Shown here piece by piece: positions 1 through 64,000 of a DNA stretch of 64,000 nucleotides. Position 1 is the first letter of the stretch. Each line of letters starts with the position of its first letter. Location of the stretch: assembly GCF_000003815.2 (NCBI RefSeq), contig NC_049986.1, positions 1,862,033 to 1,926,032 on the forward strand. Direction: 5' to 3'. A program made the position numbers and the translations under genes. The notes under the pieces were generated by a model, which saw only the letters and a list, made by a program, of their open reading frames with translations, was not told the DNA's origin and ran no database searches. The DNA is from Branchiostoma floridae (Eukaryota > Chordata > Leptocardii > Amphioxiformes > Branchiostomatidae).

Positions 1-196
1 CACTAGGACGCGAGGATTCACGCTTACCAAGACCGTCGCGGATCTAGACAACTGTCTCTACAACGTTGCCGTCAACGGCCGTCTGTTTCGCCACGAGGCA
101 AAAGTCTATCTTCCTCCAGACCTGTGGACGCACGTGGCCGTCACTTGGCTGGAGGAACGCGGCCTGGAAATCGTCGTGAATGGGAGTGTCCAGCAG
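1..196 (+). CDS. LamG/pentraxin-like exon (5' incomplete)
   Basis: Open from the window edge in the frame starting at base 2, ending in GTCCAGCAG with donor GTACGG at 197. It contains the conserved beta-strand sequence [10 protein letters not shown] followed by VNGSVQQ, the usual pattern of LamG/pentraxin jelly rolls. The upstream half of the domain is before the window. Confidence 0.8.
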
Positions 197-3100
197 GTAC
201 GGAAAACGTTACATCTCAAACTGTTGCTCAACTTCCCAAATACGTCTTCAAAAACACTCAACAGGGTACTTCTCTATTTTGTAGGCAAGAAATGGGATTA
301 CAATATCAATATGTACATGTATGTCCTTCGAAAATTATCTTTTTTGTGTGTATTGCTTGAGCTCTGCTATGTTTTAACCTGACCTATAACGTTTTTTCCA
401 GGTGATTGTCCTTGAGACCGAGATCCCGCCCATGGAGAATGACCCTTACACCGACGTGTTCCTGTGTAGCGATAACACCCAGCCAGGGATGTCGTACACG
501 GGGGAAGCCGTGTTCGACGAGCTGAAGTTCTGGGACTGGGTTCTGCCTGACGGACAGATACAGCTGGCCATGATCCCAGGATCAGGTAAGCCTTGGGGTA
601 TTTTCTTATCCATCACATGCTCATACTTAAAAGGTATATTTTATCTGACCCTACCTCCCTCCTGACCTCAATGAAAAGCGGTCTGAAGGCCAAATTGAGC
701 TTCCCATGAACCAAGGAGGTAAACCTCCTTGCATGAACAAATAAAGCTTCTAACAAATCAATCAATCAATCAAACAAAAAACAACTGTATTCAGAGAGGA
801 ACAACTACATTCTGGTGTTAAGGATGAAAAGATATCGGCATTCATTCTTCTAGTCTATGATCACAATACAAAACGTTTAACATCGTGTGCTTTATGTATT
901 TTTAAAATTCACAAAGTTACACTCCATTCAAGTAATTTTTGCTTAAAAAGTCAAGCTAGAATTCATCATCTGAATATTACCTTGCTTGATGCCTAACCTT
1001 CAAAAACTGGTTTGGGTCGTTTTCATCTGCCGTATCAATTTACATATAAAAGAAGTATACAGCTTTCTTTTATACAAATTTGCACAATCCACCGTTATTT
1101 AAGCATTTGAGATTTCAAGCCAAACAAAAGGGCGCAGAATCTAGCAATGCGACTTTATATAAACCAGAGTAAACATTAATCAAGTAAAGTGGGCATTTCC
1201 TGGGTCACGACCATCAATAGACCGGTTCTGAAGTCCATCACAATTAGCAGCTCCACCAATGATAGCACGCCAATTATCTCTTTTATCCAATGATAGCATG
1301 GCAATTAGCAGTTCGACCATACAAGGGCGACCGTCCGTCCATCCTATATTTGTATTTGCATGTTTGTCGTATGTGGAAAACTCACATGCTAAAGGTAACA
1401 AAGGTCAACCCAATGACCTAGTTCCATCAATCCTTTGTTTCACCCCTTGGTTGGAACAAAGAGCTCGAAGTATTCTTGGCCGGAGCGGCAGCTACGATGA
1501 CGACAACCATTCGGTGTGTTCATTGAGTAACTACTACATAACATTATATGTAGAATAAGGGAGAACGGTCAGTCTTGTCTATTTTGTTTGCCAAAGAAGG
1601 GCCAACATTCACAAATAATCATTAGATTTGAAACATCAGACAGAACTGTCAAGATGGTAGGTTCCATGTGGTGTAGATATTGTCATCAAGTTTGGAAAAT
1701 ATGCTTGTCTTTGTTTCCTTCCGTTCATTAGAAGATTTCTCCGTTTTCGCAAATTACCATTTCAGTTTTGTCATCGGGGTAAATGTCAGTCAACGTGTCA
1801 CTGACGAAAGATAGTTGATGCTACCTGAAGCGTCTGACTCAGTTGCTTGTGTTACTGACATTTGGCACATTTTAGGTATATCTTTTCTGTCCTTTATCAC
1901 ACAGATATAGATGAGTGTGCCAGAAAACCATGTCAACATGGACGCTGTGTGAACCAAGATGGCGGATACAGCTGTACCTGCGAGCCTGGATGGACTGGAC
2001 AGAATTGTTCGCAAGGTGAGTTTATTTTGTTGGGTTACCAAGACCATTCCCCCATATATATTTCATTACATTGCAAGCCATTTCTTTCTTACCAACTTGA
2101 CTTTATTTTGCTTCTGACTATGAATGTAAAGAATTTGAAGAAAAATCACATATCATATCAATGCATTTCGTATAAAGTCGGCTCTTCAACAATATGTCCT
2201 CAGTGTCACTGTCAAAAGACAGTGGGTGCTATTTGAAACGTCTGACAGTTTTCAAAATCATATCCAGTTTCTTGATTGACTGCCATTTAGTGTGTCTTAC
2301 AACCTGGAAGTCTAACCTTCATCGGCATTATCATGATAGACGCGAGCTGCGATAGAAATAATTTGGTTATTGGCCATGCATTGGTCACGAGATTCATGAA
2401 CCTCTAAAATTGTGCCGAAGTTAGGTTTGAGCCTCCGAAATCTGATCGCTTGTGCCACTTACCGACTTTTGCTTCGTGTGGCAAACGTATTTCTGATAGT
2501 ATATAAACTCCTCACTGTCGTCTTCTACAGCCTCACAATGTCAGAGTGGGTGGGACAGATACAACAACTACTGCTACAAGTTGATGGCAGACGAAGTCAC
2601 TTGGCTTACAGCGAGGTCACGATGTCAACAACACGGCGCAATTCTTGCCTCTATCAAGGACAGTGACGAGAACAACTTCATTGCCATTGCGGGTGTCATC
2701 TCGAGTAATAAAGACGTTGTTTTGTGCATGGTTTTGCAATTTTCATGTCAAAATATGAACCGTGCATGACGTTGTTTTGTACATGACGTTGCAAGTTTTA
2801 TGTCAAAGTATGAACCATGCATGACGTTGTTTTGTGCATGACGTCGCAGGTTTTATGTCAAAATATGAACCATGCATGACGTTGTTTTGTGCATTACGTT
2901 GCGATTTTTATGTCAAAATATGAACCGTGCATGATGTATTATAGAAGAAAGGGATTTTTTTAAGTTAACATACAATTTATACAGTTAACGCGTTAACTGT
3001 TTTCGACCTGAAAATCATGGCAGAGATTAACATGATACATGAACAAAATTTTTTTCGAATAATTTTCTATTGGTTTTCGAGGAAAATGTACTCAAAGAGA

Positions 3101-4357
3101 ACCAAATAGTTGTGACCAAGTTACATAATGGATTAAAAAACATCCAACCATATTTATATTGACAACTTTAGACATGTCATCCTCGAAGCTGAATTAGTAT
3201 TTATAGAAATATGGCTGATGACATGTTTGTCTGGTTGTCTGTGAAACCAGAATAGACTGGAGCCATATAGAACACGTAACGACCAGCAAGTGCCTCACAC
3301 TATAGCATATATGGTCAGACATTCTTGTCATTGCTTTATGTTCTTCGTTATTTGAAGCTAGCGTTTTAAATACAACCGTACTTCAATTCCTGATATACTG
3401 TCCAATAGTAGCTTGTAGTTATAATGCGTCCACTAGTTGGACCACCACAGCTTTTGGTAGCAGATGAAGTATACGTCAGCCAAATATATTCGGGAGTTTT
3501 ACGGTCACGTAAGACTTTCTTCTTTTAGTTACATCAAGGCCATTACACAGGGCAAGGGAAAAAGACGGGACCAAAGAGTTGCTCACATTGAAATGAGGAG
3601 AAACGTCTTTTGGAGAAATTCCTCGCCCTTTGAAGGATGGTGTTGGCCATGTACAGAAAATCATTAAGTCCTTGTGTTAACCATTGACACTGTATTCCCT
3701 TAGACCTGAAATGGTTCTATTCTTAAAGTTCCTACAATCACCCAAATACTAGTCAAGCACTATGCCGGTATAGAGTACCAAAGGCAGGAGCGCTCATCCT
3801 TGTAACTAAAAAAAAGTCGACTTAAGTAGCAAATATCTAAGTAAAATGTCAGACTGTTTTTGTTGCAGCACAAAATAAAACGTTCCGGTGGATTCCGACC
3901 TTCTGGCTTGGTCTTCATAAAGAATCTGAACAATGGAAGTGGACAGATGGGTCACGTGTTGACTACACCAACTGGGCTCCGTGTGAGCCGAACAACAACA
4001 TGGTCTTCTCGGTTTGGCAGGGAGAGGATTGTGGCACCATGTACTACAAGGTGTGTGCTTTTTCACTCCTTTGTTTAGTAACTAACCATTAGCATTTGAA
4101 ATATCAGTACGTCGATTAAGATTAACCATTGAGTACGGTAAAAGTTTCTTTTCATTTGCTCGATTGTGGAAATTTAAGAGAATAACATTGCGGAAAATAT
4201 AGTCATCAATCATTATAATAATAAAATACTTGCTGTATCGTATAAACAGACCGGCACAGACCCAATTTGGTGTGGGGTAAGGACGAGGCACCCAGGACAG
4301 TGGAATGACGAAAGTTGCAGCTCTCACAAAAGCTACATTTGCAAGAAACCAATTTAA
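1..4357 (+). CDS. LamG/pentraxin-like, EGF, C-type lectin domain protein (3' part of gene)
   Basis: Six exons join with consistent phase: 1-196 (frame from base 2, ends phase 0), 402-585 (ends phase 1), 1905-2015 (phase 1 to 1), 2531-2704 (phase 1 to 1), 3869-4050 (ends phase 0), 4250-4357 (TAA at 4355-4357). The first two encode a concanavalin-A-like (LamG/pentraxin) fold with LWTHVAVTW and a LKFWDWVL stretch. Next is a calcium-binding type EGF module beginning DIDEC, then a full C-type lectin domain ending [16 protein letters not shown] and three residues before the stop. By family knowledge such modular proteins are secreted or cell-surface and bind glycans or matrix; the ligand is not predictable here. 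The 5' end, any signal peptide and further modules lie outside the window. A possible poly(A) signal AATAAA is at 4670-4675. Gene model confidence is high because phases match at every junction. Confidence 0.85.
402..585 (+). CDS. LamG/pentraxin-like exon, second half
   Basis: Acceptor TTTTTTCCAG precedes base 402 and donor GTAAGC follows 585. It reads [10 protein letters not shown], then [19 protein letters not shown], the closing strands of the domain (FDE.KFW resembles the pentraxin/LamG end). It ends in phase 1, matching the EGF exon. Confidence 0.8.
586..1904. other. intron between LamG and EGF exons
   Basis: 1.3-kb intron. The only structure noticed is a short perfect palindrome, CAAGGAGGTAAACCTCCTTG, near 711-730; the same motif recurs at 11912-11932 inside the foldback element and one half occurs near 34883. 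Nothing else is recognised. Confidence 0.6.
1905..2015 (+). CDS. calcium-binding EGF exon
   Basis: A 111-bp phase 1-1 exon encoding DIDEC, then the six-cysteine EGF pattern with CQHGRCVN and [19 protein letters not shown] plus the N and Y/F positions fits the cbEGF subclass. Phase 1-1 flanking introns are typical of shuffled EGF modules. Confidence 0.88.
2531..2704 (+). CDS. C-type lectin domain exon 1
   Basis: Acceptor TTCTACAG precedes 2531. It reads [13 protein letters not shown], then [19 protein letters not shown] and [12 protein letters not shown], the first third of a C-type lectin domain. Donor A|GTAATA at 2705 gives phase 1; a weaker in-frame donor exists 12 bases upstream, and both keep the frame into the next exon. 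Confidence 0.8.
2713..2932 (+). repeat. 55-bp tandem repeat, four copies
   Basis: Units starting GACGTTGTTTTGT at 2713, 2768, 2823 and 2878, exactly 55 bp apart, each ending with a segment like TCAAAATATGAACC. The array starts 8 bp after the lectin exon donor, inside the intron. Confidence 0.85.
2933..3868. other. remainder of intron between lectin exons
   Basis: AT-rich intron sequence from the end of the 55-bp array to the acceptor TGTTGCAG. No second exon, RNA gene or repeat recognised. Confidence 0.5.
3869..4050 (+). CDS. C-type lectin domain exon 2
   Basis: It encodes [11 protein letters not shown], then [19 protein letters not shown] and [11 protein letters not shown], the TNWAP segment and the EPNNN region are the canonical core and the long-loop carbohydrate site. 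EPN is the mannose-type tripeptide of the family, but the partner WND motif in the next exon decides calcium binding. Donor is AAG|GTGTGTG. Confidence 0.88.
4250..4357 (+). CDS. C-type lectin domain exon 3 and stop
   Basis: Phase 0 exon reading [19 protein letters not shown], then [11 protein letters not shown] and TAA. WND is present, completing the EPN...WND calcium/sugar site, so by family knowledge a mannose-type ligand is plausible. The protein ends a few residues after the last domain cysteine. Confidence 0.88.
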   Translation, partial: TGTDPIWCGVRTRHPGQWNDESCSSHKSYICKKPI

Positions 4358-5255
4358 CGATGTCTATAGTATAAAAACAAACCTTTATTCCAACACTATT
4401 GATGAAGTCGTGTGTGCATATTGAATAGGTAACGTTAAGTAAGCCATTGGCCACTCTGAAGATATCTGCACTAGTTCAATCTATTAAAAGAACAGAGTGA
4501 CGCTCTTATCTATTGTGCTGGAACGAGTCTTCAGCTCTGTACTACAATTCTATATCTAACACTGATCAATTTTATATTATTGAGATTATGCCTAGATTCT
4601 TTAATGCAAATTCATGCCCTAAATACGGTTGGTTTAACGTTTACACCTTAAATAGAGTCATTCTGTCAAAATAAAGTCACCATTTCCGTAGGCTGAGCAG
4701 GGAAGTCACATGACCCCCTACCCTGGTTCTATTCCTTTTGGCTCCTGTGCCATCTGACTCTTTTCCTCATCTACCCTTTTCATCACCTACGCCATTCGTG
4801 GTTATTCGTGATGGCGAGCACACTATCCTAACGGTGGGTGTACTTGTCTATGAAACGGACGGAAAACTTTAAGTTAGTTCTTTTCGGAGCTTGGGAAGAA
4901 GAGAAGTTAGGCATCCATGTAGCCTAATAGTGCAAAACTCTAAATCTACTACCGCCGAGTTGGACTTTTCTCTAGAAGTAGTGAAGAATTAAGAGTACAA
5001 CTTTGTAAAGAATTTAGATGGAAAATTTCGAGGATGAACTGTTGTGAGTTATTTTCTTCGACTGCAAATTGAGGTAAAAGACAAATGAACCGTATTCCAC
5101 ACAATATTAGTGCAATTTTGTATAGTTTAGAATTTCAAGGATTGACAAGAAAAACGATGGAAATTATGACAAGGAACAATATTTTTTTATTCTTTTAAAG
5201 CACTTTTTTCTCAAAAAGATGTTCACTCTCAAGACTTTATAGAGTCAAATTTGCT
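4358..5255. other. 3' UTR and intergenic sequence
   Basis: It contains AATAAA at 4670-4675, a plausible poly(A) signal about 310 bp after the stop. The rest is AT-rich with no recognised gene. Confidence 0.5.
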
Positions 5256-6006
5256 TTAACCCTCAAACACCCGAGTGGGGTCCATTTGGACCCCAGGCGC
5301 AAACTTTGAAGTGCCATTTGAATATTTTTGACCTGAAGAAAAATTCCATCCGTGACTTTGTCAGTTAATATCTTCTGTACCTTCTCCTAAGTTTTTACGA
5401 AGATTGGTACAATATTATGGTAACTATAAAGAAAGTCTGTGTTCAGTCCGTCTGGGGTCCAAACGGACCCCAACAAAAATGTGCAGTTTTTAAAACAAAC
5501 TTTTGAGACTAACTCCTGAACTACTTATCGTATGACCACCCATCTTTCAGAGATTGATAAACATGTAAAACTAAATCCACACATAAACTTTTGTGTCATC
5601 ATCAAATAATATTACGATTTTATGACGTCATTTAGCTTATAAGGGCGGCCATCTTGGATTTTGACCAATGACGTCATGAAATTAGCATAAATTATAAATT
5701 TTAGATCTTGAAAAGTACATGAAATTTCATAGAATTTGATTGTTGTTAGAAAACAAGTGTAAATTACAAAGGAAACCTTGTTTAAATCGAAATTGGCAAA
5801 TTTTGGCAAAATATGCCTATCATAATTCCGTTGCCATGGCGACCCCAAAAAATGATAAACTTATTTTATTAACTATAAATTTTTGCTAACAATATTTTGT
5901 GGTAGATTACCAAGTTTCGTAGCTTTAGCTTTAACCGTTCATGAGTTATACGCCATAAAAGTTGCTGAAGGCCTCAAAATTGCCCTCTCTGGTCAGAATA
6001 GGTTTA
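5256..6006. mobile_element. TTAA-flanked MITE, piggyBac-like (copy 1)
   Basis: Left end is TTAA at 5256-5259 followed by CCCTCAAACACCCGAG. The right end near 5988-6004 reads GGTCAGAATAGGTTTA, a decayed form of the GAATAGGGTTAA end seen in copy 3. TTAA target sites and ends starting CCCT are typical of piggyBac-superfamily elements. Interior landmarks shared with the copies at 26.5 and 43.9 kb include CCATCTTGGATTT, TGACGTCA and CCGTTGCCATGG. No coding capacity. Confidence 0.6.
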
Positions 6007-6239
6007 GTGGAGAAGGGGTTGCACGAGCAACCTCCATGGAGGAGCTCCACAGAGCTGACCTCCATGGAGGTTGCTCGTGCAGACCTCCAGCTCCACCGAG
6101 CGAGCTCTATGCGCTATGAATACAAACACTTGGTTCTCGTCACCTTCATGGACTTTTTAGTACTACATGGAGGAGCTTCTCTCGTAGAGGACAAACAACC
6201 GGACTGAACTAGCAGCTGTACGCAAAACATGCTACACGG

Positions 6240-7890
6240 GCTATGAATGTAAACATTTGGATCACGTCACCCAAAACAAATTGGTCTTAGCGCTCTATAC
6301 GGTAACAGAGGGCTGTTTGAGTAGCACTCTACGGGTTATGAATGTAAACACTTGGTTCACGAAACCCAAAACAAATCGGTCTTAGGGCTCCATACAGAGA
6401 TACTGTAAACAACAAACACACAGAGCCGATAGCTGATCGAGCAGCTCCACGGGCTATATGAATGTAAACACTTGGTTCACGTCACCATCAACAAATCGGT
6501 GTTTAGGGCTCTATACAGGGATACTGTAAAACAAAACACACGGAGCCGATAGCTGATCAAGCAGCTCCATGGGCTATATGAATGTAAACACTTGGTTCAC
6601 GTCACCATCAACAAATCGGTGTTTTGGGCTCTATACAGGGGTACTGTAAACAACAAACACACAGAGCCGATAGCTGATCAAGCAGCTCCACGGGCTATAT
6701 GAATGTAAACACTTGGTTCACGTCACCATCAACAAATCGGTGTTTAAGGCTCTATACAGGGAAACTGTAAAACAAAACACACGGAGCCGATAGCTGATCA
6801 AGCAGCTCCACGGGCTATATGAATGTAAACACTTGGTTCACGTCACCATCAACAAATCGGTGTTTAGGGCTCTATACAGGGATACTGTAAACAACAAACA
6901 CACGGAGCCGATAGCTGATCAAGCAGCTCCACGGGCTATATGAATGTAAACACTTGGTTCACGTCACCATCAACAAATCGGTGTTTAGGGCTCTATACAG
7001 AGATACTGTAAACAACAAACACACGGAGCCGATAGCTGATCAAGCAGCTCCATGGGTTATTTGAATGTAACAACTTGGTTCACGTCCCCATCAACAAATC
7101 GGCGTTTAGGGCTCTATACAGGGGTACTGTAAACAACAAACACACGGAGCCGATAGCTGATCAAGCAGCTCCACGGGCTATATGAATGTAAACACTTGGT
7201 TCACGTCACCATCAACAAATCGGTGTTTAGGGCTCTATACAGGGATACTGTAAAACAAAACACACGGAGCCGATAGCTGATCAAGCAGCTCCACGGGCTA
7301 TATGAATGTAAACACTTGGTTCACGTCACCATCAACAAATCGGTGTTTAGGGCTCTATACAGAGATACTGTAAACAACAAACACACGGAGCCGATAGCTG
7401 ATCAAGCAGCTCCATGGGTTATTTGAATGTAACAACTTGGTTCACGTCCCCATCAACAAATCGGCGTTTAGGGCTCTATACAGGGGTACTGTAAACAACA
7501 AACACACGGAGCCGATAGCTGATCAAGCAGCTCCACGGGCTATATGAATGTAAACACTTGGTTCACGTCACCATCAACAAATCGGTGTTTAGGGCTCTAT
7601 ACAGGGATACTGTAAAACAAAACACACGGAGCCGATAGCTGATCAAGCAGCTCCACGGGCTATATGAATGTAAACACTTGGTTCACGTCACCATCAACAA
7701 ATCGGTGTTTAGGGCTCTATACAGGGATACTGTAAACAACAAACACACGGAGCCGATAGCTGATCAAGCAGCTCCACGGGCTATATGAATGTAAACACTT
7801 GGTTCACGTCACCATCAACAAATCGGTGTTTAGGGCTTTATACAAAGATATCGTAAACAACAAACACACAGAGCCGATAGCTGATAGCGG
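6240..7890 (+). repeat. ~120-bp tandem array, left arm
   Basis: About 13 units marked by GAGCCGATAGCTGATC at 6423, 6543, 6664, 6784, 6905, 7026, 7147, 7267, 7388, 7509, 7629, 7750 and 7871. A variant unit (ATGGGTTATTTGAATG) recurs at 7051 and 7413, so a three-unit, 362-bp block was duplicated (higher-order repeat). Confidence 0.92.
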
Positions 7891-8453
7891 ATTATCGCAA
7901 ATGACAAGCATTCACAGAACAACGAATGGATATCTTTTTTGTACGATAACATTTGAAACAAAAATGCTGATTTAGTAAGAACTTAAATCGCGTGTACTAT
8001 TGAATGACCCAAGAAAGTGGGGTATTTTTATTCTTCAGGTGGATGTTGGGTCGCGGAATTAACAGTGAGTTGGAAAAAGTAGTAGGAATTTACCGGCTCG
8101 CTCCCTTCACGGGGACCCAACCTCTGCTTGGAGAATAGATAGGAGTACTTGTTTGTTTGCCCAATGAGCTTTTATCAAGCTGCTTGGTTTGCCATTGTAA
8201 AGAATGCGAAAACTTCGCACCTCAGTGCTAATCGTTAAGAATGGCTGATTTTGGGTTTGATTCAGCCCTGTGACAAATTTGGGGAAATCTGTTGGCCTAC
8301 TATGAAAAAAAATGGTTTTATAAAACAAATATTTAGACCTGTTATGAGAACTCCAATACCAGGTGTGCCTGTTTATAGAAGAAATTAAATGACTGCCAAG
8401 AGAGAGCAGTTGTCGCATCCTTGTCGGATACGGGCAATGAGGTAAAACTTACT

Positions 8454-8670
8454 CTCCAAGCAGAGGTCGAGTCGNNNNNNNNNNNNNNNNNNNNNNNNNN
8501 NNNNNNNNNNNNNNNNNNNNNNNNNNNNNNNNNNNNNNNNNNNNNNNNNNNNNNNNNNNNNNNNNNNNNNNNNNGTCGAAAAAAAATACACTCGCGCTCT
8601 TCGTAGGAAGAGCGTGAGTGTATTTTTTTCGACTACTACTATATCTGCGCGATTCGACCTCTGCTTGGAG
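8454..8670. mobile_element. palindromic MITE with CTCCAAGCAGAGGTCG ends, spanning a gap
   Basis: Left end CTCCAAGCAGAGGTCG and right end CGACCTCTGCTTGGAG are inverse. A 59-bp hairpin (8575-8633) of AAATACACTC...GAGTGTATTT follows the 100-N gap 8475-8574. The gap probably reflects failure to assemble the hairpin. Confidence 0.7.
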
Positions 8671-9059
8671 AGTAGTAAAACTTCCTTGGTACGAGGTTTG
8701 CAACAGGTCTAAATATTTCTTTTATGCAACCACAAGTTGTTGTTTTTGCAAAGTGGGCAACAGACACGCGCGCGCGCGCGCAATGCACACAAACACTAGT
8801 AATAATTGTTAATTTTTTGTATGGTTGGATACAAAGGTTAAAAGAACAATCGAGATGGTAATACTTTTAAGAATCAAAACAACCCGTTTATTGAATGAAG
8901 CAAGCTATGCATTGTTCATATGTCGGCTCTCGCAAGGAAAGCTGAAAGTTCGCACCTCCGTGCTAATCCAAAATCGTCTCAAAGCGCGCCCCAAGCGCGC
9001 CCTTACCACGCCAGGACACTGACGCCAGAAGCGGCTGGCTGACTGGCCTATGACGTAGT

Positions 9060-9177
9060 CTCCAAGCAGAGGTCCGTGGGAAAAATCGTGACCATTTCCT
9101 TTGATTCATATTTTTTTTGAAGGTCGAAAATTATGAAAGGAAAAGGTCGCGATTTTCCCACCAACCTCTGCTTGGAG
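9060..9177. mobile_element. palindromic MITE, same CTCCAAGCAGAGG end family
   Basis: It starts CTCCAAGCAGAGGTCC and ends ACCTCTGCTTGGAG. The inner arms GTGGGAAAAATCG and CGATTTTCCCACC are inverse too. A half copy lies near 37050-37115. Confidence 0.72.
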
Positions 9178-9239
9178 AGAAGGTCATATACATGTAGTCC
9201 GGTATGGGAATAAAGTCAAAGTACCAAGTGTAGAAATAC

Positions 9240-9330
9240 GAGGGGCGAGTAAGAACAGAAGGATCGAACCCGGGTCGGCGGATTGCAAATCATGGCCGCT
9301 ATCGCTGTCGCCACAAAAGGTCTAGAGCCC
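9240..9330 (-). repeat. tRNA-like SINE head (candidate)
   Basis: Reverse strand reads TGGCGACAGCGATAGCGG, then a TTTGCAA anticodon-loop-like segment, then GGGTTCGATCC, resembling the A box, an Ala(TGC)-like loop and the B box of a tRNA. Stem pairing is imperfect, so this is read as a SINE head rather than a working tRNA. Confidence 0.4.
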
Positions 9331-9737
9331 GTGGACATGGACGGTAGGCGGTACTTGAACACCACTGTTACACTATCTATAAATCCTAAAGGTTTTAATA
9401 TCCAACCCTCCTTGGGTACGAGCAAGGAGGTTAGAAAACTTCCTTGGCACGAGGTTTGCAACAGCGGACATTATGTTGGATACTCAGTTTACTTCTTGCA
9501 TACTGGAGCTTTCAGATGAACAACCATCCAAGCGTGTATTTGCCTGTTTCGGCTATTCCACTTAGATGTACCAACTTCAGCTAGGGGTTTTATACAGACA
9601 TTATTGCAGATGTCCATGTTACTATATTATCTTTGCTTTATCTATTTTTTCCAATCTTTTTTTCTCCGCAGTCTCTTTATTTTCGGTGTACATAGAAATA
9701 AAAGTGAAAAACAACAATTGCGTGTTGTTTGTGTGTA

Positions 9738-10315
9738 CGAGGGGCGTGCAATTAGTAATGGTCCTGACCCATTTCCCATAGCAGGAGATTAATGAAACTT
9801 GGCACAGTTATTAGTCTTTCTCTTCATAGGAATCACCCAGAGTTATGCATTTCTCCCATCGTTTGATGCAGCTCTGGACACCGATTTTGTAGGACACCCC
9901 AGGTTGGTCCTCCAACTGATGCCTCATCAATGGCACAAGAGGGACGACCAGGTCTGGGAGCTGTTTCCACAGACTTCCAGCCACGTTTGAATTCAGGATG
10001 CCAGCGTTTTACAAGGTCATATGATGGGGCATCATCACCATAAGTTTCATTTATTTCATCAAAAGTCGTCTTTGGTGTGCGTCTTTTCAAATACAAAAAC
10101 CGGATCACTGCGCGACACTCAACTGGTTCCATTTCACACCTGGTCCATTTCGCACCTGACTAAGTTCAAACACCAGTAAATCAGAAACCACAATTAGTTC
10201 AGAGCTGTCTTTTGCAACATAACCCATAGTGATATGAATTATTACACATACAAAATTTCATTTAGATCAGACAACTGGAAGTGGGTCAGGACCATTACTT
10301 ATTGCACGCCCCTCG
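9738..10315 (-). mobile_element. mariner element, internally deleted
   Basis: Inverted ends CGAGGGGCGTGCAAT...AGTAATGGTCCTGACC at both sides, each flanked by TA (9736-9737 and 10316-10317), the mariner/Tc1 target duplication. Length 578 bp against the family's usual ~1.3 kb. Confidence 0.9.
9833..10132 (-). pseudogene. mariner transposase N-terminal fragment
   Basis: A 99-residue frame from ATG at 10132. It starts MEPVECRAVIRFLYLKR, continues DDAPSYDLVKRW, EFKRGW and PRPGRPS, the helix-turn-helix DNA-binding part of mariner-family transposases (SETMAR/Mos1 group). The catalytic D,D(34)D domain is absent; the frame runs into rearranged sequence and stops near the 3' terminal repeat. A full enzyme is about 345 residues, so this copy cannot transpose itself. 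It could at most encode a DNA-binding peptide. Confidence 0.85.
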
Positions 10316-10602
10316 TAGGCTCCCCCCTTTGACAGAATGGCGTCATCCCCAGTGAAAGTTACTCGGGTGGTCTACACTTTGTTTGGCATACCGTCTGTGA
10401 GCGTTATCTCGTTTTCATTCAAGTGTTTGATATTAAAACCTTGTACTTTGACTTAATCACTCTAACGGACTTTATGACCAAGCCAGCATGTACAGGTTCG
10501 TAGAGAACATCGTGACCTTCACATGCCGGTAGGACCAATGGAGAAAGTGACATTGAAGTAAAGGGTCACACCTTTCTCCACCAACCTCTACTTGGAAAGT
10601 TG

Positions 10603-10687
10603 TAGACCTCTCTAGTCAGCCAGCGGTTTTTTTCGGCGTGCACGTCGTGCACGCCGAAAAAAACATCTGGCTGACTAGAGAGGTCTA
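10603..10687. repeat. near-perfect 85-bp hairpin
   Basis: Outer arms AGACCTCTCTAGTCAGCCAG and its complement, inner arms TTTTTTTCGGCGTGCACG and its complement around a single base. It lies in the foldback loop next to a TCTACTTGGAAAG end, so probably another member of the CTCCAAGCAGAG family. Confidence 0.85.
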
Positions 10688-12179
10688 GTGACGTGGTAAA
10701 GCCGATATCGTATTAGCACGGGGTGTAAACTTCCAGCTTTCTTTGCGAGAGCGACAAACAATTCACCGATTGCTTCATTCAATGAACGGGTTGTTTTAAT
10801 TTGCCATGAAAGTGAAAAATCATTGTTACAGTAGTGTTTGTGTCTGTGAGTGTGGCGGGAAGGGGGTGGTTTGTGAAATATGATTTCTTGAAGGTGAAGC
10901 AAACATGTACCATGTCCGTCTTAACAGGGGTGTATTCAGGAAATATTTGCGGAATTCATACGAGCTCTAAGGATCGTATGGTTTCCGTAAAACTCATATG
11001 AATTAAGTCAGATTCGTGTGTTTCTTTAATCTCCAAGCAGATTCTACAATGGCCGATAAGGTTAATAAGTACCAAACTCAGACGAAGGAGTGTAGTGAGC
11101 ACAAAAGGTGTCTTTTGCCTGAATTGTGAGGAGCTTACAAACTCGTGTTCAATATTAAAACCTTTGAGATTAATATTGAATCAATACTAGTAGTCAAAGA
11201 TAGTTTGCGCAAACTGTACTTTGACATTACTCTTCCCACGGAGCTTTTATCATTTTTGCTCCAGCAGACTACATGACCCACTCTCCAAGCAAGCATGTAC
11301 AGGTTGGTAGAGTCTTCAACATTGTCAACTTCTCATATGCCGGTAGGACCAGCGGGGAAAAGTGACCTTTGGGCTGGTCACACTTTACTCCACCAACATC
11401 TGCTTGGAAAGTTATACGCCAGTCAGCCAGCTGCTTCCGGCGTCAGTGTCCTGGCGTGGTAAGGTCGCGCTCTGGGGCGATTTAGGATTAGCACGGAGGT
11501 GCGAACTTTCAGCTTTTCTGGCGAGAGCCAAAAAACCGCTTCATTCAATAAATGGGTTGTTTTGATTTCTTCTCAGACACCAAGAACTTTCTTTGAGATT
11601 AGGATTACGGAATTCATGCGAGCTCTACTAATCGTAAATATATCGTGTGCATTTCGCAAACCTCTTTTGAATTCAAATCCGTGTGTTGTTTGGTAATGAA
11701 TCGTTTAAAATAACTATAAATTCGTGCCTATAACCTCCTTGATTAAACTCTTATGAAAGCCGTTATATTCTTATAAAAACAGGCACTCCTGGCTTTGGAG
11801 ATCTCCTCATAACAGGTTTAAATTCATATCTTTATGAAGCCATATGTGTTTTTTTTTCGTAGTGGACCAACAGATCTCTACAAACTTGTCACAGGGCTGA
11901 AGTAAACCAAGGAGGTTAAACCTCCTTGAGTAAACCAATAACAGCTATTAGCATGAAGGTGCAAAGTTTCCTCATTCTTTACAATGGCAAACAAACAAGT
12001 ATCTATTCTCCTAGCAGAGGTTGGGTCCCCACGTGAAGGGAGCGAACCGATAAATTCCGACTACTTTTCCCAACTCACCATTCTGTGACCAAAAATCCGC
12101 TTGAAGAAAAAAATATTCACTTTCTTGGGTAATTCAATGGTACGTTAGGTAATGGGTATTGATTTGTCCGCATGATTTG

Positions 12180-13100
12180 TAACCTCCTTGTTTACATTCA
12201 TATAGCCCGTGGAGCTGCTTGATCAGCTATCGGCTCCGTGTGTTTTGTTTTACAGTATCCCTGTATAGAGCCCTAAACACCGATTTGTTGATGGTGACGT
12301 GAACCAAGTGCTTACATTCATATAGCCCGTGGAGCTGCTTGATCAGCTATCGGCTCCGTGTGTTTGTTGTTTACAGTATCTCTGTATGGAGCCCTAAACA
12401 CCGATTTGTTGATGGTGACGTGAACCAAGTGTTTACATTCATATAGCCCGTGGAGCTGCTTGATCAGCTATCGGCTCCGTGTGTTTTGTTTTACAGTATC
12501 CCTGTATAGAGCCCTAAACACCGATTTGTTGATGGTGACGTGAACCAAGTGTTTACATTCATATAGCCCGTGGAGCTGCTTGATCAGCTATCGGCTCCGT
12601 GTGTTTTGTTTTACAGTATCCCTGTATAGAGCCCTAAACACCGATTTGTTGATGGTGACGTGAACCAAGTGTTTACATTCATATAGCCCGTGGAGCTGCT
12701 TGATCAGCTATCGGCTCCGTGTGTTTTGTTTTACAGTATCCCTATATAGAGCCCTAAACACCGATTTGTTGATGGTGACGTGAACCAAGTGTTTACATTC
12801 ATATAGCCCGTGGAGCTGCTTGATCAGCTATCGGCTCCGTGTGTTTTGTTTTACAGTATCCCTGTATAGAGCCCTAAACACCAATTTGTTGATGGTGACG
12901 TGAACCAAGTGTTTACATTCATATAGCCCGTGGAGCTGCTTGATCAGCTATTGGCTCCGTGTGTTTGTTGTTTACAGTATCTCTGTATGGAGCCCTAAAC
13001 ACCGATTTGTTGATGTTGACGCAGTGAACCAAGTGTTTACATTCATAGTGCGCAGAGCGCTGCTTGTTCAGCTATCGGCTCTGTGCTTGTTGTTTACAAT
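12180..13100 (-). repeat. ~120-bp tandem array, right arm (inverted)
   Basis: Eight or so units in reverse orientation to the left array, marked by GATCAGCTATCGGCTCC at 12221, 12341, 12461, 12581, 12701, 12821 and 12941 (with ATTGG at the last), degrading towards 13070. Confidence 0.92.
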
Positions 13101-13399
13101 ATCTCCGTATAGAGCCCCAATACCGATTTGTTTTGGTTAACGTGAACCAAATATTTACATTCATAGTTCGCATTTGTTGAAGGTGCTAGTTCAGCCCGTC
13201 CCCGTTTGTTTTTCTTCTACGAGAGAAGCTTCTCCATGGATTTAAAAAAAATCATGAAGGTGACGCATTTGTTAGTGTTTGCATTCATTAGTGCGTAGAG
13301 CCCGTTTCGTGGAGCTGGAGGGCTGTACGAGCAACCTCCATGGAGGTGCTCTGTAGAGCTCCTCCATGGAGGTTGCTCGTGCAGCCCCTATTGCCCCAG

Positions 13400-13789
13400 C
13401 AAGTGTCCCTGCAGGCGGTGAAGCGTACAAAACACATGTTCTACATCTTCTTCACTCTTCTCACCCTGACCTGCCCAAACGTTGTCATCAATTATGTTGA
13501 TTTCTACGCCACTTTGCTCCCTAAAGCTGTTTTCTTCACCAGCTCTGCATTGTACATCCTAAACACCGCAGTCAATCCCATCATTTACACCTGGACACTG
13601 AAAGAGTTTCGGCAAGGGTTCAAGTCCATGGTCCGCTGCAGACGACATATTGTTCCTAACCCTCAAGCAGGCCAACCTGCTGATCAGAGACCAGTCAGAC
13701 TAATTAACGTCTTGTCCCGATTGGGGGTCTCTAACCGGGTTGCACCTTCAGAACCATCCGTTGATACGTCAGAAGTAAACACGTAAGAA
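13400..13789 (+). CDS. rhodopsin-class GPCR, last exon (TM6-TM7 and tail)
   Basis: After an acceptor-like TTGCCCCAG the frame reads QVSLQAVKRTKHMFYIFF, a cytoplasmic loop leading into TM6. TM7 follows with ALYILNTAVNPIIYTWTL, the NPxxY motif (NPIIY), and helix 8 (FRQGFKSMVRC). The tail ends at the TAA near 13785-13787. By family knowledge this is the G-protein-activating end of a seven-helix receptor. TM1-TM5 are not in the window: the sequence before the acceptor is foldback element. Either upstream exons lie beyond the element and beyond the LamG gene, or this is a displaced fragment. TM6 lacks the usual CWxP (LTCPNVV instead), so the ligand class is not assigned. AATAAA is at 14284-14289. 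Confidence 0.75.
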
Positions 13790-15554
13790 TACATCGTGCC
13801 AGGTGATGATCACAGACACATCAATTGCAAAAAAATTAGGAAATTAAATTATGATCAGACTCACTGTCCCTCTCCTAGACAATAGCTTTACCTTTTCGCG
13901 AACTGTACCACATTATCGAAAAAAATTACCTCTGTGCACTATTCGAAAGCAAACGACATGGTACTGCCCTTCATTTCACAATCATTAAGACTACATAGTA
14001 GCAACTTTTATAGTAATATTCTATCTGTGCAACAAGTGACCATTGTACACAAACGATTCACGGTAAATCGACGCTGTGAAGTCTGATTTATCTTTATTTC
14101 AATTACTTCAAGCCTCGTCTTTGTTTCTATTCCAATCCAACGTTATAGATAACTTTATACAACACTGAATCGCAGCTTGAAATAATATAGCTGCTCTTAG
14201 CTTGGTTACCATCTGGGTAGTGGTTCTCTCCTATGTTCGCTTCTGCTGCCCAAATATCAGAGAAGCGGCTGTATATAGTGTACAATAAAATTCAGAGCGA
14301 TAAGCTACTGTATATTATCTTAGATGTTATCAAAGAGAGAGGTCTCTGACTTGTAAACAATTCTTGTTGAAACCGTATGTTATATTTACATTTCGACCTG
14401 TTTTGCTAATGTGTCATAGGCCTTCAAGTTTGACTGGCCTTACCTAACGACGGAACTGGTATATGGAGAATTAATTTTTATGACTTGTTCTGCAACGTTT
14501 ACTGCATGTACATGTATGCATGATATTTTCATGCCCTACATGTATTCATGAAATGCGTTTATATTTCCAGGGGCCTACACAAAGCAGCGCAATGACACAA
14601 AAGTGGTCCAGAACAATGGCATCATACTAAACATGCTCAGTTTATGCAGTATGCACCCACTATGGAGATCTCATCAACAATGACATTTATGTCAACCTTT
14701 TCGCATCCAAACACCATGTACACAATTACACCGACGAATGTATATTTTGAATGTTTAGTGTTGTTAATGTGATTCTGACTTATCTATCGAATAGACAATT
14801 TGACATCAATTGCTGTACAGTTGCACGGTAAATTGTAAAAAATAGTTGGCAAAATAAAGCCGTGGTACACCTACATTCTGTGTTGTGGCGTAGCACGACT
14901 TCCAATATGGTCTTACTCAAATAACAAAACAGCATTTGCGGTCGATATCCGTAGTTTACGTATATCAAAGCGCAGCTGAAGCGGGATATATCCGACACTC
15001 AGAGTTTCCTGCGCGGCTGGCGGTGAAAAAACGGCGGATCGGGGATGAGGTACGTACCGCCGCTGCTCGACCGCCATCTTGCTGCTGTATTATGTACAAG
15101 GTATGGCAAATTGTTCCTCCTGAATTTTCATTTTCCCAAACATTTTTTTAAGATTGGCTCCGAATATCACCTGAAATCCCTAATTCTTTATTTTTTTCGT
15201 GGAGTAGGAGCAAAAAACTTTTTGTTTTAGGATTTTTTTTTTCAATTTCTGATTTCAAGTTAACATTTGAAGCCCTGCGTCCGGTATACGTGGATAAATC
15301 TGCTAAACATCGTGCTAAGGCAAATTGAATACAATTTACAACTGTTTCCTTTTGTTAGCATCTATCAGACTCCACATGTCACTACAAAATGGTCATTTAG
15401 ACCGACCACACTTGTTTAAATACATGAACTGTTAGATTCAATCATACTAAAATAGAAGCAATTGACTAAATGGGGTGTTTTAGAAGTCACGCAGAGAATT
15501 ATGGTGTCATTGCAGGATGAGCTGGGTTTTTTAGTCCTATTTGAATCTTTACAT
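13790..15554. other. GPCR 3' UTR and intergenic
   Basis: It contains AATAAA at 14284-14289 and another near 14853. No further gene recognised; AT-rich. Confidence 0.5.
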
Positions 15555-15654
15555 GGATCAAAAGCGACCCCTATTAATTATGTGCAGTACTGCACCACCC
15601 CATTGTGAATAATGCTGCAGTACTGCAACCGATTAATAGGTTCGCTTATGATCC
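15555..15654. repeat. 100-bp hairpin MITE
   Basis: Inverted arms GGATCAAAAGCGACC...TGCAGTACTGCA and TGCAGTACTGCAACC...GATCC. Part of it recurs at 61943-61975 (CACCTATTAATCGGTTACAG). Confidence 0.65.
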
Positions 15655-15809
15655 TTGTACCGACTATAGTTAGGTCGAGTTTTTAATTCTTTGTTTTCAG
15701 TCTTCACCATCGCCAGCCTTATGTTACACAAAGTAAAGAAAGAAAGAAAGTGTAAAGATGGCTTTTTGGCAGTAAAAATAGAACTCAACGACACGAATTG
15801 TTTTATATA

Positions 15810-16692
15810 CAGTCAAACCTGTATTAGCGGCCACCTTTGCATAACGGCCACCTGCCCATAGTGGCCACTCTTTGTCGGTCCCTTGGATTCGTAATGATTA
15901 AGAAATAGGCTTAGCGGCCACCTGTCCAACGCGGCCACGGCCACACGATTTCCGGTCCCGCAGGTACAAAAACACTGCCGATTACGGCTACGCGGACCGC
16001 TGATCTATGTTTCGGCACGCGTTCGGCCATATACAGCTGCCGTATCGTCACCCTACGCCGGATTTAAAACCTCTTTGATTTATTTTCAAAACAAAACTTC
16101 GTAAACTGGCGCTACCCATACCCGCCGACAAGCGAGGTCATATAAGGTCAATAGATGACACCAATATTACAGAGGTAAATTGCGTTAAAGTTACGTTCTA
16201 ATACACTATCGCTTAGGTTAATTTTTATCACAAAAACTTTCTAAATGAATTGTTACAAAGACAAAATGATATGAACTTCAGACTATGGTGGATTTTATTC
16301 TTACATTTATTAAGAGATAAGTCTAAAATGACGAGACTTTTCTTGTGAGTACCTGACGTGTGAACGCGGGAGGGAACACACGGACGGCGAAGTATCAAAG
16401 GATACAAGACGAAAGATCAAAGAAATATGACGATACCGGTCTCTTCAGACAATATCAACTGTAGAACATTAAAAACTTTTTATAGCTTTTGTTTTCTTAA
16501 TACATATAGTGTAAAATCATTGCAGTACATGTACAGTACTGTATTATGTGAATAAAGACCAGTGGGTACTAAAACCATGTGTAACTTATTGCTTGTGGTC
16601 AATTGATTAGCATATTCTCTATAGTGGCCACCTCTCTATAGTGGCCAATTTTGACCAGTCCCTTGAGTGGCCGCTATAGACAGGTTTGACTG
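15810..16692. mobile_element. pogo/Tigger-like MITE
   Basis: Ends CAGTCAAACCTGT and ACAGGTTTGACTG are inverse and flanked by TA on both sides. The GGCCAC/GTGGCC-rich subterminal sequence (TATAGTGGCCAC) is characteristic of Tc1/mariner pogo-Tigger families. 883 bp, no transposase. Confidence 0.85.
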
Positions 16693-17092
16693 TATTTGTT
16701 TTTGTGTTGAAAGAGACACTTGGAATAAAATATGTAGAACACCTGATCACACCTGTCCATCGTCTGTGGGGAACATTTACTTCTCTGAATGACTGAACGT
16801 GAATTATAAAGAACCGTGTAAAAGAATTAGATATAACTTTTGGCATACTGAACATGCATACAGAGAAAGGTAAATTGAAGAGTCAAATACTAGTTACATT
16901 TTATGCAAGCTTCGTATCTTACACAAACGCATTACGTTTGAAAACACAAGTAATCTGTTAAATACTTTAAAAGGAACCAATTAACAATTCTAGTCCATAC
17001 CATGTACATGTAGATCTATATATATCTGATGCGTTCATACGGCGTAGTTAGGTCATCAGGCTTTTTCCCGACCTGACCTGACCTGTGCCCAG

Positions 17093-17225
17093 GCGTGTGC
17101 GCTCGCCCATTGGTCAGCCCATATGATGAGATTAGGAAGGAAAGGTCCAGAGGCAGGTGTGCGCTCGCCCATTGGTCAGCCCATTTGATGAGATTAGGAA
17201 GGGAAGGTCCCGCGGCAGGTGTGCA
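17093..17225 (+). repeat. ~66-bp direct duplication
   Basis: Two copies of a unit with GTGCGCTCGCCCATTGGTCA and GATGAGATTAGGAAG. The unit carries CCATTGG (inverted CCAAT box), but no gene start follows on either side. Confidence 0.7.
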
Positions 17226-18290
17226 GGCAAGAGTTGCCTTGTTTCCGCACACCGCAGCCCCTTCAAGTAGAACATCTGTTTGCTGCGATATTATTTTTGT
17301 CAACCAGGGAAGACTGAGATCGAGAAACATACAAATCCAACCATACTTTTGAGGCATGATGAATTTTATTAAAGATATGTCAGATATTCCGTTCATGAAT
17401 ATCATGTTAGATTTTCTATAACAGCTAAATGCTAAAATCGACAGAGATTAGTTCAAGTTGACCCGGTACGGCATATTTATGAACCCCAAAAATATCTTGA
17501 GGAATTCCAGTTATTAGAAGGTCGACAAAAACGTGTCGTGTTTACATACTGATAAACGCTCTTAACTGCCTCTGGAGATGTACTCGTGTTAACTACATAG
17601 GTGCAATCTAACCTTACAGTACTGACAAACTTGCGATTTCGACGACGATATTTTAAAAAAGAAGGTTAATTGTAAGTATATGACAGACAAGCGTACATGT
17701 TACCTACTCTAGAAAACAGTAAACAGTTCCAGTCCATACCATGTAGCTATGTTATCCACACTCAAATATCTAAAATCTACATTACTCTACACAACAAACT
17801 ACAATGATATATCGTTCTCACATCTTATATAAGGCCAGGTGAAAAATAAAAATACAAATTTTGTATGTTTAAGAATGGTTTATTTGCCATAAATCTTTCT
17901 AATGTCGAAAACAACACATTTCCTAAATTTCAACACAAAGAACACACTGTTGTAGTGTCCACGTAGGTTAGGAAGATATGAATGCAATCAGACCATTACT
18001 AAAACATTAATATCTTTATATCTCTATAAACAGCCCAATCATCAAATTCTATAGCGTAGCACCGAACCTGCGTCATTCCCATATCTACGACCAAATTATT
18101 TTCTTGGCTTCTCTTTGCCAAACTATCATTGTCCTGCTTTTCCCCCTGGTGCCTTAATCCTTTAATTCGGTAGCTGTGAACTTCTATCACTGTGGGTTCG
18201 CACGTGGCTTCGGAGATGGCCTGACTGACAGAAGTTCTAAGTCTTACTGCATTCCTCACAAAGGTAGGGTTTCACTCTGGTAGCTGTAAG
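17226..18290. other. intergenic sequence with nothing recognised
   Basis: AT-rich, short reading frames only. Confidence 0.4.
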
Positions 18291-18296
18291 GTTTCG

Positions 18297-19190
18297 TCAC
18301 ACCGGTAGGGTTTCACCCTTCATTGTGCATGAAACCGCCACATAGGTTGCTGTGAAGTTTAATCGCTGTGAGTTCGCTTCGCCTTGTGGCTCCGGAGATG
18401 GTCTGACTAAAAGGTTTAAGTCACGTACATGTGCCCTAAGTGTTATTACATCCTTCACACCGTGAGTTCGCATGTGCCTCCGGAGATTACCTGAGGTACG
18501 GAAGCTCCTACTGCATTCTTTACACTGGTAGGGTTTCTCACCGGTATGAGTCATCACATGGCTCTTCAGGTTATCAAGCCGACTAAACTGCCTGCCGCCA
18601 CTCCTCACATCTGTAAGGTTTCTCACCAGTGTGAGTCCGCATATGCTTCTGCAGACTACACATCTTACTGAACTGTTTGCTGCATTCATCGCACCTATAG
18701 GGCTTCTCTCCGGTATGTGTCCGCATGTGTATCTTCAGATTACCCAACACACTGAACTGTTTGCTGCATTCATCACACTTATAGGGCTTCTCTCCGGTAT
18801 GTGTCCGCATGTGTATCTTCAGACCACCCAACACACTAAACTGTTTGCTGCATTCTTCGCACTTATAGGGCTTCTCTCCGGTGTGAGTCCGTATATGACT
18901 CTTCAGATGATACATCCTACTAAACTGATTTCCGCACTCCTCACATTTGAATGGTTTCTCATCAGTATGAGTCCTCATATGACTCTTCATATTGCCCTGG
19001 TCACTAAACTGTTTGCTACACTTATCACACTTATAAGGTCTCTCACCGGTGTGGGTTCTCATATGTCTCTTCAGATTACAAAGCCAACTAAACTGTTTGC
19101 TGCACTTCCCACATCTTAACGGTCTCTTGCAAGTGTAAGAACGCATATGTCTCTTTAAGCCACTCAGTTGACGAAACTCCTTGCTGCCTT
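18297..19190 (-). pseudogene. C2H2 zinc-finger gene copy, frameshifted and 5'-truncated
   Basis: On the minus strand six clean fingers run from about 19119 to 18610 with linker HTGEKPYKC/RC and helices such as [13 protein letters not shown]. In the seventh finger the frame breaks near 18592-18602 (CEEW instead of CEEC: one extra base), and the array continues in another frame with [11 protein letters not shown] and [10 protein letters not shown] fingers. Upstream, half a finger (KEFRQLSGLKRHMR) is preceded by an in-frame stop, and the start exon seen in the partner gene at 23721 is missing. By family knowledge such proteins bind DNA in the nucleus. Either a decayed paralogue or a genuine gene with sequence errors; decay is favoured because two independent defects are seen. 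Confidence 0.75.
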
Positions 19191-20447
19191 CTTACAGACG
19201 GACTTCTGATATGGTGTTCTGCATGATTGAAAGCGCATTGCAATTATTAGTACTGCAGATTTTTAGGAACATTTGTGGTTGCAGTAGGTTCTAAAAGTTA
19301 GGTGTTTGGTGTTGTTGACAGGCAGTGAAAATGGGTCAAAAGGTTTTGCCATCTATCTTTTGATCCCGTATAACGTAATTCTAGCTGCCGTAATATTATA
19401 CCTTGTTTTGTCGTCAAATTACACTTTAGAGGCCGGGCAACCATGCCGATGTGAGTTTTTCATGTTCTAAAACTAGGGTTGGTGATTTTGACAGCAACTT
19501 TCTGCCCTGATACCCATTGTTAGGAATAGACCGTCTAAAAACAGAACTTTGCCCTGCAGCAGTTTGCGTACCGATAAAACAGGTTCGGAAGGTTCTGAAT
19601 GATATTGAAACACCGCAGGGGGATTTGACAAACAGATCTGCATTAAGAGAAAAAAGTCTGAATTTCCAAACAAACATATGAAGCGAAGACAGTACATGTA
19701 GACTACACGCCGAAATAATAGAATGCTTTATACAAAAGCTGTACAGGACAAAAATGATGATATATCTGATTACGTGTATTACCTACTATGTGTATATAGA
19801 CACCTATATAGTGTCATACCAACTAAGTGACCCGATCAACCAGGCCTGCATGCGATCACTTACTATAACAGGCTCACTGTTGACAGCCTGTCAAATAATA
19901 CTTTCCTCCTAAACATCTTGCTAGATGAAACACCAGTTGGCGCAGAAAAAATACATTTGATATCATAAGATTTAATTGTAGAATATAGCAAATGAACGTA
20001 AAAAATACATTGTAAGCCATTTTCGCCAAAAAAATATCAAAAAACGGTTACCATGGCAACACGAACATCAATGCGATTAAGTCAGTGTGGCCTCAAAGTT
20101 CGCTGGCTATGAAGGGAAGAGAATAGTTCAATTTCCAGGAGAGTTTTGCCACTATACTACTAGGGATCATTGACCCGGACAGACGGGTGAAATTAAGGCA
20201 GGAGTCCACAATGATCCGTACCCTGTAATAAGTCGGTCTGGTGGAGGCTATTTTAGCTGGGTGTCATCTGCAAGATGGTTCATTGTATCATTTATGTCAC
20301 ATTATTACATTTCATTTATTCATTTCTTTATACGGACAAAAAGTATCTTTCAAATATACACAGTTTTGAACTTCATAGAGCAAACACAAAGATAAGAAAG
20401 AATCCATAGTCGCAAACTAAATGTAGAGGCCAGAAGATACTAAAATT

Positions 20448-20630
20448 ACCCGTGACCAGAGCTTTTGTCCATTCTGCCCAAATGGGATCGAAGACGAAAG
20501 TCATTTTGTTATGGATTGTTTGCAATATAATGATAAACGCATTAAGCTGTTCACATGCATTTCTGTCCGCTTGCTTGAAAGAATTTGCAACTCTCTGTTC
20601 GTTGGATAAATTCAACTACATTCTGGCAGG
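20448..20630 (+). pseudogene. LINE reverse-transcriptase C-terminal zinc-binding fragment (candidate)
   Basis: It reads SFCPFCPNGIEDESHFVMDC then LQYNDKRIKLF. The C-x2-C...ED..HF...C..Y pattern is the cysteine/histidine motif found after the RT domain of many animal LINEs. Flanked by stops; no RT core visible. Its distal half (around the TTCACATG...TCTGTCCGCTTGC part) is mirrored in the right arm at 22860-22960. Confidence 0.5.
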
Positions 20631-21391
20631 CGATAACCCTTATTGCGTACAAACAGACAAATATATCTACGAATGTTTATACCGTAGAACCAATAGTGCA
20701 AATGATATGCTAGACGAATATGTTGCCTTATTCATACATGTAGATATTCATATAAATCTGTTTAGTTGTACTGGAAGAAGTTGTTATAGAGCTAACGAAA
20801 CCTGTTTTCAGGTGTCCTTGGACACACAATACTCTCCTTGCGGAGACATTCACACAAAAGATTACTAGTATTCAGGTCAACGTAAAATAGAAGTATCCTT
20901 CTTCAGTCCATTTTTGTGTAACGCATTGTCTTAAATGCTACACAGGGAGTTTATATTAGGAAACGCCTACAACGTATAGTACAAGTTATCAACGTATTGT
21001 GGTCGAAGTCTAAGGTCTTCATTCTACGAAACACATAGATACTTTAAGGTCTTACCTGTGTTTCTACACGTAAAGTGGGACGACGATTCTGGCAGCTTGA
21101 GCTTTGTCCTTCCGTCTTATATATTATCGGTGTGGGGATACATAATATGGGTCAAAGTTCATGTTGTACGCCTGATTACCTCAATTTATCTTTTCTCGCC
21201 AGGCAAGAATGCAAATGTTTAGCCATTGGTGACGGGATTCAATATAGTTGGGGGTCTGCATGGTCTTTCACGTAAGGCGTAGGCAGCACCTACAGGAGAG
21301 CATAACCCTGGCTAGGGGTAGATGAACCTGGAGGCAACTCTCGATCTTCATGTCTACCTTGTCCCCCCTAACGACCTGGAGGTCAAGGGAC

Positions 21392-21415
21392 TAGGTAGGT
21401 AGGTAGGTAGGTAGG
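21392..21415 (+). repeat. TAGG microsatellite
   Basis: Five or more tandem TAGG units near the centre of the inverted duplication. Short tetranucleotide tails of this kind often end LINE copies, which fits the LINE fragment upstream. Confidence 0.6.
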
Positions 21416-23720
21416 CAGCCCATTTCTATTTCCCGTAATTGGCATACCTGAATATGAGTCTAGGTACGCACCACTAGACTTCGCTGATATCAACTGCGGT
21501 AAGATCGGGTTGATATAAAATACGGATGGTCAAAAGATCAGATCTCCCAACACCTGCAGCTGGAGACTGCCGAAGGCGTGGAGTAAGGACTGGTCCAAAG
21601 TAGCTACAGGTGTGTCTAAAGACCTGGTGGATTACTGATCGCTCAAAGTGGCGATTTTTATTAACAGGGCCGGGATGATATGAAAATTTTGAAATTAAAA
21701 TCGTGAAATCGGGACCTTAATCAGTCATTCTGTTCTTAACGTGTGACAAAACAACTGACATTTGCACTTTGGTGCATTTATGTAACCATGTCCTACTTGG
21801 TCACTGAACCATGCTACTTGGGCAGCAATTTTTCTCCATTGTCTGCTGACCTTTCAAAATATATAGTGCCCACTAAACTGGTTATTGTGGTCGTTGTCTG
21901 CTGAAAACGCGTTTAAGGGTCTGCATGGGGGTCAACGATTTACGCTAAAGTCAGAAGAAGTTCCCCCTAAGTATTACGCTAAGTCAAGGAAAGCAATTAC
22001 GCTAAATTTGGTCACCTAGCTACGAATTACGCAGATAAGATGATTTCCCTACGAATTACGGGTAATAGAAATAGGCTGCCTAGTACGTAAAAGACCATGC
22101 AGACCCCAAATATATCGAATCCCGTCACCAATGGCTACACATTTGCATACTTGCTTGGCAAGAAAAAATAAATTGTGTGGCGCATTCCATTATGCGTTTA
22201 GGGGACATGGTTCAACGGAGTCTGAGTATGTGGCTGTAAAGTTGGTGTGATATAACAGCTATATAGATATCATAAATACCGATACAGTTGCACAAATCCT
22301 TGACAAAACAGGGAATCCCTACCTAATGGTATCTGAAATAAAATGTACGTTTGATGGGTAACCAGGCCCACAATATGAACTTTGACCCCTATTATCTATC
22401 CACGTCCTGGTAATAGATAAGACAGAAGGACAAAGCTCAAGCTGCCAGAATCGTCGTCCCACTTTACGTGTAGAAACACAGGTAAGACCTTAAAGTATTT
22501 ATGTGTTTTATTAGAATGAAGACATTTGACTTGGACCACAATACGTTGATAATTTGTGGGCGTTTCCTAATATAAACTTCTAATACTTCTTTTTTTCGTT
22601 GACCTAAAAACTAGTAATCTTTTGTGTGAATGTGTTAGGTTATTGTGTGTCCAGGGACACCTGAAAACAGGTCACAACCTGATTGTTATGTGTAATAAGA
22701 TGTAACAAATCAAGGAATAAATAGCGAAATTTTTGTTAACACGACAAAAGTACAACTACTTTAGTAAGGTCTATAAAAATTAAAATTCTACACTATTGTT
22801 TCTACGGTACAAACATTCGTGGATATATTTGCCTACTTGTGCACAGTAAGGGTTATCGCCTCCCAGATTGTAGTTGAATTTATCTATCTATCAGATAGTA
22901 GCAAATTCTTTAGAATTTTCTTTAGAGCAAGCGGACAGAAATCTACATGTGAACAGTTCTCTTAATGCAAACCAGTGTGTCTAATTCCCCTGGGACGTTT
23001 TGTTACAAAACAGAACCTTCCGAACCTGTTTTGTCGGTACGCAAACACCTGCAGGGCAAATTTCGGTATTTAGACTGCCTGCCTATTCTTAACAATGGGA
23101 ATCATGGCAGAAATATTCTGTCAAAAATCACCTACCTACGAGTTTTAGACATAAAAAAACTCACATTGGCATGGTTGTCCGGCCTATAATGTGTAATTTG
23201 ACGACAAAACAAGGGGGGAAAATACGGCATAATTACGTTATACGGGATCATAACCCTTTGACCCCTTTTCACTGCCTGTAAACAACACCAAACACCTCAT
23301 TTTTAGAACCTACTGCAACCACAAACATTGCTAAAAATCAGTTTCTTCAACACAATAAATAGGTTACAACCCTTAACTGTAATATTCACCTCCAAAATCC
23401 AAACATATCCAAAGAAAAAAATTCTACAGGCACTTTTGCCAAGGGTACCTAATCATTTTTAAAGTAGGCCATCTGCGCGTGTCCGGAAATACCCAAATTT
23501 CCCCTCCAACTGGCTATTGTGGTTAATGTATTTGCTTTAGTGCCTGGATTATGTAAATTACAGAAAATCAGCGGTCGAGGAACATGTTATTGGCAGGTTA
23601 TATGTAATACAGCAGGTATAGTTTTTTTTTCAGTCGATAAGCTAAAACTTTCATCTTGTCGCATCGTGGTAATTAGTTGGTTCTTTTCTTTAGTCTTGCA
23701 GCATCTCGAGTTTGACCAAC

Positions 23721-24800
23721 ATGGCGACCACAGCCGGATCTCATCTAAAACAAATGGAGGGAGAGGAGGGACAGGATTCTCCCCGTACCCACACGTGCAG
23801 CTATTGTGAGAAGGAGTTTCCCTTCAAAGGTAGCCTGGATCTTCACCTGCGAACTCACACTGGTGAGAGACCATACCAGTGTGGAGAATGCGGGAAACGG
23901 TTTATTCAGCTATGTAATCTGAAAGACCACATGAGAACTCACACCGGTGAGAGACCGTACGAGTGTGAATATTGCAACAAGTGCTACAGTCGGTCAGCTC
24001 ATCTGAAGGCTCACATGCGGACTCACACAGGGGAAAAACCGTACAGGTGTGAGGCATGCTACAAGCAGTTCAGTAGGCTTGGTACCCTGAAAATACATAT
24101 AAGAAATCACACGGGTGAGAAACCGTATAGATGTGAGGAATGCAGCAAGCAGTTCAGTAAGCTTGGTACCCTGAAAATACATATGCATACTCACACTGGT
24201 GAGAGACCATACCAGTGTGATTATTGCGGGAAACGGTTTAGTCAACGATCTAATGTGGAGGACCACATGAGGACTCACACCGGTGAGAGACCGTACGAGT
24301 GTGAATATTGCAACAAGCGCTTCAGTCAGGCAGCTCATCTGAAGGCGCACGTGCGGACTCACACAGGGGAAACCCCATACAGGTGTGAGGCATGCTGCAA
24401 GCAGTTCAGTAGACTTGGTATCCTAAAAAATCACATGAGAACTCACACGGATGAGAAACCGTACACATGTGAGGAGTGCAGCAAGCAGTTCATTGAACTG
24501 TCTAGTCTAAAGAAACACATGCGGACTCATACAGGTGAGAAACCGTACATATGTGAGGAGTGCAGCAAGCAGTTCAGTGACCCGAGTCATCTAAAAGTAC
24601 ACATGCGGACTCACACAGGGGAAAAGCCCTACACGTGTGAGGAGTGCGGCAAACAGTTCACTCAGTTGTCTAATTTGAAGAGTCATATGCGGACTCACAC
24701 TGGCGAGACGCCATACACGTGTAAGGAGTGTAACAAAAGCTTTCGTCATTCACGTAGTCTTCGTTGGCACATGAAAACTCACATCGGTGAAAATCTGTGA
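23721..24800 (+). CDS. 12-finger C2H2 zinc-finger protein
   Basis: ATG at 23721 in a good context (CCAACATGG), 359 residues, TGA at 24798-24800. An acceptor (pyrimidine-rich, TCTTGCAG) at 23701 suggests this is the coding exon after a non-coding exon. A short acidic N-terminus ([10 protein letters not shown]) is followed by 12 tandem fingers, from [10 protein letters not shown] to [10 protein letters not shown], with TGEKP/TGERP linkers and no KRAB, BTB or SCAN domain. Fingers 2-5 and 6-9 are an internal duplication: finger 2 (CGECGKRF) and finger 6 (CDYCGKRF) start 336 bp, four fingers, apart, and the following YECEYCNK and YRCEAC fingers pair the same way. By family knowledge it is a nuclear sequence-specific DNA-binding protein; targets are unknown. 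Confidence 0.9.
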
Positions 24801-25060
24801 ATAACTGTGTGACGACAACATGTACATATTCTTACACATTAGAAAAAAAATACATCATAAGCTCGATTAATCTTTTTTTCGTTACAAAGTTTAAGGTAGG
24901 CAATGATTTACCGCTACTTAATTCAGCCGTGTACTCACAACATGCCTCCACTGTCAAAAAATAACGAGAACTGAATTAAAGCATAGTAGTTACTATCGTC
25001 ACGTCTCGTACTTGATTGAAACTAGATTCGTTGTTAAAAAACGACCGTAGAATGTGTTCT
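24801..25060. other. 3' flank of the zinc-finger gene
   Basis: AT-rich, no canonical AATAAA close to the stop. Nothing else recognised. Confidence 0.4.
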
Positions 25061-25061
25061 A

Positions 25062-25360
25062 GGTTTGGAATAGAGTAGTGCTATACGTGAGAAAATTTTA
25101 AAGCAGTTGTTAAGGTACCCCCCCCCCCCCAAAGAGTTAGTGAACCAGCCCCGGTTCAGATAAAAGTATAGGTGATGTAGGAAGTATTAACCGACATATG
25201 TTAGAAGATAAAACTGATGTTTATTTTCCTGGGGGAGGTGTTGTGAGTTTAGAGTAGAGTAATGCTATACACTATGCTAGTGTAATACTGAGAAAAGCAG
25301 TTGGTAAGGTATTAATATTGCCCCCAAAGGTTAGTGAACCAGCCCCGGTTTAGATAGGGG
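25062..25360 (+). repeat. direct duplication with a poly-C tract
   Basis: Two related segments (about 25062-25163 and 25246-25355) sharing AGAGTAGTGCTATA / AGAGTAATGCTATA and GTTAGTGAACCAGCCCCGGTT. The first contains a run of 14 or so C near 25118-25131. Confidence 0.7.
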
Positions 25361-25689
25361 ATAGACTGGGGGAAAGTAGGTCAGACAGAGTCTGGATTGG
25401 AGATCCAGATGAGAGAGACTGGACAGATCTTGAAGAGAAGTGGCAAATAAAATCATTGTGGACTGCACGTATCGTCTCGGCTTCATCTAATCTAATGAAC
25501 CCATAATACGTACAAAGTACTGAGTCGCCAATTGCCAACCGTCGCTGATTACTAGTAGTAGTAGTAGATGCCCAGTAGACAGCACGGAAAACAGAAAACG
25601 GCTGATTAATGCTATTATATTAAAGAAGTGAAACTTGTACAAAATATATCGTTAATGCTAATTCTCATGGTCAACACTAATGACGAGGA

Positions 25690-26240
25690 GGCTTTTCAGG
25701 AAGCCACGCCCTCTGTGCGCCACTTACGGTTCAAATCTCCAAACAGATCAGACGGTGGATTCAGAGTTCGAACTTTTTTGTCTGTAACCGGAGGGTAACC
25801 TCCGGCGATAGACCTAAGTGTAACGCGCGTTCGTATTTGTATCTGTATGTTCCCGTTGTTGCATTCGTATGTGGTTTGGCAAGTCCCCTGCACTGAGTTG
25901 AAGGATGGTGCACGTTGTTGTTTTTTCGCGGCAGTTGTTTTATTATGGCTGCAATATCAATGTCAAAATTCACCCCTACCCTTTCCAGTATAGTGGTCCA
26001 GGTATTTGATCTGATTGAGCGTTAAGCCATGAGGTAATTGGAGTATTGAGGTTGGTTTGACATAGCATACTGTTAACATTTTTCGGGTTGACAGTCATAT
26101 GCATTTTATGGTTAGAACGTGTTTGACCCTTGGGATCGTGTTTTTTTTTTTCGCGTTAGCTGTTTTCATTATCAATGTAATAATTTGAGAAAATCACCCT
26201 ATTCCCTGGTATTTAGAACAGCTGACCTATAGGCCGTGTA
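25690..26240. repeat. dispersed repeat, also at 61.98-62.23 kb
   Basis: Shared landmarks in the same order: GGAGGGTAACCTCC (25790 and 61993), GATGGTGCACGTTG/GATGCACGTTG, CGGCAGTTGTTTTATTATG and GTCCAGGT after CACCCCTAC. A third, shorter piece is at 26130-26230. Confidence 0.65.
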
Positions 26241-26500
26241 GTTGGTTAATTACTTCTCTCGAAGCAGATATCGGGTTATGTGCATGTCGTGTTGTCAGCT
26301 GTTCACAGCTGTCACTGTCCCGGCTGTTAATTTTGGGGCAACTTTTAAAATGGTGTGCGTCTCAGGTATCCATTGTCAAGCTGTGTGGTTGTTTGCATTT
26401 GGTGTGGTTCGATTCTTCGTTGTTCGAATGATACGCTGCTTTTGCTATTGATGCGTACAGGATTGTGTTTAAGATTTGGCAGTGATAGATATGTTAGCTT

Positions 26501-27476
26501 TTAACCCTCAAACCACCGTATGGGGTCAAAGCTGACCCCAGGCGTACGTGTATATTTATATGTGCCATTATGACATTTCTTGTTGAAAACAAATTTCCTC
26601 CCATGAGTTTGTTTTTATATATGTCTTATAACTTCTCATACGTTTTTATAGAGATTGGCTCACTGTTGATTAAGTTATCATAGAAAGTTTATGTATGGTC
26701 CAGTGGGGTCAAAACTGACCACAGCATTTTTTAAACAAACTTTTGAGACCCACGCCTAAACTACTTATTGTTTGAACACGAAATTTTCATAGAATGATGT
26801 ACATGTGCAACGAAATTATCGTAACAACTTTTGTGTCATCATGTTATATAACGACGCTATGACGTAATTTAGCTTAAATTTCCGCCATCTTGGATTTCAA
26901 CTGATGACGTCATCAAATTAGCATAAAATATGAATATTAAATCGTGAAATTTACGTTGAATTTTATAAGATGTCATGAACAAGTATGTTTTGCCAAGAAA
27001 ACCTTAAAACTTGAATGTTTTAGCCAAAATTAGAAAATTGCATAATAAATATGCCTGTCATAATTCCGTTGCCATGGCAACGTAAAAAATGATTAACTTA
27101 TTTTATTCACTTGAATTGCTTGCAATTAACATTTTCTCAAAAGGGACCGAGTTTGGTGGCCCTAGCGTAAGCTATTCAGGGGCTATGTGACTTTGAAGTT
27201 GGTTCAGGCATAAAAACAACTTTACCCGGTCTGAATAGTGTTAGTGCAAAATGTGATCCCCATGATCTTTTGAATAAATTATGATAATGAGCTAGAATTA
27301 TTCTTACCTAATGATGTCAAACTATTCCACATAGATTAATGAAGCTATACATATATACAAATCACAAAAAGAGTCACAAAAAAACTGTATATTTTTTTGT
27401 ACAAAACATTATGGGGTCAGTTTTGACCCCATACGGTAATCTACGTCACAAAAAGGTACGGAGGTTTGAGGGTTAA
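26501..27476. mobile_element. TTAA-flanked MITE, piggyBac-like (copy 2)
   Basis: TTAACCCTCAAACCACCGTA at the left and GTACGGAGGTTTGAGGGTTAA at the right are inverse, with TTAA at both ends. Just inside, TGGGGTCA...TGACCCC palindromes occur at both ends. The interior at 27216-27240 holds CCGGTCTGAATAGTGTTAG, resembling the right end of copy 3, so the copy looks composite. No transposase. Confidence 0.78.
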
Positions 27477-29280
27477 TTAAGTAAGTTTTTGGTATAAGTC
27501 GATGTAATGTGTTCTTAATGCGGTATAAACACCGATTCATACACCACAGAAAACATCACAACCGACATAAACTATAATTAGGTCAGAGAATTACCTACGG
27601 TCACTTGTTCACTTCGTGAAACGAAGTGTTTGTTTTGAGTGCTGTTTTTTTGTGAGAGGGACGTTTGTCAGCCTGATAACTGGGGAAGGCATGGATGGAT
27701 TGTTTTGATATTTGGTATGTGGGTAGGACATGACGAAGGAATGGTAGGAATTGCGTTACGGCAGGGCGCTCTAGCGGAGTGTTATTGTACTGCAGCAGAA
27801 CTTCCGGTTTTGATATTTTTTTTTTCGGGACATGTTTGGGTGGTGATTTTTAAGTGGTAAGTAGCTGTATAAATGAATAGTAAGGTGTGTAAGTTTTGGC
27901 CACTTAGGGGTTTTGCTGGGGCGGTGAAAGTCATTCTTGTGTTAGGTTTTGAGAAGGAATTATGGAAGCAGGGGTCGATGGATCGGAATGACTGTAGGTA
28001 TGCAGATAGCTTACGTAGTGATGTACATAATTGTATGATTGTTATGCAAATTAGGAGGTAATTAGCAGAATGCAATAGGTATGTGTGCAAACCGTTGTAG
28101 GGTACGTGTCTGTGGACAGAAAATCTCATGAACGGCATGACAGATTGATCTGATATTTGGTATGTGGGTAGCTGTTGAGAAGGAGAAGAAACGTACGAGG
28201 CGTTTTTTTTGTCTAGTGGCTTTTGACGGTTTTGCAGGGGATGTTTGTACTTGAAAAATAGTGTTTAGTGTGCTAAGTGTGGCGATTACGCAATAGTGGT
28301 TTATATTTAGCAGTTACGTCATTCTGCGTGGGTTGGAGTTTTGCATGGCCCCGTCCCCACAGGAAGTGACCCCAAAGGTCATAGTTGCGCAATAGAGGAC
28401 AGCACGACTTATATATGCCAGACGATTACAAGACAATGGTACTTTAGGGACGTTACATTATACATGATGGGGTGTAAACGTTTCCTATAAGATTTGATAA
28501 TCTGTAGATTAAGGGCAATGAATATGGGCAATGGTGATATTGTTTACAGGGGCCTATATTATACGTTTTAAAAGGGTTGTACATGTAACAGTCACTACCG
28601 GTACAATACATTGTTGAACAAAGCAGGGTTTGTTTTTCACAGTAACTTGTAGTCATTGATGAGATTGTTTATAGGGATTGTACATTAGACATATGGGATA
28701 CACAATGTAGTGGACTGCATGTTACATCATCATTGTTGCAACCATTGATACATTTGCTTCCGGTGGTGGATTTGTTATCCTACCTGCTGAAATCGGACAA
28801 ATTTCTTGTTGGGTAAGCATTTGGTCTCTCTTCCAAGGAAGAAATTGTGCATCCTGTATGTTATCCCGGACAGAAAAGGCGTATAGACTGACAAACCCCG
28901 TGCGGGCGGATAAAGCGTTCCCGCCATGGCAGGACTTGGGCCAGCTAGACTGAATTCACCGGGCGACGCGCGGCTTGTCATGGTCGTCAGTAGGGCTCCC
29001 ATAACATGGCTAAATGGTTGGAAATTAACCACTCTACCCGGAAAAGTCAATACTTGGACAAATACATGCGATGTACATCTCAAAGTTGAAATTTTATCAA
29101 CTCACCATTTGGTTTTTATGTCCATATGCAACGTGTTGGTGAACTTTATCTAGAATTTGTCAAAGTTATGAGACCTCTGAACATTCCTATGTCCAAAGAA
29201 ATCCGCTGAAAATTCAAAAATTGGCTTTCCTTGCGGTAAATTTTTCCCTTCGAAGATTGTCGACATTCCTGATCATATGT
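27477..29280. other. intergenic sequence
   Basis: Short open frames only, with no domain recognised. A small palindrome CACTTCGTGAAACGAAGTG is at about 27610-27628. Confidence 0.4.
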
Positions 29281-29860
29281 AAGGGACACGGGATCATCTA
29301 AAAAGTTCCATGAGTTGCAAGGCGCAAGCCCATATATATTATTTGTACTTTCATGTCTGGATTTCCCAGCGATTAATTAAAGGTGGGTCACAAGTGCCAA
29401 GAAGCATAATCCCGCCATTTGTACTGATATGTGGCGAGAACGTTTGGGCAAGAGACACGGGGTCATGACAGAATTTCAATAAGTTCCAAGTCGCAAGCCC
29501 AAAATGGAAGTTATACGTTTATGTCTTGTTTTCCCAGCGATGTAATGTAGAGTATATAGGTCACAAGTGGTAATCAACATAAGCGCGTCATTTGTACTGA
29601 TATGTCGCGAGAACGATTAGGTGAGAGACACGCACGGGGTCATGTCAAAAGTTCCATGAGTCACAAGTCGCAAGCCCAGATGGATAGTTATACTTTAATG
29701 TCTTGATTTCTCTGCAATTTAATCTAGGGTAGGTCGCAAGTGCTAGTTAGCAAATTCATGTCAGTTGTACCGATAGGTTATTTAAACGATTGGGTAAGGG
29801 GTCATCTGAAAAGTTCCATGAGTTCCAAGTCGCAAGCCTAAAATGGAAGTTATACTTTTA
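29281..29860 (+). repeat. ~170-bp tandem repeat, about 3.5 units
   Basis: Units begin near 29281, 29452, 29623 and 29790 with GAGACACGGGGTCAT, then AAGTTCCATGAG, CGCAAGCCCA and GTACTGATATGTCGCGAGAA. Divergence between units is moderate. Confidence 0.8.
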
Positions 29861-29865
29861 TGTAC

Positions 29866-29992
29866 CTGAGGAGGAGCATTCCGTGACGACACCAGCCATC
29901 ACATTTTGAAGGTGTTCGCTGGGGATGTGAAGATCATTTATGTGGATCTCACCAATGACGGCGTTGATGTGGTCAACGTTATTGTTTTATGT
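29866..29992 (-). other. exon-like open segment, unknown
   Basis: On the minus strand an open frame reads HINAVIGEIHINDLHIPS and continues to a possible donor (TCAG|GTACAT) at the edge of the ~170-bp repeat. No family recognised; it may be an exon remnant caught next to the repeat. Confidence 0.25.
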
Positions 29993-30494
29993 GTTATCTT
30001 ATTGATATTTTGATGCAACCGTCGATTTTAGCCCAGTCAATATAAGTCTTTATCTTTAAAAGACCATGAAAGGTATTTTATTTGTCCATGGAAATGAATG
30101 GACGGGGACAGTTTGTGTCATGTGCACAGACAAGAAAGGATGGATGATAGAATACTTTTAAAATACAGCCTACTGCCTAAATTTTTTTTTTCGGCGCACC
30201 TCACCAAACACATCAAAATCCACGTATAATTCCAACAACATAAACACTGTTAAGCTAGCCAATGACACGTCTACAAATAAACCCTGCACCACCGCACCAT
30301 TACCCATTTCACGAAGGTTGAGTTCTGCGAACGCTTGTTTAATATTGATATAAGTAAGTAGAACAGGTCACCAGACATATTTATTACATCGATATGGCCT
30401 TTGGAGGGGGAAAAACACAGAAAGTATGATTTTCATGCATCTCATCATGAAGTGCAGACGCAAGACGAACTCCACCATAAAGCACAGCACTAAG

Positions 30495-32267
30495 ATGGTT
30501 GGACGGAATGCACTGGTCTGCCTCCTTCTGGTCTCCAATCACCTACTTCTCGTGCCAGAAGCGGCCCAACGATGTCCAGACGACTGTTTTACTAGAGTGG
30601 CCTTTTCTTGTCGCTGCCCCAATCCAAATGGGAAGGGTTCGTCCAGTAGTTGGGTTGGGCATGGAGGAACATACGTCTTTCCCGTGTGTCTTGACGCTAT
30701 ACAAACCGATTTCCCAAGAGAAACCCAAACAGTCTTCATCGAACATCTCTCTTCTTCCACGCTCCTTAAGCAATCTTTGTATCACCTTCGTCTCGAACAT
30801 CTGAGCATCCGAAAGTCGAATGTTTCAGCTATACAACCAATGGCTTTCCGCGGTCTACCATACTTAGGCCATCTTTACCTTCCTGACAACCGCATCTCCC
30901 GGCTAGGTAAGTCAGAAGGACATTTCGTTTTGCAGTGTTTGTACCCTGCCATAGTAAATTTGGACCAATTGAGTAGATTTAGCAAGTCCAGGTCCCCTAA
31001 CATATGTCGTGAAAAAGTACAAATCATAGCATGAGATTTCTAAAAGCTCGTTTCTTCGGAAGGTGTATCGAGACACGTTAGATGTTGCCTAAAGTTATTG
31101 ATATTATCATTTTTTATTTGACGCAATGGGTATTATTTAAGATGACATCAAATGTGATGAGTATATTCATGTTTTAGAGGAATCCGGGTGTAGGTATATC
31201 AGTAGTTACACGGTATCAGAAGGTGTATAAAACTCTACACCACCTACCTTAGAAAAAGCAAATTCTATGTCTAAATTCCAATAACGTTTACAACTAATTA
31301 TTTACATGTCATAATTAAAACACTACGATTATGGATTTTTGTTTGTACGTTGTAAATCTAATATCTTATCAAAATTGTATTGTTTCTATGCATACGACCC
31401 ATTAATACCTGAGTTAATTCCATATACACATCTCGAATATAAATTGACCTTTAAATCGTTGGTAAAAATTTATCCACTCAAAGAATACAAAAATTTAGAA
31501 TCAAGTTCCACAGTATCTTTAGTTGTCATATAAACTTCATCACCAGGTCATGTACCTAAGAATCTAGTGTTTCTCAACATTTACAAGCAATCATCTATCT
31601 ACCCTCAGAAGCGGATACTTTCCTCGGGCTTGTGAAGTTACATATGCTGATCTTGGAGAAGAACAGGATTTCCGCCGTTTCCCAACATGCATTCCGAGGC
31701 CTACACCTGCTTAAACACCTGCGATTGTCTCACAACCGCCTGACGTCAGTGCCAGTTGGCGCGCTTCTGCGACCCGAATCATTGTGGATTGCAGATTTGC
31801 AGATGAATCACATCACTACGATCGGCAGGGATGTCGTGCGTTTGTCGCGAAACCAGCGCTTGAGTCTTCAGATCGGACACAACAAGTTAAGGTGTGACAA
31901 GAATCTAACATGGTTCATCTGCACCCTGCCGTACCTGCCGTTCATTTCTCAACACGACGTTCTGAGGTGTACATTTCCTCCAGAACTCTCGGGAACCAGC
32001 CTAACTGCCATGAGAAAATATCTCTGTCAAACCAGCACGGAGAGGCCGCAGCGAGGGATCGGCTCCAAACCCTTCAGCGAACCGTCTCTGACACCAACTT
32101 CAACGATAATGGGGTCAACAAGTCCTCAAATTTTCAACGCCCATCCGTACAGCGACGCCATCCCAACTGAGGGCTATACAGAAATGCCGCAAACCATGTC
32201 AGTCACTGAGCGCACGACACTGATGGACTATGCCGTTACTAATGAGGGAAATCCCTTCATCAATTAG
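30495..32267 (+). CDS. leucine-rich-repeat ectodomain protein, two exons, ending at an in-frame TAG
   Basis: Exon 1 30495-30906, exon 2 31609-32267, phase 1 intron (donor G|GTAAGT; acceptor CCCTCAG). The junction restores a clean repeat: NRISRL then EADTFLGLVKL. The start at 30495 gives a signal peptide (MVGRNALVCLLLVSNHLLLV); an in-frame ATG at 30426 would add 23 basic residues and is less likely. An N-terminal cysteine cap (RCPDDC...CRC) is followed by about five LRRs, with AFRGLPYLGHLYLPDN and AFRGLHLLKHLRLSHN as clear examples, and a C-terminal cap (CDKNLTWFIC...LRC..PPEL). As read, translation stops before the membrane segment, so the product would be secreted. By family knowledge, amphioxus LRR proteins of this kind are innate-type recognition or adhesion receptors. 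Confidence 0.8.
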
Positions 32268-33369
32268 GATGTCAACATCACCTCCATCATTGCCATGGTC
32301 GGCGCTGTTGTCCTGTCGATAACAGCAGCTGTTTTCTTCATCTTCAAACTCTGTAGTGGAACAGATCTGCCTCACGAACAAGCTAGGTCCACTGAAACGG
32401 AGACCCATAATGTCCGGCCGTACGCAGTGGCCTATGCCGACTCGGCAGAACTACGAGGATCTGACGAAAGCTCCGCCACATGCGGACGTGACAGAACGTT
32501 ACAGAACCCCAGAAAACAAGTTTATCATTCAGCCATATGCAGTGGTTTATGCCGACTCGACAGAAGTACGAGGATCGGACGGAAGCTCAGCCACGACACA
32601 TTCCAGCTCGTGACAGAACCCCAGAAGACAACTATAGCATTCAGCCATATACAGTGGCCTATGGCGAAGACCCAGAATCAGAGATCAAGCCATATGCAGT
32701 GGCTCAGGATGAAGACCCAGAATCAGAGTTTAAGCCATATGCAGTGGCTCATGGTGAAGACCCAGGATCAGAGTTTAAGCCATATATGCAGTAGCTCACG
32801 ATAAAGACCCAGGATCAGAGTTTAAGCCATATGCAGTGGCTCACGATGAAGACCCAGGATCAGAGTTTAAGCCATATGCAGTGGCTCACGACAAAGACCC
32901 AGGATCAGAGTTTAAGCCATATGCAGTGGCTCACGACAAAGACCCAGGATCAGAGTTTAAGCCATATGCAGTGGCTCAGGATGAAGACCCAGGATCAGAG
33001 TTTAAGCCATATGCAGTGGCTCACGATGAAGACCCAGGATCAGAGTTTAAGCCATATGCAGTGGCTCACAATGAAGACTCAGGACCACAGCTTCAGTGCC
33101 ATACAGCGGCCAGCTTCATTGATGACCAAGAGCAAGACGGTAACTATAAGATCCAGCCGTATGCAGTAGGTTACCCTGACTCCCCATGAGCTTTAGGAAG
33201 CATCGCTTGTGCAGAGGCTCCGGATTCAAAATCACTGGAAAATGGTTCTGACGAGCTGACAGAAAACGATAATCAACCAATCGTTCAATCAAAGGACCGT
33301 TTGCTATCAACTGAGGACGACATACAGCCTGAATATATGTTTACTCTGACAGCTGATGGACAGCTTTAG
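32268..33369 (+). pseudogene. broken transmembrane and cytoplasmic part of the LRR receptor
   Basis: Directly after TAG (32265-32267) the same frame continues DVNITSIIAMVGAVV and a hydrophobic helix to FFIFKLCSG, a classic single-pass membrane segment. The tail then carries recurring PYAVxYADSxExRGSD units whose frame shifts from frame 0 to 1 (between about 32460 and 32510), 1 to 2 (about 32600), and 2 to 1 at a 2-bp insertion near 32783. An in-frame TGA (33187-33189) interrupts the last part, after which the frame continues EAPDSKSLENGSDELTEN to TAG at 33367-33369. Five separate lesions indicate loss of the signalling half while the ectodomain remains open. Unusual splicing or assembly error is the alternative. 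Confidence 0.7.
32645..33096 (+). repeat. 45-bp coding tandem repeat (15-residue PYAVA unit)
   Basis: Ten units starting CCATAT at 32645, 32690, 32735, 32780, 32827, 32872, 32917, 32962, 33007 and 33052. The 47-bp spacing after 32780 marks a 2-bp insertion. Unit protein PYAVAHDEDPGSEFK, one tyrosine per unit followed by acidic residues. The tyrosine context (YAVA) is not an ITIM (YxxL/V/I). Confidence 0.9.
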
Positions 33370-35640
33370 TGCCAGACAGGCGGACGTCCACTGAAGCTGT
33401 AACTTGAGTAGAAGTGTCTCCATGGACGTACTCGTCTGAGTATGTTGGAATTGTAGATCAAAACTATCATATGAACAGTTGTCATAACTGTATTTATCTG
33501 TGCATCATGAAAATGTAGATCAAAATTGCTCTATTTTTTCAGTAATGACTATCATTGCTGAATCATTATAAAGCTGTAGATGTATCAATCTGTATGTATC
33601 GAACATGTGGATGCATTGTTTGGTCATGTTAAGTATTTCAGTTATTGCTATAGTCGTCACATGTACGAAATCAACGATACAAAGACAAGCATATTGTAAA
33701 TGTTCGTCAAAAGTCTATCTATAACATCCGTTACTGATTACAATTATTCAGACAGATTGAATTGTAATACTAGTAAGATGCAGCAAACCTCAATCAAAAG
33801 TCAACTTTGGATATGAATACAAACTGCCAGACAAATCAAGTAACCTTATATATTTGCCAGACAATAATTACCTCAGGTGTGGAAATAGAACACCTACATT
33901 AATGTATGTGCCCCTGGCAGTTGCGTGCAATTAACACACGCGAGCACACGTGTACATGTATCACCAAGCAATGCTACAAGCCCTTGCTATAAGTAATGGG
34001 AGGATTAAATGCGTAAACCAAACCAAACAAAACAAAACAAAAGTTAAACTAAATAGATTCACAGTCCTCTGTGACTCTAAAGAAAACTTTAATGCTTTTC
34101 TAAATCACATTAACACTTGGACAAGTAATACATTTCTCAGACTCTCAGCGGTTAAGTCATGTTCAGGGACCCCCAGCAAATTGGGTGTTGGCTCCCCTAG
34201 CAACGCATAGCAACCAACTTTGACCCCAATTTTCACAGATTTTCCCTATTGTTCACTAATTGCCCCCTCTCCACCTAGTGTGAAAACTTTTCAGGTGGGG
34301 TGCTGCTGGGCCAGGTGACAAGGTACCTGGCATCCCGTGTAGTGTGAATGGTCATCATACAGGGCTGTCTGGGAATCCAAGCTAGGATGTGTATTGAAAC
34401 AAATTGAACTAGAAAGGCCACATTTTCAAAAAAAATTGCCGTATGTTTCCGAAGGGAAGAGAAAATTTGTCACAAAAAAAGGCCATTGTCAAACTTGCAA
34501 TGCCCTGTTCGCAATATGAAAGAGTTGTACGTATAAGATATAACGTTATGCTTAAGAAAACAATAATAGATTATAAACTTCCAAAGTGGGTCTATATAAC
34601 CATTACAGAATAGCGATCTTTATAAATGTTCGTTATAATCTGTTTTAGCCTACATCACAGTACTTTTTCCGGCTGGCCACGGAAGAAACAAAAATAACAC
34701 AGGCCAGTAGTCCAGTAAAAACAATGCTAAGTATGTTTCTTTCAGAAACATAACGATGTGTTCAAATCCAAAAATGTTTACTGTGTTTACAAATTTTGTA
34801 GTGTTTTTAGTCTGGTAACGTTAGATCCACATTTTGGCAATTCACACAGGATATTAGTAATAACTTCAACTTACTTCAGCAAGGAGGTTTGATAATTGAC
34901 TTCCGTCAGACTCCTGGAGATTTGAATTACATAAACTGAGTTCACAGTAATCTGACTTTTCCTTGACTTAAAAACCCATGGGGTCAGTTGCTTGTTTGCG
35001 CAAGATAGTCGTCTTCAATACAAAAAGGGATTTAAGACTCAAAAATAATCAGTGATTTCTTTGATGGACTTGGAGAGAAAAAAACAAACATCAGAAATTT
35101 CAGACGAATTCCCCACCAACTCCTTATCCCTACTATACTGGGTTTGCTGTGGACTGACTGAGAAATGTTTGTTTCCTTTAAATTTGTTAGAATTGGGGAT
35201 ACACATTGATAATGCATTGCTGTGCATTTGTATAGTCTCTTATATATCATAGGCCTGACCATAATTTTCTTGGAAACTAGTGTTTTACAACTGTTTTTGA
35301 AAAAAATGTAATAGGGTAAAGACAATTATTTGCACCACCTATACTTGAAAACATGTTAAGCATTGTTTTTAAAAGCAACCCAAGCTGCGTCTGGCAGGTA
35401 AGCCAGTCCCAGGTAAAGGTGTGAACAAGTCTGGGACTACCCATTGTTCTGGCCAGGTACTCTGCTTCCCTCCTGTGAGGGTGCTATGTCAACAAGTTAA
35501 TTGGCCATATTGTTCACAAATCACAACAAGAAGATCAGATTTCACATCTACAGATGCCAAAAGTCTAAATATTTACAAAAAATGGTAAACCTGGACAAAT
35601 GGTAAAATTAGTTTATTGCCCCCATAAAAGTAAGCCCTAT
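33370..35640. other. intergenic sequence up to the gap
   Basis: AT-rich with short frames only. No gene or clear repeat recognised. Confidence 0.4.
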
Positions 35641-36394
35641 NNNNNNNNNNNNNNNNNNNNNNNNNNNNNNNNNNNNNNNNNNNNNNNNNNNNNNNNNNNN
35701 NNNNNNNNNNNNNNNNNNNNNNNNNNNNNNNNNNNNNNNNNNNNNNNNNNNNNNNNNNNNNNNNNNNNNNNNNNNNNNNNNNNNNNNNNNNNNNNNNNNN
35801 NNNNNNNNNNNNNNNNNNNNNNNNNNNNNNNNNNNNNNNNNNNNNNNNNNNNNNNNNNNNNNNNNNNNNNNNNNNNNNNNNNNNNNNNNNNNNNNNNNNN
35901 NNNNNNNNNNNNNNNNNNNNNNNNNNNNNNNNNNNNNNNNNNNNNNNNNNNNNNNNNNNNNNNNNNNNNNNNNNNNNNNNNNNNNNNNNNNNNNNNNNNN
36001 NNNNNNNNNNNNNNNNNNNNNNNNNNNNNNNNNNNNNNNNNNNNNNNNNNNNNNNNNNNNNNNNNNNNNNNNNNNNNNNNNNNNNNNNNNNNNNNNNNNN
36101 NNNNNNNNNNNNNNNNNNNNNNNNNNNNNNNNNNNNNNNNNNNNNNNNNNNNNNNNNNNNNNNNNNNNNNNNNNNNNNNNNNNNNNNNNNNNNNNNNNNN
36201 NNNNNNNNNNNNNNNNNNNNNNNNNNNNNNNNNNNNNNNNNNNNNNNNNNNNNNNNNNNNNNNNNNNNNNNNNNNNNNNNNNNNNNNNNNNNNNNNNNNN
36301 NNNNNNNNNNNNNNNNNNNNNNNNNNNNNNNNNNNNNNNNNNNNNNNNNNNNNNNNNNNNNNNNNNNNNNNNNNNNNNNNNNNNNNNNNNNNNN
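35641..36394. other. assembly gap (754 N)
   Basis: A sized run of N upstream of the GCM exons. It may hide a first coding exon of GCM, whose domain start is not visible in the flanking sequence. Confidence 0.95.
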
Positions 36395-38107
36395 TGTTTT
36401 CTTAGAGGCGTCTAGTGCTAAGCTATGGCTTCATGAATATTTCCAAGGGTCTGCGTTTTGTCAAAATTTTGTAAATATCATAAAATATCTTTCTTCTAGT
36501 TACAGTTATAGATATAGTCTCAACAGGATGCTGTAGATTGGTCTTAGCTGATTGCGTACATACCAAATTTGTACTGAAAAAATATTTCTGCGCGATGCAC
36601 AAGGTGTTTTAAGGTAGCAACATTGTCAAGTGCTTATTATATTAATATTGAGATATGCATAAGGTATATGTGAAATGAATATAGTCAGATTGCATCTAAT
36701 CAATATTTAGATTCAAAACATGTCAGCAATTCCAGACAAAAACATCAAGTAATCATTGTACAACGCATGAAAGTAAGGGCAGCAGTTAATTAGGCTGAAA
36801 GGCCGAAACATGACTTAGGGTTACTGAGGAGTGCCATTTCTTCTAAAAAATGCTAGAGATACTGTCGGTTCCGTGTAATCCATAACTGACTGTATTGCAA
36901 ATGGTTAGAAAATAGACATAATGCTATCATTACTATAATTGTTTATTTCATTCATCATCATTGCTAAATTAGGTCATCGTAGTAAAACGGAAAAATGAAT
37001 AAACAAATATACCTAAAGATCAGCATGTTTCGAGTCATTTCGGGAAGGCCGGTCGAAAAAAAAACATGAAAGAAAAAGATCACGATTTTTCCCACCACCC
37101 TCTGCTTGGAGAGTAGTCTGTTGGTGCTTATATAATGCAGTAACAAAATAAATATTTGACATGTTAACGAGACATGTTGCACACTGTTTGGTCTTTGGAT
37201 ACTCTCTTTGCCCATAATAGATCTGCTTGGGGATTAGGTTCGAATAGTGTTAATGAAAATCATCGGATACAGGTCCAAATTTCATGTTTATATACATAAG
37301 AATACATGGCAGGAGTCCCTAACTTCTGGGGTTCATGCACTGTCTACACGCGCGCAAAGCTGCTACTTCTGGGGAATACGCTATTCCGGATATATCCGGG
37401 CACGGCACACAGGACATGTATATGTGTGCCGGATATATCCGGGCTTGGCAGTTTGTTAAGAATATACATGTGGTTGTTGTAGATACATAGGTGAACAGAA
37501 CACAATTACTGATCATCATTATTCGAGATAGTACAAGTACACTCTAAGGTGATTTTTCGGCAATTATATACTCCTTGTGTTCCTTCAATCATTGTTCGAT
37601 TTTTGTGGATCATCCTACATTTGCGGATCACAGAGCCCGTTTGATATTATAGGGTACATTTTGGGCCAAGAAATACGCGCGACCCTCTGTCAATCTTAAC
37701 CGTTTAGCGATCAACAATTGATGTCGAATGTCGTTGACCGTGAGTCAGGTGCGTTAGGGTGGTCTCTTGTTGAGCTGATCGTAAATTTCCTAACGTTTTA
37801 TAATGATCACGTTCATGGAAGGGAGATACATTGTTTTCGCCCAGTCTCTTCTTCTCCAAACAAGTAAGGTCAATGACCTGGACCAGACGGCTGTCACAAT
37901 GGTTACTGGAAGTGTAGTAGACACCATCGCTGTTATTCCATTACATTTATATAGCATTGCTACATTAGTAGTAGGGCAAAGCTGGAGGGCTGCTCTATAT
38001 ATATATATATATGAATGTGTTTGAGTAAGCATCAACAGAGCAGTAGTTTGTTAGACTAGACCATATGAAGGTAAACATTCGTGACGTGTATTTGGCTGCA
38101 AATGGTA
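36395..38107. other. sequence between the gap and the GCM exons
   Basis: It includes a half MITE (about 37050-37115, ending CCTCTGCTTGGAGAG), a pair of CCGGATATATCCGGGC palindromes near 37388 and 37431, and an AT dinucleotide run near 38000. No GCM N-terminal exon found. Confidence 0.5.
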
Positions 38108-38279
38108 ATCTCCAAGCAGATCCTACGGTAGCATAAGATAGTCTCAAAAGCTGGCAGAGGAGTGAAGCCGGCCTAGGAGTGTGTTTGGCTACCGGGCACA
38201 CCGAGGCCGGCTTCACTCCTCTGCCAGCTTTTGAGAATACCTTATGTTATCAGTATACCGTAGGATCTGCTTGAAGATT
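38108..38279. mobile_element. palindromic MITE, CTCCAAGCAGATC ends
   Basis: Ends CTCCAAGCAGATCCTACGGTA and TACCGTAGGATCTGCTTGAAG are inverse. Inner arms TCAAAAGCTGGCAGAGGAG and CTCCTCTGCCAGCTTTTGA pair almost perfectly around an ~45-bp loop. It ends about 75 bp before the GCM exon and shares its end motif with the MITEs at 8.5 and 9.1 kb. Confidence 0.75.
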
Positions 38280-38352
38280 ATGCAAATGCCACGTTTCTAG
38301 TAGGTGTTTTGTCCGCTGTAGCATCCTAATGTAGTACGTGTATTTCCCCCAG

Positions 38353-39337
38353 GCTTGTCGGATGGACCCCTTTCATGAGTGGCCTGACGGTAACGTCCGC
38401 CTGGTGTTCGACGCTAGCGACACGGACGCGCGGAAACACGTGAGCGGCTGGGCCATGCGCAACACCAACAACCACAACTGTCACATCCTCAAGAAGTCGT
38501 GTCTGGGAGTTCTGGTCTGTGCACTGCACTGTACAACTCCTGACGGCGGCAAAATACACATGCGACCTGCCATATGTGACAAGGCTAGGAAGAAACAATT
38601 AGGTAAGTTCGTAACTTAAAATGAACTGATATACCTTAAAAAGCACGACAAAATACGATTCTCTTTTATATATCCCTCTGACTTCCACTTTGCCATTTGA
38701 ACACTGTGGTTGTCGCTCCAGGAGAAGTTACTAGGGGGCGTTGTTTCACAGTGAACTGAACGCCATAGCTGAGAAATTTTGGTTCAGGACCTGCATTATC
38801 TTTTCAGGCAATAGGATTAATAAAAACGTGTGAAGTTATTTCTTCAGAAACAGTGAAATGTTCATATTCTATTTTGATAATTTTGTCCGGAAATACATAA
38901 ACTTAAACATTGCGTAACATACTTATGGATGTAATGTTAAAATGCAGTATGCTGAGCACCGCTAGGAGGCACGCCCCACATTCACGGAATTCGATACACA
39001 TGTAAATAACAAAAATATTGGTAGGAAACATTTTTAACATATTCAACTAGACCTTAGAGTTGTCATTATTTAACGATGAATGGCGGCTCACCTACGCAAT
39101 GGTCAGCACCTAACAAGGCCGGAGGGCTGGTGTTCGACGCTAAGGTTTGGAGTCTGTTTTGAAAGCCATCTATAGTAATAGCTATCTTCTGTAACATTTG
39201 TGTTGTGTATTTCCCCAGGTAAGCAGTGCCCGAACGGTTCGTGCCAGGGCCGGCTGGAGCTGATGCCGTGCCGCGGACACTGCGGCTATCCCGTCACGCA
39301 CTTCTGGCGCCAGGAGAACAACGTCATCTTCTTCCAG
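38353..39337 (+). CDS. gcm: glial cells missing (GCM-domain) transcription factor, two exons
   Basis: Exon 38353-38602 (acceptor TTCCCCCAG; donor G|GTAAGT, phase 1) and exon 39219-39337 (acceptor TTCCCCAG; donor CAG|GTGACT, phase 0). The first reads [18 protein letters not shown], then [30 protein letters not shown] and [12 protein letters not shown]. The second reads [20 protein letters not shown], then [17 protein letters not shown]. These are the signature blocks of the GCM zinc-containing DNA-binding domain. By family knowledge GCM proteins are nuclear regulators of glial/blood fate in insects and of placenta and parathyroid in vertebrates. Missing here: the WDIN start of the domain (perhaps in the gap at 35641-36394) and the HDHPRPE end with the transactivation tail. 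No such exon was found down to 43.1 kb, so the gene is incomplete in view. Confidence 0.93.
38603..39218. other. GCM intron
   Basis: 616-bp phase-1 intron. Nothing else recognised. Confidence 0.7.
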
Positions 39338-39399
39338 GTGACTGACCTCACCCTATCTTTACATCTCATGGACCTGTTTGGACTTTAACGAGTTAACAG

Positions 39400-40080
39400 A
39401 CCGATCCCAAAGCTCCTTCATAGCGTAGAAATGTAAAATAACGACATGCAGGTGCAAAGATTTGACGGACGTGCAATCACATTGTCATTGGCTGAACCGC
39501 TAATTGCCATCCTATTATTGGTTGAACGGGTAATTGCTACTGATAGTCAGAATAGGTTTTGTTGTGCATTGTGGTGGGTAGATGAAGATGTTTCGCAAGG
39601 AGTTGGCTTTGTTTGGCAATTGTTGATTGTATCATACGCCTGATAAGCTCAGTATAAGCTCTACATGGGCAGTTGTAGAGCCTACTTAAGACTTTGTCAC
39701 ATTTCCAAACCGGGGCCCGGCCGGGCAGCTTTAAGGAACGAAAAGTATGATATAAAAGATACCAAACTTCTCAAGACGTAAAGAGAATAGACGTGGGCAT
39801 TATATATTGTGTACATTTGTACGTATACATTTCTATTTTCCATTTCACAAACAGCCCGGCCGTGTTCCGGTTTGGAAATAGACCGAACGCAAGGCTTCTT
39901 CAGAACGTAGAAATGCAAAATAACGGCATGCAGGTGCAAAGATTTTACGCACATGCAGTCACACTGCCATTGGCTGTACCGCTAATTGCCATTCTATCAT
40001 TGGTTGAACGGGTAATTGTTACTGATAGTCAGGATAGGTCTTGTAGTACATAGTGGAAGACAGATGTTTCGAAAGAAATT
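39400..40080 (+). repeat. ~200-bp direct duplication flanking an inverted pair
   Basis: About 39400-39600 and 39883-40080 share AACGACATGCAGGTGCAAAG / AACGGCATGCAGGTGCAAAG and GAACGGGTAATTG. Between them TTTCCAAACCGG (about 39700) and CCGGTTTGGAAA (about 39868) are inverse. Downstream of the GCM exon. Confidence 0.7.
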
Positions 40081-40479
40081 GGCCACCATCATTGATTGTG
40101 ACAACACTGAAAAAGAATTTCCAAGTCCGATGTACTGCGCTACAAATAAGTGACGAAAGGCTTTCAAGGTTCTATGTTTGAGTTTACATTTCTCATTATT
40201 TACTTCGAACTGACATTAAATGCTAACATGGCGTATCAGTAGCAGTCGTGTTTGCCGGAAAAATCTTCTTCATGTGTTTTTCCTAAAGTATGAAAAATGC
40301 CCGTTTTGTGCATCATTTTTGACATGAAAATGACGTTCCTCTAATTTTTTAATATTGGATATGTTGAAGGGTCGGAACAAGTATGTCTTGTAGCTGAAGG
40401 AATATCCTCATATAAGCATACCAAAAGTCATGATGATCCGTTCATTCCTTCTTGACTTATTCTCTTTCAAAGTCTGAAA

Positions 40480-41240
40480 CTCAAGCGGCTCCCGTAGTTA
40501 AAAAAAAACTGCTAGAGGACCCAAACACATACCTCTTACTCTCTGCCCTCTTTCTCAGTTACACATGTGACAACTTAAAAAGTCCTGTCATGGAATGCAG
40601 TAGACGTATGAACTCACCTGATTGATCATGCAAATTAGTTGTTAATTTGCATATTTAGTATCTTATTATGTAAGTCTTTACTTGGGCTATCTACGTACCA
40701 AAATCATGATGATCTGTCAACACATTCACATTTCACCATTAATTATGCAAATTAGATAGTCATTTACATAATTAATATTTATCTACATTTCTCTTTTTCT
40801 CATCTAAATATGTGACAAGTTTGAAAGTCCTATCATGGAATGCAGTGGATTTATAAACGTTCCTCATTAATCATGCAAATTAGCTGTTGTCTTGCATAAT
40901 TAGTATTGCATTATGTATTTCATCACTTAGGCTATCAGCATAAATCATGACGATCTGTGAACGTCTTTTCGAGCTATTCTCGTCAAAGTTTGAAAGAAAT
41001 CGGAGCCTGCAGTTCCAAACAAGCCGGCACCCGAGGATAATTCTTGCGCCAACGACGCTATGCTGCAGTACCCAACTTGTCACCAGGATGCCCATCATCG
41101 AACTTGACCTTCGGTTTCCCAGCCCCTAAATAACTACAATAACTACCAAATATTGAAAACGATCCACAGCGTCTAGAGTTATCTTGTTCGTAACCGACAC
41201 ACGCACACACTCGCCCCGCTGCAGTGCCGAAGACAAGTGC
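40480..41240. repeat. dispersed repeat with ATGCAAATTAG blocks
   Basis: Internal blocks repeat about every 130-250 bp (TCATGGAATGCAGT at 40593 and 40833; CATGCAAATTAG near 40627 and 40872). Its last part (GCAGTTCCAAACAAGC, CATCGAACTTGACCTT) matches 56580-56780. A dispersed family; class uncertain. Confidence 0.6.
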
Positions 41241-41479
41241 CAGGTGAGCCATTTTCGAACAACACCTTCGTTTCTCCAACCGCTACTCAAATACCAAATA
41301 TCCTTAAATTCCATCCACAGCTGCTCAAGTTTTATGCGATTGACCTACATATTGTGACACAGAAAAATTTTCTACCCAAAATATAACATTTTTGGCGAAT
41401 GTAAAAATCCATTGAAAATTTGTTTTTCCCCGTTAGAAGAAAGCCTATAGTATCGGCCTCTCGTTACTACACTACAATT

Positions 41480-41740
41480 AGGGCTGGAGTTCACAATGAT
41501 CCGTACCCTGTAATTAGTTGGTTTGGTGGAGGCTATTTTTAGCTGGGTGTCATTTTTCGGTCCATAACAAAGTAAATCCCGGGATAGGCGCAAAACGGTG
41601 TTTTGCTACCTCATTGGTGGCCAAATCGGCCAGGTCGTTGACTCCATTTCGCGAGTTTGGCGCATTCCATTATGCGTTTGGGGGACATGGTTCAACGGAG
41701 TCTGAGTATGTGGCTGTACAGTTTATGTGTTATAGCTCAC
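41480..41740 (+). repeat. dispersed repeat shared with the zinc-finger inverted duplication
   Basis: CAATGATCCGTACCCTGTAAT to GCTGGGTGTCAT matches 20199-20270, and GGCGCATTCCATTATGCG to GAGTATGTGGCTGTA matches 22180-22245, both in the same orientation. Confidence 0.7.
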
Positions 41741-43134
41741 TTATAACTGCATCACAGTGACCACCGTGAACCACTTATAACTGAAACCGGTAGTTGTATG
41801 GGGTGCACATTCACATTTTATTGCAGCCATATGTGTCGCTGCTGATAGATTCGGTCCCAAATGTAAAGTATTTACACAGTCACGTTTGTACATAGATTAT
41901 CAAAATGTCGGTGGAAGTACAACAACGGTTATTAAAAAAAAAGCTCTTTATTCGGAGACTGAACGATCTAATGAAACTGTCGATTTGATCCCCCTTGTGG
42001 TTTTCACAGCTACTGCAGCGTTACAGGTAGTAGACTACCCCTGGTAGTCGAGTACAATTATAGTCAATTTCGTAGTCTTGGGACAGTGACCTCCAACAGA
42101 AGACCACATCTACTGTTCGAGGTCAATGACCCCAATTTAATAGTGAACATCTGTAGTACAGACAAATGAACTGTAGTGGCGAAAGCGGGATATTATTGAC
42201 TAATAATTCAACTCTTCACGAGATTTTGTTGTCACATCTTAACACGACAAGGGCTGCTACCTTCGAGTGGAAGTGAAGTCTGTACAGCATGTTTTGATTG
42301 GGTTCACTGTAGTTTGAAAATGTCAATAGTTGACAGGAAGATTGTTGGGATTCCAACAAACACCCGGTGCATGTCACTGATTTAAAACCCATTTTTCCAT
42401 GGGAATGATGTATCACTTCTTGTTCAAACCGGTTCTACCTGGTTTTATCTGCAGACGACGTTCTACAAAGCTGATAAAAATACCACCCTGTTGCTGGTTT
42501 TACTAAATTTCTTTGGGATAACAAATAAAATCTTTCACGCTGAGTAACTTTTTGAACATTTGCATCTTTTAGGGTTAAAAATATGTCATATGGAGGATGA
42601 AAGTTTGGGTTGCCAGGTGATTGAGTGTGTCTGTGCCACGTGCCAACTTTCCACATGTCTGTAAATGTAGGTCAGAAATCCCCCCGAGAAATCACTCCTA
42701 TAGGCGAATAACTTCCTTGTTCACCACAGCGCGCCTCCTGTCAGGTAATCCTTAAATAATCACGCCTGTGAGACAAATTCGGAATTCCGAACTTGCAGTT
42801 ACAATGGCTAGAACTTGAACCTGAACCGAATAAGTACCCATTACTAAGACCGTAACCCTGAAAATTATTTAGATATGAAAGTGTCAATCTGGTATCTTCT
42901 GATTACTTTTGTTACCATGCCTGGCGGCTTTTGTGATGTAAATTATATAGGAGGTGGATCTGTTGTGTTTGTCTTAGTTAGTGAAGTCAGCGGAATTTGA
43001 GACCGTGCCGGAATTAGACCATTACCCAGTAGCAAAGTTGAGTTCCCATATGTACCTGTACGACGCTTACTAGTAACCATAGAATTACTTTTAAAACATT
43101 TGGACCATATAATAATCTTCATCTTCAATACACC
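41741..43134. other. upstream region of the SLC22 gene
   Basis: No core promoter clearly identified; a TSS cannot be placed by eye. No other gene seen. Confidence 0.4.
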
Positions 43135-43503
43135 ATGGAATGGGACGATCTGCTAAGAAAACATCTCGGTGAGTTCGGAAGGTTTCAAAAATTAACCTCT
43201 CTGCTTGCAATTGGGGTCGGTCCGACCTTTGGACTGAGTTTGGTCGCGATGACGTTCTTGGCAGCGACACCGGAACACCATTGCCGCGTCTTTGGAAACA
43301 CTTCTTCGGTCGAACATCGCTACAGCACCGAGGTGTATAATTTGAGTATCCCCTTGGAAAATATCGGCGGCACCTGGAAATACAGCTCATGTTTGATGTA
43401 CAAAAACTCAAATAGAACAGCGTCATCGAGTAATGAAACTACAGCATGTACACATGGCTGGGAGTATGACAGGAGAATCTACCAGAGTACCATCGCCACA
43501 GAG
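43135..43503 (+). CDS. SLC22 exon 1
   Basis: ATG in the perfect context CACCATGG. TM1 lies around [17 protein letters not shown]; the first loop has cysteines and several N-glycosylation sites (NTS, NLS, NRT, NET). Ends ATE with donor GTGAGC, phase 0. Confidence 0.93.
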
Positions 43504-46500
43504 GTGAGCCTGTTATTGTAATATGCAATATAATGACATAATGGATCAACAAGTGCATTTCTAAAGTATGGTAACTCGTTCATGTACAACACTTTACAGG
43601 AACATAATCTTCTCTATAAAGTTCTTTCGTCTTATATTTACAAATTATACACATATAGTCAAATTTGAATTACAGTTGTAATTGTGTGTTCATACATGTA
43701 ACGGGTGTCAGATGCCGTTGAGATTGTGTCAACATGTGTGTACATTTATATCAGAGGCTTCTGAAGATGTTGTTGATGGGAGTCTTACTTAATATGCAAT
43801 TTTACCACTTAGTATAACCTAGTGTGCGGGAGATCCTGGTTGAAGGGACTTGGTCAGAGCACTTTCATGGCAGGGGCGGGCGTAGGTGGAATCTTGTTCG
43901 GCACCATTTCGGACAGGTTCGTATTAACTATTAATCCTATTCATGACGGGACTTTTTGGTCAATCTGGGACCGTAGCGCTTTTGAGCCCCGACCCTCCTC
44001 ACTCATGTAATGCTTAAACGACTTATCATATGGCCCCTAACTAATTTCAAGAACATTGACGCTATTATGATGAAATATGACGTTATCAATATGACTTTAT
44101 TGGCTGGACCATGAAAAAGTGTATTCCCAGAAGACTTCAAGGTATGCTGCATAAATGTAACAGCAGGTGTAGGTAACCGATTAATAATGTTTTTACGACT
44201 TATGTTACCAATAATATATGATCAGCCATCTTGGACTTTGACCGTTGACGTCATCAAATAAGCATGATTTATTCATTTTTTAGTTATAAAAGATATTGTA
44301 GATAACATAAAATTTTATTTATGTACGAAAATAGCAATATATAGCAAATAAATGTGATTTTTTTTTAAATTGTGAAATCGGTGCCAACTTTATAAGCCGT
44401 TCTGGCGTTATGCTAGACGACCCACCCACCCCGGTCTGAATAGGGTTAATAAGACTATTTGTCATGCGATGCTATTGGTTGAGAGATATGCACTAGACGA
44501 ACGGACCTAATATGTAGACGGATGCTGACGTATGTTGACAAATGCTGACGGATCCCAAAAACCATCACGGATCCCAAAAAATGACGGATCCCACTTACAT
44601 CCGCAACGCATTCGTAGGTATCCGTAACTCACGGTGGATAAAAACACGGAACCCGTATACTTACGTGCTTCGTGACGAATGCTAACACTGCATCCGTATG
44701 GATACTTCCTAAATTACGGACCCTATACACATACGTAACGCATTCGTTGGTATCTATAAGTCACTAACGGATTTAAACATTGCATTCGTATGAATACTTT
44801 ACTTTTAACGTAAACAAAAGCATACGCGGTCAGGATTATTGTTTATCAGCAAAAATTGTTCAGATGCAGACGTATACGAATTCGCAACATCCTGACGGAT
44901 GCTAACGGATCCCCAAGATTACCAAAAGTCACGGATCACATACACAGCCGTAACGCATTTGTTGGCATCCGTGAATCGCTGTGAATGCAAACACGGAATT
45001 CGTGTGCTTACGTAATTGGCGGATGCTAACACAGCATCCGAAGGATACTTACTTTTATGTATGCGTGGCTAGCACTCTTGTTTTTGAGCATATATTTTAT
45101 TTTTTTAGATTGGTCATATCTTTCCCCCTTTTTGTACCTCGGACACCACAGTTTTTAATGTCAATACAAGTGAGACAATCCACGTTACGCTAGATACCAG
45201 GATACTCGGATTCGTAAGGATGCGAAATGGTTTTTTTTCTGCATTCGTGGCAAGATTACCAACAATGCACTGCTCCAGTGGATTGCTCCAGTGGAGGGGA
45301 TTCCATTGGAGCAGTGCATTGTTGGTAATCTTGGGATATCTTAAATATGCGACTCTGTATTTTTTTGCATCCGTACATTGGGGCGGTGTATTGTGGGTAA
45401 TCCAATCGTTGTCTCTCTGACCAATCAGACTGCACATCAGTCAGTTTAAAAATAAAGCGGAGATAGTCAGCGTTGTCCGTGAGGACCGCAATCTTTCTGT
45501 ACCTCAAACTTTGAGTTTTGAAACGTTGAACTCGGGATATGGATTTGTACACACGTGTGTGAACTTCTGTAGTAGGGTGATGTTGAGGCGGTGACCAAAC
45601 TCAAGTGGCAGTCGACGGACGGGACGGCGATCGAGGGACTGAAACAGCCAGCCCTGTTTTGTAGTTTGGCGTCCTGGGGCTATTTTACATCACTGTCCTG
45701 CGGATCTCACGGCGAGGTATGTTTTATATAATGATTGTTTCCAAACAATACCCGCTTTGAATTCGTCTTTGTGACTACATTCCTTGTTGGCTAGTAGTTA
45801 GTAGCGCTTTTGGTATGCTTGGGCTGAACAGAAACTTATCAGAAAACGACATAACGGAGCCTTACAAAACACAAGTCACAAGCATGATACTTGCTGAGTA
45901 ACTGTTGACTTATTTGGGAAAAATTTGAATCATCATCAAAACAGTACTTGTATACACATATGTTTGTATCAAGCCTGGTATTTATTCGCATAGGAACATT
46001 CTGTTCCAACGGTGTTTACGTGTTTGTTTATATGCGACGTCTCGTACACAATGCAAAGTCCGGCCGGGGAAGCAGATCACACCTTGTCACTAATTATGCA
46101 ACGCTAGACTGTTTCTGCCGCGCCCTCCCGGGGGACTTTTTTGGTATGATAATGCGGAATGTAACGGTGATAATGGCGATACCACAATCAGATGCATTTG
46201 TTCCTGTTGTATAACAAGCCATTCACCATTTCTTTTCATATACACCCTAATTACTTTGACGGACGCATCCATCAAACATGGATTCTTTAGCTATCTCAAA
46301 ATTTGATGGGATTATTCTTTCTCTTTTTCAGAAGGCGGGTCGACATTCTCTGGCCGTGTCAACAGCTGGGAGAACACTGGACTACAGGAAGGGCACAGAA
46401 GGAATTGAGCTGGGAGGGATCAGGGCGTAACTAGCCTGAAAAGAAGCGAAGCACTGTCACTAGTAGAAAGGAGACTTTGTGCTGTTGCGAGAAGCTGTAC

Positions 46501-49500
46501 ATACTGATACTATAAATCATGTTAGTTGTACTTTACAAGCTGGATTCACTATCTGTATCCTGTAGCCGGATGTGGAAATTCCTTAGAGTTGGACATCGCG
46601 AAGACTTTGATTTGTAATAGAAACAGATATTCGTAGAAGCAAGATTAGCCACAGACTCCCATGTCAGCTTTACATAAAAGTCAAATTGTATTCACGTTTT
46701 TGATCCTATATTCTATTTGGAAGTATAAGAAGTCATGTGATATTGGCGGTTAAAGGATTCAACTTTCCCTTAACATAATTAGATAACAGGGACTCTCTGT
46801 ACATACCTGGTATAACCCATTCTTGTTGCAATATTGTATCTGTCTGTATACATATCATGTGGCAGACAGGATTCGGCCTCGATGACATTACGTCGTTTAG
46901 TTCTTCTCAGGACTGGTTTAGAATAAGATTATTCTGTGCATTCTTTTCTATTTCAAATCGTGTTAGACTTTTATAAGAAAGTAATTGGGCACACATGATA
47001 TTGTGATTTGTCAAATGTGCGGAAAATTCATTAAAGTGACTTTGTATCTGCAGAAAATCCCGTTTTGGATTCTTTATGATCTGATCATACGAAGAAATCC
47101 CTAAAAAACGACTTCGCATCCGCGGCAAATACCGCATTGGGATTTCTTAGGATCCGACCATGACAAATATACGAGGAAAATCCTATAAAAACGACTTCGC
47201 ATCCGCGGCAAAGGCCGTTTTGGGACCCGTTCATTCCAGGTTTTTGAAGAAATCCTTTGAAAAACGACTTCGCATCCGAGGGAAATACCGTTTGGAGATT
47301 CTTTGCGATCCGGTCATTCCAGGTATTCAAAGAAATCCCTAAAAAAAGCGACTTCGCATCCGTGGAAAATCCCATTTTGGGATATGTTTGAGTCTTTTCA
47401 TTCCGGATCCCAAAAATCCAAATTTCGGATATTTTAGGGATCCAACTCGAATCCGTTTGCATTCGCTAGCATTTGTTACAAATACGCAAATATCCCTGCT
47501 CGAATATGGCTACATCCGATACCCTTTCCCCCAGTGATGGGTGACGTCATCACACCCTCTCTATAAAGCACAGCGGAGGAATAGATCACTGCAGTCTACA
47601 GGTTTTCCGCCTGCCGTTGGAGCCTAAGCGACAGAACCAGGCTGTCGCTTCCTCCCCACCAAAAGGCCATCTTGTGAACTGTGACAATGGCGAAGAAGTC
47701 GTCCATCCCGTTTTAAGGTTTGGTAGTTCCCCCGTGCACGGTTCTGGTGGTATGAGATTATGTAGAATGTTGTGGTGGGCGTGTAGCGCCGTCGTGTTAT
47801 ACGTTTGTGGCATGTTCTTGTCTGACAGATTGGCTGTCCGTTCTTCATGTGCGTCGAAGGAGCGACCAATTGAGGTTGGACTTTTGTTCTGTACTTCTTC
47901 CCTTTTCACTCGCTACGTTATTTTCCAGGTTTGGTGAAGGAAAGGAAAGGAGACGGCCAAGCTATATGTGAGAGGTTTAATCCTGTGTTAACTTTTGCCT
48001 TGTCTCCGTGAGGTGAGTTAATCTTTGACACCTGGTCACGCACGTGGGAATTCGGAGTCATCAAATCGCCAGACAGGCTGCCTCGTTTCCTCTTTTCTTT
48101 CCCCTTTGTTTCGACTTAGGACAAGGGAGTGTTTGTGCGTTGCATGTACCCGCATTTTATTTTCTCGTTGAGTTGGCATTTTGCTATGTGTTTCTTTGTT
48201 CGTTTAGTCGATAGACTTTGCAGGTCCAGGGAGGGACGTCGTTAGAGCTTGAACGGATTAGTCCCTACACGTGCACGGCAGCTAGCTGTGTAGTTGGTGC
48301 TTTGTTCTCAGGTATGCGGATGAAGGTGACGGAATTCCTTGCTGTTGCGTGTGTGTAATTGTGTTTGTATCGTGGGTGCTTTATTGCTGGTTGATGTATG
48401 TGCCTGTGTTGGGTGTTTGAAGCCTCTCTCTCATGTTATCGTGAAATTCGCTCACCTTTGAGGTCAGGCTGTGTGATTCTGGCGTGTGAGAATGTGTTGC
48501 CTCGTGCAGTTACGAGCATGGCGCATCAAGGTTAAAATACTAATGTGTCGCTGTTTGGTTATCTCTTTAATTTTCGTAGGCTTGAATCTGCCAGAGATGG
48601 ATAGCGAAGGGGTCCCCCAGATATCGGCGCCCTCCACCTCCTTAGGGTCTCGCCGCAGGGCTCACTCTACCGTGGTCTTGGCGTCCACCTCGGCAGCCCC
48701 ATCAGCTACGTCCCCAGCACTTTCATCCGCGGTGGCCGAGGTTGGGTTGGTATAAACTGGTATACGGGAATTTTATCGTTGTTTGTGGTTGTATTGGAGG
48801 AGCGTTATTACTGTGTTGGTGCATTTGTTTGTGGTTGTATTGGAGGAGCGTTATTACTGTGTTGGTGCATTTGTTAGTGGGTGGAATTGACGTTTCTTTC
48901 TCCCGATTAACAGTTTAGAACTTTCCTGACGTGTCAGTCTGACAGCCTTGTATGTGTACAGCAGACGTGACAGAGCCAGTTCCATTTTTGTCCTTCTTGA
49001 AGAAGAAAACCCAGCGTTGTAGACAAGTTGTGCCTATTTTCCCTTCCCTGTATGACCCCACTTCGTCCCATTGTTCGCAGGTATGTACCACCGGCAGCGA
49101 GGCGGAGCACGTGCACATGAATTCTTTCAGGTGTGAGCCAGTGAAACACTTACGTGTCATGCGGGTCTCCTTTGTGCGGTGTGAGGCTATTCTGTCACAT
49201 TTCCTTTCCAGAATTAGCTGTCGTTGGGGTATTCCAGGGGCGACTTCCAGGATGATGGAAAAAATGTGTATGACAACCTGACGAGAACCTAATTACTTTC
49301 CGCAGCTAGGTCAGTGTGATTAGCAGCGGACGACGTGGAGTCGATCAGTTTCGACCGTGTCGCACGTGGTTTCAGACACATCAATGCCTCCCCGTGTTAC
49401 TGTTTGTGTGGTTTGTTTCGAGTTGCTTTCATGTCGGGAGAAATATTTGTGCCATGTTGGTGTTCATAGCTCTAAGATGTGCTTGGGGAACTGACAGTTT

Positions 49501-52500
49501 CTGTTTTGTTTTGTTTTCTCCCGGTTAGGAATTGACTCCTTTCACCAAGTGTTTCAGCCTGATAGCCCTTTACAGCGGCTAGTTTTACAGGGCTAGTTTT
49601 GCGGTTCTTCATCCTAGCAGAGGAAGTATTACCACCTGTTTGAGATGAATTAAATCTGTTTTCCCATCTCTGTTTTGTCCCCGGTGATTTCATTGTTTGC
49701 AGGTATGTGGCACCTGGTCGCGGCGTGGGATTTGGCGCCAACTTGCCTCGACTAGGGCTCTAAAAGGGGTTGATGAAAGCTCCTTGATGCCTAGGAATCA
49801 GTTTGCGTGTATTACTCCGGTTTGTTCTGTGTCCGGGTGCCTCTCATTTGAAGCTCTGCATTTTAGTTTTTAGCTTTGCCATATACCAGGATCCGCCGTG
49901 TTGCACGTGGTGTGTAGAGACACTCTGCTACTCCTGTTGTTGCTGTTTAATTGAGGTGTTCTCGACTGTTACAGTCTCCGAGCCGCTACAAGAGGCATCC
50001 CTCGCACGTGAGTCACAGTCGACGTGGTCACGGTGGCGCGGTTGGCCACCCATGGCGACGGTTTGTAGTGGTATCTTTTTTTTTTTTTTTCTAGGCGTGT
50101 ACCCTATATGTCGTCTTCAGTAATTCTCGTTCGTTGTGTGGTTGGAAGCGAAAGGTGAGTTTGTGTGGCTGGCGCCTGTTTCTAATTCTCTCATGTTATC
50201 GTGGAATTCGCCCACCTTTGAGGTCCAGGTTGTGTGGTCGAGCGTGGTTTGTGAATAACACTCCGGGTCCTGTCTACCTTAACCGTGTGTTGGATGATTG
50301 ATAATCGGTCAGCTGTTTATCGATGTGTTTCAATTTTTTAGACTGGAGTGGACTACACGCTGACAACGACAGTACAACAGACGAGCCGTCAGGCGCAGCC
50401 AGGCCCCGGGCTTCAGTACCCCCGCCACGTAAGGAGTCAGACGCAGATCACCTCCGGCTTCGGTGGACGCCCGGGCCCCTTGGACAGCGTCAGTAGCGGT
50501 CCTCGGTACGGCAGCCTGCCCGAACACGAGTCGGAGTGGGAGGGATGTCCGGCCCTCAGGCGCTACCACACCCCAGATGGCAGCTCCTCCCCGGCAGAGA
50601 GTCAGACTCCGGCGCGCGCTGCGTCGGTCCTGGTGGTTCCAGACACAACCAGTTTAGCTGTAAGTGCGCACCATGCTTCAGGACCAGGCTCAGCTTTTCA
50701 GGCTAGGGGCGTGGAGCTGGGTATGTGTCTGGAGTGAGATTGGACGTATTTTTAAGATATGTTTTGTAACTTGTTTGTTGTCTCCAGGTTGGCGGAGCGG
50801 AGGTATCCGGTACGCGGTGTGTGTGCACTGTTGTTTAACACCAGGTTCCATTCCCGGTCCGACTTCGGGTCTCGGGGTGAAGCTGCATTCCTGTGCGAGA
50901 CCAAGCAAGATTCCCGGTTCGACCTCGGGGCGCGGTGTGAAGCTGCATTCCTGTGCGAGACCAAGTAAGATTCCCGGTTCGACCTCAGGTCGCGGGGTGA
51001 AGCTGCATTCCTGTGTGAGACCAAGCAAGATTCCCGGTTCGACCTCGGGTCGCGGGGTGAAGCTGCATTCCTGTGTGAGACCAAGTAAGATTCCCGGTTC
51101 GACCTCGGGTCGCGGGGTGAAGCGGCATTCCTATGTGAGACCAAGCAAGATTCCCGGTTCGACCTCGGGTCGCGGGGTGAAGCTGCATTCCTGTGGGAGA
51201 CCAAGTAAGATTCCCGGTTCGACCTCGGGTCGCGGGGTGAAGCTGCATTCCTGTGGGAGACCAAGCAAGATTCCCGGTTCGACCTCGGGTCGCGGGGTGA
51301 AGCTGCATTCCTTTGCGAGCTCAAGTAAGATTCCCGGTTCGACCTCGGGTCGCAGGGTGAAGCTGCATTCCTGTGTGAGACCAAGTAAGATTCCCGGTTC
51401 GACCTCGGGTCGCAGGGTGAAGCTGCATTCCTGTGTGAGACCAAGTAAGATTCCCGGTTCGACCTCGGGTCGCGGGGTGAAGCTGCATTCCTGTGTGAGA
51501 CCAAGTAAGATTCCCGGTTCGACCTCGGGTCGCGGGGTGAAGCTGCTTTCCTGTGTGAGACCAAGTAAGATTCCCGGTTCGACCTCAGGTCGCGGGGTGA
51601 AGCTGCTTTCCTGTGTGAGACCAAGTAAGATTCCCGGTTCGACCTCGGGTCGCGGGGTGAAGCTGCATTCCTTTGCGAGCTCAAGTAAGATTCCCGGTTC
51701 GACCTCGGGTCGCAGGGTGAAGGCTGCATTCCTGTGTGAGACCAAGTAAGATTCCCGGCCGACCTCGGGTCGCGGGGCGAAGCTGCATCCCTGCGCGAGA
51801 CCAAGTAAGATTCCCGGCCGACCTCGGGTCTCGGAGTGAAGCTGCATTCCTTTGCGAGCCTAAGTAAGATTCCCGGCCGACCTCGGGTCGCGGGGCGAAG
51901 CTGCATTCCTGTGTGAGACCAAGTAAGATTCCCGGCCGACCTCGGGTCTCGGAGTGAAGCTGTAGTCCTTTGCGAGCCTAAGTAAGATTCCAGGCCGACC
52001 TTAGGTTGCGGGGCGAAGTTACCTTCCGGTATGGGACTTGGGCAAGATTCCCGGTCTGACCTCGAGTGGCGGGGCGTAGTTACCTTCCGATGTGAAATGG
52101 TGTAAGGTTCCCGGTCCGACTTCTTGTACATGGTCGCAGGGTAAAGTTACTTTCGGGTGCCAGACCAGGTACGATTCCAGGTCAGACCTCGGGTCGTGCG
52201 GAGAGATTAGATTCCAGTGCGAGACCAGGTTAAATTCTCGGACTTCGGGTCGCGGGATGATGATGCTTTCTGGTCTCGGTCCAGGTATAGTTCCCGGTTC
52301 GGCCTCGGCGTTGAGTCACATGCAGTGCAAGGTGCAATTCCCGGTTCGACCTCGGGTCGCGGGGTAAGTTACACGCCGGTTCTAAATCAAGTACAGTTCC
52401 TGCGGGCCCGGTCTGACTTCAGGTCGAGGAGTGAAGTTGTCTTCAAGACTGGCTCAGTCCTTGGTTCGACATTAGATCGCGGGGTGAACAACGCAGGTGT

Positions 52501-55500
52501 GTTTACATGGTAGTTCGAGTGATTTAGCATCTTGTCCCCTCCGTGGTGGGAACGGAGGTTTTAGTATGTTGTCCCGGGATTCGAAACGGGTAAGAAATAT
52601 AGGGATCGCCAGAAACGACCGTCATTTTCAACGATTTAACGATTTGTTTTTGTTCGGTGGAAAGGGCAAATGGTTTGCCCGGAAATTTTCATACGAATTC
52701 GGTACCTTGTGTGCTATAAATAATGAATGTGGAGTCGACTGAATACTGTCCGGTAATTGGAGTTTAAGTCTTAGTGTGCTTCACATTGTGAAGCGGGATG
52801 TGGACTTAACTAATTAGTTACCCGGAAATTTTGATTTAAATCCGGTGCCCGTGTGTAACCTAGGAAGCGAAGGGTTTTGGCCGCGTAATTGGTATATTAA
52901 CGGAGTCGTGGCATTGGCGAAAATCATTTGTACAACGGGTGCAATTTGGCCACATAATTTGCAATGTGGATTGACTAGCATAGACATTGCGAGCTTGTCA
53001 ATTGCTAGTAGTAAGCGAGTAGCTAATTCATTTTAGGGGAGGTAGTCATGCAGTCTGGCGAAAAGGTCATCCCCGAGCCAAAGTAACCGGGGTGCTGACG
53101 TGCCTCCTGTCCTCCAAGTTGTGTTTCTAGCTATAAGGGGTGCTTTTTGTACATGGTATGGAATATTGCATTGGGAGTTGGAGGAGTTTAGAAGCTGACT
53201 CTACCCACAGTTAGTGACATCTCCCTGCTGACACCCATTCAGTAAATTTGGAGGGGAGGTGCGTCAGCACCACAGGAACCACTCCAGATCCAGGCAGAGT
53301 TTATAGCAAGGCAAGAGTTTGTGGTAGCGTCACAATTTACAAGGGGTGTGCCTTGTGGCTTAACTTAGTTTTATTTGGGGCAATAGCCGGTGGTATTCGG
53401 TCCGCCAATTACATGACCATGAAATGTAGCCTGAAAAACAGGGTAGGCACTCAAGATTTATTTTGTTTGGTGGAAAGGGCAAAAGGTGTTATGTGGTTTT
53501 GGAAAGGAAGAGAATTTTGTATGAGGGAGGGGAAGTGAGTATATAAATGAGAGTGGGCTGGTGGCTAATCTAAGGTGAGGATTGACAAGAATATAGAGAA
53601 GGATAGGGCTTAACAGCCAATGAGAGATGGAATTGAGAAGTGGGAGGCGAGACTAAAGAGGAGGATAGGGGTATGTATTTAGAGAAGATTAGGGCGTAAT
53701 GCCCAAGTAGAGCAAAGGCGGAAGACGGCGATTTCCGCATCACTCATATCGGAGAACCTGTAGCTACGCATGATAAATAGGAAACTATTTGTCATGCGAT
53801 GCTATTGGTTGAGAGATATGGGTGACGTCATCACACCCTCTCTATAAAGCACAGCGGAGGAATAGATCACTGCAGTCTACAGGTTCTCCGTACGCCTTTG
53901 GAGCCTAAGCGACCCACCCGCCCACCCTGACAGATGGCCATTTTGGTGGGGTACAAGCGCCCGTTCTGGGGCGGGCACCATAGCCGGCTTGAAGCCTTAG
54001 GCTCCAGACGGCGATTTCCGCATCACTCATATCGGAGAACCTGTAGCTACGCATGATAAATAGGAAACTATTGGTAGCTTCACTGCAATCACGCTACAGT
54101 TTTTTTTTACCTCAGTTAGTGTTGCTTTTGGGTCTAGTATTCACTATGTCGACAGTGGGATATGAAATACCTCATGAAATAAGTAGGTGTACTTGAGAAT
54201 AATGCATTTTTTTCTTAGAAATGTAATTAAATAACACTCAGTAACGAAAACCTGTCAGCTCGCTCAAATTGTCAACCGATACCAGCAGATTAACACCATC
54301 AATGCTATCTACCTACGAACGTTTCGATACTTATCCTACTACCCTTGTCAATGCTATTCTGACTAGTTGTGTATGGGGGGGGGGGGGGTAGCTTAGTCAC
54401 GTTTGGAACCGCATCCTTACCACTGCAGCGCCACCTAGTACAAAAATCTAGTACAGTATTTAGCACTGCCTTGAGAAACGTTTCAGAAGGACTACTGAAA
54501 AACATTGCCAGGCAATTGGTGTAATTACAAGGAACCTTTAATGCCAACCTGACAAAACTATTCATGAATCCCACATAGGTTTGGCCGCCGACCTACTACA
54601 GTGTTTTGCCTTGTACTGCACCTCGCCTTGAGCACAGGAGCGTCTTTCACGTCAGATTATGGTTCCTTCATCGTTCTACGTGCGTTAGATGGAGCAGCTG
54701 TCAATGGTCTATACTTCACCGCCTTTGTTCTAGGTACAGTTAAAAATACATCATTTGTGTTGCCTTCGCTAAGAATACCGTATTCTCTGTACTTGCTGGC
54801 TTGCTGATTGGCTTGCTGGTTTTCTGACTGGATGGCTGGCTTGCTGGTTGGCTGGCTGGTTTTCCTACTGGCTGGCTGGCTTGCTGGTTGGCTGGCTGAC
54901 TGGTTTTCTGACCGGCTGGCTGGTTTGCTGGCTGGCTGGCTGTTTGGTTGTTTGTCAAAGACTATTAGGTCTCATTCATGTAGTACTATTTCTAAAAGAG
55001 CACCTACCCCAAAGCAAACGACTGCATGAACGTATGTTTGTAGCAGTTGAAAATTCTATTTATCTATCCCATCTAACCACGGGTATTGTTGTTTACAAAC
55101 ACCCATACATTCTACTGCAGTACCGAAGGAAAATGGCCATTCCACTTGGAACATTTGACGACTTTCAATGTCTCAAAAGATTAGAATGAGGAAAAACATG
55201 TTTCCATTGCTACAGTCTCGTTAGCACATCATTAGCGTATGACCCACACCCTCCTATTACCGTCACCAGTGATGGTTTCTCTTTCACGGAGAAACCATCA
55301 CGGCCCCGCACTGAACCGAACCAGGACCAGGTCCGGAGGTGGCTCAGGACGGTTTGCGGAAATACCATCATACGCCCTTTATTTCCTCTTTAGACCGGTG
55401 ACGGCTAAGCGCCATATGACGGTTAACCGACACAGGATGGTTTAAGCAAAATATAAAGTGCACCTAAGTTTTATCTAAATGAATGTATGGCATGTTACTC

Positions 55501-58500
55501 CTCCCATCTGCTATAAAACTTGGCCAAGCTCTTAGAACTAGCATTCACTCTGGTACTGAGACATTTCTCTATGCGCAAACATTAAATAATCTCTAGACAC
55601 TCAGAGCCTTTTTGGAGTATAATGAATGGATCACTGTTATAAGGGTCCTGCAAGCTTCCCGAGTTGATGTCTGATGTCCTCGACTGACTGACTGACTGTT
55701 AGACCTGGGTATTTGGACTCTCAAAGAAGTACTGGTGTACCAATATCATAGCATGGACAATAGTGATCTAATGAGCTTATTTGGTTTCAATATATAGCCC
55801 TGAGCCCTAGAGACACTTGTTCGTGCTTCTCTCCCCTGCAAACAATTATCAGGTCAATGACATGTGTATCATCAGGATAATCAATTAGTTCTGCTGCACC
55901 TTTGATTTGTCTTTAAGTTGAGGGGTCATCTTTGTGCTAAAGGCCGGAGACTGAGGGCAGGGGGTTAATTTGGTGTGACTGGCCCATGTCAGGGGAAGTA
56001 GATCAGGATAATTTGCTACAGTCTGAGGGGCTTGAATGATAAATGATGCTTAATGGTCCACATACATTGGTAGGGTAGCATTGGTGCCCAATGGCCTTGG
56101 GATCTTGACTAACAATTTCTCGAGTTATATGCTGTTCACCAGCATATAGACCCATAAAACCAATAACATTACTCTTCTGGCGGAGAGAATCATTCCCACA
56201 AATCTTATTGAAACTCAGACCAGCGGGATAAAGGGCTGGGCAGGTCTGACTTCGGGGAAACTTCGAATTCGGTTCCACATGACTGATTCTCTCCCTTTTG
56301 CTGCTTGAGTCAGGGTTAATTTGGTGTAACCAGGTCACCACCTTCCCTCACTGGTGAACTGTACACGTCCAGACATATAGAGTATCATGTAACATTACCT
56401 TTCTCCTTCACCCTGTGTGCTTCTCCAGGATAAGCTACCCTAAGTAATTATTTTAAATAGATAGTGATTTACATAATTTGCATCTCATTATGTTGATGAT
56501 CACCCAAAGTACCTACCTACCCAAAAATAAAGAATATCAATCCCCTCAGGGGTTATCCATCTAAAAAGTTACGAACTATAAGACCCACTGCAGTTCCAAA
56601 CAAGCTGCTAGGAGGCCCAAAATTACACCATTCACTCCTAGTCCCAACAGCTATCCACCATTAAAAAATCATGAACCTGGCACTTCTGGAAAATTTAGGC
56701 GCAAACTTTGATGCTCACTTGCAGTACCAAAACAAGTTGCCAGGAGGCCCATTATCGAACTTGAACTTTCTTTTTGGTGTTCCCTAAAATCTAATCATTT
56801 CCAGCTTTCATCACACCCTACCAACACACCAAATATGAAATCAATCCACCTAGCCGTTCTTGAGTTATCTTGTTGAGTGAGACAGACAGACAAACGACAC
56901 ACATAACGCTAGTGAAAATGGGGATAACAATACTTCGCTCGAGAAGGCTAATTAGTCCATCATTTGGCGAAAGTATGAGTTGCGCTAGGAGTTGAAGAGC
57001 GGACTATTTTCTCTCGCGGAAGGAAAATGAAACTGCATGCGGTCAGCTCTCGATAGTAACTTACCTGCATNNNNNNNNNNNNNNNNNNNNNNNNNNNNNN
57101 NNNNNNNNNNNNNNNNNNNNNNNNNNNNNNNNNNNNNNNNNNNNNNNNNNNNNNNNNNNNNNNNNNNNNNNNNNNNNNNNNNNNNNNNNNNNNNNNNNNN
57201 NNNNNNNNNNNNNNNNNNNNNNNNNNNNNNNNNNNNNNNNNNNNNNNNNNNNNNNNNNNNNNNNNNNNNNNNNNNNNNNNNNNNNNNNNNNNNNNNNNNN
57301 NNNNNNNNNNNNNNNNNNNNNNNNNNNNNNNNNNNNNNNNNNNNNNNNNNNNNNNNNNNNNNNNNNNNNNNNNNNNNNNNNNNNNNNNNNNNNNNNNNNN
57401 NNNNNNNNNNNNNNNNNNNNNNNNNNNNNNNNNNNNNNNNNNNNNNNNNNNNNNNNNNNNNNNNNNNNNNNNNNNNNNNNNNNNNNNNNNNNNNNNNNNN
57501 NNNNNNNNNNNNNNNNNNNNNNNNNNNNNNNNNNNNNNNNNNNNNNNNNNNNNNNNNNNNNNNNNNNNNNNNNNNNNNNNNNNNNNNNNNNNNNNNNNNN
57601 NNNNNNNNNNNNNNNNNNNNNNNNNNNNNNNNNNNNNNNNNNNNNNNNNNNNNNNNNNNNNNNNNNNNNNNNNNNNNNNNNNNNNNNNNNNNNNNNNNNN
57701 NNNNNNNNNNNNNNNNNNNNNNNNNNNNNNNNNNNNNNNNNNNNTACATACAGACCCAAGTCGGCAAAATCATTATCTTCTTGGCGAAGATAAAAACACA
57801 CCAGAAGAGTTAGATGGCCGAGGAGTACAGTTTACTAACTAAGGCGTATTTTTTGTCTTATTTTGGCCAATTTCTACTATTTTTCCAGTGTAAATGCTAA
57901 TCAACTAGTTTTATAACGTCAATGTATGCAGGTAGATGGCTTGACTCAATGATCAGTGGATCAAAATTTGAAAAAAAAAACGATCATGGCATCCACTGTC
58001 TGTATCACTTTTAGTTTTAGAACTGACTAAGTTAAACAAACACACTTTACAATAAACAGGGTACTTCCAGAGTCTCCCAGATGGCTGATCAGTAAACAAC
58101 GATTCACGGCCGCCAAGGATGTCCTTAAGAGAGCTGCTCGGATAAACAAGGTTACCATACAAGACCGAGTCTCGGATCTGCTCGCAAAGCCAGCTGAATC
58201 CAACGAGAACACAAAGAGTTTCACAATAATTGACCTCGTGCGAACCCCTCGGATGCGCAAAATCGCATTGACGATGTGCTTGGTATGGTAAGAATAATAT
58301 TCCATATTCTTATTGGCTTTTGTGTCATTTCCTCACTTGCCATTTCATGATTTGTCGCTGTCTTGTATTTACTATCGGCAACTTACGATCAGGATGTGGA
58401 TGTCTGTAACTATATGTGTGCATGTCTATATGTGCATATGCATGTGTGTGTATGTCTGTATGTACCTGTGCCTGTGCCCGTGACCGTGTGCGTCTGTGTG

Positions 58501-58612
58501 TGTGTGTAACTGTGTGTGTGTATGTGTGCATGTGTGTCTGTGTCGGTGGGGGTGTAAGTCCGGGGTTCCCAGGAAGCCCCGGGGGAGGGTGTGTGCGTCT
58601 GCTTGTGTATGT

Positions 58613-58680
<68 letters not shown>

Positions 58681-60718
58681 CTAAAGGTCTGTGGTATTCA
58701 TCAGACTTGAAATGACTGTGCATGATAGAAATTGACCATTTTGCCATGTTCATTCCAAAATCATATAGGATGTTCATAGCAGGAGTCTATTTTGGCCTAA
58801 TTGTCGGGACGACAGATCTAGCCGGAGATCCGTACGTCAACTTTGCCCTGGGTGCAGCTCTGGAAATCGGGCTGGCTATTCTAGGGTGGGCGGGCATGGA
58901 GAGATGGGGCAGGAAACCAGTCATAGCAGGGTCGGCTTTACTTGCAGGGACAGGTTGCCTGGTGACAGCGGCTACAAAGGGTTAACTATCTTTTCATTTA
59001 CATTGCTTGCCATCTTTCTTTCCATGGCTATTCCTCTATCTGTCTGGCCCTCTTAAGACATGTGAATATTTTACAGTGCTCTTTCATCTGGTGCCCTGGA
59101 TATATACTTATTATATAAGTTTTTTTTGGCGAGGTAAATCCTACATCATCAAATTGGCGCCATGTACCCTCCTGGAGGTGTACCCTGAGATTTTTTTCTA
59201 ATTCTGTTACAGAACTACCGACTATTTCCCGTAATTTTGCCTTGGTCGGCAGAGTTGTCATCGGAATTACTTACAACTGTTTTATCGCATACTCACCTGA
59301 GGTTTTCCCGACTGTAGTAAGGTAGGTTGCTTGATATGTCCAATATCCCCGCTGTGTGTGTGTCATAAACTTTTCACGTACAGGAAATACTAACACATTA
59401 TAAGTGGGGAAAGTTATTGGAGCCTTTTTGCAATCTGCACTGAGGGGGTAAGAGTATTTAACGTCTTTTTCGTGACTCTACATTATGATGAAGTGTGCAT
59501 GTTTAGGAGATTGTTTTTCTAAATTGAGCGGAACATTCGCAATGTAGTTTATGGATTATACGAAACAAGATATAATTGTACAATAAAAAGAAAAATGCTA
59601 GAATTCCTAAGTCATGATATATAAGCATTTCATACCTGTGACAAATATAATTTTGAGTGAATTTTACTTATGCAAAGATTTTGTAGATCTGAGCGTCATG
59701 TACATAATCAATCAATGAGAACATGTTACATAAGTTTTCTGTTAAATAATAGGACTTTCTCACTTGCAACATGTGGGTAAACCACCGATATAGCTGAAAA
59801 TAATCATTTCTGTTGCAACAGGAGCATGGGCATGGGTGTGGCCACCGCGTTTTCCCGCATTGGCAGCATATCGGCTCCCTTCGTGACGCTCCTGGGCGAT
59901 GTCTGGCTGCCCCTCCCCATGGTGACGTTTGGTGTGGCGGCGTGTGCAGGCGGCTTGGCTGTCTTCTTGCTCCCGGAAACACTTGGAGTCCCACTGCCTG
60001 AAACTATAGAGGATGTGGAGAATGGGTGTGTTGTGTTTACTTTTGTAAACTTCGTGAAAATATAGAGGTATTGGCTTTGGTCTGTCTGACTGTCCGTCCG
60101 TCTGTTTGTGTGCCCTTATTTGGGACGCCTCAGAGGCTAGACTAAAAGTATACGGGAACATGTTCGTTTGAGTGTAAATGTGGCGGTCTTAGGTACTGGT
60201 CTGAACTATGAGATTTTTTTACGCTACAATTAAGTGCTTTCTTTGATTATTTGCAATCAATGTTACATTATGTGATTTTCCACAATGCTAATCTATAACA
60301 TTGTTTTTATAGTGTTAATTTTATGACTTGAAACGTCTTCATGTCAACCTAAGAACTAAATCCAACATTACAGCTTACAGTTTAGGAACCTGATTCACAG
60401 TGCCACCATGCAGCGCCCCCACGACCCGGGAATACTGGGTTAAGGGACCAAGGTACAAGGTACAAGGTACAGCTTAGAGTTTTCCCTATCCTACTACATA
60501 ACGTTTATTATTCCCATTTTGCACTTTTCAATATATTGTGATAAAACCATAAATTGTTTTTCTCTTTTTTGGTCTTTAACAGAAAGCCACAACAAAGCGA
60601 CAACGACAGCTCTGCGAACTATACAAACCCTCGGACCGAACATGACCCCTTTAAAAACATGAAACATTTATCGTTAGATAACTTCCATCCGTGGCCTCTT
60701 TCGGTAAGAATCAATTGA
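43135..60718 (+). CDS. SLC22-family organic ion transporter (MFS), exon 4 in a gap
   Basis: Visible exons 43135-43503, 43813-43916, 54579-54733, 58060-58287, 58769-58980, 59213-59321, 59822-60025 and 60583-60718; phases match at each visible junction. Lengths of 104, 155 and 109 bp equal exons 2, 3 and 8 of vertebrate SLC22 genes. Exon 3 ends in phase 1 and the exon at 58060 starts in phase 2, which needs the family's ~169-bp exon 4; the gap 57071-57744 is the likely place. Family marks: the large glycosylated first loop ending ACTHGWEYD, the split MFS motif TISDR|FGRRP, PESPRWL, and [17 protein letters not shown]. The protein would be about 560 residues with 12 membrane helices. Such proteins move organic cations, anions or carnitine across the plasma membrane; the substrate subgroup cannot be told. 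Confidence 0.93.
43813..43916 (+). CDS. SLC22 exon 2
   Basis: Reads YNLVCGRSW, then [17 protein letters not shown] and TISDR; 104 bp, phase 0 to 2. Tyr replaces the Trp usual before (N/D)LVC. The donor AG|GTTCGT is weak, and a TTAA MITE begins 15 bp downstream. Confidence 0.88.
43931..44449. mobile_element. TTAA-flanked MITE, piggyBac-like (copy 3)
   Basis: TTAATCCTATTCATGACGGG at the left and CCGGTCTGAATAGGGTTAA at the right are imperfect inverses, with TTAA on both sides. The interior shares CCATCTTGGACTTTGACC and TGACGTCATCAAAT with copies 1 and 2. It sits at the start of SLC22 intron 2. Confidence 0.68.
45251..45333. repeat. ~32-bp-stem hairpin inside the CACTA-like element
   Basis: CAAGATTACCAACAATGCAC plus TGCTCCAGTGGA and its almost exact inverse (TCCATTGGAGCAGTG...GGTAATCTTG), separated by about 20 bp. 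Could be a tiny MITE or a small-RNA precursor-like fold. Confidence 0.7.
45576..46430 (+). CDS. two coding-like exons carried inside the CACTA-like element
   Basis: Exon 45576-45716 (acceptor TGTAGTAG; donor GAG|GTATGT, 141 bp, phase 0) reads [18 protein letters not shown], then [20 protein letters not shown]. Exon 46332-46430 (acceptor TCTTTTTCAG, 99 bp, ends TAA) reads [20 protein letters not shown], then [11 protein letters not shown]. Both keep frame across a 615-bp intron with near-consensus signals. Base composition is richer in G+C than the surrounding element. No start codon is seen upstream, and I do not recognise the family. The most economical reading is the 3' end of a host gene captured by the transposon; an element-encoded protein or a nested host gene are alternatives. 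Confidence 0.5.
47542..47567 (+). promoter_or_regulatory. CRE and TATA box in A1
   Basis: TGACGTCA at 47542-47549 and TATAAA at 47562-47567, about 15 bp apart. The same pair is in A2 at 53823-53830 and 53843-53848. This is a plausible element promoter; the CACTA-like insertion ends six bases upstream of the CRE. Confidence 0.5.
48597..50659 (+). CDS. two-exon reading frame inside the split-repeat element, unknown
   Basis: Exon 48597-48749 starts ATG ([19 protein letters not shown]), is rich in Ser/Ala/Pro, and ends at donor TTG|GTATAA, phase 0. Exon 50342-50659 (acceptor AATTTTTTAG, donor GCT|GTAAGT, 318 bp) reads [17 protein letters not shown], then [16 protein letters not shown] and [16 protein letters not shown]. 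Low complexity, disordered and positively charged, without zinc knuckle or enzyme motif. By position it could be the start of a gag-like protein; equally a nested host fragment. The following exon, if any, was not found; the 60-bp array begins about 190 bp later. Confidence 0.4.
48780..48875 (+). repeat. 48-bp direct duplication
   Basis: TTGTTTGTGGTTGTATTGG...TGTTGGTGCATTTG occurs twice in tandem within the element interior. Confidence 0.85.
48876..50341. other. element interior, no recognised coding
   Basis: Treated as the intron of the two-exon frame. It repeats the string CTCTCATGTTATCGTG.AATTCGC near 48430 and 50190, so parts of the interior were duplicated. Confidence 0.4.
50846..52490 (+). 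repeat. 60-bp tandem array
   Basis: From 50881 to 51720 the unit repeats at exactly 60 bp about 14 times (ATTCCCGGTTCGACCTCGGG, then TCGCGGGGTGAAGCTGCATT, then CCTGTGTGAGACCAAGTAAG). One base is inserted at about 51722, and decayed units continue to about 52490. Because 60 is a multiple of 3 and the unit lacks stops in several frames, long open frames exist on both strands (361 codons plus, 459 minus) with 20-residue periodicity. These are treated as by-products of the repeat. Confidence 0.95.
52491..53722. other. element interior after the 60-bp array
   Basis: No conserved domain recognised in the short open frames. Ends at B1. Confidence 0.4.
53723..54072 (+). repeat. B1-A2-B2 terminal repeats
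   Basis: B1 53723-53789 and B2 54006-54072 are essentially identical (AGACGGCGATTTCCGCATCA to AGGAAACTATT). A2 53790-54005 lies directly between them. A2 carries CRE and TATAAA and an inverted pair GGAGCCTAAG / CTTAGGCTCC. Confidence 0.88.
54579..54733 (+). CDS. SLC22 exon 3
   Basis: Acceptor CCACATAG; 155 bp, phase 2 to 1. It completes the MFS motif (R)FGRRP and reads [17 protein letters not shown], the TM4 signature region, then TAFVLG. Confidence 0.92.
54795..54955 (+). repeat. GGCTGGCTTGCT-type minisatellite
   Basis: Irregular tandem units of CTGGCTGG/TTGCTGG in SLC22 intron 3, starting about 60 bp after the donor. Confidence 0.85.
54956..56380. other. SLC22 intron 3, first part
   Basis: It includes an inverted pair GATGGTTTCTC / GAGAAACCATC near 55252-55292. 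No exon recognised; exon 4 was looked for and not found. Confidence 0.5.
56390..56960. repeat. dispersed repeat ending TAGCCGTTCTTGAGTTATC
   Basis: Its 3' part (CACCTAGCCGTTCTTGAGTT, then GAGACAGACAGACAAACG) is a recurrent motif of repeats in marine invertebrate genomes; it shares blocks with 40980-41180. Probably a retroposon tail. Confidence 0.55.
57071..57744. other. assembly gap (674 N)
   Basis: Sized gap in SLC22 intron 3/4, the likely site of the missing ~169-bp exon 4. Confidence 0.95.
58060..58287 (+). CDS. SLC22 exon with PESPRWL (exons 5-6 fused)
   Basis: 228 bp, phase 2 to 2. Reads [19 protein letters not shown], then the central cytoplasmic loop ([17 protein letters not shown]) and the start of TM7 (ALTMCLVW). 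Covers what are two exons in vertebrate members. Confidence 0.92.
58440..58680 (+). repeat. TG microsatellite region
   Basis: Uninterrupted (TG)n of about 30 units at 58616-58678, preceded by imperfect TG-rich sequence. Long open frames here are repeat artefacts. Confidence 0.95.
58769..58980 (+). CDS. SLC22 exon, TM7-TM9
   Basis: 212 bp, phase 2 to 1. Reads [20 protein letters not shown], then [18 protein letters not shown] and [15 protein letters not shown], the second-half MFS repeat of the RxGRxP motif. Donor G|GTTAAC is weak. Confidence 0.92.
59213..59321 (+). CDS. SLC22 exon, TM10-TM11
   Basis: 109 bp as in vertebrate SLC22. Reads [20 protein letters not shown], then [12 protein letters not shown], matching the family's Y(S/T)xE(L/V)(Y/F)PTVVR. 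Confidence 0.93.
59822..60025 (+). CDS. SLC22 exon, TM11-TM12
   Basis: Reads [20 protein letters not shown], then [20 protein letters not shown], the family's C-terminal signature. Phase 2 donor GG|GTGTGT. Confidence 0.92.
60583..60718 (+). CDS. SLC22 last exon, cytoplasmic tail
   Basis: Acceptor TCTTTAACAG; reads [20 protein letters not shown], then [15 protein letters not shown] and TGA at 60716-60718. An internal GTAAGA in the last codons could act as a donor, giving another C-terminus. A possible poly(A) signal AATAAA is at 61649-61654. Confidence 0.7.
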
Positions 60719-62390
60719 GAGCAATGAGACAAAAGAGTAAACCATCATTTATTTCTGTTACATGGCGCCGATGTTGCAGGTAGCCCTTGTCACTAATGTC
60801 ATAAATGTTACATTTTCTTCCTAGACCTGTTTATACAAAAAATATTGTTAACTTGACTAAACCATAGATCGTGTTTAGAACGACCGCGTTGATATCGTAA
60901 CATTTATTTGAGCCATGGTTATCTTGCATCCAATTTTTAAGTTTAAACTGTTGCTTTCCTCTCTTGGCTTGAAGAAAATGTTTGAGATAGAAACCTGTCT
61001 TAGCAAGTAGGACGAAGATAAGCGACGAACCAAAGTTTGTTCGTGTAACGTTATAACGTTATGTTTCAATCAATCCAAGCAAGTTCGATGCTTCGTCCTA
61101 GAATTTGATGACGGGGCTGTTTAGACATTTATATACTATTAGACTCTTGATCTGATTGTATTCATATCTTCTTAGCCGACGTGGGGACTGGAACTTCAAT
61201 GTGTTCTTTATGTTGAAATTTAAGAAAAGTGGTGGTTTCGACGTGGGGAAGATTTCTGCCAAATTAACTATTGAATAACCATTGACAATTTTGTGTATTT
61301 TCATTTTTCACGTTGTATTGAATGCTAAAATGCTAGATCATTGTAGTTAGTTGAATAGAATTATGTAGGCGTCTCTCTAGATTTTAGATAATTGTGTGTG
61401 GATAACATACCTACATGGTATGGATTTGAATTGTTTATTTTTTTTAGAGTGAATAACATGTACGCTTGTCTTTCACAGACTTACAATTAACCTTTTTTTT
61501 AAGATATTGTCGTTGAAATCGCAAGTTTGTTAGTACAATAATGTTGTATTACTCTCTTTGTTTATATGTAGTTTACACGTCTTGTACATGTGTACGCTGT
61601 TGAGACCGTTAATCTGTATGTAAACATGGCACGTTTTGTCGACCTTCTAATAAATGTAATTCCTCAAGAGATTTTTTGGTTTGTAGGTGAAGACTCTTAC
61701 AAAGATTCAGCTTTAGATATTTTACAGTTCAGGTAATTCATTTACAGTAATCCACAGACGATAGGCAGGTGTGATCAGGTGTTCTACACATTCTATTCTA
61801 GGTGTCTCTTTTAACACATAGAAAATACACAAAATAATTCGTGTCTTTGAGTTCCCCTATATTTCACCGTCTTCATAAGACTGAAGACGTTGAAGACTGA
61901 AGTATTTGAGCAAAACAACTCGACCTAACCATGGATTATAAGCGACACCTATTAATCGGTTACAGTACTGCAGCATCATTACTCTGTGACTGGAGGGTAA
62001 CCTCCAGCAACAGAGTCTTGTAATCACTTTGTGCGTTGAGTGTTCGCACCTATATCTCTGTGTTCTTTATGCCGCAATCGCATGTGGATTGGCATGTCGT
62101 CTGTACGCCGTTGGGAAATGATGCACGTTGTTTTTATTTCACGGCAACTGTTTTTATTATGAATATAACAATTTCAGAAATCACCCCTACGTCTTCGGTA
62201 TATTGGTCCAGGTCTTCGTTATGATCGTGCTTGTGGTAATTGGATATCATCAAGCAGATGTTGTCCCCGTCGGAAATTGACAACAGCTGTGCTACCTCGT
62301 ACCCGGGAGGAGTATGCATTTGATTGACAGGGGTCTTTAAAGGAACATAAAAGTCGGTTCTCAATTATGGTTTAATATTCCAGTCAAAAG
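60719..62390. other. SLC22 3' UTR and intergenic, with dispersed repeats
   Basis: 61740-61810 is the inverse of sequence at 16720-16790 (GTGATCAGGTGTTCTACA). 61985-62225 is another copy of the 25.69-26.24 kb repeat. No gene seen. Confidence 0.6.
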
Positions 62391-62393
62391 CCT

Positions 62394-62640
62394 AATACAA
62401 TGTATTTGGGCCTAATACAATGTATTCCAGGGCCTAATACAATGTATTCCTCAAATACAATGTATTACATCCACTGTATTACTCAAATACAATGTATTAC
62501 ACGTTCAACTACAATGTATTTTTCACAAATACAATGTATTACAGCGGCAAAATACATTGTAGTGAGGCCAATACATTGTAGTGAGCCCAATACAATGTAG
62601 TGAGTCCAATACACTGTACTGAGTCCTATACATTGTAGTN
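62394..62640 (+). repeat. cluster of AATACAATGTATT palindromes
   Basis: About a dozen copies of the nearly self-complementary AATACAATGTATT at irregular spacing of about 20-30 bp, in both orientations (CAATACATTGTAGTGAG towards the end). Runs into the 100-N gap at 62640. Confidence 0.85.
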
Positions 62641-62739
62641 NNNNNNNNNNNNNNNNNNNNNNNNNNNNNNNNNNNNNNNNNNNNNNNNNNNNNNNNNNNN
62701 NNNNNNNNNNNNNNNNNNNNNNNNNNNNNNNNNNNNNNN
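62640..62739. other. assembly gap (100 N, unknown size)
   Basis: Placeholder-sized gap at the edge of the palindrome cluster, probably caused by it. Confidence 0.95.
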
Positions 62740-63076
62740 GTCTGTAATGGTGTATCAAAAATAAAAAAATAAGAATATCTAACGGTTGTAATTCTACATG
62801 TGCGTTACTGGAGAGCGTTTTATGATCCTAACATTACCAGACTGGGAATAATCAACATGTATTGAATGTGGCTCTGCCTTAACCAGTTGTATGCTCTAAA
62901 CCAGCCCCTGATGCACATAAGGTGTCTACAAAATTGTGCGTGGGTAGACAAGCAGACATATGCAATTTCATTTACTACTTTTCTGTCTGAGTAGATGTTT
63001 CAAAACAGGAGGTCTCCAGATTGGTTCTGTGATTACAATACGTGATGGTACTCAGTCTGTAGTCAACAGTGCAAGA

Positions 63077-63083
63077 TATATAA
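63077..63083 (+). promoter_or_regulatory. TATA-like box upstream of the LRR gene
   Basis: TATATAA about 250 bp before the chosen start codon. No further core elements identified. Confidence 0.3.
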
Positions 63084-63325
63084 TCAGGCATGAGATACCG
63101 TCTTGAGCACGGCAGACACACGTACAACATGTATGATACACACACGACGCTAAGATATTTGCTGAAGACAGTTTCAAGATCGCACAGTACTTACTTAACC
63201 TGCTTTTCAAGGCGATGCACACCACCTGGGAGCCCTACGGATATATATCTGAGCATTTGAAGCAAACTCGTGGCGTGTACGTATCTCTATCTGACCAGGT
63301 GGAACTGAGGACAACTCGTACAGAC

Positions 63326-63976
63326 ATGAAAGTAAGTGGACTGCTGTTGCTCCTTACTTTGACCCGTCTATGGTCAGGTTATGCTTGTCTACCGGCTACG
63401 TGTAGCATAGACTATTTGTCATACTTCGGGGCATCGATGGTTCACTGTTACAATACAAACCTTACGGCGATTCCTGACGACATCCCGGCCAATGCTGAAA
63501 GCTTTACCTTGTCCAGTTCATGTAGCATCACGAAAGTACCGTACCTTCCACCACTACCGCGGCTGCGTGTCCTGGAACTAAAAAGGAACTGCATAGATTC
63601 TTTTTCCTGGATTTCTTTGCGTGCGCTGCCAAATTTGAAATCTCTTGGTCTAATGGGAAACCGACTTCGGTACGTGAAGCTGGACACCGTCATTGAGCAT
63701 CTCCCGAAGCTGAGAGATGTTGACCTACGTTACAACAAATTGGCGTCTTTCTCTGAGTACGAGCTGGGACGGCCCCAAGTCACCGAGGCATGGCTCAATG
63801 GGAACCCTCTTCGCTGTGACTGTGACCTCTCCTGGCTGATGGTTAAGATGACGTGTTTACAAGAACTTTATTGCACGACAACTGTAGAGGATACAGTGTT
63901 TGGCAACTTGAACATACAATACATACAGAACAGAACACTACATGAGTTATTAGTATCTAAAAATCTAACAGACTAA
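63326..63976 (+). CDS. small secreted leucine-rich-repeat protein
   Basis: Start chosen at 63326 because MKVSGLLLLLTLTRLWSG gives a signal peptide; the frame is open upstream to an ATG at 63215, which would bury it behind 37 polar residues. 216 residues, TAA at 63974-63976. A cysteine-rich N-cap (CLPATCSIDYL...VHCYNTNLTAIP) is followed by LRRs (LPRLRVLELKRNCI, LPNLKSLGLMGNRL, LPKLRDVDLRYNKL) and a C-cap (NPLRCDCDLSWLMVKM...LYC). There is no membrane segment or GPI signal before the stop. By family knowledge an extracellular recognition or adhesion module; it resembles the ectodomain at 30.5 kb in layout but not closely in sequence. Confidence 0.85.
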   Translation: MKVSGLLLLLTLTRLWSGYACLPATCSIDYLSYFGASMVHCYNTNLTAIPDDIPANAESFTLSSSCSITKVPYLPPLPRLRVLELKRNCIDSFSWISLRALPNLKSLGLMGNRLRYVKLDTVIEHLPKLRDVDLRYNKLASFSEYELGRPQVTEAWLNGNPLRCDCDLSWLMVKMTCLQELYCTTTVEDTVFGNLNIQYIQNRTLHELLVSKNLTD

Positions 63977-64000
63977 TCTATTTTACACATGGTATATAAT

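Follow-up and report, generated by a model that had tools for sequence, protein, structure and literature searches.

The element analysed here lies between two exons of an SLC22-like gene in the window, the whole 64,000-nucleotide stretch of Branchiostoma floridae DNA under study. One exon ends at 43916 and the next begins at 54579; spliced together they keep the reading frame across DRFGRR, and the best solved-structure match of their product is SLC22A6 (E 2.3e-6), followed by synaptic vesicle glycoprotein 2A (E 2.5e-4). The nesting in an SLC22 intron proposed in a preliminary description of this DNA therefore holds, as SLC22-like, by the in-frame exons and the SLC22A6 match.

The blocks of the element follow the order A1 - 6.1 kb - B1 - A2 - C - B2. 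The outer part of A1 (44454-44490, + strand) begins with ACTATTTGTC and equals 53784-53820, and its inner part (47537-47604, + strand) equals 53818-53885 and carries TATAAA at 47562-47567 and a start-site-like GCAGTC at 47591-47596. The interior follows (47605-53722, + strand, 6,118 bp), with a GC content of 51% (49% without its tandem array) versus 41% for the window. At the right end, B1 (53723-53789, + strand) is followed by A2 (53784-53885, + strand; TATAAA 53843-53848, GCAGTC 53872-53877), by C (53886-54005), of which positions 53914-53998 have no second location anywhere in the window, and by B2 (54006-54072, + strand). Self-comparison of the window, with A1 counted as 44454-44490 plus 47540-47604 and the sequence inserted between them skipped, gave 102/102 equal positions for A1 and A2 and 67/67 for B1 and B2, with no mismatch in either pair, and so reproduced the arrangement first described, with A1 at the left, B1-A2-B2 at the right, A2 equal to A1 and B1 equal to B2. 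Just outside the left edge of B, a fixed GGA/TCC difference separates B2 from B1 in eight of eight copies. The right boundary of the element itself is probably the ACT at 54067-54069.

A1 is interrupted by a CACTA-type (EnSpm-like) insert of 3,046 bp (44491-47536). Its ends, CACTA.../...CAGTG, and the 3-bp duplication that it caused (ATG at 44488-44490 and 47537-47539) are those of CACTA/EnSpm elements. An uninterrupted counterpart of the insertion site is seen in A2, and none of the seven further full copies described below has the insert in its A1; as read from these sites, the insert is younger than the element. No Pfam transposase was found in the scanned ORFs of the insert, and Rfam gave only sub-threshold mir-33/mir-289 matches, on a hairpin within it.

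Among ORFs of at least 70 aa, 35 of 41 were scanned with Pfam, the six omitted lying in the tandem array, and neither RT nor recombinase was found in the element. All Pfam matches in the element and the insert were below curated cut-offs (CDGP 0.1; GULLO2-like 0.0015; FdhE_N 0.001; Katanin_con80 0.046; DUF6303 0.0037). When the proteins of two loci, L017 and L024, were compared by tblastn with L009-L036, L017 alone was positive for ALOG/recombinase. A LINE-like RT recognized by eye at L024 lies upstream of that element's A1, outside the element, and was set aside. Hence the interior of about 6 kb shows neither RT nor recombinase in these scans, and the element, about 6.57 kb by arithmetic once the insert and the 3-bp duplication are subtracted, is large and, as no RT and tyrosine recombinase of its own were found, is termed non-autonomous, in line with the preliminary description. 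The spliced gene suggested there did not survive comparison: its two possible exons (48597-48740 and 50342-50659, both + strand) are probably not coding, and the two-exon frame is not conserved across copies. Counted against the window in changed codons, seven copies (L009-L012, L014, L016, L032) together carry 5 synonymous and 8 non-synonymous base changes in exon 1, and the six ungapped ones (L009-L011, L014, L016, L032) carry 3 and 11, respectively, in exon 2. The exon 2 frame is disrupted in L012, L015 and L032; indels occur in L012, L015, L019 and L021, and stops in L015, L019, L021 and L032. Substitution counts, indels and stops therefore give no sign of protein-level constraint.

The 60-bp tandem array noticed earlier in the interior spans 50850-52074 (20.5 copies); across the seven remaining full copies its span ranges from about 19 to 37 units. 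Amphioxus 'mirage' minisatellites, described as spanning exon-intron borders (PMC3087553), were weighed as a comparison for it. TATAAA followed by [CGT]CAGT[CT] at 26-37 nt is confined to A1 and A2 when both strands of the window are considered; this start-site motif was picked after viewing the sequence, with 0.58 matches expected per window, and strict forms of it are absent. We take the pair of motifs as a supporting hint of a predicted promoter. Neither AATAAA nor ATTAAA occurs between A2 and the right end, and an IMG/VR pattern search gave 0 matches.

The search for further copies called for in the preliminary description was made with the B1-A2-B2 block on the host genome (513 Mb, 431 contigs). 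It gave at least 40 matches, from which 20 regions and then 8 more were retrieved for reading. Seven further full copies (L009, L010, L011, L012, L014, L015 and L016; 6,057 to 7,662 bp) have the same order, A1-interior-B1-A2-C-B2, so that with the window the genome holds at least eight. Their interiors match in pieces of 88-100% over the full length and include the 60-bp array, and their flanks are unrelated from copy to copy. L015 is longer by an additional segment of about 1.6 kb. L013, L030 and L032 are partial copies, and L018 consists of A2 and part of C only. Of ten distant loci, nine (L019 and L021-L028, with L020 as the exception) are also split-direct-repeat (SDR) elements, 3.5 to 6.0 kb long, in each of which A1 precedes A2 by 3.3 to 5.7 kb and is 92.6-100% identical to it.

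In the full copies (family F1), B2 runs to GGAAACT and A1 opens with ACTATTTGTC, and the flanks beyond B2 and before A1 are host sequence with no duplication. Of 19 readable right ends (those of the eight F1 copies, of L017 and of L019-L028), 17 carry ACT, all but L015 and L017; L013 was excluded, as its ACT is followed by N. At the left end (the eight F1 copies, L019 and L021-L028), ACT is found in 9/17 and ACT or another NCT in 15/17, the CT exceptions being L024 and L025. The core common to the junctions is 2-3 bp, ACT or CT, because ACT/CT alone recurs across the end readings. The longer ACTATT was dropped as a core since ACT/CT alone holds across copies; as we read the window, its ACTATT is the core plus three extra target bases. 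The empty SLC22-like intron site would read GGTTAATAAG-ACT-ATTGGTAGC, with ACT once. Beyond this short shared motif there is no target duplication, as in SDR elements, and the seven further copies also lack ordinary LTRs, which agrees with the earlier assignment of the order to tyrosine-recombinase retrotransposons. A 3-bp shared junction motif is described for DIRS1-like elements (PMC3266345).

Alignment of A1 and A2 of the eight copies revealed five private changes, in four copies (two in L012, one each in L014, L015 and the window), each present in both A1 and A2 of its copy only. B shows one such shared private change (L014). Over the outer 99 columns, the mean A1/A2 difference is 0.75 within a copy versus 2.0 across copies. 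Past them it is 12.0 within a copy versus 3.6 between A's at the same position, a reversal indicating that A1-type and A2-type letters persist there. The first fixed difference between the two types is at column 104 (window position 53891), about 17 bp beyond the predicted start site, 53874. In L009, L014 and L016, A2-type letters reach further into A1, and the switch point therefore varies. Unshared changes in A are seen in three of the eight copies (A1 of L014, A1 of L015, A1 and A2 of L016), as later decay would produce; others are found in A1 of the window at 47605 and, one each, in B1 of L015 and L016. The private changes shared within copies thus indicate, on sequence grounds, that the outer A1 and A2 tract of one insertion is built from a single template, as the SDR model needs. 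Replication of SDR retrotransposons is largely a model; in these natural copies the process has left a trace, since shared private changes mark the tract rebuilt from the internal joined ends and the point where it stops.

An imperfect palindrome (53740-53825, 31/43 pairs) spans the B1|A2 junction, with inner arms CGCATGATAAATAG and CTATTTGTCATGCG flanking GAAA and paired at 13 of 14 positions. Within the window it ranks second among 61,946 windows of 86 bp, a length that came from the self-comparison, and 14-nt arms with 13 pairs are not unique there. Twelve junctions, taken from this family and from others, are paired at 12-14 of 16 positions despite differing arm letters. For positions 7-14 in seven representatives, which are not fully independent given how closely L017 is related to the window, arms pair at 6.43/8 with their own partner versus 4.45/8 with others, a sum as high occurring in 17 of 20,000 shuffles. 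In L038, a member of a further family, 24-bp arms at the same spacing pair at 20/24. Palindromic junctions with changed letters are as expected of a putative two-armed tyrosine-recombinase site, and the co-changing arms provide a candidate recombination site for each family.

Enzyme-coding relatives are present in the host. L017 resembles the window in A2 (86%), C (90%), B1 (98.5%) and B2 (97%), and upstream of its B1 codes for an ALOG domain (E 4.5e-19) and a Phage_integrase domain (E 1.2e-7). The two lie in different frames, so L017 is broken; it shows no A1 within 7 kb and no RT upstream, where tandem repeats are found. A complete helper carrying exactly the ends of the window element was thus not among the loci read. 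Its recombinase resembles at least 51 places in the genome, two of which, L037 and L038/L039, were read. L037, much of whose sequence is unreadable, contains ALOG and recombinase, then B1-A2-B2. L038/L039 has a CCHC knuckle (E 2.6e-5), ALOG (E 1.8e-9), B1-A2-B2 and an A1 97% identical to A2; its ALOG and recombinase are interrupted by an assembly gap. A 772-aa frame there shows a YIDD motif and RNase H-like stretches by eye, and its RT matches (RVT_1, E 0.033; a Ty3-like RT/RNase H structure, E 0.011) are both below usual cut-offs. L038/L039 is thus best described as an SDR element with gag, ALOG-recombinase and, weakly, RT/RNase H-like sequence. TATA-like motifs are visible by eye in A2 of L037 and L038. 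The relatives with recombinase and RT sought from the outset are accordingly found as a recombinase in L017 and as a recombinase with RT/RNase H-like sequence in L038/L039.

The block order, the A1/A2 sharing and its edge near the predicted start, the ACT/CT ends, the palindromic junctions and the ALOG relative, all read in the sequences, point with high confidence to a multi-copy non-autonomous SDR retrotransposon of DIRS order, probably moved in trans by ALOG-recombinase elements. The steps that we infer are a transcription start, reverse transcription, a circle and an acting recombinase. RNA would start at the promoter in A1 and, as this start is inside A1, would be devoid of the outer A sequence; its 3' end would lack the B terminus. 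The internal B1-A2 block would supply both ends, already joined, and cDNA completed from it would close into a circle with a B|A junction made of two inverted arms and a short spacer with ACT. This junction would recombine with a target offering ACT or CT, with no other target duplication.

The helper could instead come from another recombinase lineage, for example an ordinary Ngaro element, the L017 recombinase sharing its ends by descent. The many lineages among the at least 51 places resembling the L017 recombinase leave room for this, as do the Ngaro-like elements reported in amphioxus-type genomes (PMC2632668), but the loci read with a recombinase beside such ends (L017, L037 and L038) are ALOG-like, and we consider such a helper rather improbable. 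Two tandem tyrosine-recombinase DNA elements, one long and one short, with common ends, would fit the map of a single locus. That reading is answered by the seven full copies at different flanks: the full order recurs in all eight copies, each with its A1, and in nine of ten distant loci, no unrelated tandem duplication devoid of A1 was seen among the eight, and private changes are common to A1 and A2 within copies, which refutes it as a general account and leaves it very improbable. Least probable of all is an LTR element, or a set of cut-and-paste transposons bounded by terminal inverted repeats: A resembles B in inverted orientation (score 42 versus a shuffled mean of 21.9, sd 4.0, maximum 37 in 500 shuffles), but these inverted repeats are offset from the ends by 8 bp, C-B is missing at the left end, a variable target duplication is found in 0/8 F1 copies, and neither the window nor the copies have the same LTR at both ends with a target duplication.

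As an SDR retrotransposon, the element belongs to a general kind already known. The order A1-[interior]-B1-A2-B2, with B1-A2-B2 at the right end, is that described for Ngaro (PMC8547959, PMC9210276), but the window element has no RT or recombinase and the recombinase of its relatives is ALOG-type. ALOG recombinases are assigned in PMC3537659 to DIRS1-type retroposons and reported there, inactivated, in Branchiostoma floridae. The ALOG-type DIRS1-class recombinase of Branchiostoma floridae and Ectocarpus is described as a zinc ribbon, ALOG and a catalytic domain, in elements with terminal direct repeats, of which the one in Ectocarpus slightly exceeds 9 kb and includes RT, RNase H and methylase (Iyer and Aravind 2012, PMC3537659). 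L017 and L038 likewise encode ALOG plus recombinase, whereas none of these genes was found in the window element or in the full copies read. VIPER has the same block order, with 100% identical repeats, and its short derivative SIRE is described as A2-private middle-B2 (PMC6681497). Compared by description, both differ in being trypanosomatid, and SIRE is short versus 6.1-7.7 kb here. TOC1 of Chlamydomonas, which is non-autonomous and has split repeats, contains an internal array of 76-bp tandem units; by description it resembles the window element in these traits and differs in its algal host and in its unit (76 bp versus 60 bp). A large helper-dependent family of this kind shows which sequences may suffice for movement in trans.

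DIRS1-like elements share with our copies an end motif common to circle junction and target and no target duplication, but they carry inverted terminal repeats and internal complementary regions (PMC3266345), whereas the window element has identical split direct repeats and only an imperfect inverse complement. Intermediates between SDR and inverted-repeat layouts are stated in PMC4157794 not to have been observed. We tentatively propose, as a possibility that we consider somewhat less likely than not, that B1-A2 doubles as the joined-ends copy of SDR elements and as a palindromic two-armed site of DIRS1 type, which would make this family a living intermediate with family-specific recombinase pairing. 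If true, these sites would pair with different recombinases, each family having its own lock and key.

Two pairs of diverged duplicated segments lie in the interior of the split-direct-repeat element, one at 48427-48486 and 50187-50246 (87% identity over 61 bp) and the other at 48897-49092 and 49515-49714 (62% over 203 bp). Both pairs recur in other copies of the element. Within the CACTA-type insertion in A1, the segment 45251-45333 forms an imperfect hairpin (87%), which is perhaps a nested miniature element. Its Rfam matches, to mir-33 and mir-289, are both below threshold. Outside the element, the window also contains two large, related and oppositely oriented tandem arrays (6231-7885 and 12189-13165), as well as an ORF with leucine-rich repeats (63137-63976; LRR_4, E = 8e-12), which lies downstream of the SLC22-like transporter gene.

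Elsewhere in the host genome, two partial copies of the family, L013 and L030, are adjacent on one contig and on the same strand, with an assembly gap between them. A right end is followed there by a left end, an arrangement that corresponds either to two neighbouring copies or to a misassembly.

In the distant loci L019 and L021, assigned to a second family, the initial 1.1 kb of the window element's interior (47605-48745) is for the most part without a counterpart; their similarity to the interior starts at about 48745.
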